A DNA stretch of 34,998 bases from a virus. Positions 1 through 34,998 of this stretch are shown here, piece after piece. The notes beneath the pieces were generated by a model. It was not told where the DNA came from and searched no databases. It saw only the letters and a program-made list of their open reading frames with translations. Position 1 is the first letter of the stretch. Every line of letters begins with the position of its first letter. Made by a program: the position numbers and the translations under genes. The stretch lies in IMG/VR virus record IMGVR_UViG_3300042988_000821, positions 1 to 34,998 of that record, one strand, 5' to 3'.

Positions 1-9
1 GTTTATATA

Positions 10-29
10 CAAAACTATTTCTAGTTTTG
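10..29. repeat. 8-bp inverted repeat over the HNH stop codon
   Basis: CAAAACTA (10-17) and TAGTTTTG (22-29) form a perfect 8-bp hairpin with a 4-nt loop. It overlaps the stop codon of the HNH gene. On the minus strand the loop is GAAA. No U-tract follows, so it is not a standard intrinsic terminator. It may stabilise the mRNA end or be part of the packaging region next to the genome end. Confidence 0.5.
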
Positions 30-374
30 CACCCCCCTCCCTCTTGTTCCGTCTCGATAACCCTTTATCTGATGGCACTTGTAGCATAACGATTGCAGGT
101 TGCTCGGATCATCCGTGCCGGCAGGCTTGGGGAGGATATGATCCACCATCTGGGCTGGTACTAAAACTCCCTGGTGCACCGAGTATGGATCAGCACACCA
201 GGGATGGTTGGTGATGTAAGGGTTGCGCACATTGACCATCCAATCCCGCCCATATCCCCGGGCCGCTGCGGACTTGCGTTTGTCTGGCCGTTTGCGCGGG
301 TGCGCGGGACAGTCTCCACTGTTGATCAGCAGTCTGCCGCACTGGGGACACGGGACGGGAGGACGGTTCGGCAT
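21..374 (-). CDS. HNH endonuclease, packaging-associated
   Basis: A 117-aa protein with an N-terminal zinc knuckle (CPQC at residues 9-12) and a C-terminal HNH core: VDHILPK, then an asparagine in SNLQSLC, then CYKCHQ. HNH proteins of this size next to terminase genes in cos-type tailed phages assist the terminase in cutting at cos; this is family knowledge. Its ATG overlaps the stop of the upstream membrane-protein gene (TAATG). It is the last gene of the leftward transcripts, and if the ends join, the next gene is the small terminase. That arrangement supports a packaging role over a homing role. Homing or free-standing HNH activity cannot be excluded. Confidence 0.88.
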   Translation of the reverse strand: MPNRPPVPCPQCGRLLINSGDCPAHPRKRPDKRKSAAARGYGRDWMVNVRNPYITNHPWCADPYSVHQGVLVPAQMVDHILPKPAGTDDPSNLQSLCYKCHQIKGYRDGTRGRGVQN

Positions 375-835
375 TAGAAATAAGCCGGGGCTTTCCTGTT
401 TGCACCATTCAGTTGATGCGAGAACGCCTTGATGTTCAGGCCGTACGCCATTGCGCGGTGTGCGGACTTGGTGCCGACGATCTGTAATATATAGGCAAAG
501 ACAATGCCAGCCACGCGGGCAAACTCGGCGGCGTGCGCGTCGAATGCGGCAAAGTCAAACTGCGGATAGAGCTTGAACACCACACTGACAATGACGAGCA
601 TGATCAGGTTGGCAACCGCGGACCATTTGCCGGCATTGCCATCTGTCACCACGCCCGCCCATTTCAGGATGTTGATCAGCAGGGCAATCAGGGCGAATGT
701 CCCGATCAGTCCCTGGACAACCAACAACACGGCATCCAGCGAAACACCGGTCAGTCCAAGCACGGCAGCGAACAGGGCCACCAACCCAAGCGGCAGACCC
801 AATTCTTTGAAAACACTTGCAAGATCGATCTTCAT
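374..835 (-). CDS. small multi-pass membrane protein, possible holin
   Basis: A 153-aa protein. The start at 835 is chosen because AAAGGAG lies 8 nt upstream; the longer reading frame would run through a terminator hairpin. It has about three hydrophobic segments, near residues 12-30, 36-58 and 72-92, then a more polar tail containing AHRAMAYGLN. Size and topology would fit a holin, but the lysozyme lies 15 kb away, so this is only inference. It is translationally coupled to the HNH gene. A duplicated leader with an intrinsic terminator (851-935) lies directly upstream, so expression is probably gated by read-through. Confidence 0.75.
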   Translation of the reverse strand: MKIDLASVFKELGLPLGLVALFAAVLGLTGVSLDAVLLVVQGLIGTFALIALLINILKWAGVVTDGNAGKWSAVANLIMLVIVSVVFKLYPQFDFAAFDAHAAEFARVAGIVFAYILQIVGTKSAHRAMAYGLNIKAFSHQLNGANRKAPAYF

Positions 836-850
836 TTTCTTTTCTCCTTT

Positions 851-935
851 GGTAAATAAAAAAGCCCGACGACTCTCCGCGAGAGTCGCCGGGCGCATCA
901 CATCCGACAGGCGTCCCAGATTACACCAGGACTGC
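851..935 (-). repeat. leader element copy A (duplicated at 32486-32571)
   Basis: An 85-bp segment nearly identical to 32486-32571 in the same orientation. The stem bases of the terminator are the same in both copies, while the 5-nt loop differs completely (ccgcg versus gcaat). Only a T/C, a G/T and a 1-nt indel differ elsewhere. In minus-strand RNA about 40 nt of conserved sequence precede the hairpin. GTCG in that segment can pair with CGAC of the terminator stem, which would be mutually exclusive with termination. The layout (conserved segment, terminator, ribosome binding site, small membrane gene) resembles a regulated leader. The ligand or factor, if any, is unknown. Confidence 0.7.
858..894 (-). 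terminator. intrinsic terminator, copy A
   Basis: In minus-strand RNA a 13-bp stem (864-876 with 882-894, one U-G pair) is followed by six U (858-863). The U-G pair at 869/889 would be A-C on the plus strand, which fixes the orientation. It lies 23 nt before the start of the membrane-protein gene, so some read-through is required. Confidence 0.85.
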
Positions 936-970
936 AAAGTTGTTATAGTTTTGTTATGAAGTGTTTACAA

Positions 971-1261
971 CTATTCTTCTTGATTATATCTTGAGAAGAG
1001 CCGCTCATAAGAAACAGAAGGAGGTTCTATCCAATCCAACGATTCTCCGCAAATTGTACAAACTATTCCGTTACACGCTCCAACAATGGCGCTAATTCTA
1101 GGCTTAGGCAGCTCTGCCGGCTCGTTCCCGCGCTCTACAGATTGTTCGTACAAATAAAGGCACGTTATTTTTTGATCACCACGCGAAACCTTGCGGATCT
1201 CTCCCAGCACATGCTCGTGCTTCTTGTTCTTCGGCCAGAATTTGCGTTCAGTTGCTGGCAT
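971..1261 (-). CDS. hypothetical protein with cysteine pair
   Basis: A 96-aa protein of unknown function. The start at 1261 is chosen because the upstream gene ends in TAATG, which overlaps this ATG, and a GGAAGG site lies upstream. The C-terminal half has a cysteine cluster (GACNGIVCTICG) that may bind zinc. The N-terminus is basic. It is the last gene of a run of small AT-richer genes before the leader element at 851-935. I recognise no family. Confidence 0.7.
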   Translation of the reverse strand: MPATERKFWPKNKKHEHVLGEIRKVSRGDQKITCLYLYEQSVERGNEPAELPKPRISAIVGACNGIVCTICGESLDWIEPPSVSYERLFSRYNQEE

Positions 1262-1464
1262 TATTTCATACCTTCCGCGGCCTTCGCCTTTGAATACTCT
1301 GTCCACTTTTCCTGCAGGAAGTTCTCAGCCATATTCATATCGGCCACAACAATTTCGATCGGTAGGTTCATTCCATATTTGACCGCCAGTTCGTCGGCCA
1401 TAGCGCTTGTGCACTCATCGAACGCCTCTTTTATTTTGTCTGAAATAAATTGATGGATGTTCAT
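1261..1464 (-). CDS. small hypothetical protein
   Basis: A 67-aa, mostly helical acidic protein (QFISDKIKEAFDE, AENFLQEKW). It starts at ATG 1464 with AGGA just upstream and is coupled to the next gene by TAATG. No family recognised. It belongs to the accessory early gene run at 971-3191. Confidence 0.7.
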   Translation of the reverse strand: MNIHQFISDKIKEAFDECTSAMADELAVKYGMNLPIEIVVADMNMAENFLQEKWTEYSKAKAAEGMK

Positions 1465-1734
1465 TTATCCTAAATCTCCTGATGATTTGTGCGGTATAAC
1501 GCTTTCACCTCTGTATTGAGATGGAATAAAAGTAATCACGTTTAGATCTGCATATTGAAAATGCTTGTAATTGGTTGACGCTTTATATTTATTTTCCATC
1601 GCAACAGGATCATCAAGATAAGCAGAAATCTCGGCAAGCATTTCTTGTTTGTTGGTAAATACGACTTCCTGACAGCCAACTTTGACGCGCCATCCATTCA
1701 GAACTGTTTTGATGCTAATCTTTTTTGGTTCCAT
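1465..1734 (-). CDS. small hypothetical protein
   Basis: An 89-aa protein of unknown function with start ATG 1734 and GAAAGG upstream. It has no signal peptide or membrane segment. The layout looks like a small alpha/beta fold: beta-like SIKTVLNGWRVKVG and VVFTN, then a helix EMLAEISAYLDD. Such small proteins are typical of variable early regions in phages. AT content is higher than in the structural genes. Confidence 0.68.
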   Translation of the reverse strand: MEPKKISIKTVLNGWRVKVGCQEVVFTNKQEMLAEISAYLDDPVAMENKYKASTNYKHFQYADLNVITFIPSQYRGESVIPHKSSGDLG

Positions 1735-1736
1735 GT

Positions 1737-2036
1737 TTACCTTTCATTCCAAGTAATAATTCCACTTTCAACTTCTGGAAACTCAACGACACCAGCGGAT
1801 AAAGTTTTTAGTTCGGAATACTCCATTTCGCCGTGGTACTCATCCCCGTGCTGACACCACAGTATTTCCTCCCCGGCCACGGCGGCAAACTCTGACATAT
1901 CGCCTATTTCACCAATGCTTATCGCAAGGCATCCCCAACGATAGCGGACATAAATTCGCCTGTTGTCTTCTGTAATGCCTTCCCATTGCGCAGGGGAGCA
2001 ATCACAAGTTTTTACAATTTCTTTTACCTTGACCAT
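1737..2036 (-). CDS. small hypothetical protein
   Basis: A 99-aa acidic protein with start ATG 2036 and AAAGGAG upstream. It contains several tryptophans and three cysteines (CDC near residue 11, one later) and a segment rich in glycine and glutamate (AAVAGEEILW). No family recognised. It is transcribed with its neighbours, 2 bp from the next gene. Confidence 0.68.
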   Translation of the reverse strand: MVKVKEIVKTCDCSPAQWEGITEDNRRIYVRYRWGCLAISIGEIGDMSEFAAVAGEEILWCQHGDEYHGEMEYSELKTLSAGVVEFPEVESGIITWNER

Positions 2037-2060
2037 AAGACTCCTTTGATTGGCAGTCGC

Positions 2061-2321
2061 TTATTTGTTTGCGTTATCTTTTTCAGCCTGGACAGCCCGC
2101 GCAGCCGTACACGTTTCACAATCACAGGTTTCGCAATCGTGAATGCGAGTCGGGGCAACCTTCTCCACGTTGTTTTTTGGAACGTACCACTCATGGCAAT
2201 TCGCACACTCGTAAACTTCGATGTACTCAGGCTGCACCCGCTCCGCGCGGACAAACTCGGTGCACCCACATGAACAGGTAAACAAACGACCAAGACCACC
2301 GAACTGATATTTTATAGGCAT
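2061..2321 (-). CDS. cysteine-rich zinc-ribbon protein
   Basis: An 86-aa protein with start ATG 2321 and AAAGGATAAAAAC upstream. It carries CSCGC (near residue 16), CANC (near 39) and a C-terminal cluster CETCDCETC, so one zinc ribbon plus an extra cysteine knuckle is likely. Function unknown. It lies immediately 3' (minus sense) of the structured RNA element at 2351-2485, so that element would sit in its 5' leader if transcribed on the minus strand. Confidence 0.7.
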   Translation of the reverse strand: MPIKYQFGGLGRLFTCSCGCTEFVRAERVQPEYIEVYECANCHEWYVPKNNVEKVAPTRIHDCETCDCETCTAARAVQAEKDNANK

Positions 2322-2350
2322 GTTTTTATCCTTTTTGTGTTTCAGGTAAG

Positions 2351-2485
2351 TTAGGCGGCTCTATTCAGCGGGCAAATGGTTTTTTGCAATGACGGGAAGG
2401 TGAATATTTTCAGGGGTTCGAACCCTTCCTTCCGCTACCATTTCGTCATCAGGCTACCACGCCACCGCTGAGTACAGCCGCCTAA
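2351..2485. ncRNA. candidate pseudoknotted structured RNA
   Basis: A gene-free gap holds nested and crossing helices. P1 is 2351-2371 with 2465-2485 (20 of 21 positions pair, one C-C mismatch, one G-U). P2 is 2374-2380 with 2437-2443 (7 bp). P3 is 2389-2394 with 2444-2449 (6 bp) and crosses P2, making a pseudoknot. P4 is 2395-2400 with 2428-2433 (6 bp) and closes a three-way junction. That junction holds hairpins TGAA/TTCA (2401-2412) and GGGG/CCCT with a UUCGAA T-loop-like loop (2413-2426). P7 is GGC/GCC (2452-2463). Both G-U pairs (2364/2472 and 2413/2426) exist only in plus-strand RNA, although flanking genes are on the minus strand. It is not a tRNA, because no D or anticodon arm forms. 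Class unknown. Confidence 0.65.
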
Positions 2486-2494
2486 AGGATTGCT

Positions 2495-2914
2495 TTACTT
2501 GCGGCTGGGCGAGTTATCAGCCTTGATCGCGGCATCTTCTTCGGGCGTAAGATAACCAGCTTTGATGGTCCATGCTGCTAGCAGACGTTGTTCAAATATG
2601 CCTAATAGTCTGCGCGATAAATCTTGCATGTCTTTCAGGTGATTTTCAGTCGCTTTCAATGACCCTGCACTTCCTGTTCCTTCGGACGGGCGCAAGCCAC
2701 ATTGCCAAAGAGCGTCCATCAATTGCTGTGCTGTTTCTCTCGGAAGTTGGATCGCTTCTTTTGGCTCGACAAAGTCCCCTTCGTGATGCGTGGTAAATTG
2801 CAAGCCAGACAATAGAGATATATCGCCATTTTGCAAACGCTCGTAAATGTGAATTGCAATTGCATTTGCGTAAAAATTATTTTCGGCATGAACATTGAAA
2901 TTTCGCAAGAACAT
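2495..2914 (-). CDS. conserved phage hypothetical protein
   Basis: A 139-aa protein with start ATG 2914 and AAAAGGTG upstream. Residues around 82-105 contain GLRPSEGTGSAGSLKAT, a motif I recognise as recurring in unrelated tailed-phage hypothetical proteins near replication genes; no function is established. The middle has a PRETAQQLMDALW helix and the C-terminus is helical and charged. Probably a cytoplasmic early protein. Confidence 0.75.
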   Translation of the reverse strand: MFLRNFNVHAENNFYANAIAIHIYERLQNGDISLLSGLQFTTHHEGDFVEPKEAIQLPRETAQQLMDALWQCGLRPSEGTGSAGSLKATENHLKDMQDLSRRLLGIFEQRLLAAWTIKAGYLTPEEDAAIKADNSPSRK

Positions 2915-2948
2915 AAGACACCTTTTCTCAGCCTGCTAACGGTTTGTA

Positions 2949-3191
2949 TTACTTGCGGGGCTGAGTATCAGCCTGACTTGCGGGAACGCTCTCCGAGTGT
3001 GTATCCTGCTCGGCGGACAGGGCGGAAGCCCCGTCAAGTGCATACTGTGTTAGGTGGCGTGGACACTTACACGGTGATGCTCCCCAACCAAAGCCACATT
3101 TGTTACAAATTGCGTTTTCACCACAATTACAAATCAGCCTTATTTCTCCGATGCCACAAAAACCACACTTGCGAACTATTTTTCCGTACAT
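2949..3191 (-). CDS. small double zinc-ribbon protein
   Basis: An 80-aa protein with start ATG 3191. Closely spaced cysteine pairs CGFC (9-12), CNC (near 21), CNKC (near 29) and CKC (near 42) indicate a treble-clef or rubredoxin-like zinc fold over the first 45 residues. A disordered polar tail follows. Function unknown; possibly a nucleic-acid or protein adaptor of the early region. Confidence 0.65.
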   Translation of the reverse strand: MYGKIVRKCGFCGIGEIRLICNCGENAICNKCGFGWGASPCKCPRHLTQYALDGASALSAEQDTHSESVPASQADTQPRK

Positions 3192-3203
3192 AGAGCCACC
3201 TAA

Positions 3204-3434
3204 CTACTGCTTATACGGCGCGTCGTTTTCCACGCCCACAGGCACATTAGACTGCGCCAGATTAACAGGGATCATCTGCCACACCTGCGCGGACCGCATC
3301 CTGCGCTCAGCATCCGCAACGCCGGCCCATCTGCCAGCAGCTTTCAGGTCTGCCAGCACACGCTCCCACGCCTCGCCTTCAAACACCTGGACGGTTTCCA
3401 GTCGCATGATCTCACCGCGGATCGGGTCACTCAT
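3204..3434 (-). CDS. small hypothetical protein downstream of helicase
   Basis: A 76-aa protein. The start at 3434 is chosen because AAAGGAGG lies 5-6 nt upstream inside the end of the helicase gene; the two genes overlap by 8 nt. Helical segments such as AWERVLADLKAAGRWAGV suggest a small all-alpha protein. No family recognised. Co-translation with the helicase suggests a replication-linked role, which is inference. Confidence 0.7.
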   Translation of the reverse strand: MSDPIRGEIMRLETVQVFEGEAWERVLADLKAAGRWAGVADAERRMRSAQVWQMIPVNLAQSNVPVGVENDAPYKQ

Positions 3435-4764
3435 GATGTCCTCCTTTGAAATTCTCAACGCGAGCGGTCGCGCTCTCGAACTTAGCCAGCTCCTTGCGGA
3501 ACACAAGGTTCACAAGTCCGACTGGACCGTTGCGGTGCTTGGCTATGATCAGCTCCCGCGCCATGTCGGTCTCAACTTCGCTCGGGCTGTAAATAAACAT
3601 AACCACGTCCGAGTCATTTTCAAGATCGCCGCTCTCACGCAGGTCTGAGAGGACAGGGCGCTTGTCGCTTCGCTGTTCAACTGCACGGCTCATCTGTGCC
3701 GCCGCCAGGATCGGAACATCCAACTCCCGCCCGATCTCCTTCAAGCCTTTGGTGATCTCCCCGATTTCTTCATTCCTATTTTTGAACTTTCGCGTGGCGT
3801 GCATCAACTGGGTATAGTCCAGCACGATCAGGTCCAGCCCGCCCATGTCCCGTGTCATACGCCGTGCCTCTGCCCTCATCTGCGGAATGGTCAACCCGCT
3901 TTGATCATTGATTGACATTGGCAGCTTTTCGATCACACCAATCGCATCGTTGAAACGGTCCCATTCGTCTGGACTCATTCTTCCGCGCAGGATTTTGTCG
4001 CTTGGGATCTCCGCGATCTGACAGGCCAGCCGTGAAACAACCTGCTTCATGGACATTTCCAGTGAGAAAATTCCAACCTTTTTGCGTTCCCTGCGCGAAG
4101 CCTGCAGCGCAATGCTGTGTAACAAGCTGCTCTTGCCCTGTCCCGGTCTGCCGGCTATCAGGATCAGATCGCCCGCCAGCATCGTTACAATGCGGTCAAG
4201 ATTTGGGTATCCTGACGGACAGCCCTTGATCATTCCCCTGGCTGCGCTTTCGGCATGGTCATAGATCGCGGAAGCCATCTGCTTGGGGGTGTAGGTACGG
4301 CTGGACGCTTTGCCGCTGACAAGATCCAATCCATCAAACAGAGTGCGCGCATCGCTCAGAATATCCTGCGCCCTGCGTCCTGCGCGGCTCTGACCGACCA
4401 GCTGCGTGGCGATCTTATCGATCTCGCGCTTGGCCCAATGATCGCGCACCAGATCGGCATAACTGGCAGCCGCCTTCGGATTGCCAAGATCGCGGATCTT
4501 GTTCAGGGCCAGCCGTCCCTGAAAGCCTTCCTCCTGGATCATCTGCAATTGCCCGAGGCGGTCCATCTGGTCGCCGACCGTGATCTGATCCAGAACCAGC
4601 CCGTTATCCCTCACGATCTTCATGGCCTGATAGGCTGCTTTATAGCCCGCACTGTGAAACATATCCGCGGAAAGGTCCGCGCTGATCTCGTCAAACAGGT
4701 CGCCGCGCTTCAGCAGGGTGGCGATCAATTCTTTTTCTGCAATAAAGTCGGTGGCTTCAGTCAT
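3427..4764 (-). CDS. dnaB: replicative DNA helicase, DnaB family
   Basis: A 445-aa hexameric replicative helicase. The N-terminal DnaB domain spans residues 1-130 (IAEKELIATLLKR onward). The RecA-like ATPase starts near 175 and shows Walker A GRPGQGKS (205-212), the H1a motif SLEMS (234-238), Walker B LDLIVLDYTQLM (about 305-316), and AAQMSR with RESGDLENDSD further on. Length matches bacterial DnaB. The start overlaps the end of the DnaD-like gene by 8 nt. It would unwind phage DNA after being loaded by that neighbour. No intein is seen. Confidence 0.97.
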   Translation of the reverse strand: MTEATDFIAEKELIATLLKRGDLFDEISADLSADMFHSAGYKAAYQAMKIVRDNGLVLDQITVGDQMDRLGQLQMIQEEGFQGRLALNKIRDLGNPKAAASYADLVRDHWAKREIDKIATQLVGQSRAGRRAQDILSDARTLFDGLDLVSGKASSRTYTPKQMASAIYDHAESAARGMIKGCPSGYPNLDRIVTMLAGDLILIAGRPGQGKSSLLHSIALQASRRERKKVGIFSLEMSMKQVVSRLACQIAEIPSDKILRGRMSPDEWDRFNDAIGVIEKLPMSINDQSGLTIPQMRAEARRMTRDMGGLDLIVLDYTQLMHATRKFKNRNEEIGEITKGLKEIGRELDVPILAAAQMSRAVEQRSDKRPVLSDLRESGDLENDSDVVMFIYSPSEVETDMARELIIAKHRNGPVGLVNLVFRKELAKFESATARVENFKGGHHE

Positions 4765-5494
4765 TGCGTTTCCTCTTCGGTGGTTCTTTGACGTAATCTT
4801 CTTCTTCGGTCGGCAGGGGCTTGTACTCGGGCCGGCTCTCTTCAGGGACCTGCTTTCCTCCGCGTCCCGAGTCCTTGCCTTCGGTCTTCCAGCGCTTCAG
4901 GATCGTTTCTGCGTATGCCCATGAGCGTTTGTTTTGGGTTACGCAGATCTCCAACGCCTCGTTGATCCATTCTGCGGGATACTCTTTTTCAGCGTCTTGG
5001 AGCTTTTCGCTGATAATGGGTGTCAAGAGACCTATGTTTTGTTCGAAGGTCTTGAAAATGCTAGAAGTAGATACTTCTTTAAGTCCATGTGGCGACCCCT
5101 GAGGGTCTATATTTGGACTGCTAGGGGTAAACGTGGCGACCCCTGCATTTACCTTCTGAATGATCTCTTCTTTGCTCAATCCAGAGTATTTTGCAAAATT
5201 CTCGATCCAGAGATCCACCACGGTCACCTTGTAGGCAAAACCGCCAGGGCAGGAGACCTTTTCCAGCTTGACCAGCTTGCGGTCAGCCAGGGACTGGCGC
5301 GCTTCGATGATCTTGGTCTTGCTCATTTCGCACTTTTCAGCCGTTGTGTTCGTAGACTCTGTGCAGGTTCCCACCCGCTTGTAATGCGCCAGCAGACGGA
5401 ACTCATACACATCCAGCCCCAGATCGTCGTACAGGTTCGGCAATTCGGTGCGGTAGTTCTTCAGCTCTGCAAAATCCTGAATATGTTGGTTCAT
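4757..5494 (-). CDS. replication initiator / helicase loader with DnaD domain
   Basis: A 245-aa protein. Residues 1-100 look like a winged helix (ALTHY-type core LLAHYKRVGTC, then TTAEKCEMSKTKIIEARQSL and a wing around RKLVKLEKV). A polar linker (about 115-145) is followed by a DnaD-type helical domain: FEQNIGLLTPI, EWINEALEICV, RSWAYAETILKRWK. This architecture is that of phage initiators that bind the origin and load DnaB, and its partner DnaB is the next gene (8-nt overlap). The ATG overlaps the upstream stop (ATGA). The linker-coding DNA carries 13-bp repeats that may be the origin. Confidence 0.92.
   Translation of the reverse strand: MNQHIQDFAELKNYRTELPNLYDDLGLDVYEFRLLAHYKRVGTCTESTNTTAEKCEMSKTKIIEARQSLADRKLVKLEKVSCPGGFAYKVTVVDLWIENFAKYSGLSKEEIIQKVNAGVATFTPSSPNIDPQGSPHGLKEVSTSSIFKTFEQNIGLLTPIISEKLQDAEKEYPAEWINEALEICVTQNKRSWAYAETILKRWKTEGKDSGRGGKQVPEESRPEYKPLPTEEEDYVKEPPKRKRND
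5089..5145. repeat. direct repeats in initiator gene, candidate replication origin
   Basis: GTGGCGACCCCTG occurs at 5089-5101 and again at 5133-5145, exactly 44 bp apart. Between them lie GACCC-CTGA-GGGTC (a 5-bp hairpin), an AT-rich patch (TATATTT) and a partial inverted copy (CTAGGGGT). The repeats fall in the linker between the DNA-binding and DnaD domains, the usual place for iterons in phage initiator genes such as lambda O. Only two full copies are present, so the call is tentative. Confidence 0.5.
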
Positions 5495-5697
5495 GAAAGT
5501 TCAACCTCGCCAGCGTCAAGCGCCTCGCTCATTTCCTGCAAAATATCGTTGTGCTGCTGTAACAGGTCCAGCCCTTTGGCGTAATCGCGTTCCCACTCGC
5601 CGCGGTCCTGATAGGTCTTGCCCTCCATCATGGCGGCATGTTCAGCGGCGGCAGCCTGTACCTTTTCGAGCCTCACCCGAAAATCAGCCGGGATCAT
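5491..5697 (-). CDS. small helical protein
   Basis: A 68-aa, strongly helical charged protein (RLEKVQAAAAEHAAMMEG, LLQQHNDILQEMSEAL), probably a coiled coil. It is linked by ATGA overlaps to both neighbours, so it is translated with the initiator. Function unknown. Confidence 0.75.
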   Translation of the reverse strand: MIPADFRVRLEKVQAAAAEHAAMMEGKTYQDRGEWERDYAKGLDLLQQHNDILQEMSEALDAGEVELS

Positions 5698-5927
5698 CCC
5701 TGCTCCGTCACAACAGCCGCCGCGATCGCCGCATCATACAGCCGGCACCAGCGCGCATGCACCCGCGCACCGTACGCCTCGGCCTCGGTCGCCCTGCGGA
5801 ACTTGCGGCGCGTCATCATGTGGCCGAATATCACCCGGTAGTAATGTCCGCCAGCGAAACGCATGTCATTCTCGCGCCAGCGCTTCGGAGTGATTTGATA
5901 GGGGTTCCGTAATTTCATTTCGTTCAT
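5694..5927 (-). CDS. small basic hypothetical protein
   Basis: A 77-aa, Arg/Tyr-rich protein (GGHYYRVIFGHMMTRRKFRRA). ATGA overlaps connect it to both neighbours, and GGAGG lies upstream of the ATG. The basic, aromatic composition would fit nucleic-acid binding, but no domain is recognised. Confidence 0.72.
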   Translation of the reverse strand: MNEMKLRNPYQITPKRWRENDMRFAGGHYYRVIFGHMMTRRKFRRATEAEAYGARVHARWCRLYDAAIAAAVVTEQG

Positions 5928-6652
5928 GCTTCCACCTCCACAAGTAAATTCTGCCGGCTTGCCAAAACCTCAGACACATACGCGGGGCTGCTCTCGCACA
6001 ACGCCGCGATCGCATTGCCAGACAGCGCAGGCCAGCGCTCCGCCACAGCCAGGATCCGTTCCCGCTTGTCCGCAGAAGCCAGCTTGACGAACACATCTCC
6101 CATCGCACCCAGCCGGGCTTCGGCCTGTTTTCGCTGAGCCTCTGCCTCGTGTAAAGCCTTGCGAAGGGTCACATTCGCCGTCCGAAGCTCGCCAACTGCC
6201 GGGTCTTCGGTCTCATCTGCCTCCACTACGTTCGACAGAACATTGGCGAAGGTGTAGCTAACCACCGGCAAAACCGCACCGAACGCCACCGCATACACAC
6301 CGAAGGGTATATTCCACTGAGTGAATATCACCATTCGCCCGCCGAACTCCACCGCATGGGCAAGGTTCGCCATCGTAGAGATACCTAACGAGAACAGAAG
6401 CCCCAGCGAATATGAGTTCAGGTAGCGAAACCGGAACTTCGCTCCAGCAGTCAAACGCTTCGGTGTCAGTTCGATGTGCTGGGCCAGCTTATGGGTCAGC
6501 GCCGCAATAGCCGCCTCAAAAGCGAACGCAGCCGCCCAAGAAGTGACACTGGACTGTGCTCCCGGCTCGAACTGGCGGAATGCCCACTCGGTGTGAGGCA
6601 AAACCACCGCCAAAAGTGAAATATAGATCACCCACAAAATTTTATTGATCAT
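5924..6652 (-). CDS. membrane protein with coiled coil and C-terminal HTH-like domain
   Basis: A 242-aa protein. About four hydrophobic segments lie near residues 5-20, 38-55, 80-96 and 112-140. A coiled coil follows (TANVTLRKALHEAEAQRKQAEARL, about 155-185), then a helical C-terminal domain ERILAVAERWPALSGNAIAALCESSPAYVSEVLASR that looks like a helix-turn-helix. It could be a membrane-tethered DNA or partner binder, for example anchoring replication to the membrane; this is inference. It ends in VEVEA, like the lipoprotein two genes upstream (LEVEA). A 26-nt alternating purine-pyrimidine tract precedes it. Confidence 0.75.
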   Translation of the reverse strand: MINKILWVIYISLLAVVLPHTEWAFRQFEPGAQSSVTSWAAAFAFEAAIAALTHKLAQHIELTPKRLTAGAKFRFRYLNSYSLGLLFSLGISTMANLAHAVEFGGRMVIFTQWNIPFGVYAVAFGAVLPVVSYTFANVLSNVVEADETEDPAVGELRTANVTLRKALHEAEAQRKQAEARLGAMGDVFVKLASADKRERILAVAERWPALSGNAIAALCESSPAYVSEVLASRQNLLVEVEA

Positions 6653-6673
6653 CGCCTTTTCCTCTTATTTCCC

Positions 6674-6699
6674 TGCGTACGTACGTGCGTACGTGCGCA
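6674..6699. repeat. 26-nt alternating purine-pyrimidine tract
   Basis: A strict purine-pyrimidine alternation built from repeated CGTACGT units lies in the 52-bp gap between two membrane-protein genes. CTGCG (6673-6677) and CGCAG (6696-6700) also bracket it as an inverted repeat. Such tracts can adopt Z-form DNA or a cruciform, or hold overlapping ACGT operators. No function is established. Confidence 0.6.
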
Positions 6700-6704
6700 G
6701 CGGG

Positions 6705-7346
6705 TCAGTCAATCGCCTGCATATCCTCGTGGGGGAGGGGAGGGTACTGCTCCACCACCGCCCGACCGCTCTCGGTCAACTCCACACCCATCCGTGGAGC
6801 CTGCTCATTCTTGTACTTCGCCAGCCCGCGCTTGATCAGCAAGTGCAGAAACTTGCGGTACTCCGGGACGCTGAAGGGCTTCCCCTTGCCGGCCAGTGCG
6901 CTCTCTGCCAGCGGACTTCCCGCCTGCAGTGCCCCCGCCAGCTTCTCCAGCTGCGCCTCGGGCAGATCCACAAAATCCGCCTGGTAATGACCGTTGTCCT
7001 TGACTTGGCTGATCTGCACCTTCACCGTCCTCGGCTGGCTGTCTTCCGCCTTCGGGCTTCCCACAACTCCATCCCGGTTGATGTCCATGCCCGTCAACTT
7101 CTCCAGCTTGGTCAGGCTCATCCAGCGCTTGGTCAGTGTGAACCACATCCAGCCGAACGCCAGCACTCCCAGCACCAGCGGGACCGTGAACGGATCCCTT
7201 GCCCGGTTCACCAGCGCGATCACCAGCGCCACCACCAGCACGATCAACCCCGTCACACCGCTCTGAGCCAGCGGAACGATCACCGCGGCGCCGGTCGTGT
7301 GCAGGAACTGCCGGTCAGAATATCCCTGGTTGGTTGTCTCAGTCAT
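6705..7346 (-). CDS. membrane protein with C-terminal winged-helix-like domain
   Basis: A 213-aa protein. The start is ATG 7346, overlapping the upstream stop (TGATG) with GGAGG 5 nt away. Two hydrophobic segments lie near residues 22-46 and 54-72. The cytoplasmic part after a charged linker contains SVPEYRKFLHLLIKRGL and VELTESGRAVVEQY, which read like a recognition helix and the wing of a small winged helix. With its two neighbours it forms an unusual membrane-associated trio in the replication operon. Role unknown. Confidence 0.72.
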   Translation of the reverse strand: MTETTNQGYSDRQFLHTTGAAVIVPLAQSGVTGLIVLVVALVIALVNRARDPFTVPLVLGVLAFGWMWFTLTKRWMSLTKLEKLTGMDINRDGVVGSPKAEDSQPRTVKVQISQVKDNGHYQADFVDLPEAQLEKLAGALQAGSPLAESALAGKGKPFSVPEYRKFLHLLIKRGLAKYKNEQAPRMGVELTESGRAVVEQYPPLPHEDMQAID

Positions 7347-7966
7347 CACGCCTCCACTTCAAGTACCATCGGCTGGATCATCGCCACACCCTCGGCATCC
7401 TTGCTCTTGGCCGCTGCCGTGCTCATCACCAGCGCATGCCGTACCGCCATCGCACCCGCCACCATTGCCCGGTCTGCCTCATTGCGCGTGTCCAATTCCA
7501 GCGTCAGCCCCGTATTGGCATCCGTCAGGCTGTAGTGCCCATTGCCCATGTATTGGATCAGGGCGGGATACTGCCCCGTGGCACGGTCCAGCGGGATCAG
7601 ATTGGCGCGGACGTTTGCCGCCCGGCCTGCAGCCCTCCCGCCCTCGATCAGGGCCGCGCTCAGGCCGGCTCCCGCTGCGAGAGACACCATCACCGCCGAA
7701 ACAGTCAGCGCCATCCCGCCATATCGCAGGATCCAGCCCATCGTCTGGGCGCTCTGTGCCTTGTTCGCCTCGCGGATCTGTGCCGCGCGGGCCGCTTCCG
7801 CCAGTTCAATTGCGTTCAGCGCCGCCTGGTGACTGCGCATCTGTTCGGCATCCAGTGCCGCCTGGTCTGCCAGCGTCCGGGTTTCGTAAGCGTCCGCCTC
7901 GTTTCGGGGGTCGCTCGCGCATGCTGTCAGGAACAACACTGCCGTCAAGATCAATACGTTTTTCAT
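7346..7966 (-). CDS. lipoprotein with internal membrane segment
   Basis: A 206-aa protein with a lipoprotein signal peptide (KNVLILTAVLFLTAC; lipobox LTAC, Cys16), then an Ala-rich helical region (about 25-75), a hydrophobic segment (about 78-105) and a C-terminal domain. GGGAGAG lies upstream of the ATG. A lipoprotein in the early operon could act in superinfection exclusion or host-envelope modification, but nothing proves this. It is translationally coupled to the next membrane protein. Confidence 0.75.
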   Translation of the reverse strand: MKNVLILTAVLFLTACASDPRNEADAYETRTLADQAALDAEQMRSHQAALNAIELAEAARAAQIREANKAQSAQTMGWILRYGGMALTVSAVMVSLAAGAGLSAALIEGGRAAGRAANVRANLIPLDRATGQYPALIQYMGNGHYSLTDANTGLTLELDTRNEADRAMVAGAMAVRHALVMSTAAAKSKDAEGVAMIQPMVLEVEA

Positions 7967-7991
7967 ACGCTCTCCCTTCCAGAGATCGTCA

Positions 7992-8252
7992 CTATCCGAC
8001 CAACATCTTCCACAACTTGCTCAACAAACTTGGTTCAGGTTCCGGCACCGGACTGTGCTCCGCCATCCATGCGTCCCGCGTCGTCTGGGTCACATCCGTG
8101 CTGATGATCTGGTAATTCCACAAGCAGTCTTTTGTTTCACAGCGCAGGTACAGGTGGTAAAACCGCTCGCCCGTCAGTTCCGAAAATCCCGCCATCTTCG
8201 ACCACGGCTCCAGCTTCTTTCCGCAGGCCGTGCAATACTTCGGCTTTCTCAT
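7992..8252 (-). CDS. small zinc-ribbon protein
   Basis: An 86-aa protein. The start at 8252 is chosen because its ATG overlaps the stop of the 45-aa membrane-protein gene (ATGA). It has CTACGKK near residue 8 and CETKDC near residue 42, a likely zinc ribbon, and a C-terminal amphipathic helix (PSLLSKLWKMLVG). Function unknown. It is part of a tightly overlapping chain of small genes. Confidence 0.7.
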   Translation of the reverse strand: MRKPKYCTACGKKLEPWSKMAGFSELTGERFYHLYLRCETKDCLWNYQIISTDVTQTTRDAWMAEHSPVPEPEPSLLSKLWKMLVG

Positions 8253-8386
8253 TTCCGCCCGTTCTGGTACTCGCGCCATTGCCGTTCGGCGCGCTCATCA
8301 GACCGCTTCGCAACGGTCAGGATGGAAAACAACACCAGGTACAACAACAGCCCGCCAGCGCACAACGAGTAGATCCATGCCCACAT
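8249..8386 (-). CDS. tiny single-pass membrane protein (45 aa)
   Basis: The reading frame begins MWAWIYSLCAGGLLLYLVLF, one transmembrane helix, followed by a charged helical tail (KRSDERAERQWREY). Its ATG follows the stop of the 28-aa gene (TGATG) and its stop overlaps the next ATG (ATGA). The overlaps on both sides support it as a real gene despite its size. N-in/C-out or the reverse cannot be told. Possibly an accessory or inhibitory small phage protein. Confidence 0.65.
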   Translation of the reverse strand: MWAWIYSLCAGGLLLYLVLFSILTVAKRSDERAERQWREYQNGRK

Positions 8387-8472
8387 CAGCGCCCGATCCC
8401 TTCCACCGCGTACTGGTACCAGATACAAATTCCAGCGATCAACAGGATTACGATTGCACCGAAAACGCTCAT
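8386..8472 (-). CDS. tiny membrane peptide (28 aa)
   Basis: MSVFGAIVILLIAGICIWYQ is one transmembrane helix, followed by a short tail. A strong site (GGAGGTG) lies 5 nt before the ATG, the ATG overlaps the upstream stop (ATGA), and the stop overlaps the next start. Good translation signals make it likely real. Function unknown. Confidence 0.6.
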   Translation of the reverse strand: MSVFGAIVILLIAGICIWYQYAVEGIGR

Positions 8473-8699
8473 GATTGCACCTCCATGACTTTGGATAGCT
8501 TCTTGATCTTTGCCTGCAGGAGCTTTGCCTTTGTGCCTTCGCCGCGCCTGGTCACGATCTGTAAGGCCTTGTTTAGCACCCGCAGGTCATCGTCACTCCC
8601 CTGGTAAAAGTACAGGCTGTTCACAAGATCGCCAACGCTCGCATTGACCAGGTCGTTTGCCCACTGATTGATTTCCTTGTTGCTCTTTTCATCGCTCAT
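8469..8699 (-). CDS. small helical hypothetical protein
   Basis: A 76-aa charged helical protein (EINQWANDLVNASVGDLVNSLY; later a basic TKAKLLQAKIKKLSK segment). It is coupled by ATGA on both sides with GAGG upstream. No family recognised; early cytoplasmic protein. Confidence 0.72.
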   Translation of the reverse strand: MSDEKSNKEINQWANDLVNASVGDLVNSLYFYQGSDDDLRVLNKALQIVTRRGEGTKAKLLQAKIKKLSKVMEVQS

Positions 8700-9073
8700 A
8701 TCAACCTCGGCTGTAGTGCATCTTCAAACTGTTGGCGCGCCGCGGAGTCAAGTGCGCGGATGATCTCCAACTTCTCGAACGCTGCGCTTCCGTAGTAAGC
8801 CCTGAACTCGGCATACTCTTCATAATTGCTCGCCAGGTACATTCCGCGCCCGTCTCCCAGATTGCAGATCAACGCCCCGGACCGTCTCAGCCGTGCAATG
8901 CTCTCGCGGATCTGCCGGTCATGCACGTTGTTGTCATCCTGCGGGACTGCAGCTGCCGGCCCGAAGATCCACGCCACCAGCTCCCACCGTCCGATCGGGT
9001 TGCCCTTGCCAATGTGCCGGGTAAAAGCCTGCATCACATGCCCGTCTAATTGACCATCGGTGTATTTAGGCAT
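8696..9073 (-). CDS. winged-helix-like regulatory protein
   Basis: A 125-aa protein. The first two thirds read like a winged helix: HVMQAFTRHI, then PIGRWELVAWIFG, then RQIRESIARLRRSGALICNLGDGRGMYLA. The last block (helix then a beta-like turn) is typical of a recognition helix and wing. Probably an early DNA-binding regulator. It overlaps the upstream gene by 8 nt and has GGAG 7 nt upstream. Not assignable to a named family. Confidence 0.72.
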   Translation of the reverse strand: MPKYTDGQLDGHVMQAFTRHIGKGNPIGRWELVAWIFGPAAAVPQDDNNVHDRQIRESIARLRRSGALICNLGDGRGMYLASNYEEYAEFRAYYGSAAFEKLEIIRALDSAARQQFEDALQPRLI

Positions 9074-9347
9074 GGCGTGTCTCCGGGTGAACGAGTCTTT
9101 CCAATCGGTTGATCTTGAACTCCAGGAACTCGATGTAGTCCAGCAGTTCGGTCGAGATACCGCCCAGCTTCTCGCACTTGGCCTTTTTGCGGTCCGCTTC
9201 CATCAACTTCCACTCGTTGTGGACCGCGGTCGCAAAGTTCACCAGCTCCTGCTTGTGTTCCTCGAACCCTTCCGTAACTTCAATGTCCCAGCACGGATCC
9301 TTTTTCCAAGTTGCCATCAATAAATCGATTTGTTCTTTTGTTGCCAT
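9066..9347 (-). CDS. coiled-coil hypothetical protein
   Basis: A 93-aa helical protein. The start at 9347 is chosen for AAGGAGC upstream; the longer frame would enter the repeat-rich gap. It contains EEHKQELVNFATAVHNEW and a C-terminal coiled coil LLDYIEFLEFKINRLERLV. It is the first gene after the 577-nt structured gap, which would form its leader in minus-strand transcripts. Confidence 0.72.
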   Translation of the reverse strand: MATKEQIDLLMATWKKDPCWDIEVTEGFEEHKQELVNFATAVHNEWKLMEADRKKAKCEKLGGISTELLDYIEFLEFKINRLERLVHPETRHA

Positions 9348-9407
9348 CGTTTGCTCCTTCCTGTTTCCTTTTTCCTGTTCACCTTGCCTTACAAAAAATA
9401 ATTCCTC

Positions 9408-9917
9408 GGCGGCTGGAAAAAAATCACCACCAGTCGATCGGCGCATAGATTGTGCAACCTGGGCGCCACTCCAATCACGCAATCGCTACCAGCCGCCATG
9501 CTCTGCGTGTGATTGCTGTAACTGCCCCGCCGCTCGCGCTAACTGCCCGATCACCCAACACGGCGGGGGTATTCTCGATCAGGACTCCCGCAAAACGATG
9601 CTTGGTCCTGCTCAATTCCTTGTTAATGTTCTGCCCCTCTGGGGTCCCGCAGGGAAACTGTTCATAAACCTGCGGGACCTTTCAGAAAAGGAGGAGCAAC
9701 GATGCTTCGGGGCTTGCTTTCGTTAAACGGTGTTATTCGCCAGAGGGGCTACTTATCCGTCGCTTACCCGTCCGCTGAACCATCAGTCCGAGCCGTCTCG
9801 GTCCTGTTGATCTCTCAAAAATTCCGCCAGTACTGGGTGCCCATTACCCATACAGATACCTTTCGTAAATCTCAACTCACCGCGTCTCATCGCTGGCGGA
9901 CCCAACTCCGCGCGGTG
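9408..9917. ncRNA. candidate large structured RNA region
   Basis: The only early-region gap over 500 nt (9348-9924) is full of long inverted repeats. They are 9408-9416 with 9489-9497 (9 bp); 9472-9478 with 9509-9515 (7 bp, crossing the first); 9525-9532 with 9561-9568 (8 bp); 9580-9585 with 9605-9610 (6 bp); 9633-9642 with 9740-9749 (10 bp), enclosing 9643-9653 with 9669-9679 (11 bp); 9788-9792 with 9797-9801; 9823-9830 with 9893-9900 (8 bp); and 9878-9884 with 9911-9917 (7 bp). AACGATGCTT is repeated at 9595 and 9698. The density suggests a large ornate RNA like those known from other phages (GOLLD or ROOL classes), but I cannot match it to either. The strand is undecided because G-U evidence is mixed. 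Confidence 0.5.
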
Positions 9918-9924
9918 GATTGGC

Positions 9925-10317
9925 CTATCCCAGCCGGCGCCCGCCTCTAATGCGGAACCGCTTATCCATCAGCACCACGTCCCGGTCAGCACCGCCCGTG
10001 CGCTCAAGGTCTGCCGCAACGATCGCCTCAATACGGGCATCCATCTTGGCATCCTTGCTGATCGGCAGCCGGGTCGGTGCCTCGCCGTGTCGCAGTGGGG
10101 TGTGTTCCTTCAGGAACTGCGCGCGCTTGCTTCCGCCGCGCCTGCCAGACTCACTCCTGGCTTCGGTGATGCTTTTGCACACCGGCATGCACACGCCGCG
10201 CTCGTGCAGCGCTTCGGTTCGTTCCACGGTTTCCGCGATCAACGGTGCCCCGCACCGGGTGCAATTTCTGTAACTGACAGTGCCGTTCGTAGTCTGCTTG
10301 ATTCGTACCGCTCGCAT
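9925..10317 (-). CDS. hypothetical protein with N-terminal zinc motif
   Basis: A 130-aa protein. Start ATG 10317 has GGAGAG upstream. It has NCTRCGAPL near residue 18 and CMPVC near 42, likely one zinc-binding site, followed by a basic segment ESGRRGGSKRAQFL and a C-terminal part with DARIEAIVAADLER. Function unknown; second or third gene of the leftward early operon behind the Cro-like regulator. Confidence 0.7.
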   Translation of the reverse strand: MRAVRIKQTTNGTVSYRNCTRCGAPLIAETVERTEALHERGVCMPVCKSITEARSESGRRGGSKRAQFLKEHTPLRHGEAPTRLPISKDAKMDARIEAIVAADLERTGGADRDVVLMDKRFRIRGGRRLG

Positions 10318-10411
10318 AAAAACTCTCCATTCTTTCAAACAACATCCACACATACTTGGGGTTCGGTTTCCCTTGTTCTTCCAGGGGAGGGGCTACCTGT
10401 GCTTCGGACAT
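10151..10411 (-). CDS. doubtful small ORF overlapping two genes
   Basis: An 86-aa frame starting MSEAQVAPPLEEQGKPNPKY. Its first 31 codons fill the gap between the Cro-like gene and the zinc protein, so a short product is plausible. The remaining 55 codons lie out of frame inside the zinc-protein gene. The upstream GGAG is about 11 nt from the ATG, which is weak. It could be a real overlapping gene or chance. Confidence 0.3.
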   Translation of the reverse strand: MSEAQVAPPLEEQGKPNPKYVWMLFERMESFYASGTNQADYERHCQLQKLHPVRGTVDRGNRGTNRSAARARRVHAGVQKHHRSQE

Positions 10412-10686
10412 GGCCCGCAATCTCCGATCTCCGTCTGACACGTACACGGAACAAAACGCGGGTCACCGAGGCGGATCAACTCCACCGCCAGCAACCCGCG
10501 CCAGTCATCCACATGATCAACTGCCAAAATGCAAAGGGATTTCAGGTCCAGATCAGACCCATCTAAAATCTTGTAATACCACTGCCGGCTCACGCCGATC
10601 GCGTCCGCGAACGCCGTCACGGTCATATCCCGTTCCCCGCGGACCGTCTCCAAAACCTGAGCCTGTGTTTCCCGTTTCTTCGCCAT
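10393..10686 (-). CDS. Cro-like HTH regulator
   Basis: A 97-aa protein. Start ATG 10686 has GGAAGGA 8 nt upstream; a longer TTG-started frame is possible. An HTH is clear: MTVTAFADAIGVSRQWYYKILDG (about residues 22-44), where AFADAIGVSRQWYYKIL matches helix-turn-helix spacing. The tail is cysteine-rich (CTCQTEIGDCGPC), possibly zinc-binding. As the first leftward gene, divergent from the repressor, it occupies the position of Cro. Confidence 0.82.
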   Translation of the reverse strand: MAKKRETQAQVLETVRGERDMTVTAFADAIGVSRQWYYKILDGSDLDLKSLCILAVDHVDDWRGLLAVELIRLGDPRFVPCTCQTEIGDCGPCPKHR

Positions 10687-10732
10687 CAAAATTCCTTCCA
10701 GAATTTCCTTTTGTGTAATTTTTCCTCGTTGT

Positions 10733-10821
10733 GTTAGTTTCAACTCGGCATGTGCTGAAATTTATCACAGCGCGTTAGGATTGTCAAGGGTGCTAACAAT
10801 ACTCGAAAAGGGTTGTACAAT
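10733..10821. promoter_or_regulatory. divergent early/repressor promoters with GTTAG operator half-sites
   Basis: Leftward promoter on the minus strand: -35 TTGACA (plus 10782-10787), 15-nt spacer, extended -10 TGTGATAAA (GATAAA at plus 10761-10766). Rightward repressor promoter: -10 TACAAT (10816-10821) with a weak -35 at 10793-10798. GTTAG occurs at 10733-10737 and 10774-10778 and inverted (CTAAC) at 10793-10797. The second copy is in the leftward spacer and the third overlaps the rightward -35. This is the expected geometry for a repressor/Cro switch. Confidence 0.65.
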
Positions 10822-10838
10822 AGGGGTGAAGGAAAATT

Positions 10839-11210
10839 ATGAAATTTAGCCAGTTCATGGAGCTAAAATTTATTGAATATCAAAGGCATTCCGGTGGCCG
10901 TAAAACCGTGGCTGACTTTGCGTCCTTCTTAGGCATCGCCCAAACAACGCTTTCGTCATACATGAATGACAAAAGAATGCCGGGCGACGAATACATTGAA
11001 ATATTGGCATCTAAACTGGGCATGGAAGTTTATGATGCTTTGGGCCTCCCAAGACCTGATCCAGATTTATTGTTTATTCAAACAGCCTGGGGGGAATTGG
11101 ATGAAGATACGAGAAAACGCCTTCGAGATCTGGCCGAAGACGCAAAGGTGCGGAATTTGAATGTATCGAAGAAGCCTGCAACAAAGCCGAAACCTCAAGC
11201 AACTGGCTGA
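10839..11210 (+). CDS. XRE-family phage repressor
   Basis: A 123-aa protein. An HTH lies at about residues 25-50 (TVADFASFLGIAQTTLSSYMNDK), followed by the usual continuation YIEILASKLGMEVYDALGL. The C-terminal third is basic and lacks a LexA-like peptidase, so induction would not be by self-cleavage. AAGGA lies 6 nt before the ATG. It is the first gene of the only plus-strand operon and faces the Cro-like gene across shared operators, which argues for the lysogeny repressor. Confidence 0.85.
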   Translation: MKFSQFMELKFIEYQRHSGGRKTVADFASFLGIAQTTLSSYMNDKRMPGDEYIEILASKLGMEVYDALGLPRPDPDLLFIQTAWGELDEDTRKRLRDLAEDAKVRNLNVSKKPATKPKPQATG

Positions 11211-11553
11211 CGCCTGGCAATACCTCACGCCATTCCAGCGCAAACGCCTGGTCTTTATCGCTAAACTCAATCTTTTCCTGCGTCGCTCAGGGCTTTACCT
11301 GTTGCGCCTGCCGTCCTCGCCCCCGCGCATTTCCATCCTGCTTCCTTACCTGCTAATTCTCTATACCGTCACAGGCACGATCATTATGATCGCCACCGTC
11401 CATCCTGAAATATCCATTGTCTTGTTCGCTGGCTGGGTGGTTTTACTTTATGCTGTTACACGTTACATCACCGTCAAAAGACACAAAAACAACGTCAACC
11501 AAATGAATGAAGGAGATAACAATGCCCGACTTTACCGAAGTGACCCCAGGTGA
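11161..11553 (+). CDS. small membrane protein in lysogeny operon
   Basis: A 130-aa protein. It has an amphipathic basic N-terminus (TPFQRKRLVFIAKLNLFLRR) and two transmembrane segments, near residues 58-80 and 84-103. It overlaps the repressor gene by 50 nt in another frame; AGGTG is upstream of ATG 11161, and no closer ATG exists before 11387. Expression with the repressor suggests a lysogenic-state function such as superinfection exclusion; this is inference from position. Confidence 0.65.
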   Translation: MYRRSLQQSRNLKQLADAWQYLTPFQRKRLVFIAKLNLFLRRSGLYLLRLPSSPPRISILLPYLLILYTVTGTIIMIATVHPEISIVLFAGWVVLLYAVTRYITVKRHKNNVNQMNEGDNNARLYRSDPR

Positions 11554-11716
11554 AAAGAAAGCCCCGACCATCGGCCCCAAAGCATACAAAGACATGACCG
11601 AAGCCGAAAAGCAAACCAAGATGCTAAAGAACATCAACGGCAAATTGAACTTCTTTGTTTTCCTCACTTTGCTTTCCATGTTCTTTGCCTTCCTCGGAAT
11701 GATCTCAGCCTTCTAA
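11522..11716 (+). CDS. small C-tail-anchored membrane protein
   Basis: A 64-aa protein. Start 11522 is chosen for GAAGGAG 8 nt upstream; an in-frame ATG at 11507 precedes that site. The N-terminal 40 residues are polar (KAYKDMTEAEKQTKML), and one C-terminal transmembrane helix follows (FFVFLTLLSMFFAFLGMISA). It starts inside the end of the previous gene. Likely lysogeny-expressed; function unknown. Confidence 0.7.
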   Translation: MPDFTEVTPGEKKAPTIGPKAYKDMTEAEKQTKMLKNINGKLNFFVFLTLLSMFFAFLGMISAF

Positions 11717-11744
11717 CTTTCCACTTTCCACTTCCCACTTACCC
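11717..11744 (+). repeat. four tandem heptamers before the recombinase gene
   Basis: Imperfect 7-nt units CTTTCCA, CTTTCCA, CTTCCCA, CTTACCC run from the previous stop codon to the recombinase ATG. The 31-nt gap is pyrimidine-rich and has no purine-rich ribosome binding site, so the recombinase may be poorly or conditionally translated. Confidence 0.6.
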
Positions 11745-11747
11745 CAC

Positions 11748-13190
11748 ATGGTACGATTTGCGGTCATTGCGGGAGTCTCCACCGACGCACAAGCGCGGGA
11801 GGAAAAGCAATCCATCCCCGATCAGGTCGAGAACTGCCGCCGCTACATCGCCGCCAATGGGGGAGTGGAGTCTGTCCCGCCCTACATCATGGACGGCTAT
11901 TCCCGCACCGGTTACGACTCTCTTGAGCTGGCCATGCAGGCCATCCCGCCCCTGGCACAAGCTATCCGTGACGCGCAGGCCGATCGTTATGACGTTTTGA
12001 TCATGGATCACTTTGACCGTCTGGGGGATCTTGGCCTGCTGGCCCTTGTGCGCTTCAAACGCATCCGCAAACAACTGTTCAGCGTCCGCCAGTCCGGCAA
12101 ACTCTACAACCCCGAAACCTACAACCCCTACGATGACGAGTCCGCCGACATGCAGATGCGCATGCACGGCATCATCCAGTCCTACCGCATCAACAAGATC
12201 CGCCGCGCCTGGGAAACCGGCGTCCCGGACCGTGCCTCCGCTGGTCTGCATCCGCTCACCATCCCCTATGGATATAAACTCGGCCCGCGCTCAGCCCCCG
12301 CAGAGATCATCCCCGATCAGGCCCGGCTCCTGCGTGAGATGAAGGATATGTACCTGTCAGGAAAGACTCTGCAGGCCATCGTCGATCACGCCAACGCATC
12401 CGGCGTCCCGCCCCGCAGATCGCGTACATGGCAGATCGCAGTCGTGCGGCGCATCATCCACAACCCGTACTACGCGGGCTTCACCGTCTTTGGAAAGTTT
12501 CGTAAACTGGACGGGCAGCGCATCGCTCAACCCCCGTCCAAATGGATCCGTGGCAATGGGCAGCATACCCCGCTCTGGGATGAGCAGACCCACTACGCTA
12601 TTCTGGCAGAGTCCGCCCGCCGGGAGGGTCTCCGCAGCCGGTCAAAAACCCACGCCCTCACTGGCCTGTGCGAATGCGCCAAATGCGGTCAGCGCCTGCA
12701 CCATCACGGCACGCCGCCCTACACATACCTATCCTGTCATGACAAACCCGCGCATATTAAACTGCGCTACGATCACGCCTGCGAAATAATCTTTGCAGAG
12801 ATCGTCACCCAGATCCAATCCGGTGCTCTCGACGCACCAGGCAAAGACTCTGCCGGCTCTGCGCAAAGTGAGATCAACAAACAACACGCCCTCCGCAAAA
12901 AAGTACAGGAGGGTTATGAGCTGGACTTATACACCGCGCAGGAAGCGCAGAAAAAGATCGCCGCCATAGAACTCCGCATCGAACAGCTGCAGCGCAAACA
13001 AGCAGATGCTGCGCGCCTGGTTGCCCACAAAACAGCCGCCGCCCAATTCGCGTCCCTGCCTCCAGACCGCATGTTATACTGGCTGACACACGACGACCCC
13101 AGCGCCGTCAACCACATCCTGACCACCCTATGCCAAAAGATAATCGTCACCCCCAAGACCCACAAAATACACATCATCTGGCGCGATTGA
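11748..13190 (+). CDS. int: large serine recombinase (integrase)
   Basis: A 480-aa site-specific recombinase. The N-terminal catalytic domain (1-150) carries the nucleophile in GVSTDAQ (Ser11). The recombinase domain follows (about 165-290; PYGYKLG, RRIIHNPYYAG), then a zinc ribbon (C308, C310, C313, then C330, C345) and a coiled-coil insertion (about 376-416). Length and order fit phage integrases of this class, which recombine attP with attB without host IHF. Oddities: the arginine usually two residues before the serine is Gly9, the LDRLSR-type motif reads FDRLGD (Asp94 for Arg), and the RP motif is absent. It may be a divergent clade or catalytically altered. There is no clear ribosome binding site. 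Confidence 0.93.
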   Translation: MVRFAVIAGVSTDAQAREEKQSIPDQVENCRRYIAANGGVESVPPYIMDGYSRTGYDSLELAMQAIPPLAQAIRDAQADRYDVLIMDHFDRLGDLGLLALVRFKRIRKQLFSVRQSGKLYNPETYNPYDDESADMQMRMHGIIQSYRINKIRRAWETGVPDRASAGLHPLTIPYGYKLGPRSAPAEIIPDQARLLREMKDMYLSGKTLQAIVDHANASGVPPRRSRTWQIAVVRRIIHNPYYAGFTVFGKFRKLDGQRIAQPPSKWIRGNGQHTPLWDEQTHYAILAESARREGLRSRSKTHALTGLCECAKCGQRLHHHGTPPYTYLSCHDKPAHIKLRYDHACEIIFAEIVTQIQSGALDAPGKDSAGSAQSEINKQHALRKKVQEGYELDLYTAQEAQKKIAAIELRIEQLQRKQADAARLVAHKTAAAQFASLPPDRMLYWLTHDDPSAVNHILTTLCQKIIVTPKTHKIHIIWRD

Positions 13191-13203
13191 CCCTTTCCCG
13201 CTC

Positions 13204-13231
13204 CCGTACATCTTTGGGCAAGGTAGTACGG
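13204..13231. other. attP candidate adjacent to integrase stop
   Basis: CCGTAC (13204-13209) and GTACGG (13226-13231) form an imperfect palindrome, extended by TCTT/AAG, 14 bp after the integrase stop. Serine-integrase attP sites are short imperfect palindromes next to int. It is shorter than the usual roughly 50 bp, so it competes with the sites at 13351-13430. Confidence 0.25.
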
Positions 13232-13277
13232 CACCGGCTAATCGCTCAAATGCGCGAACGCAAGATAATAAAATAAA

Positions 13278-13303
13278 AAAACACCCCATCTGGGGTGTTT
13301 TAC
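13278..13303 (+). terminator. intrinsic terminator of the lysogeny operon (bidirectional)
   Basis: ACACCCCA (13281-13288) and TGGGGTGT (13291-13298) form an 8-bp stem with a 2-nt loop, extended by A-U pairs, with A-tract before and T-tract after. It ends the repressor-integrase operon and could also work leftward. Confidence 0.85.
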
Positions 13304-13350
13304 TTTCCTGCTTATTTTGCTCCCCAAATAAGCATTATTCACACTTTCAG

Positions 13351-13430
13351 GTTATATCTGTTAGCAAGAGTATTCTAATTAACACATAACAAAAGCGTCA
13401 AAATGTTTATATATCATGAAAGATATATAA
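13351..13430. other. attP candidate region, AT-rich palindromes
   Basis: The 420-nt gap behind the integrase has an AT-rich core without genes. 13351-13390 is a 40-bp imperfect palindrome (GTTAT..TGTTA against TAACA.ATAAC). 13407-13415 with 13422-13430 is a perfect 9-bp repeat (TTATATATC/GATATATAA) around a 6-bp centre. Position and symmetry fit an integrase attachment site; which palindrome is used cannot be decided from sequence. Confidence 0.4.
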
Positions 13431-13463
13431 GATAATTTACAAATCGTGTCTATGCTCGTAAAT

Positions 13464-13515
13464 AAAAAACCCGCCACATTTGAGCGTGTCCCAAAGGGGC
13501 AGAGGCTTGGCGGGT
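13464..13515 (-). terminator. terminator of the late operon with long internal structure
   Basis: In minus-strand RNA, ACCCGCCA (from 13515-13508) and UGGCGGGU (13476-13469) pair and are followed by a U-tract (13469-13464) and then AUUU. The 31-nt internal segment can form a CCC/GGG hairpin. The U-tract context (UUUUUUAUUU) is the same as in the twin leader terminators. Confidence 0.75.
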
Positions 13516-13526
13516 AAATTCTAAAT

Positions 13527-13594
13527 GTCACATGGCCCGATAACGTTCGGCTACCGCTTGGAGTCGGGATTTATTCGCGCCGCAATCATGTGAC
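13527..13594. ncRNA. structured element upstream of the late terminator
   Basis: GTCACATG (13527-13534) and CATGTGAC (13587-13594) form a perfect 8-bp closing stem. Inside, CCCGA (13536-13540) pairs with TCGGG (13564-13568), or alternatively CCGA with TCGG (13547-13550). At 68 nt with a 7-8 bp closing stem it superficially resembles a tRNA, but T-loop and anticodon arms are absent. It lies between the metallophosphoesterase stop and the terminator and could be a processed 3' RNA. Confidence 0.45.
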
Positions 13595-13609
13595 GAAACA
13601 AAGTATAAA

Positions 13610-15034
13610 CTACACCAAACTCTCCAACCCGGCGCGGACCATCTTCTCCGCTTCCGCGTCCCGAATTCGTGCCTTCCACACCCGCCCCTGGTAAATCATC
13701 ACCCCGTTATTGACCGCAATCGGGATGATATTCTCCGACTCATCTGTGTACTCAATGATCGCCAGCCCCTGCTGCCATTGGTCATCGCTCTTGCTCCCAG
13801 GCACAGCCCCGTCGATCCGACACACACAGCCCGGACAGAACGCCGAATAGATCAGGTCACCGTCATGTGTCTTCAGCCGCCGACTCACATGCTCCCTGCG
13901 GTGGATGTGCCCAAAGATCGTTGTGAATGCGGACTTGTTGACCACAGCCTTTGCCGTGTCTCCCGGCCCGCTGCGCACCACATCCCCGTGTGCGATCAGT
14001 ACGTTCTTGTTTAGCCAGTAGCCGTTATCCGGGTAATTCGCCACATAGTCCACGTTGATCGTATGTAGCGCTAGCAGACGCGGAATGGAGAGGCTCGGCG
14101 GCAATTGCAATTCATCCACCGCCCGCAGTTTGTACGCCTGGCGCATCTGGTTCACGATCAGGTTTGGCAGCCGCGCGTCATGGTTACCCTCCAGCATGCG
14201 GATCGTTGCCGTGGGACGCGCCGCGCGGAACTGCGCTAGCCACCATGCCAGTTCCAGCAGCGCGGGCTGGGTCGTCCAGAAAAATTCAGGTTCAGGCGTG
14301 AACTTCGTGCTCCACTCACTCAGGTCCAGCATATCCCCGCCAAATGAGATGTGATCGATCTCTTCCTCCTGCGCGATCTGCAGGGCAAGGTCAAGCACCC
14401 TGCGGTCATGGAACGGGCGCAGGCTGGTTGTGTGCAGCGTCCGCCGATAACCAACCTGCGCGTCATTTACAATCAGCGCCCGCCGTACTCCGCTCTTCTT
14501 GCCGCTGCCGGCTTTTGGTAGCCTGCCCATCTCGATTGTGATCGGCTGGATCGTCGGCTCGAATGCGGTCGGGTTCTTAGACCGCAGCGGCGCCTCAATG
14601 TAAATGCTCGGGACTACGTTGATCGTTTCGATGTCCCCCGTTTTGAGCTTGATTGCTACATCCCACTTCTTGACCTTTGGGTTCACCACTTCCCACTCTG
14701 CCGGGTCGATCCCGGTCGTGCGCAGCAGCTGGTCAATGGTCTTGATCTGCCCCTCTACGTTCACCGCGCGGACCGTCGCAAAGTTCCCGTCCATCTCAAC
14801 GTCGATCTTGTCTGTATTATCAGACCCGATCAGCGCCTTGCGGTCGGTAAAGTATCTCTCTAATTGTTCAAAGTTATGGATCTTGAAATGACGCGCAAAC
14901 CCTTCCCGCAGGGTCGTCCGCTGGATTCCCAGCGCATCCGCCAGCGCGGTCAGTGTCTTGACCTCTCCACGCTGCATGACCTCTTTTGCGCGCTGTAACA
15001 GTTCCGCGTACTCGTTCTTGTCAAATCCTGCCAT
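13610..15034 (-). CDS. HTH-containing metallophosphoesterase
   Basis: A 474-aa protein. An N-terminal HTH (TLTALADALGIQRTTLREGF, about 28-47) is followed by a middle phage-type domain (LLRTTGIDPAEWEVV, about 103-117). A calcineurin-like phosphoesterase from about 185 shows DAQ (191-193, where DxH is usual), GGDMLD (232-237), GNHD (283-286), AHGD (348-351) and GHIHRREH (375-382). These two-metal enzymes cleave phosphomonoesters or diesters, often nucleic acids. The Gln at the first metal motif may change metal use. TAGGAG lies upstream of the ATG. It is the last gene of the late operon. Confidence 0.92.
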   Translation of the reverse strand: MAGFDKNEYAELLQRAKEVMQRGEVKTLTALADALGIQRTTLREGFARHFKIHNFEQLERYFTDRKALIGSDNTDKIDVEMDGNFATVRAVNVEGQIKTIDQLLRTTGIDPAEWEVVNPKVKKWDVAIKLKTGDIETINVVPSIYIEAPLRSKNPTAFEPTIQPITIEMGRLPKAGSGKKSGVRRALIVNDAQVGYRRTLHTTSLRPFHDRRVLDLALQIAQEEEIDHISFGGDMLDLSEWSTKFTPEPEFFWTTQPALLELAWWLAQFRAARPTATIRMLEGNHDARLPNLIVNQMRQAYKLRAVDELQLPPSLSIPRLLALHTINVDYVANYPDNGYWLNKNVLIAHGDVVRSGPGDTAKAVVNKSAFTTIFGHIHRREHVSRRLKTHDGDLIYSAFCPGCVCRIDGAVPGSKSDDQWQQGLAIIEYTDESENIIPIAVNNGVMIYQGRVWKARIRDAEAEKMVRAGLESLV

Positions 15035-15149
15035 GTGATCTCCTAAGACAGCCCAGGCAGGATATATATTTTTTGAACCCGCGCGGTCCGTTCATCCAGC
15101 GTGTTTTTGTGCTTGCCATCTTGCGCCCGCACAATTCGCAGCGTCTCAT
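15021..15149 (-). CDS. tiny zinc-knuckle protein (42 aa)
   Basis: The frame starts MRRCELCGRKMASTKTRWM and has a second pair CLGC near residue 31, giving a CxxC-x23-CxxC zinc site. Its ATG overlaps the upstream stop (TAATG) and its end overlaps the phosphoesterase start by 14 nt. The coupling and paired cysteines support it as real although it is very short. Function unknown. Confidence 0.65.
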   Translation of the reverse strand: MRRCELCGRKMASTKTRWMNGPRGFKKYISCLGCLRRSHGRI

Positions 15150-15526
15150 TATGGGATCTGCACCGCGTGACTTAGCGCCCATTGCCAGTAAATAAACGCC
15201 AGAATGCCGGTCGTGATCAGACTTGGCAGGATCTTGTCCGTCAGGTAATATATAAAAATCGAAAAATTATCCCGCTCTTTCCCGCGCCGGTCGGCTATTT
15301 TCTTGACCGCCTCCAGCTCCTGCCTGTTTTGCCTGCTGATCCACAACAGACTATCCTCCACGTGGCCGTTTCCAACCACGATCTCGTTCAGGCGTGTCAT
15401 CATTTTCTCAAGCGTTTCCATGCGCTTGCTCTCCACCTGGCAGATCGGCAGCGTGGAACGGTTAAGGGTGGAGGCTACCGCGTCCTCGATCATCTGCCGG
15501 ATTTCGTCGCGTTCTTCTTGTGTCAT
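15149..15526 (-). CDS. coiled-coil protein with C-terminal membrane anchor, possible lysis accessory
   Basis: A 125-aa protein. Helical acidic N-terminus (EERDEIRQMIEDAVAS), a coiled-coil middle (RMETLEKMMTRLNEIV; RQNRQELEAVKKIADRR) and one C-terminal transmembrane segment (ILPSLITTGILAFIYWQWAL). The topology resembles XhlA-type holin partners, and the GH25 lysozyme gene lies directly upstream, so a lysis role is likely but not proven. Only one hydrophobic helix is present. Confidence 0.72.
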   Translation of the reverse strand: MTQEERDEIRQMIEDAVASTLNRSTLPICQVESKRMETLEKMMTRLNEIVVGNGHVEDSLLWISRQNRQELEAVKKIADRRGKERDNFSIFIYYLTDKILPSLITTGILAFIYWQWALSHAVQIP

Positions 15527-15535
15527 TGTCGGCTC

Positions 15536-16312
15536 CTATAAAATGGACTTCCCATCCACGATGATCTCCAGCCCCGACTCCGCGCGGACCTCGATCACAT
15601 GCCTGGCTTTTGTAACTCCCTCCACCACTGGGGGAGTGGTCGGGGGAGGGACCGGCATTCCATACTTCAATAAAAACTCATCCATCCCGCCGCGGAAATA
15701 ATTCAGATCGATGTTCTTGCTCTCAACCCCGTACAGCGCGCCATCGCCATTGTCGGTATATTGCCAGAACTCCCAGCCCTGCGCTTTCCACGGCTCCGGG
15801 ACCTTCGGCTCCGGGGTGTTGTATCCCGCGATCCACAACGGGAACTGACCGAACCAATCCAGGCTCGCCTTATTGAAGATCGCGCTCGGCGCGAACTCCA
15901 CCCAGTAGTAATAGGCCGTATAGATCATGATGCGCTTGCCCGGTGCCAGCCTCTGCAGCGCCGTCAAAAAGTCATACCAGTGTTTCCAACCCTTGTACGG
16001 GCCGTTATAGCGTTCCTCAAAATCAGCCACCAATGGCAGCTCGCCCAGGTCGCCTTTTAGCGCGGAGCTGTACATCTCCGCCTGCTTGACCGGATGCACA
16101 CGGCTGTCAAAGAACCAATACGTTCCGCGCAATAATCCCGCTTCTTTTGCGCGCTTCATATTCTCGCTCAGATCCTGATCAACCCACGCATTCTGCCCCG
16201 CGCGGATGAACACTCCAAAACTCTGCAGCCGCATCGCCTCAAAGTCGATCATGCGCGGCGTGTTGTTGTTGTCCTGGTAAAAGCTCACATCAGGTAGGAT
16301 GATTTGTGTCAT
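15536..16312 (-). CDS. GH25 lysozyme (endolysin)
   Basis: A 258-aa protein that cleaves the beta-1,4 bond between MurNAc and GlcNAc. GH25 signatures: PDVSFYQ (Asp8), FIRAGQN (35-41), GTYWFFD (63-69) and the catalytic pair VADFEE (Asp97, Glu99), then IMIYTAYYYW and WEFWQYTD. The catalytic barrel ends near 205. A proline linker (PVPPPTTPPVV) leads to a 25-residue C-terminal module with VDG, also found in the protein at 17506-17793. The start overlaps the upstream stop (ATGA). No signal peptide, so release needs a holin. Confidence 0.95.
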   Translation of the reverse strand: MTQIILPDVSFYQDNNNTPRMIDFEAMRLQSFGVFIRAGQNAWVDQDLSENMKRAKEAGLLRGTYWFFDSRVHPVKQAEMYSSALKGDLGELPLVADFEERYNGPYKGWKHWYDFLTALQRLAPGKRIMIYTAYYYWVEFAPSAIFNKASLDWFGQFPLWIAGYNTPEPKVPEPWKAQGWEFWQYTDNGDGALYGVESKNIDLNYFRGGMDEFLLKYGMPVPPPTTPPVVEGVTKARHVIEVRAESGLEIIVDGKSIL

Positions 16313-16737
16313 AAGTGCTTTATTCCTCCAACGATCATATTTCTGCAATATCGGGGCTTGGCCACTGCCGGCTCACTGATCGTTCCGGCGCCGGAAACAT
16401 TCCCGACAGGAACCATGAACGTCACCATCATCCATGCTGTGACCGACTCCCGCGGGTAGCACGTGATCAGCACCAGCCCGCCCGCCGTCGCATGTTCCTG
16501 CAAAAAGTCCTCCCACTCGTACGCGGGCGCATACGCCAGCCGGTCTTCGATCACATATTCAACGCTGCTCCCGTCTCCCATGCGGACCGTCACCCGCTCC
16601 GCCTCGTAAAAATACTGTCCCGCCAAATGGGTCGGCGCATCCACCACAAGCCCGCCGCCCCACGGAGTCACCGTCAGCCGGTCGGTCGGCATGATCACCC
16701 CGCCGATCACCAATGCGGTGAGGATCAGCGCGTTCAT
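16309..16737 (-). CDS. sortase-like secreted protein
   Basis: A 142-aa protein. It has an N-terminal membrane segment or signal peptide (MNALILTALVIGGVIM), then a domain resembling the core of sortases: His37 (APTHLAGQYF), MGDGSSVEYVIEDRLAY, and LVLITCYP with Cys93, matching the TLxTC strand. The His-Cys spacing (56) is near that of sortases. The arginine expected roughly 10-13 residues after Cys is missing; Arg96 is the only nearby one. Sortases join or cleave surface proteins. Here it sits beside the lysozyme, so wall processing is a guess. Fold assignment is from motif only. ATGA overlaps link it on both sides. Confidence 0.6.
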   Translation of the reverse strand: MNALILTALVIGGVIMPTDRLTVTPWGGGLVVDAPTHLAGQYFYEAERVTVRMGDGSSVEYVIEDRLAYAPAYEWEDFLQEHATAGGLVLITCYPRESVTAWMMVTFMVPVGNVSGAGTISEPAVAKPRYCRNMIVGGIKHL

Positions 16738-17513
16738 GGAACCACCTGCCCCGGTCCGCGCCACTCGGTGGCATAGACTTTATTCACCAGCAGCGGGACT
16801 CTCCCGGTCTGGGTAATGCCGTAGATGTCGGCTCCGACAAATTGATAGTCCAGCACGGTGTAAACAAAACCATCCTTATGAACAGTAAAGGGTGGAACTG
16901 TAAATAAGGACAGTCGGCTCTTGTGGATGTAGTGCCGGTTGCCAGCCTTGCGGATGTTCATGTGATAAACGTCCAACCCCAATCCCACTTTTTGCAAGAC
17001 TCCCTGCCGCGTTCGCGCGGTGGCCTTGAAAAATATCCAGGGAAAATTTTTGAAGTTGAACACCAGCGGGTCATACTTGCTCAAACTTTCCGACATCGGA
17101 AACGCATATATCTCATAATGAGATTCGGTTTCGCTAAGCACTCGCAGGATGTTTCCGCTGGCAGTGATGCACTCGGTGACAGGCTGCGGGTCTGCGCCGC
17201 TTGCCAGAGTGGACCCGAGCGGGTCTCCCACATACGGCCTGTTGATCCATAACATCCACGGAGTTCTCATCCACTTGCTGGCCGCCGCCGTGTGATTGTT
17301 CGCCTTATCTAAATAATCGAACATGGACGGCTCGATCTTGATCGTGCTGCCCTTGTTGTCCGTGCTGATCGGCGCATCCGCGATCGGGATGTACGCCACT
17401 TCAAGCGTTCTGTTATCAATGAACGGATCCGGGGATACATTGACCCGTCCCCAGCGCGAGCCGGGGCGCTCAACATAGACTGTCCCGTCATCAAAGCTCA
17501 TCACCCTACTCAT
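16734..17513 (-). CDS. hypothetical structural or wall-associated protein
   Basis: A 259-aa protein, predicted mostly beta (DGTVYVERPG, YEIYAFPM, FVYTVLDYQFVGADIYGITQ), without signal peptide or membrane segments. The last 60 residues resemble an SH3-like barrel. Start ATG 17513 overlaps the upstream gene; ATG 17501 is an alternative. Its position between the SH3-like protein and the sortase-like protein suggests a virion-borne wall-interacting role. Family not recognised. Confidence 0.62.
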   Translation of the reverse strand: MSRVMSFDDGTVYVERPGSRWGRVNVSPDPFIDNRTLEVAYIPIADAPISTDNKGSTIKIEPSMFDYLDKANNHTAAASKWMRTPWMLWINRPYVGDPLGSTLASGADPQPVTECITASGNILRVLSETESHYEIYAFPMSESLSKYDPLVFNFKNFPWIFFKATARTRQGVLQKVGLGLDVYHMNIRKAGNRHYIHKSRLSLFTVPPFTVHKDGFVYTVLDYQFVGADIYGITQTGRVPLLVNKVYATEWRGPGQVVP

Positions 17514-17793
17514 ACGGCAGCCCATCCACGCTGATCTGTCCCACGCTGTTAAAGCGGATTATGTGTACCGCTTCCTGCGCCGGGGGAGTCACCGGCGGCG
17601 GGGTGGTTCCGTAATTGATGATCTGCACATACTGAAAAGATGACCCGCAGTTCACCCACGTCCCATCCACACGCTTCAGCCAGGTCGTGTTCTTCTCAAT
17701 AAAATCGAACACCACCCCTTTGGGGATCAGCCCGATCTTGTTGCCGCGCATCGCGTCGAATACCGCTACTGATGTCAGAGTCTTTGCCTGCAT
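17506..17793 (-). CDS. SH3-like protein with C-terminal VDG module
   Basis: A 95-aa protein. Residues 1-60 read as one bacterial SH3 repeat (GNKIGLIPKGVVFDFIE, TWLKRVDGTWV). A proline linker (TTPPPVTPPAQE) leads to VHIIRFNSVGQISVDG, which aligns with the lysozyme C-terminus (RHVIEVRAESGLEIIVDG). The shared tail suggests a common docking site on the wall or virion. AAAGG lies upstream of ATG 17793. An AT-rich 45-nt gap precedes it. Confidence 0.72.
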   Translation of the reverse strand: MQAKTLTSVAVFDAMRGNKIGLIPKGVVFDFIEKNTTWLKRVDGTWVNCGSSFQYVQIINYGTTPPPVTPPAQEAVHIIRFNSVGQISVDGLPYE

Positions 17794-17838
17794 AGGTAAC
17801 CTTTTTATTTTTTTCTAAATAGGAAAATTTAATTAATT

Positions 17839-18843
17839 CTAAATTTCCATAAATCCACCGAAACGGAAAGTTGCTGTTCCCGAATTGTTGAAGTTTGATA
17901 AATCGTATCTATACACTTGAAATAGTGTAGGAGTTATGGCGCTTGTAAATGCAATGCACATGCCTTGAGGACCAGAAGCCCATCCCATACCGAATAAAGG
18001 TGGAGTTGCAACTGGTTGTGCGCTATTAAAAGGTGCTGTAAACGCCATACTTGTTGATGCTGTCCCGCCTAAAGTTCCTGTACAAGAATATTCAGCATAC
18101 ATAATATTCCCAACAAACTTATACTTTGAGAAATAAGTAGTAACAACCGAATAAGTAAGCGCACCGCCTGGTGTTATAGTTGGTGTCCAAGTAAGCCAGC
18201 GAGTTTCATTGATCGGCCTTTGAATCAAGTTTGCGCTGGTAAAAGTTGGGACTGTCCACGTATAACTTGCACCCGCTGATAGTGTTGCCGCAAACCTGCC
18301 TATATTGACATAATTGTCCCCAGCAGCTGCATTGGTGATCGTGGAAATACCAGCATACTTTTCATTTGTAGTGGTTGTTGAAAAATCGCTGTACAACGTG
18401 GCATACGAGATGCGTGAAAACCCGACAACTACGCCATCCGTTGCGTTATATCCAAGATAAACAAAATAATCAATTTCCTTGGCAGCGAGTTCAGAGCTTC
18501 CAGCATTGCACCAGTTCGTTCCTGCGTTTTTTGTGACAGATAATGCGGCAGTGATTTTCCGAACTGTGCCATTGATACGCACATACACAGGTGATGTCGT
18601 GGAAGGATTTGCATCTGCCAGCGTCTTGATCGCCACGGTCAGGTTGCTCGAAGTAACACTCACGGCAATTTTTCCGTTCATCAATGCGCCTTCGCCAATC
18701 CACGATAAACCGTTCACCCCTAATAAGGTTTCAATGGCTGCAACTTCATCCTGCAGATCGTTGACATCTGCGGAAGTAACTTGCGTAATAAGATCCGTCT
18801 TTGTCGTAAAAGTTTTCACACTGTTTGGAAAAGAAGCGGTCAT
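17839..18843 (-). CDS. tail fibre / receptor-binding protein
   Basis: A 334-aa protein. The N-terminal helix (DLITQVTSADVNDLQDEVAAIETLLG) is the type that attaches fibre proteins to the tail tip. It is followed by a Ser/Thr/Gly-rich beta-structured body (TLSAGASYTWTVPTF, NETRWLTWTPTITPGGALTY) and a terminal knob (ATFRFGGFMEI). TLTWTP..TP-type segments are common in fibre tips. Composition is clearly AT-richer than neighbours, as expected for a recently acquired host-range gene. AAGGAG precedes the ATG; coupled by ATGA. Confidence 0.8.
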   Translation of the reverse strand: MTASFPNSVKTFTTKTDLITQVTSADVNDLQDEVAAIETLLGVNGLSWIGEGALMNGKIAVSVTSSNLTVAIKTLADANPSTTSPVYVRINGTVRKITAALSVTKNAGTNWCNAGSSELAAKEIDYFVYLGYNATDGVVVGFSRISYATLYSDFSTTTTNEKYAGISTITNAAAGDNYVNIGRFAATLSAGASYTWTVPTFTSANLIQRPINETRWLTWTPTITPGGALTYSVVTTYFSKYKFVGNIMYAEYSCTGTLGGTASTSMAFTAPFNSAQPVATPPLFGMGWASGPQGMCIAFTSAITPTLFQVYRYDLSNFNNSGTATFRFGGFMEI

Positions 18844-19268
18844 TCTATGTTCTCCTTATAAAACTCTTGCAATATCGGCGGGATCGCATCTGTATTCCCG
18901 CCCGCTATTTCGTAGATCGTGGCATACACTTCCCGTAGCGCATGGTCCTGTTCCATCAAAAGGCTGACAATCTTCTGTGCCTGCTCGCTTCCCGGTTCAA
19001 GTATCAAATACACCTTGAGGGCGGTTTTGTATTGCAGGCTTTCGCTGATCCATCCGTTCTGATCGTCCAGCCTGTGCCCCTGCTCGTGAATACAGGCTGC
19101 TTCCGTCCTGCAGTAATACAATCCGCTCCAGGTGTTATAGGCACCGTTTGCCCCGGCTGGCGGAATGGGAAGCAGCCATAGCCCGACAAGAACTACGGCG
19201 TACCAATGGCGAGCCAGCCAATGGTTGCATTTCCATAGGTGACTGCGTTTCCGCTGTAATTGACCCAT
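18840..19268 (-). CDS. secreted HExxH zinc-metallopeptidase-like protein
   Basis: A 142-aa protein. A basic N-terminus, a hydrophobic export segment (WYAVVLVGLWLLPIPPAGA, 22-40), then CIHEQGHRLDD with the zincin motif HEQGH (His61, Glu62, His65) and helices with a possible third ligand (YATIYEIAGG). Zincins hydrolyse peptides using zinc. Among fibre genes it could trim surface layers or a virion protein. It overlaps the previous gene by 76 nt; the start ATG 19268 has CAGGA 8 nt upstream. Short for a protease, so activity is uncertain. Confidence 0.62.
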   Translation of the reverse strand: MGQLQRKRSHLWKCNHWLARHWYAVVLVGLWLLPIPPAGANGAYNTWSGLYYCRTEAACIHEQGHRLDDQNGWISESLQYKTALKVYLILEPGSEQAQKIVSLLMEQDHALREVYATIYEIAGGNTDAIPPILQEFYKENIE

Positions 19269-19774
19269 AAACGAAATCCTGCTGTTGTGATGTTGGTAAT
19301 GCCGATTGAGTCGAATACATTACTGGCGCTGTAGGCGTACATATTTCCTGCAATGATGAACGGTTTGGCGCTGAATGCCACTGGAAATGTCACATCCAGG
19401 TATCCGCTGGCATTTGGGGATGTCCCGCTCATAACAACTGTATTCACGCCGATCTCAACTTTTTGGTTGGTCGGTGTATAGGTTGTCGTTCCTGCCGTAT
19501 TCCAATCCGTTGCGCTGCCTCCCTGCCTGGATGCCACGCTCAGTAATTCCAAAACCGCCTTCCAGCTCGGAACGCCCGCACTGGTATTTTTCAGAACGCT
19601 GTCCACGCTGGGTTTGGCCAGTCGTGTCTTTGCTGTGGCAGAGCTGTAATAATCAATATCGCCTGCCGCCGATCCGACCCATAGCGCCGCAAAATTGTCC
19701 TTTATATACTGATTGTGATTGGCGGCGCTCCATACATCTCCCGTCGCCACTGTCGGTACACTTGTAAATGCCAT
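19193..19774 (-). CDS. tail fibre tip protein with lectin-like domain
   Basis: A 193-aa protein. The N-terminal part (TVATGDVWSAANHNQYIKDNFAALW) resembles fibre base domains. The C-terminal half matches the gp53-like / H-type lectin pattern of phage fibres: VTFPVAFSAKPFIIAG, then TTAGFRLWVNY and a final IGWLAIG strand. It would bind host glycans. Start ATG 19774 overlaps the upstream stop (TGATG). Confidence 0.82.
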   Translation of the reverse strand: MAFTSVPTVATGDVWSAANHNQYIKDNFAALWVGSAAGDIDYYSSATAKTRLAKPSVDSVLKNTSAGVPSWKAVLELLSVASRQGGSATDWNTAGTTTYTPTNQKVEIGVNTVVMSGTSPNASGYLDVTFPVAFSAKPFIIAGNMYAYSASNVFDSIGITNITTAGFRLWVNYSGNAVTYGNATIGWLAIGTP

Positions 19775-20274
19775 CACTCACCTCCAAAAAGGCTATTCAT
19801 TACCATAGCCTTTTGATCTTTCAGGTCCTGCACACTTTCCCCAACTCTCCACTCCCGCCCCAGCAGCAGGTTGTCAGGCTTCGCCTGGATCACCCTCTCA
19901 GTCTCGCTTCTTCCGCCGCGCATGTGTATCTTTCTGGTCAACAGTTCCTGCTCGATCTCGGATTTATTCTCAGGAAACATCACGTCACGCCCATCCCCGT
20001 TGTGTTCCTGGTTTCCGCAATTCCTGCAAAAGAACGGTATATTCTCGGCCACCCATTCCGCATTGCCGCACTCACAATCGGCAAGCCAGCGGCCACGCTC
20101 CACATAAGCCAGCACAGGATCTTTTTTTGTGGTATTGCCTTCCCAGGCAAACGCAACGATCACTCCACCCCGCCGCGGCGCCCGCAGGTGATAGTTTTGC
20201 AGTCTGTCCTTAGCATCGGTAAATCCTTCATCCTTTGCCTTGTCATTTGCATCGAAAATCTTGTCTGCTTTCAT
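19774..20274 (-). CDS. zinc-ribbon protein of the tail module
   Basis: A 166-aa protein. TAGGAG lies just before ATG 20274. The central zinc ribbon reads CECGNAEWV and FFCRNCGN. The N-terminal part is charged and helical and the C-terminus has EIEQELLTRKIHMRGG. No enzyme motif. Sitting between tail tip and fibre genes, it may be a small structural or assembly protein; family unknown. Confidence 0.7.
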   Translation of the reverse strand: MKADKIFDANDKAKDEGFTDAKDRLQNYHLRAPRRGGVIVAFAWEGNTTKKDPVLAYVERGRWLADCECGNAEWVAENIPFFCRNCGNQEHNGDGRDVMFPENKSEIEQELLTRKIHMRGGRSETERVIQAKPDNLLLGREWRVGESVQDLKDQKAMVMNSLFGGE

Positions 20275-20281
20275 AAAACTC

Positions 20282-21805
20282 CTAAAATGCAAAAATCGAA
20301 CTGATCCCCAGCTCGGTCGGAAATACCCAGAAGCTGGAAGGCGAGAAGTTGGGCAGTGGTTCCATTGTGAACTTGGTGCGGACCGCCTGCCCATTGGAGG
20401 CGATCCAGCTATGCTCGATCATTCCAATCTTGTAATCAGCGTCGATCTCAAGTGAATTGACCGTCAACGCAACAGTGTCCTGCAGATCAAATGCGAACTG
20501 CAGATCAGGCCGCGACTCCATGATCACGGTCGGGAAGATCTGTGCGTTTTGCAGCCACGACAAAAGATAATTGGCAAACTCGCTCGCGGTGTTATCGGTC
20601 TGTACCCATAACAGGTCCATCACCAGCGCGCGGTCTGCGTTCCCGCTTTCCTGAATGATCCTGACTTCATTCGGCGCGGCAATGGCCTCTCCCCGCACCT
20701 GCAGCAATGTGATATATCCCGTCTGACTCGGGTGGATGTTGGTCAGCACCATCTTTGCCGTGGTTCCAAAGTCGGTAAACATAATGGAAAGGTACGATGT
20801 CAAATCCGTTCCTGCCCCGCTTGGGTCGCTGTTCATCGTGTAATCGGTGGTGGCCACTGGCGTTACAACATTGGCCGCAGGTACAGGAGACTCTCCCCCA
20901 TAAGCGTAGGTGGCAAAGATCGTCAGGCTGTCACCCGCCGCTAAACTATTTATGTTCGTTGCGCTCCACAATGCTCCAAGCGTCTGCGAGCTGCGCGGGT
21001 GGATCGTGATCTTGATCTTGTTGCGCTGCACCTCCCACGGCTGCGGGATGGTGATCTCCTTCAAAATATCGGAAGATGTGATCGTATAGGTCGGGTCCGC
21101 CGCCTGATGCCTGGAATAATATTTTGCGGTTCCGTCCGCGGCATGAAAGAACGTCCCCAGTTCACTGTCTGCGATCTTGGATATTTGCAGCAGGGCCTTT
21201 CCATCTGCCCACCAATACGGCGGCGCATCTGTAATGCTGTCAATGGCTCTTGACCACTGCGCAGGCCATCCTGCAGCGGTCAACACCAGGTCCAGCGCGT
21301 CATCCAGCCCAATGCTTTGCTGTAATGAGATCGATATGTCGGCGTTTGCCAGTAAAGAAATCCCGTCCTCCGCCCGAATCACAACGATTCGATCAGTTCC
21401 GCCCCCTGGCTGAATGTCCACGATCTTTCCGTAAAAGACAGGATATTCAGACCCCGCGCTTCCGTTCTTTACTTTGATGCGGATCAGTTTCCCAGGCTCA
21501 ATATATCCATACAGGGGTGAGCTGGTGTTGTACGGGTTGTATCGTTCATCGTAATTATCCAGAGTGATGGTGCACAAACCTGTGCGCATTTTTTCAAATC
21601 CCTGCGCAACACCTCCGCTGGAAATTGATAACAGGTTATCTCGCCCGCGCTTGGAATAAAACGCCAGCGTGCGATCGCCTTCGTTCGACCCGTCAAAAAT
21701 ACCATCCCCGTCCCAGTCCACCTCAATGGACCATAACAGGTCGGTCGTGACGGTCGCTCCATACAGGGTTCCGTCTCCGTAGCGAAAAGTTTTATACCTA
21801 GCCAC
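20282..21805 (-). CDS. tail tip / distal tail protein
   Basis: A 507-aa protein. GTG 21805 is taken as start because GGGGGG precedes it, overlapping the tape-measure end by 8 nt. The N-terminal region has LWSIEVDWDGDGIFDGSNEG (calcium-type acidic loop), TITLDNYDERYNPYN and IEPGKLIRIKV, typical of distal tail proteins. The middle contains fold segments FYGKIVDIQPG and GISLLANADI, like the hub domains of tail-tip proteins. The C-terminus has YKIGMIEHSWI. It would cap the tail tube and carry the fibres encoded next. Confidence 0.82.
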   Translation of the reverse strand: MARYKTFRYGDGTLYGATVTTDLLWSIEVDWDGDGIFDGSNEGDRTLAFYSKRGRDNLLSISSGGVAQGFEKMRTGLCTITLDNYDERYNPYNTSSPLYGYIEPGKLIRIKVKNGSAGSEYPVFYGKIVDIQPGGGTDRIVVIRAEDGISLLANADISISLQQSIGLDDALDLVLTAAGWPAQWSRAIDSITDAPPYWWADGKALLQISKIADSELGTFFHAADGTAKYYSRHQAADPTYTITSSDILKEITIPQPWEVQRNKIKITIHPRSSQTLGALWSATNINSLAAGDSLTIFATYAYGGESPVPAANVVTPVATTDYTMNSDPSGAGTDLTSYLSIMFTDFGTTAKMVLTNIHPSQTGYITLLQVRGEAIAAPNEVRIIQESGNADRALVMDLLWVQTDNTASEFANYLLSWLQNAQIFPTVIMESRPDLQFAFDLQDTVALTVNSLEIDADYKIGMIEHSWIASNGQAVRTKFTMEPLPNFSPSSFWVFPTELGISSIFAF

Positions 21806-23474
21806 CGAGTTGCCCCCCAATGTACGCCTGCCGGACGATGTTTGTGATCACCGGGGCCAGCTGCGCGATCTGTGCGCTGTCTGCCGTTCCCAATGCCGGG
21901 GCATACGTAAAGTTCACAACGATCGTTCCGCCGCCTGCGGCAGATAATTTATTGTTGGGAATGATCGTCCCGCTTTGGTTCGGGACAAATAACTCCATGC
22001 CCTGCTCGCCGACGATATACGGCGTCCCGGCAGATACGGGGCCGCCCGCGGCTTTCCCCTTGTATGTGGTTGTTCCAGTTTGCAGGTTCATTGCCTGCCC
22101 GGCTTTGGCGATCAACTCCGCGCCGCTGGAGGTAAAGTTCAGCATGAATGTTTTTTGCGCAGGAATGGCATTCACTTGATTTACAAGATCCCCAACCTCT
22201 CGCATCGCGGCTCTGGCTTCGGCCACCACCACATCAGAATAAATGCCCCATGCCTGCCCCTTTTTGAGCAGGAAATCCATTTCAGTGGTGGTCAATCCGT
22301 CCTGTGCCAGCTGCTGTTCCAGCATTCCCAGCACGATCTTGCGTGTGGCTTTTTCATGCTCGGCGGTCAACTCTGCCAGCTTTTGCTTCCGCTGATCGTC
22401 CGTCAGGTCCATATCGCTGCTGATGCTTGCGTAATTTTCCCGAAAACTTTCCCAATTCCCCTGCATGGAACTGGTTGTGGATAACTGCACAGAATTCAAA
22501 CTTTCTATGGCTTTTTGCATTTCCTCAGCAGTGGGAATACTATCTTCCATTGCATCGGTATTTTTTTCTAGTAGTTGCGTATTATTCATTAACGCTTCGC
22601 CATGCGCTTCACGCGCATCCGCCGCAGCAAATAATGCTTCACGCTCTTTTCCCAAATACGCTTGCATGGCGTTAGCGCGGTCGCCATAAGCCGTAAAAAC
22701 TTCGTCGCTGGTCTTATTTCCCATCAGATCAAGTAAATTCCAAACTTGTCCGATTGGACCTAATAATCCACGCCAGGCTTTTTCTGCCTGCCAAAGTTTT
22801 CCATTACCTTCTTCAATTTCGATATTTAATTTTTTCAAAAGATCAACAGTTGGGATTAATGCCCTCCCTCCTGCAGATACTTTTAATGCCTCCCAAGAGT
22901 CTGATAAGTTATCTATTTGTTTTTGATACTCGCGTGCGCTATCGATTGCCGCCTGATCCAGTATCAGCCCGTCGCTAATACCATCCCCCGCCGCGCGGAT
23001 CTTCGCTCCGCCCTGTTCCATCGTTTCCACAAAAGAGATCCAGGACTTCCCGAACCGCTTCTGCATGAACTCGGCTTTTTCCTGTGCAGAACTCAGCGCG
23101 TTGTACTGGTCGCTCATCCGCGCCAGTCCCTCCACGCTGTAATCAAATTCATCGCCGTTTTTCTGAATGACTTTTTGAAGTTCTTCGTAACTGACCTTCA
23201 TGTCATCCAAAACTTGGATTAGCCGCGAAGACTCCTCCGCGCTCATCCCGGTCGATTGCTGAACGCTGCGCACCTGATCGGCATACGCCACCATTGTGCC
23301 AACCGTCGCGTCGAACACGCGCTTGATCGCATATCCCGCTGTTACCAAAGCACCGGAAACCATTGCCGCTTCCATATATGCGGCTTTAAGTTTCGTCAAA
23401 GATCTAATAACATCTTTATCGGCGTCGCCTGTTTTTTTTAGTTGAAAAATAATTTCTAAAAGAGTTCGCGCCAT
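21798..23474 (-). CDS. tape measure protein
   Basis: A 558-aa protein, mostly helical, located as usual behind the frameshifted chaperones. A hydrophobic segment near residues 36-60 (AAMVSGALVTAGYAI) and amphipathic helices (SSRLIQVLDDMKVSYEELQKV; DDQRKQKLAELTAEHEKA) are typical. The C-terminus has AGGPVSAGTPYIVGEQG, a motif common at tape-measure ends. Length sets tail length; at about 1.5 angstrom per residue this gives roughly 80 nm. The codons around 22430-22930 are noticeably AT-richer than the flanks. Confidence 0.93.
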   Translation of the reverse strand: MARTLLEIIFQLKKTGDADKDVIRSLTKLKAAYMEAAMVSGALVTAGYAIKRVFDATVGTMVAYADQVRSVQQSTGMSAEESSRLIQVLDDMKVSYEELQKVIQKNGDEFDYSVEGLARMSDQYNALSSAQEKAEFMQKRFGKSWISFVETMEQGGAKIRAAGDGISDGLILDQAAIDSAREYQKQIDNLSDSWEALKVSAGGRALIPTVDLLKKLNIEIEEGNGKLWQAEKAWRGLLGPIGQVWNLLDLMGNKTSDEVFTAYGDRANAMQAYLGKEREALFAAADAREAHGEALMNNTQLLEKNTDAMEDSIPTAEEMQKAIESLNSVQLSTTSSMQGNWESFRENYASISSDMDLTDDQRKQKLAELTAEHEKATRKIVLGMLEQQLAQDGLTTTEMDFLLKKGQAWGIYSDVVVAEARAAMREVGDLVNQVNAIPAQKTFMLNFTSSGAELIAKAGQAMNLQTGTTTYKGKAAGGPVSAGTPYIVGEQGMELFVPNQSGTIIPNNKLSAAGGGTIVVNFTYAPALGTADSAQIAQLAPVITNIVRQAYIGGQLGG

Positions 23475-23484
23475 GTGTTACATC

Positions 23485-24167
23485 CTATTTTCCGTAGCTC
23501 GGGTGGTTCGCCCGTTGCCGCCGAAGTACATCCTCAAAGCGTCTCTTGCTTTCGGCTTCCTGCCGTTTCTCTTCTGCCTGTTGCGCCTCATACTCTCGCA
23601 ACCCATAAAACAACTCGATCCAATCCTCGGTGAGCTGTCCCACATCCCACGGCGTGACGGCCCCGTATCCGACCACCTGATTGACCAGCCGCGCCAGCGA
23701 GACCGCCTGAAGTCCTTCATGCGTCGTTCGCCCGTTCTCCCTCAGTCCCTCGATCGCGTCCGCTAACTCTTTTTTTTTCTGTCGAGATGAGCCTTGCGCG
23801 CTTCGGTCGTCGCCTGGATCATCCACACCAGGAACGCAGGATCCTGCGCCTGCAGCTCGCGCACTTCCTCCAGCGTCCAGTGTGTCGGCTCCGGCCCCTG
23901 GTTCCATACCTCCACATACCACTTCAACAACTCATCTTCCCCACTGACTCCCCTCTCCATGTTGTTCTCTTCAACATGGGGAGGGGTCGGGGGTGGGGTG
24001 GGGTGGGGTCGGGCAGGGGCCAAACTCGCGCGCGCTGCCAGTGTCAAATGATTGCCCAGCATCTCCAACGGCGGATTGACCCACACATGCAGGTACTGAC
24101 CCGCCAGCTCGGGCGCATATTCGCTCATATCCACTGGCACAACCACGCGCGGTATATTGATCTTCAT
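23485..24167 (-). CDS. tail assembly chaperone, frameshifted long form (G-T fusion)
   Basis: About 227 aa, made by reading 24167 to 23769 in frame 0, slipping -1 on A AAA AAG, and continuing 23769 to 23485 in the -1 frame. The added part reads ELADAIEGLRENGRTTHEG, then WDVGQLTEDWIELFYGLREY and a charged coiled coil ending in RRQRANHPSYGK. Long/short chaperone pairs coat the tape measure during tail assembly in siphoviruses. Position between tube and tape measure fits exactly. Confidence 0.85.
23763..24167 (-). CDS. tail assembly chaperone, short form (G)
   Basis: A 134-aa protein. ATG 24167 lies just after the tail-tube stop. The N-terminus has PRVVVPVDMSEYAPELAGQY and the C-terminal half is helical (LLKWYVEVWNQG; TLEEVRELQAQDPAFLVWM). 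It ends at TAG right after the slippery run. A proline-rich stretch (HPTPPPTPPHVEE) encoded by a palindromic, G-rich insertion separates the halves and looks like an inserted element. Confidence 0.85.
   Translation of the reverse strand: MKINIPRVVVPVDMSEYAPELAGQYLHVWVNPPLEMLGNHLTLAARASLAPARPHPTPPPTPPHVEENNMERGVSGEDELLKWYVEVWNQGPEPTHWTLEEVRELQAQDPAFLVWMIQATTEARKAHLDRKKKS
23769..23775 (-). other. programmed -1 frameshift site A AAA AAG
   Basis: Nine A in a row occur on the minus strand (plus T9 at 23770-23778). Frame 0 reads AGA AAA AAA AAG AGT TAG. A -1 slip on A_AAA_AAG, the most efficient bacterial heptamer, enters the open frame reading GAG TTA GCG. The frame-0 stop is 4-6 nt downstream. 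Confidence 0.85.
23950..24013. repeat. REP-like palindrome plus G-quadruplex motif inside chaperone gene
   Basis: 23950-23964 pairs with 23972-23986 (15 bp, one G-U). It is followed on the plus strand by five or more G-runs (GGGGG, then GGGG separated by single T) to 24013, a strong G4 motif on the template strand. The sequence resembles 25212-25270 in the minor gene upstream. It is inserted in frame and encodes the PTPPPTPP stretch. Confidence 0.65.
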
Positions 24168-24168
24168 G

Positions 24169-25182
24169 TTAGAAGCTGGCCAAATTGGTAACCGTATTGA
24201 GCTGAAGCATCTTGGCCCCGGTCGCGTCATACCGGCCAACCAGCACCGCGCTGTGCAGATTGTCGCCGCGGTCTTCGCTTGCCAACGGAGAGACAGACTC
24301 CCAGTTGCCGCCAATGTCAATGCTCAGGCTGTGGGTCGTGCCTGTGCCGATCTGGCTGCCGTTGATCTTGAGCCGGATCACCTGGAACGTGCCAGCCTGC
24401 TGTGCGTCAAAGATCGCATCCGCATCCGATCCGCCTTCCAGCGTAAAGTTCGCGGTGGCAGAGATCATGCCCGCGCCGTGTGTGTTGAAATACTTGTTGC
24501 CGCTGCCGGAAAACTTCGGGTGCAGGCCGGTCAAAATTTCGATGTCGAACGCCCGCAGGATGTTGGTCTTCTCGGTTCCGCCGACTCCCGCCCAGGTCGT
24601 ATCCAGGTAGAACCGCGCCAGCTTGGCGTTGATCGGTTCTGCGGTCGGCAGCGCCAAAGATCCAGTGAATGTGGTCGGTGTCAGTTGCCGCGCAAAGAAG
24701 TCCGCCTCGATATTGACCGGGCTGGCGTCCTGTCCCTGCGAAACATTCCCGCTGATGCGGATGCGCTCGAACATCGCATACTCGGCCTCGAACGCCTGCG
24801 TGTCATCGCCCAACTCGATCGTCAAGGAGTTCTGCGCATTGTCCACGCCCGACACCAGCGAAGGAGTCTGGTCCCAGGCATAATCCGCTTGGGAAGGGGT
24901 AGTCTCGGTTGGCGTCACGCCGCCCTTCAGTGCGCACCCGAACAATGGAGGCAGCATCTGGAAATACCCATGCTCCACGCTCAGCGTGTTGGTATACAAA
25001 TACTGATGGATCACACTCCGCACGGACGGGACATTGATCCCCACATCCTCGTTCGGGAATACCGGCTTGCGGTCGGTTCCCACTGCCGGGACCTTGCCCA
25101 TCAAAATTTTTGTGCTCGGAACCGCAGTACCTCGAGTTGTCTCTTTTCCGTACTGGACCTTGCTAAAGAAACGATTACCCAT
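24169..25182 (-). CDS. major tail (tube) protein
   Basis: A 337-aa protein. AAAAAGGAG precedes ATG 25182. N-terminus FFSKVQYGKETTRGTAVPSTKIL and internal YETDAQ-like beta segments (NSLTIELGDDTQAFEAEYAMF, VNIEADFFARQLTPTTF, NFTLEGGSDADAIF) match the tail-tube family that stacks into the tail shaft. The order completion, tube, chaperones, tape measure is standard for siphoviruses. Confidence 0.88.
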   Translation of the reverse strand: MGNRFFSKVQYGKETTRGTAVPSTKILMGKVPAVGTDRKPVFPNEDVGINVPSVRSVIHQYLYTNTLSVEHGYFQMLPPLFGCALKGGVTPTETTPSQADYAWDQTPSLVSGVDNAQNSLTIELGDDTQAFEAEYAMFERIRISGNVSQGQDASPVNIEADFFARQLTPTTFTGSLALPTAEPINAKLARFYLDTTWAGVGGTEKTNILRAFDIEILTGLHPKFSGSGNKYFNTHGAGMISATANFTLEGGSDADAIFDAQQAGTFQVIRLKINGSQIGTGTTHSLSIDIGGNWESVSPLASEDRGDNLHSAVLVGRYDATGAKMLQLNTVTNLASF

Positions 25183-25399
25183 TGTTTATCTCCTTTTTAT
25201 TCTTCTTCTCACCCTTCCCCGTGTTGTGCTCTTCCACAGGGGGAAGGGCCGGGGATGGGGCGAGGGTCGTGGCATAACTTCCATTCTTCACGGCTTCCGC
25301 CAGCAAGTCCGCGACTCCAAGCGCTTCCGCCTGCTCGTCGCTGATCTCGTGCGGCAGTCCCGGCACACCCTGGTCAGTTCCAACGTATTGATATTTCAT
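25175..25399 (-). CDS. small head-tail module protein with REP-like insertion
   Basis: A 74-aa protein. AAGGAG lies before ATG 25399. The N-terminal part (YQYVGTDQGVPGLPHEISDEQ) resembles small accessory proteins with a FeoB/ SAP-type turn that phages encode near connectors. The C-terminal PSPALPPVEEHNTGKGEKKN is encoded by a palindromic repeat (25212-25248) and is probably an acquired tail. It overlaps the tube gene by 8 nt. Confidence 0.7.
   Translation of the reverse strand: MKYQYVGTDQGVPGLPHEISDEQAEALGVADLLAEAVKNGSYATTLAPSPALPPVEEHNTGKGEKKNKKEINNG
25212..25270. repeat. REP-like palindrome inside minor gene
   Basis: CCCTTCCCC (25212-25220) pairs with GGGGAAGGG (25240-25248); GTG/CAC extends the stem. 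The following G-rich flank matches the flank of the palindrome at 23950-24013. The two share the pattern palindrome then GGGG-rich tail and read in the same frame as ..PPVEEHN / ..PPHVEENN. Confidence 0.65.
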
Positions 25400-25408
25400 A
25401 GCTTCTCC

Positions 25409-25891
25409 TTACGCGCTCAACAAATACTGACCACTGACGGGCTGCTTGACGCTCCATCGCGCCACGATCCCCTGGTGGTCATCCTGCCCCGTCAGCGGGT
25501 GCTTGTACGTCACAAACTGCAGTGCATTTTGCGTGTTCTGCAGGATCGTAAAAAATTCCACTCGTCCGCCCAGCGTCATGTTTTGCATCGCTGCCGCGGC
25601 GATTCGCCCAAAATAGCGCATCACTTGCGCCACATTCTTGGCTGAGATGTCCCGAGTCAAATGAAACTCGGTCTGTCCCTGCCAGTAAAAGATCGTCGGC
25701 CCGCCCATCGAATATTCCAGTTGCAGGTCGGTGATGAAGGACACCGCGCACGGCCCGGTCTCCGCGCTGACCGCCTCGGGCAGTTCGTTCCGCTCAAAGA
25801 CCAAAAATGAACGGATCGTATTGATCCCGCCGTCACTTACGGCAAAGGTCCTGCAGATCTCATCCAAAAAAGTTTCAACAGACTCAGCCAT
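25409..25891 (-). CDS. tail completion / terminator-like protein
   Basis: A 160-aa protein. Start ATG 25891 overlaps the upstream stop; AAAGGG upstream. The alpha/beta pattern (VETFLDEICRTFAV; FITDLQLEYSM; FYWQGQTEFHLTRDI) and its position between an HK97 gp10-like protein and the tail tube fit a tail-terminator protein (gpU-like). Assignment is mainly positional. Confidence 0.7.
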   Translation of the reverse strand: MAESVETFLDEICRTFAVSDGGINTIRSFLVFERNELPEAVSAETGPCAVSFITDLQLEYSMGGPTIFYWQGQTEFHLTRDISAKNVAQVMRYFGRIAAAAMQNMTLGGRVEFFTILQNTQNALQFVTYKHPLTGQDDHQGIVARWSVKQPVSGQYLLSA

Positions 25892-26352
25892 CAAAGACCC
25901 TTTCTAGATAAATCGTTTGCAACCGAAACAAGCGCCCGTTCCATTTCAGGGTCAATTTTTGATTTCGCATCCTCCTGCGCGCGCTCCATGAATTTCAGCG
26001 CAGGCAGCCCCGGGTGCATCTTGATCTTTAAGTTCAGCGCAGGCACATACCCGATTGGGTGTTCTACCGCGCCGTATTCCAGCACGTTCACATACCAGGC
26101 ACGTGCGCCATACTTCCAACCCACCCGGCCTGTAATGTTCAATCCGCTGCCGGAAACAGCCTTGCGCAATTCAGCCCGCGCCGCTCCTGTCCGACTCTGG
26201 AATGGCAGGGAAGCGCTCAACCCGGTCTTGATCGTGTTGGTGGCTCTGTGCATCGCCGGATAAAAATGTTTATTGGCGATTTTTGGGAACTCCTTAATCA
26301 GCATTACCTGCCAGGTTAAGTCCGCCGCTGAAAAATCCGTCTTGTAGCTCAT
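25891..26352 (-). CDS. HK97 gp10-like head-tail joining protein
   Basis: A 153-aa protein. Motifs match the gp10 family of head-tail completion proteins: helix FPKIANKHFYPAMHRATNTIKTGL, basic SRTGAARAELRKAV, beta WYVNVLEYGAVEHPIGY, and the C-terminal helix EDAKSKIDPEMERALVSV. These proteins sit at the neck. ATGA overlap with the upstream connector gene. Confidence 0.82.
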   Translation of the reverse strand: MSYKTDFSAADLTWQVMLIKEFPKIANKHFYPAMHRATNTIKTGLSASLPFQSRTGAARAELRKAVSGSGLNITGRVGWKYGARAWYVNVLEYGAVEHPIGYVPALNLKIKMHPGLPALKFMERAQEDAKSKIDPEMERALVSVANDLSRKGL

Positions 26353-27380
26353 GCCGCCCCCATGTGAATGATGCGGTACGCATTGCGAATTTCCGCAAGT
26401 TCCTTTGGCATCACATACAGGTATTGAGCCTGTCCCGTCAGGGTTTCACCGATCACGCCGCTGTACCCGCCCTGTGCATCCTTCAGCATTCGTGCCGCCA
26501 TTTTCCGGCACAGGCCGTTTACATCATCCGGAACGCGCTGCTGGGATACGCTCGCGCCGCTGCTGTGAGCGGCAGCGGTCGTGCCATTTACTCCGCGCGT
26601 CACAGTAAAGGTACGGTACACGCTCACGCTGGCATTGTCTGCATGAGCCGCGCGGATCGTTTTATTCCAGCCGCGCACAACAGCCGCCTGGTTGCCGCTG
26701 ATGTCCAAAATCTTCATCTGCTCCAGGCCGATCCGTATAACCTCACCCACATACAACAAAGACCCGTCAGCGAACGTCACAAGATTGCTGTCGCTGTCCA
26801 GTGCCTCGGTGATCGTGGTCACGGAGGCAGGCGAGCCTGTAGCCTCCACGTATTGCTGTTCGCTCCCGATCAAACACACCATGCCGGGGGAGACCGCCGC
26901 GCCATTGCTGACAGATACGCTTGTGGCGCTGTCGCTCTGGTTTGCCGTCAGGGTGATCCCCAACGATTTACTCAGGTCGTAAAGACCCCATTGACCGGTG
27001 ATCGAAACGCTGTCCTCTTCACAGGCCCAGGATCCCAACAGGCTTGCATCAGGTCCAACATCCAGCCACGAATACGGGCCGTTCGGCCAGTAACGCTTCT
27101 GCGGCCGCGCCACATAATCCGTGCCGCTCAGGCTTGTCCCATCGTTGGAGATCGCATCAATGCCCAGCAGCGGCGGCACATACAAACGCTGCGCTCCATG
27201 CCCGTTGAACAGCCGTGTCATTTGCACAGGCAGGAACCAGCCAATGTTCTTCTGCAAAAAGTCGCTTGCCTGCAGGATCTTCGGCATCACGCGCGACTCA
27301 CGCTCAGACCCCAACAGGTTGAGGTCCTCGTCAAGCTCGGCCAGTGTGCAAAAGATTTGTGCGTAGATCGGTTCGGTCAT
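26349..27380 (-). CDS. head-tail connector with inserted repeat domain
   Basis: A 343-aa protein. The helical ends (LAELDEDLNLLGSERESRVMPKILQASDFL; NGLCRKMAARMLKDAQGGYSGV) resemble gp6-type connector adaptors, which are usually near 100 aa. A beta-rich insertion (about 140-280) contains two copies of a pattern: VRGWNKTIRAAHADNASVSV and TRGVNGTTAAAHSSGASVSQ. Such RGvNgTxAaaH repeats occur in phage structural proteins. AGGA lies before ATG 27380. Confidence 0.7.
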   Translation of the reverse strand: MTEPIYAQIFCTLAELDEDLNLLGSERESRVMPKILQASDFLQKNIGWFLPVQMTRLFNGHGAQRLYVPPLLGIDAISNDGTSLSGTDYVARPQKRYWPNGPYSWLDVGPDASLLGSWACEEDSVSITGQWGLYDLSKSLGITLTANQSDSATSVSVSNGAAVSPGMVCLIGSEQQYVEATGSPASVTTITEALDSDSNLVTFADGSLLYVGEVIRIGLEQMKILDISGNQAAVVRGWNKTIRAAHADNASVSVYRTFTVTRGVNGTTAAAHSSGASVSQQRVPDDVNGLCRKMAARMLKDAQGGYSGVIGETLTGQAQYLYVMPKELAEIRNAYRIIHMGAA

Positions 27381-27398
27381 AAGGCTTTATCCTATGGT

Positions 27399-27431
27399 GG
27401 GTGACAGGCGGGGAAGGGCCGCCTGCCACCC
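27399..27431 (-). other. intercistronic hairpin without U-tract
   Basis: In minus-strand RNA a 13-bp stem (27419-27431 with 27399-27411, one G-U) with a 7-nt loop lies between the 58-aa gene and the connector gene. The G-U pair is absent on the plus strand. Without a U-run it more likely tunes mRNA stability than terminates. Confidence 0.65.
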
Positions 27432-27462
27432 GTGGAAACAGGATGGCGATTCCTGGATTTCC

Positions 27463-27639
27463 CTACTTGGGCTTTTTCTTTTCTTCGGTCCGCGGCGCAG
27501 GGGCTGCAGCTGCAGCCGGGGCAGGGGCTTCCGACTCTGCGGGCACAACCACCCAACCCAGCCGCAAATGATCGGCCAGCGCATCAGGGTGAACCCCGAT
27601 CACTTCGCCGTCTTTGGTTACGTTGATAAATTCGCTCAT
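27463..27639 (-). CDS. small accessory head protein (58 aa)
   Basis: The start ATG 27639 overlaps the upstream stop (ATGA). The sequence SEFINVTKDGEVIGVHPDAL continues with ADHLRLGW, then an Ala/Pro-rich tail and a lysine-rich end. ALADHLRLGW is nearly the same as ALADHIRLGW in the first 35 residues of the next protein (27636-28328), so the two share a small domain. Likely a head or neck accessory. Confidence 0.75.
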   Translation of the reverse strand: MSEFINVTKDGEVIGVHPDALADHLRLGWVVVPAESEAPAPAAAAAPAPRTEEKKKPK

Positions 27640-28328
27640 AAAGACTCCTTCGTATATTCCGCGTCAGAACCCAGCGCATCCATTTCGTAATGAATATCCA
27701 CTTCGTTCAGCTTGCAGTCCGCGTTATAGGTATCCTGCACATCCGCGCCCAGCCGTGAGATCAGGATCAGGATCATGCAGGAAATGGTCTTGCCCGTCAT
27801 GTCGATCTCGCCAAAGTTGGCGATCTGGTGCATGTCGCTGGTTGCGCTTCCGGCGTCCAGCGCGGTTACGACCGTCCAATCTGCCGGGAATGCCTCGTCC
27901 ACATTGGCGACCTTGTATTGCATCTGCCATTTGACATTGCCGGTGTTGGTGTTGGTTGGCGACCAATGCACATGCGGGTGGATCGCGCTGCCCTCTTTCC
28001 AGCTGTGCGGCATCTGTGCCTGGATCGCGATAATGTTGCTCAATGTCCCTGAAAAGGTCAGCCTGCCGTCACTGGTGTCCCGTGTCGGGTCAGAGGCCGC
28101 CCCGGGCGGGTTGATCCCGGCTGCAGGAAAGCGCAGGTCATCCCACGCGGTGTCCGTCAGTGTCACATCTCCGCCGATCGTCAGGACAGATCCATCCGGC
28201 ATCGAGATCGATTGCTTCCCGTACGTGATCTCCGCCAGCCGCCACCCCAAACGGATATGGTCCGCCAGCGCAGCGCTGTCGATGTAAAGGTCATCCTGTC
28301 CGTCTTTGGAGATCAAAATAAGGGTCAT
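27636..28328 (-). CDS. phage structural protein with conserved PHSWKEGS..HPHVHW motif
   Basis: A 230-aa protein. Start ATG 28328 has AAGGA upstream. The first 35 residues repeat the small ADHxRLGW domain. The body holds WDDLRFPAAG and MPHSWKEGSAIHPHVHW, which I recognise as a recurrent motif in phage head or fibre proteins of unknown role, followed by beta segments (KWQMQYKVANVDEAFP). Its position behind the coat gene suggests a decoration or head-fibre protein. It is translated after a stable hairpin. Confidence 0.75.
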   Translation of the reverse strand: MTLILISKDGQDDLYIDSAALADHIRLGWRLAEITYGKQSISMPDGSVLTIGGDVTLTDTAWDDLRFPAAGINPPGAASDPTRDTSDGRLTFSGTLSNIIAIQAQMPHSWKEGSAIHPHVHWSPTNTNTGNVKWQMQYKVANVDEAFPADWTVVTALDAGSATSDMHQIANFGEIDMTGKTISCMILILISRLGADVQDTYNADCKLNEVDIHYEMDALGSDAEYTKESL

Positions 28329-28338
28329 GTTTATCCTT

Positions 28339-28366
28339 CCTTCCCCCCTCAACAGAGGGGGGAAGG
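28339..28366 (-). other. 12-bp hairpin between coat gene and next gene
   Basis: CCTTCCCCCCTC (28339-28350) pairs perfectly with GAGGGGGGAAGG (28355-28366) across a 4-nt loop, 10 nt after the coat stop and just before the next ribosome binding site. No U-tract. It may protect the abundant coat mRNA or reduce read-through. Confidence 0.7.
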
Positions 28367-28376
28367 ATTATTTCGA

Positions 28377-29519
28377 TTAGCCCAGCAGGGTGGCAATGAA
28401 GTCGCTCTTGACGGCCTTCACGCCCCAGGCAATACCCACTTCGTAGACCACCTGGCGGCGCTGGCGATACAGGGCCACCTGGAAGGTCAGGTCGGAATAC
28501 GGGTCGGTGATTTCAACCACATCGTCCGCGGCGTCGCCGCCTTCGGGCATGGCAGGCACGCGGGTCACAAGGTGCAGCGCGTTGCGGTCGAACGCCCAGT
28601 TGCCGGTGTAGCTGTTGCCCACGGTGATGGTCTTGCCATCGACCTGAGCCTGCTTGAGGCCCGGGTTCCCGATCACCATTGTTCCAGCGGCGGCAATGCC
28701 GGTGTTCACAACGTACTTGTTGGCATCATCTTCGAAAGCCACAACATCGCCGTACAGGATCGTGCCGGAACCGGTCTTGGCAACGATCGAGGTCGCGCCG
28801 ACCGCGTGCGAGCCGTTGAACACGTAGCTGGTGCCGGTGCCCTTTGTGTGGCTGACGATCTGCCCGGACTCGTGCAGGAACATGCCTTCAACACGGCCCA
28901 AAGTACCGTCGCGCAAAAGCGAACCTTCGCCCGCTTCGTTGACCTTGAACAGGCTGGACTGCAGACCGCGCAGTTTTGCGCCTGCGGTGGTGTTCAGCAC
29001 CAGGTGCAGGTCAGAAAGCGGCGCGCCGTTATCCACCAGGATCTGGCGGGTGTAGCTGAAGTCAGAGAAGTTTCCAGCAGTGGCAAACGGGGTGGTGCCA
29101 GCGGTGCCGTACGCGCGCGAGGCGTTGCGCTTGGCAGCCAGGAATAGATCAGACTCGATCTCATTGCACAGGGTGCGCATGGCCTGCGCGAACTGATCCT
29201 GCAAAACCTTCGCATAAATGCCGCGAATGCTCATCTGCTCTTCGCCGGTCCAGGGGAAAGTGACCGAGCGGGATTTGCTGATGGTGATGTCACCGTACGA
29301 AACGGTCTGACCTGAAGGATCAGGGCCGGTCGCAGCGGCGGAAATGTCGGCGGCGGTCTGCGCGGCAACGATCGGGTAGCGGATGGTCTGGTCTTTGGCG
29401 ACCATCGAAACATCGCTGTCCTTGTAGACCGCGGCAATAAAACCGGTCTGTTCGCGGGCCACGGTATCGGCGGCCTTGTACAGAGTGGGGACCAAACCAG
29501 TGAGGGTGTTAGCGCTCAT
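28377..29519 (-). CDS. major capsid protein, P22 coat-like
   Basis: A 380-aa protein. The N-terminus NTLTGLVPTLYKAADTVARE followed by GFIAAVYKDSDVSMVAKDQTIRYPIV matches the P22 gp5 coat family. Later features are TAGAKLRGLQSSLFKVNEAG, an insertion-like segment (YGDVVAFEDDANKYVVNTG) and the C-terminal YRQRRQVVYEVGIAWGVKAV. It lacks an HK97 N-terminal delta domain. TAGGAG precedes the ATG. It forms the head shell; the scaffold function appears to be in the gene upstream. Confidence 0.88.
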   Translation of the reverse strand: MSANTLTGLVPTLYKAADTVAREQTGFIAAVYKDSDVSMVAKDQTIRYPIVAAQTAADISAAATGPDPSGQTVSYGDITISKSRSVTFPWTGEEQMSIRGIYAKVLQDQFAQAMRTLCNEIESDLFLAAKRNASRAYGTAGTTPFATAGNFSDFSYTRQILVDNGAPLSDLHLVLNTTAGAKLRGLQSSLFKVNEAGEGSLLRDGTLGRVEGMFLHESGQIVSHTKGTGTSYVFNGSHAVGATSIVAKTGSGTILYGDVVAFEDDANKYVVNTGIAAAGTMVIGNPGLKQAQVDGKTITVGNSYTGNWAFDRNALHLVTRVPAMPEGGDAADDVVEITDPYSDLTFQVALYRQRRQVVYEVGIAWGVKAVKSDFIATLLG

Positions 29520-29569
29520 TGTAAAATTCTCCTATTTCAAAATATTTCAAAAATGGGTCAGGCTCTCGC

Positions 29570-30703
29570 CTAATCCTCGATCGTCTTGCCAGCCTTGATC
29601 CAGGCGGCCTTTTCCAGTGCACCCAGCGCGTCAAATTCAGCGCGTTTCATGCTGTTCTTTTCAGCAGGGGCGGGGGTGGCAGGCTTCTCAGCCGCGCTCC
29701 CCAGGGTGAACTTCTGAGCCTGCGCTTCGCTCAAGCGTGCGCGCTCATCCTGAATGACCTTGATCTTTGCATCGATCTGGGTCAATTCGCCTTCCGCTCC
29801 GAGGATCGCATTGAAGCGCGCGCGTTCCTCTTCGCTCAGGTCGCGGTTTTCAGTATCCGCAAGTTCAGCAAGCCCTTCGGCTTCGGCCAGCAGCTTGGCG
29901 CGCTGGTCCAACATTTCCCGTACGTTCATGGCATTTCCTCCAAAATCAAAATGATTGGCTTTTGCAACGGCGCTCCATCGTTCGCGGGATGCCCGTTCGC
30001 GCTCCAGCGCGGGGCCTTCCTGCGCAACAACAGGCTCCTGCCCGTCATTGTTTTTTGGATCACCTTGCGACAACTCGCCTTTGGTTTCATTGGCGAGATA
30101 TTCACGTTTCAGTTCGCTCAACTGAGCGATCACTCCGGTTCCTTCCACGGCGGGCGCATTCACCGCAGAGACTTCCTTGCCCTTCGGGTTGACAAAGATC
30201 AACTCGCATGTCTGTTCTCCACTCAAGGTCTGATATTTCGCGCCAACCCAGTGCTGGCAGTCTTTCGAATACCAGCTTGTATTGCAGATCGAACACAGAC
30301 AATCGTCGTAGAACCAGCCGATCGAAAAGCGGTCGATCCGCCCCTCAACAAAATCCATCATCCCGCGCCGGGTCGTCAGGCGGATGTCTTGCTGCATGGC
30401 CGATCCATCCCAGAACGAGGACAGGATCATCCCGTCGCGCGACTCGATCTCCGCCGTGTCGTGGTCCCGCAGGAACGGCTGTCCCTCGAACGAAGCGGAA
30501 AAGTCTGTCATGTCCGCATCCATAAAGCGGTACGGGTTGCGGTTCAGGCCGTTGGTGAATACCTTTGCGCGAAAATCAATGTGCTCAATTTCGCCGCTCT
30601 CGATCTTCGGCAGCACCTCGGCCCGCGCAGGCAGGGCCAGTCGTTCCACGATCGGCACCGAATACAGCACAGGGTAAAGGTTGGTTGGTTTTTTATCGTT
30701 CAT
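29570..30703 (-). CDS. prohead protease fused to delta-domain-like scaffold
   Basis: A 377-aa protein. Start ATG 30703 has GGAG 5 nt upstream. The N-terminal protease domain (about 20-190) has FLRDHD with His81 and DRFSIGW with Ser127, matching the catalytic residues of prohead proteases; a zinc knuckle CLCSIC..C.H (135-151) is inserted. From about 255 the sequence MLDQRAKLLAEAEGLAE, then DLSEEERARFNAIL and ELTQIDAKIKVI is very like the delta domain of HK97-type coat proteins. So scaffold and protease are one protein. An internal start for a separate scaffold is possible. Confidence 0.85.
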   Translation of the reverse strand: MNDKKPTNLYPVLYSVPIVERLALPARAEVLPKIESGEIEHIDFRAKVFTNGLNRNPYRFMDADMTDFSASFEGQPFLRDHDTAEIESRDGMILSSFWDGSAMQQDIRLTTRRGMMDFVEGRIDRFSIGWFYDDCLCSICNTSWYSKDCQHWVGAKYQTLSGEQTCELIFVNPKGKEVSAVNAPAVEGTGVIAQLSELKREYLANETKGELSQGDPKNNDGQEPVVAQEGPALERERASRERWSAVAKANHFDFGGNAMNVREMLDQRAKLLAEAEGLAELADTENRDLSEEERARFNAILGAEGELTQIDAKIKVIQDERARLSEAQAQKFTLGSAAEKPATPAPAEKNSMKRAEFDALGALEKAAWIKAGKTIED

Positions 30704-32300
30704 GGCTCGCTCCATTCAATATCCGGCTGATGCCCTCGGTCAATTCATCGGGCATTTTTTCCAGCAGCGCGTCACATTGCAATTCAACAAAACCCGCATC
30801 CAGCAGGCCGAACTGTCCAGCCTGTTTGATTGCGTAATTTTCAAAATACTCTCCAAACTCATCACTCAGGTCGCCCGCGCCGAACAACGTGCAAAACGCC
30901 TCGATCACCGGGGCAAACTGCTTGCGGATGAACTGCGAGTGATCATTTGCGTAAAAATCGCTGACCCACGCCGTGAACTCCGCATCCTGCCCTTTGGAGA
31001 GATGCCGTCTGGCTGCCCCGCGTACATCGTTCGCCTCGCGCCGTGCGACTCTCAACGCCGCATCGTGGATCAACGGCCTGAGTGAGTTTTGCGGCTGCTG
31101 GGTCGTGCCCACCGTCACCATGTTCAACGGCATCAGCATGTCATCCAGTCCGTTGCGCGGGTTCAGGTTTTCGCGTTCGCGCACTTCATTGCGGCTCATC
31201 ACGCCGTTATTGATGGCTTTGACATACGCCTCATATCGCGTGGCAATATCACCGCGCAATAAGCCGTCAAACAGGTGTTCGTAAAAATATCCCTGCTCGC
31301 GGTCGCTCTTCAAAAGCAGCTGCGAGTTCAAAGCCTGTTCGATCCGCACTGCCAGCGGGCGCAGCGTGTGATTTACGTACCCTTGTTCCTGGCTGTCGAT
31401 GCCCGTTCCCCAGCTCGTACTCTTCTGCACGTCGCCGATCATGTGCGGCGGAACAGGTCCCAAAATGCGGTTGATTTCTGATAGTTGGAATTGTCTTGTC
31501 TGCAGGAATTGCGCGTCCTCTGGCGGAATGCCGATCTCTTTGATCGTCATGCCCTCTTCGAGGATCTTCGGCTTCCAGGCATTGGCTGCGCCCTTGTTTT
31601 CTAATAACGACTCTTGCAGGTGCTTGAATGCGGTATCAGATAACTGCGACGGGTGCTGGTACACAACTCCGGGCCGCGCATCATTTGCAAAAAGTTTGGA
31701 TCCAAATTTCTCGGCGCTGATCGCCAGGCCAATGGCATTGCGCGCCATTGCGATCCGGCTCTGTCCCACCATGCCGTCAAAGCCCCAGCCGGGCACATGC
31801 AGGATTTCATCCGCGGTGAAAACTCTCGGCTTCCCGTCCGCGCTGCGGTAGGTGTAAACTTTCATTCCCTCGATCCGCTCAACCAGCATGCGGTCCGGGC
31901 GCAGCGGCCAGATCTCGCGCACGATCCCCGCCTCATCCCAGATCAACTGCCCGTAAAAATTTCCCCAGGCCAGTAAATGGCTTACGATCAATTCCCGGAA
32001 GATCATCGAGGACATTTCCGGGTTCGGCTGGTCGTGCATCAGTTCGTAATACGGGTTGTCCGTTGCGCGGAACTTGTTGCGTCCCCGTCGCGCGTACAAC
32101 AACAGCGGCAGCGACGCCGTATCCTGTGAAAGCAGCGTCATGATCGCGATCACCGCAGAGGTGGTCACCGCCGACTCCGGCGTGATAACCTCATCCGAAT
32201 AACTCACATGCCGCATCTCGCGCGGTCCCCGCGCATTGCGGTCCGCACGTTCGCGCGCGGTTTCCTGTAAGGCGAATACGTTTGACGGTTTAAGCAGCAT
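30693..32300 (-). CDS. portal protein, HK97 family
   Basis: A 535-aa protein that forms the dodecameric channel at the head vertex. Typical segments: AVTTSAVIAIMTLLSQDTASLPLLLY (about 43-68), NPEMSSMIFRELIVSHLLAWGNFY, EILHVPGWGFDGMVGQSRI, VPPHMIGDV and RNEVRERENL with a C-terminal helical extension. TTGAG is a weak site before ATG 32300. It overlaps the upstream small gene by 11 nt. It follows terminase as usual. Confidence 0.93.
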   Translation of the reverse strand: MLLKPSNVFALQETARERADRNARGPREMRHVSYSDEVITPESAVTTSAVIAIMTLLSQDTASLPLLLYARRGRNKFRATDNPYYELMHDQPNPEMSSMIFRELIVSHLLAWGNFYGQLIWDEAGIVREIWPLRPDRMLVERIEGMKVYTYRSADGKPRVFTADEILHVPGWGFDGMVGQSRIAMARNAIGLAISAEKFGSKLFANDARPGVVYQHPSQLSDTAFKHLQESLLENKGAANAWKPKILEEGMTIKEIGIPPEDAQFLQTRQFQLSEINRILGPVPPHMIGDVQKSTSWGTGIDSQEQGYVNHTLRPLAVRIEQALNSQLLLKSDREQGYFYEHLFDGLLRGDIATRYEAYVKAINNGVMSRNEVRERENLNPRNGLDDMLMPLNMVTVGTTQQPQNSLRPLIHDAALRVARREANDVRGAARRHLSKGQDAEFTAWVSDFYANDHSQFIRKQFAPVIEAFCTLFGAGDLSDEFGEYFENYAIKQAGQFGLLDAGFVELQCDALLEKMPDELTEGISRILNGASHER

Positions 32301-32472
32301 GGCGACTCAACCAAACCAAAATAAAGGAATTGACCAATCCGGTTCCGCACAGGATCGCGCCGCATACCGCCAGCGCCATTCCCAGCCCGTACATGATCCA
32401 CAGCCCGACGAACAGGGCGATCAGGCCAGCGTAAAAAAGGATGTCGTTTTGATCCAGTGCTAATTTCTTCAA
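32290..32472 (-). CDS. tiny membrane protein between terminase and portal
   Basis: A 60-aa protein. Start TTG 32472 is chosen because AAAAGGA lies 6 nt before it; a TTG at 32490 would fall inside the terminator. Two transmembrane segments (ILFYAGLIALFVGLWIMYGL and AVCGAILCGTGLVNSFILVWL). The duplicated leader element copy B is directly upstream. Both leader copies precede small membrane proteins, which suggests shared control. Function unknown; holin-like size. Confidence 0.7.
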   Translation of the reverse strand: MKKLALDQNDILFYAGLIALFVGLWIMYGLGMALAVCGAILCGTGLVNSFILVWLSRHAA

Positions 32473-32485
32473 AGCCGTTCCTTTT

Positions 32486-32571
32486 GGCAAATAAAAAACG
32501 CCCGACGACTCTGCAATAGAGTCGCCGGGCGCATCACATCCGACAGTCGTCCCAGATTACACCAGGACTGC
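32486..32571 (-). repeat. leader element copy B (duplicate of 851-935)
   Basis: An 86-bp near-identical copy of 851-935. In this copy the terminator stem is one base pair longer (CG added) and the loop is gcaat instead of ccgcg. With copy A it brackets the small/large terminase and HNH genes once the ends are joined (about 3.3 kb), which could allow exchange of the packaging module by homologous recombination. Confidence 0.7.
32493..32531 (-). terminator. intrinsic terminator, copy B
   Basis: A 14-bp stem in minus-strand RNA (32499-32512 with 32518-32531, one U-G pair) is followed by six U (32498-32493). It lies about 130 nt after the large-terminase stop. Downstream genes need read-through or their own start. 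Confidence 0.85.
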
Positions 32572-32662
32572 TGAATTATTCAATTGGGCGGATGCTGGGT
32601 GAGGGAGGGCACCCTTCAACCGCCAAAGAGAGGATAGCACAAAGTAATAAAAATTACAACTG

Positions 32663-34357
32663 TCAAGACTCAATTGGCGGATTGTTATCCAGCGTCCGCA
32701 CGCCGCGCCGCTCGTACACGCTGCGCCGCGACTTGTAATGCTTGGCCCGCGCCATTGCGCACACCCACGCCGTGGTCAAGTCAATGCGCTTGGTTCGGTC
32801 CAGATGTTTACCGCGCCGTTCCTTCACGTATTTGATCTGCGCATTGCCGTTCTTCGCAATGGACGTATTACCAAAACACCAGCGCGCCACCGGGTGCGGC
32901 TCATGGGTCAGCTTGTACACGGTCGGGTCTTTTGCAAGAATGGACTCCCGCGGCGGTTCGGCCAATGCCTCTTCGATCGTCTCAGGCTCTGTGTTTGTTC
33001 CGCCCCGCAAAAGGATCTCGATCATGTTCATGGGGTCGGTCAGAGTCGCATACGTCTGCGGAATATCCACGCACGTCACGCCCTCGTCCTGCAATTCCTG
33101 AACCAGCATCGATGCAAAAGACATATCCAGCGCCAGCTCCTGCACTTTATACAGGCTCGCGCATTCCAATATCCGCTCTTTGATCTTGGTGTAGTCCACC
33201 ATATTGCCTTCGGTCGGATAGATCCACCCCTCGCCAGCCCATTTGTCATAAGGCACATGATCCAGTCGGATCCGTTCCTGCATGTTCACTTCCGGGATCC
33301 AGCAATCCCAGATCACCCGCCACTCTGGCACTCCCTCCTGCGGCGGGAACACAAGGCAGATCGCGCTCAGGTCGGTCGTGGTGGAACAGTCCAGCCCCAT
33401 GAAGCACTCTTTCCCGATCAGATCCGCGCGCGTCCAATCTCCAACCGACTGATCCCACAGGTCCAGCGGGAGCCAGCCTGCCAGTTTGGTTGTCACCCAC
33501 TGGTTGAGCCGCAGCCATCGGAACAGGCGTTCATCGGCCTTGCTCAATTTCGCCTCTGCCGCCGCCTCGCGCATTTTCTCCACGGTGAAAGTGAACCCCA
33601 TCGACGGGTTTGCCTTCGCCCAATTGGACTCGTTGTAAATATCCTCTCCCTGGTATCCATAGATCACCGGGTACCAGGTCGGAATATCATTGGCCGCATC
33701 CCCCGACTCCCGCGCCTTGATGATGGACTCCGCCTTTTCATGCACTTCCCAGCCGATCGAAACGCGGTCCGGATCAGACCCCGCCGTGGTAATGACCCAC
33801 CACAACGGCTGTAAGCGCGCATCGCCCGCGCCTTTGGTCATCACGTCCCACAGGTCGCGGGTGGGCAGGGAGTGCAATTCGTCAAAGATACACGCGCTCA
33901 GGTTGATACCGTGTTTGGTATATGCTTCTGAAGACATCACCTTGTAAGTCGTGCCGGTGACTTTATCCGAGATCATCTTGGTGGATACGTTCAGCTTCGT
34001 GCGTTTCTTCAACGCGGGGATCTGGTCGATCATATCCACGGCCACGTTGAACACCAGGCTTGCCTGTTCGCGGTCCGAGGCGCATCCGTACACTTCGCCG
34101 TTTCGTTCCCCGTCGTGGTACAGGTGATATAACGCCAGCGCAGCGCACAGTTCGGATTTTCCCTGCTTCTTGGGCAGCTCCAGGTATGAGTACCGATAGA
34201 CTCTCATGCCTGTCCCGTTTACCGTCCCGTACACGTCATTCAAGATCGAACGCTGCCACGGGAGCAGCGTAAAAGGTGCCCCATAGAACGGGCTTTTTGT
34301 GTGCTTCAACAGCTCCACAAACTTTATAACTCGATCCGCCTTCTCTTGCGAATACAT
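32663..34357 (-). CDS. terL: large terminase subunit (TerL)
   Basis: A 564-aa packaging motor. ATPase: adenine-binding LLPWQRSILNDVYG (31-44), Walker A LPKKQGKSE (61-69), Walker B CIFDE (156-160), coupling motif ITTAGS (189-194). Nuclease: GLDCSTTTDL (321-330), LALDMSF, and DLTTAW near the end. It belongs to the HK97/lambda-like TerL group. The gene starts 1 bp after the small-terminase stop. With an adjacent HNH it points to cos-type packaging. Confidence 0.96.
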   Translation of the reverse strand: MYSQEKADRVIKFVELLKHTKSPFYGAPFTLLPWQRSILNDVYGTVNGTGMRVYRYSYLELPKKQGKSELCAALALYHLYHDGERNGEVYGCASDREQASLVFNVAVDMIDQIPALKKRTKLNVSTKMISDKVTGTTYKVMSSEAYTKHGINLSACIFDELHSLPTRDLWDVMTKGAGDARLQPLWWVITTAGSDPDRVSIGWEVHEKAESIIKARESGDAANDIPTWYPVIYGYQGEDIYNESNWAKANPSMGFTFTVEKMREAAAEAKLSKADERLFRWLRLNQWVTTKLAGWLPLDLWDQSVGDWTRADLIGKECFMGLDCSTTTDLSAICLVFPPQEGVPEWRVIWDCWIPEVNMQERIRLDHVPYDKWAGEGWIYPTEGNMVDYTKIKERILECASLYKVQELALDMSFASMLVQELQDEGVTCVDIPQTYATLTDPMNMIEILLRGGTNTEPETIEEALAEPPRESILAKDPTVYKLTHEPHPVARWCFGNTSIAKNGNAQIKYVKERRGKHLDRTKRIDLTTAWVCAMARAKHYKSRRSVYERRGVRTLDNNPPIES

Positions 34358-34358
34358 A

Positions 34359-34922
34359 CTATCCTTCCAACAATCGCGCCATCTCGTCGTCTGGCTCTGC
34401 GTCTTCGCGTTCCTGCGGCGCTACGCCCGCGCGCGATCTCGGCGTCAGGTAAAGACTCTGCGAGAGGGTATGCAGCAGCTTCCGTTTCGCATCCAGCCGC
34501 GCATCCATTTCCTTGAACCGCCCGAACAGGGCATTCACAATGCCCCACATCGCCACCCATTCTTTCAGGTCTTCGGTCGTTGGTTTGATTTTCTTTGCGA
34601 AGGTGGTGTTGCTCTCCCAGTCTTTCTTGATGGCCCTGCGCATGGACTCAAGTTCGTAACATTCCTCTTCAAGTAGGCAGTATTTGATCAACAGGTCATA
34701 GTCAAACGCCGTGACGATCTGACCCTCGATCTCCGCGTACAGGTTGAGCGTCCTCTTCCAGGTTGCCGCGGCGCGCGCGTGCTCCTTCCCCCGTAACCGG
34801 ACCGGTATTGCGGCGCTCAGCACCGTCTTCGGTGTCATCGCCGACTCTCCCGCCTCTCGCTCCTGGCGGATTTCTTTGCTCGTGTTTCGCGAGTTCAAAC
34901 TTGCGGGTTTTCTTGCTGGCAT
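34359..34922 (-). CDS. terS: small terminase subunit (TerS), P27-like
   Basis: A 187-aa protein. Start ATG 34922 is preferred; an in-frame ATG at 34982 near the window end would add 20 basic residues. The helical core (AEIEGQIVTAFDYDLLIKYCLLEEECYELESM) and C-terminal RKLLHTLSQSLYLTPRSR match P27-type small terminases, whose C-terminus contains SxxxxLxLTPxSR. It binds the packaging site and hands DNA to TerL. The N-terminus is basic, suited to DNA contact. Confidence 0.88.
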   Translation of the reverse strand: MPARKPASLNSRNTSKEIRQEREAGESAMTPKTVLSAAIPVRLRGKEHARAAATWKRTLNLYAEIEGQIVTAFDYDLLIKYCLLEEECYELESMRRAIKKDWESNTTFAKKIKPTTEDLKEWVAMWGIVNALFGRFKEMDARLDAKRKLLHTLSQSLYLTPRSRAGVAPQEREDAEPDDEMARLLEG

Positions 34923-34998
34923 GGTTTTCTCACTCTGAATCAGGCTCAATCTCCAGCGTCGCGAATTTCTCACATTGTGCATTTTTTTCGCGTGAGCA

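Follow-up and report, generated by a model that had tools for sequence, protein, structure and literature searches.

A previously undescribed RNA element, probably an on-switch for virus late genes, in two copies per phage

Two copies of a leader and terminator in one virus record

The DNA analysed here, called the window throughout, is an IMG/VR virus record of 34998 bases. Comparison of the window with itself by BLAST found a sole repeat of its kind, in which positions 848-935 match positions 32483-32571 with 92.1% identity over 89 nt (E 1.75e-29). Both copies, designated E1 and E2, are minus-strand RNA. A first-pass annotation had described 851-935 and 32486-32571 as nearly identical with terminator loops that differ, and on both counts it was correct. 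The features of the two loci are as follows.

854-935, minus strand: E1, comprising leader, terminator and U tract, upstream of the late genes c8-HNH-(TerS-TerL); covariance model R1, 79 bits, and alignments A2/A4
913-932, minus strand: E1 hairpin P1 (GUCCUGGU..UCUGGGAC); double changes in 7 of 8 P1 pairs across relatives
933-936, minus strand: 5' strand UGCA of E1 stem S1, partner UGCG at 897-894; covariation
894-897, minus strand: 3' strand UGCG of E1 stem S1; covariation
904-908, minus strand: candidate antiterminator strand GUCGG of E1 (stem S2), partner CCGGC at 892-888 within the terminator 5' arm; covariation
888-892, minus strand: 3' strand CCGGC of E1 S2, common to the terminator 5' arm; covariation
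864-894, minus strand: E1 intrinsic terminator hairpin, then TTTTTTATTT (863-854)
983-988, minus strand: candidate -10 box TATAAT of E1; direct sequence reading
970-965 and 947-942, minus strand: second candidate promoter of E1, TTGTAA, 17 nt, TATAAC; direct sequence reading
971-1261, minus strand: c10, gene of a small Cys/His protein, immediately 5' of E1; candidate regulator
374-835, minus strand: c8, multi-pass membrane protein, next gene after E1; orthologues after E1 in most relatives
21-374, minus strand: HNH endonuclease gene, second gene after E1; phrog_144, E 1e-22
34359-34982, minus strand: TerS, terminase small subunit; phrog_83
32663-34357, minus strand: TerL, terminase large subunit, ending just upstream of E2; phrog_9, E 1e-135
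32631-32659, minus strand: candidate promoter of E2, TTGTAA (32659-32654), 17 nt, TATCCT (32636-32631); direct sequence reading
32489-32571, minus strand: E2, comprising leader, terminator and U tract, between TerL and portal; covariance model R1, 81.8 bits
32549-32568, minus strand: E2 hairpin P1; covariation
32569-32571, minus strand: 5' strand GCA of E2 stem S1, partner UGC at 32533-32531; the fourth pair is A.G here
32540-32544, minus strand: candidate antiterminator strand GUCGG of E2 (stem S2), partner CCGGC at 32528-32524
32498-32532, minus strand: E2 intrinsic terminator hairpin, then TTTTTATTT
32290-32472, minus strand: c9, membrane protein of 60 aa, next gene after E2 in the window phage
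30693-32300, minus strand: portal protein gene, always downstream of E2; phrog_12, E 1.9e-111

The identity of E1 and E2 runs from the GCA just 5' of P1, across the terminator, as far as the Shine-Dalgarno region. In the window the leaders share 98% identity, whereas for the 60 nt upstream of them the figure is 40%, compared with 42% in shuffled sequence. The terminators have 14 bp and a loop of 3 in E1 (894-864) and 15 bp and a loop of 5 in E2 (32532-32498), with different loop sequences, and both are followed by a tail of the TTTTTTATTT type. They are strong intrinsic terminators, the top two on the minus strand of the window, and the RNA folds of E1 and E2 lie 4-6 sd below dinucleotide shuffles. 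An alternative pairing, GTCG with CGAC, is present in the window and reaches 5 bp (GUCGG with CCGGC).

The third-best minus-strand terminator of the window, at 13278-13301, comes directly behind the integrase gene; it is almost a perfect palindrome (AAAACACCCC..GGGGTGTTTT) and may serve both strands. A match to the abiF RNA was found on the minus strand at 13469-13514 (37.3 bits against the Rfam cutoff of 37), beside the serine integrase gene (11748-13190, plus strand).

Two fixed places in phages of likely Anaerolineae-type hosts

With TerL as the query, 53 viral loci were retrieved, and its use as a profile gave more viral and genome contigs. The element itself was found by iterated profile searches seeded with the two window copies, and the resulting covariance model R1 recovered copies of the main class (class I) at 60-94 bits. 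A total of 46 class I copies from about 32 records were aligned. Longer records in which the whole region is present have two copies each and lack a third, and the places are fixed: E1 upstream of HNH-TerS-TerL and E2 between TerL and portal. Scans with DNA patterns, which are blind to protein content, gave additional phages that carry E1 or E2 at the same places, with a TerL mostly just 26-36% similar to the query set. The terminases have evidently been exchanged while the element and its position persisted.

Among 396 genomes of the class Anaerolineae, a clear copy (59.9 bits) was found in one, G019, where it lies on a prophage contig (L153) of a Villigracilaceae (Anaerolineales) assembly; the weaker matches in these genomes (36 bits or less, alignments listed) lack the leader signature. 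We therefore rejected the idea that the phages borrowed an attenuator from their host. TerL relatives also occur in two more Chloroflexota assemblies (L106 and L134), and together with the G019 prophage they make it likely that the hosts of these viruses are Anaerolineae-type (Chloroflexota) bacteria. At E1 and E2 no Rfam 15 family matched at the gathering score, and the best match at a relaxed threshold reached 19.6 bits against a cutoff of 49.9. Searching the known phages of INPHARED gave one chance match and no relative of the element. In the literature we found neither a description of the element nor anything on late-gene timing in Chloroflexota phages.

In the window E1 precedes the membrane-protein ORF at 374-835 and E2 that at 32290-32472, as the first-pass annotation had noticed, and E1 usually precedes a c8 orthologue in relatives. 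The link is not general, since the gene that follows E2 changes among relatives and can encode an HD-domain-like protein, c24, c15 or others. A signal dedicated to membrane-protein genes was accordingly rejected. The HD-domain-like gene, of HD-GYP type judging from its HD and HH motifs, is unusual in a late region; it stands directly after E2 at the following positions.

L011:13243, L013:2645, L027:10413, L028:2241, L033:3730 and L038:8996: HD-domain-like gene after E2

A further hairpin, P0, is present in one copy per phage between TerL and portal, either in the E2 leader or 90-500 nt upstream (window 32584-32627, minus strand). Its C-rich loop, TG(Y)CCCCCTCA, is nearly invariant, and its stem changes yet stays complementary. 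P0 is also present in L010, L013, L018, L025, L030, L036, L037, L040 and L045, and lies farther upstream of E2 in L006, L011, L014, L019, L027, L033 and L038. Since it is well upstream of the promoter of E2 in several phages, it was set aside as a part of the E2 element; a packaging site and an RNA signal are candidate roles. Many contigs, including L003, L018, L025, L028, L030, L031 and L040, start just upstream of TerS, and the ends of the window (1/34998) fall at a break between HNH and TerS. This suggests cohesive genome ends (cos) between HNH and TerS, in which case transcription from E1 could extend into TerS only once the genome had circularised.

In nine phages (the window, L006, L014, L019, L027, L210, L218, L220 and L221) c10 is the gene immediately before E1; in five (L011, L025, L038, L045 and L153) it lies farther upstream, and it was not found in the incomplete records L010, L036 and L012. 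Its co-occurrence with E1 is partly simple adjacency. The conserved residues of c10 are, in order, Cys, His, Cys and Cys, and this zinc-type pattern suggests metal binding, although the initial Cys of the four is missing from the window protein. No match to c10 was found in Pfam or PHROG, no relative in the 50,697 annotated phage records of INPHARED, and no convincing match among PDB folds or viral models, the best viral one being A0A1P8DJL1 (E 0.011). The confident model of L220 c10 (pLDDT 88.3) likewise had no clear match to solved folds. Short Cys-rich proteins occupy the place of c10 in L226/L227, which carry the divergent class II element described below, and in L005, which carries a minimal form. 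Their profile similarity to c10 is weak (hhalign probabilities of 46 and 49%), so that a kinship can only be called suggestive.

A terminator and a pseudoknot that exclude each other

Covariation was analysed in two alignments, A2 with 29 copies and A4 with 46 copies (44 distinct), the latter fitted to P1 and the terminator and not to S1 or S2. Both alignments support four helices: P1, the terminator, S1 and S2. In A4, double changes occur in 7 of the 8 pairs of P1 and in 19 of the 23 pairs of terminator plus P1. S2, in which GUCGG of the leader pairs with CCGAC of the terminator arm, is paired in 99.5% of cells, with double changes in four of five pairs and types that include GUUGG/CCAAC, AUCGG/CCGAU, GUCAG/CUGAC and GACGG/CCGUC. 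S1 joins (N)GCA to UGC(N) just upstream of the terminator 5' arm; it is paired in 94.3% of cells, with double changes in two of four pairs, as in GCG/CGC of L011 and GCU/AGC of L008. Six copies are exceptions to S1 with A.G as their outer pair, and in both L006 copies an A-U is broken. For the pseudoknot as a whole, 13 of 17 pairs show double changes, compared with 4.8 in shuffles, and none of 500 shuffles reached the total. The A2 alignment and a permutation on hand-segmented copies gave the same outcome. A pairing of GCA with UGU after P1 was considered as S1 and dropped, being less consistent by eye.

The crossing of S1 and S2 makes the alternative fold an H-type pseudoknot, whose first loop contains P1. 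It uses the 5' arm of the terminator, so that the pseudoknot and the terminator are mutually exclusive. The competing stems are short, S2 having just 5 bp and S1 3-4 bp. Paralogous copies in the same genome (L014, L045, L218 and L221) have different pentamers, each fitting its own arm, which speaks against the conservation being due to a shared protein-binding word. Few unpaired positions are conserved, and the P1 loop is variable. A leader peptide was also considered and rejected, the AUG of GAUGCGCCC being lost in several copies (L006, L008 and L027).

The same pairing logic is kept in two variants that have no normal class I element: L040 (GGCA/UGCC and UCAGA/UCUGA) and L005, which is without P1 (GCA/UGC and GCUGG/CCAGC). 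In class II leaders (L004, L012, L013, L030, L041/L224, L223 and L226/L227) P1 is of another sequence (GACCGC..GCGGUC), and GUCG(G) is still complementary to the terminator arm. Their S2 varies by G-C/G-U changes alone, and S1 was not identified in the class II leaders examined. In L004, L012, L013 and L030 a covarying tetraloop hairpin (e.g. GAUCGAAAGAU, AGCCGUUUGGCU) lies between the GUCG strand and the terminator.

Comparison of the relatives shows, then, an element at two fixed places whose two folds covary and exclude each other. The roughly 40 nt before the terminator do not vary freely in relatives with the terminator alone being kept; rather, the covariation and the identity of leader against flank support the view of the first-pass annotation that selection acts on structure and on this segment. 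Its GTCG/CGAC antiterminator pairing was well chosen, being conserved and covarying among relatives, though the second, pseudoknot-forming pairing and the candidate regulator gene had been missed.

Read-through into the late genes

At both E1 and E2 an intrinsic terminator is placed between a candidate promoter and the first gene, with a Shine-Dalgarno sequence directly after it. A TATAAT-like box lies 16-25 nt upstream of GCA in many copies and about 45-70 nt before it in others, mostly E2, the window E1 being ambiguous. When E1 and E2 of the same genome were compared, the promoter regions had a mean identity of 52%, equal to the shuffled level, against 75% for the leaders. By this measure the shared signal is the transcribed leader, not the promoter. 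The likeness of E1 and E2 leaders is 0.749 within genomes and 0.680 between genomes, as would be expected from one genome-specific factor, from shared descent or from gene conversion.

When transcripts were cut off past the 5' arm of the terminator, the minimum-energy fold contained S2 in 24 of 28 copies, and in the full-length RNA the probability of S2 is 0 in all copies by a calculation that omits pseudoknot energy. Since S2 is usually favoured in the truncated RNA and the terminator in the full-length RNA, termination is expected by default and the alternative must be stabilised. Furthermore, 21 of 28 copies have a Shine-Dalgarno sequence and start 11-39 nt past the U tract. There is little room for a promoter between U tract and start, so that downstream expression should need read-through.

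We propose that E1 and E2 are cis-acting attenuators relieved by a phage factor, most likely c10, and hold this model as a whole to be probable, with moderate confidence. E1 and E2 would head two late segments, one for packaging (HNH, TerS, TerL) and one for the capsid (portal onwards). In one state the leader would form the intrinsic terminator of 14-15 bp, and in the other the pseudoknot, made by the pairing of (N)GCA to UGC(N) on either side of P1 and of GUCGG to CCGAC of the terminator 5' arm. The pseudoknot may form first during transcription and yet be weaker than the terminator; unaided, it would therefore be displaced, and the late genes, along with read-through from early genes, would stay off. 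Ahead of late expression the phage would make a factor, most likely c10, that would bind P1 or the pseudoknot on the nascent transcript and either hold the pseudoknot or modify RNA polymerase, allowing read-through into the Shine-Dalgarno sequence after the U tract. The order of folding in vivo, termination by default, factor-dependent read-through and c10 as the factor are what we infer from the comparison. A wider proposal, to which we lean rather less, is that a c10-family protein recognises a nascent, arm-borrowing pseudoknot at two checkpoints and that divergent RNA classes go with divergent c10-like proteins, namely class II in L226/L227 and the minimal form in L005, each with the c10-like protein directly upstream.

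It is also conceivable, though unlikely, that the RNA itself antiterminates, with P1 or the pseudoknot contacting RNA polymerase as the put RNA of phage HK022 does in cis, no phage protein involved, and host factors or transcription speed setting the balance. The partner protein is a candidate only, and two structured copies of about 70-80 nt near promoters recall putL and putR (PMC9378689). In HK022, put consists of two stem-loops that bind the zinc-binding domain of the RNA polymerase beta' subunit; it belongs to early operons, and the terminators it acts on are distant (PMC9378689). It thus resembles E1 and E2 as a pair of structured leader RNAs per phage, antitermination being the role proposed here. 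Instead of the two adjacent stem-loops of the V-shaped put RNA, however, E1 and E2 have one hairpin and a terminator-exclusive pseudoknot that is fused to a single terminator, uses its arm and stands in late operons. Action like that of put would not need complementarity to the element's own terminator, with which the leader strand covaries here, and in the absence of a signal the switch would have no timing.

We think it quite improbable that E1 and E2 are free-standing genes of about 100 nt for trans-acting small RNAs, the terminator being simply their end. Promoter-like boxes close upstream, a strong terminator and a compact structure would suit such genes, but a free RNA needs no conserved strand against its own terminator, and with the Shine-Dalgarno sequence so soon after the U tract in most copies, the next gene needs read-through. 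A slightly poorer prospect still is that they are plain terminators or insulators against early or host transcription, with the late genes expressed from undetected promoters and the leader stabilising the small RNA or the terminator. The terminators are indeed the strongest on the strand and E1 is at the early/late boundary, but the covariation of S1 and S2 would be left unexplained, and the space for a promoter before the start codon is small. A small-molecule riboswitch, whose pseudoknot would bind a metabolite with a level that shifts during infection, is very improbable: many riboswitches do combine a small pseudoknot with a linked terminator, but no non-prophage copy was found in the 396 Anaerolineae-class genomes, few unpaired positions are conserved, the P1 loop is variable, and the element always stands before late phage genes. 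The near-identity of E1 and E2 in the window might suggest a functionless recent duplication, which can practically be dismissed, since many phages have diverged copies at these two places in which compensatory changes keep P1, S1 and S2.

The attenuator model also bears comparison with protein-dependent systems. The lambda late region has the order Q-pR'-tR'-lysis-cos-terminase. The order c10-E1-membrane protein-HNH-TerS-TerL resembles it, with c10 placed like Q. As in lambda and phage 21, a terminator follows just after a late promoter (a candidate here) at the early/late boundary, a small gene lies directly upstream, and the genes downstream are of membrane or lysis type, then packaging, then capsid genes. 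Unlike in those phages, a second copy, E2, is found between TerL and portal. Lambda Q loads via a DNA site, QBE, between -35 and -10, plus a -10-like pause (PMC6606751), whereas the promoter regions of E1 and E2 are no more alike than shuffled sequence and their common signal appears to be the RNA leader that pairs with the terminator. By mechanism alone, the model also resembles antitermination at RAT sites, where a weak RNA fold overlaps the terminator 5' arm and needs a bound protein to win. RAT, the target of the sugar-system regulators LicT, SacY and BglG, is a hairpin with a characteristic internal loop, whereas the fold of E1 and E2 is a pseudoknot and the candidate protein c10 is of an unrelated phage family. 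The conAn system of Gram-positive conjugative plasmids gives processive read-through of more than 20 terminators (PMC8955417); it likewise combines a small protein (a candidate here) with a cis RNA heading a long operon of a mobile element, whereas E1 and E2 each carry their own terminator.

Little seems to be known of late-gene timing in Chloroflexota phages, and the covariance model R1 provides a means to locate late operons in uncultured phages. E1 and E2, copies of a previously undescribed RNA element, probably serve as an on-switch for virus late genes. If the proposed mechanism is true, comparison alone would have revealed an RNA-based late-gene checkpoint, together with a candidate protein that can be named, c10, and with base pairs defined well enough for a direct mutational test, and a pseudoknotted, probably protein-assisted antiterminator would join the few known phage strategies (N, Q and put).
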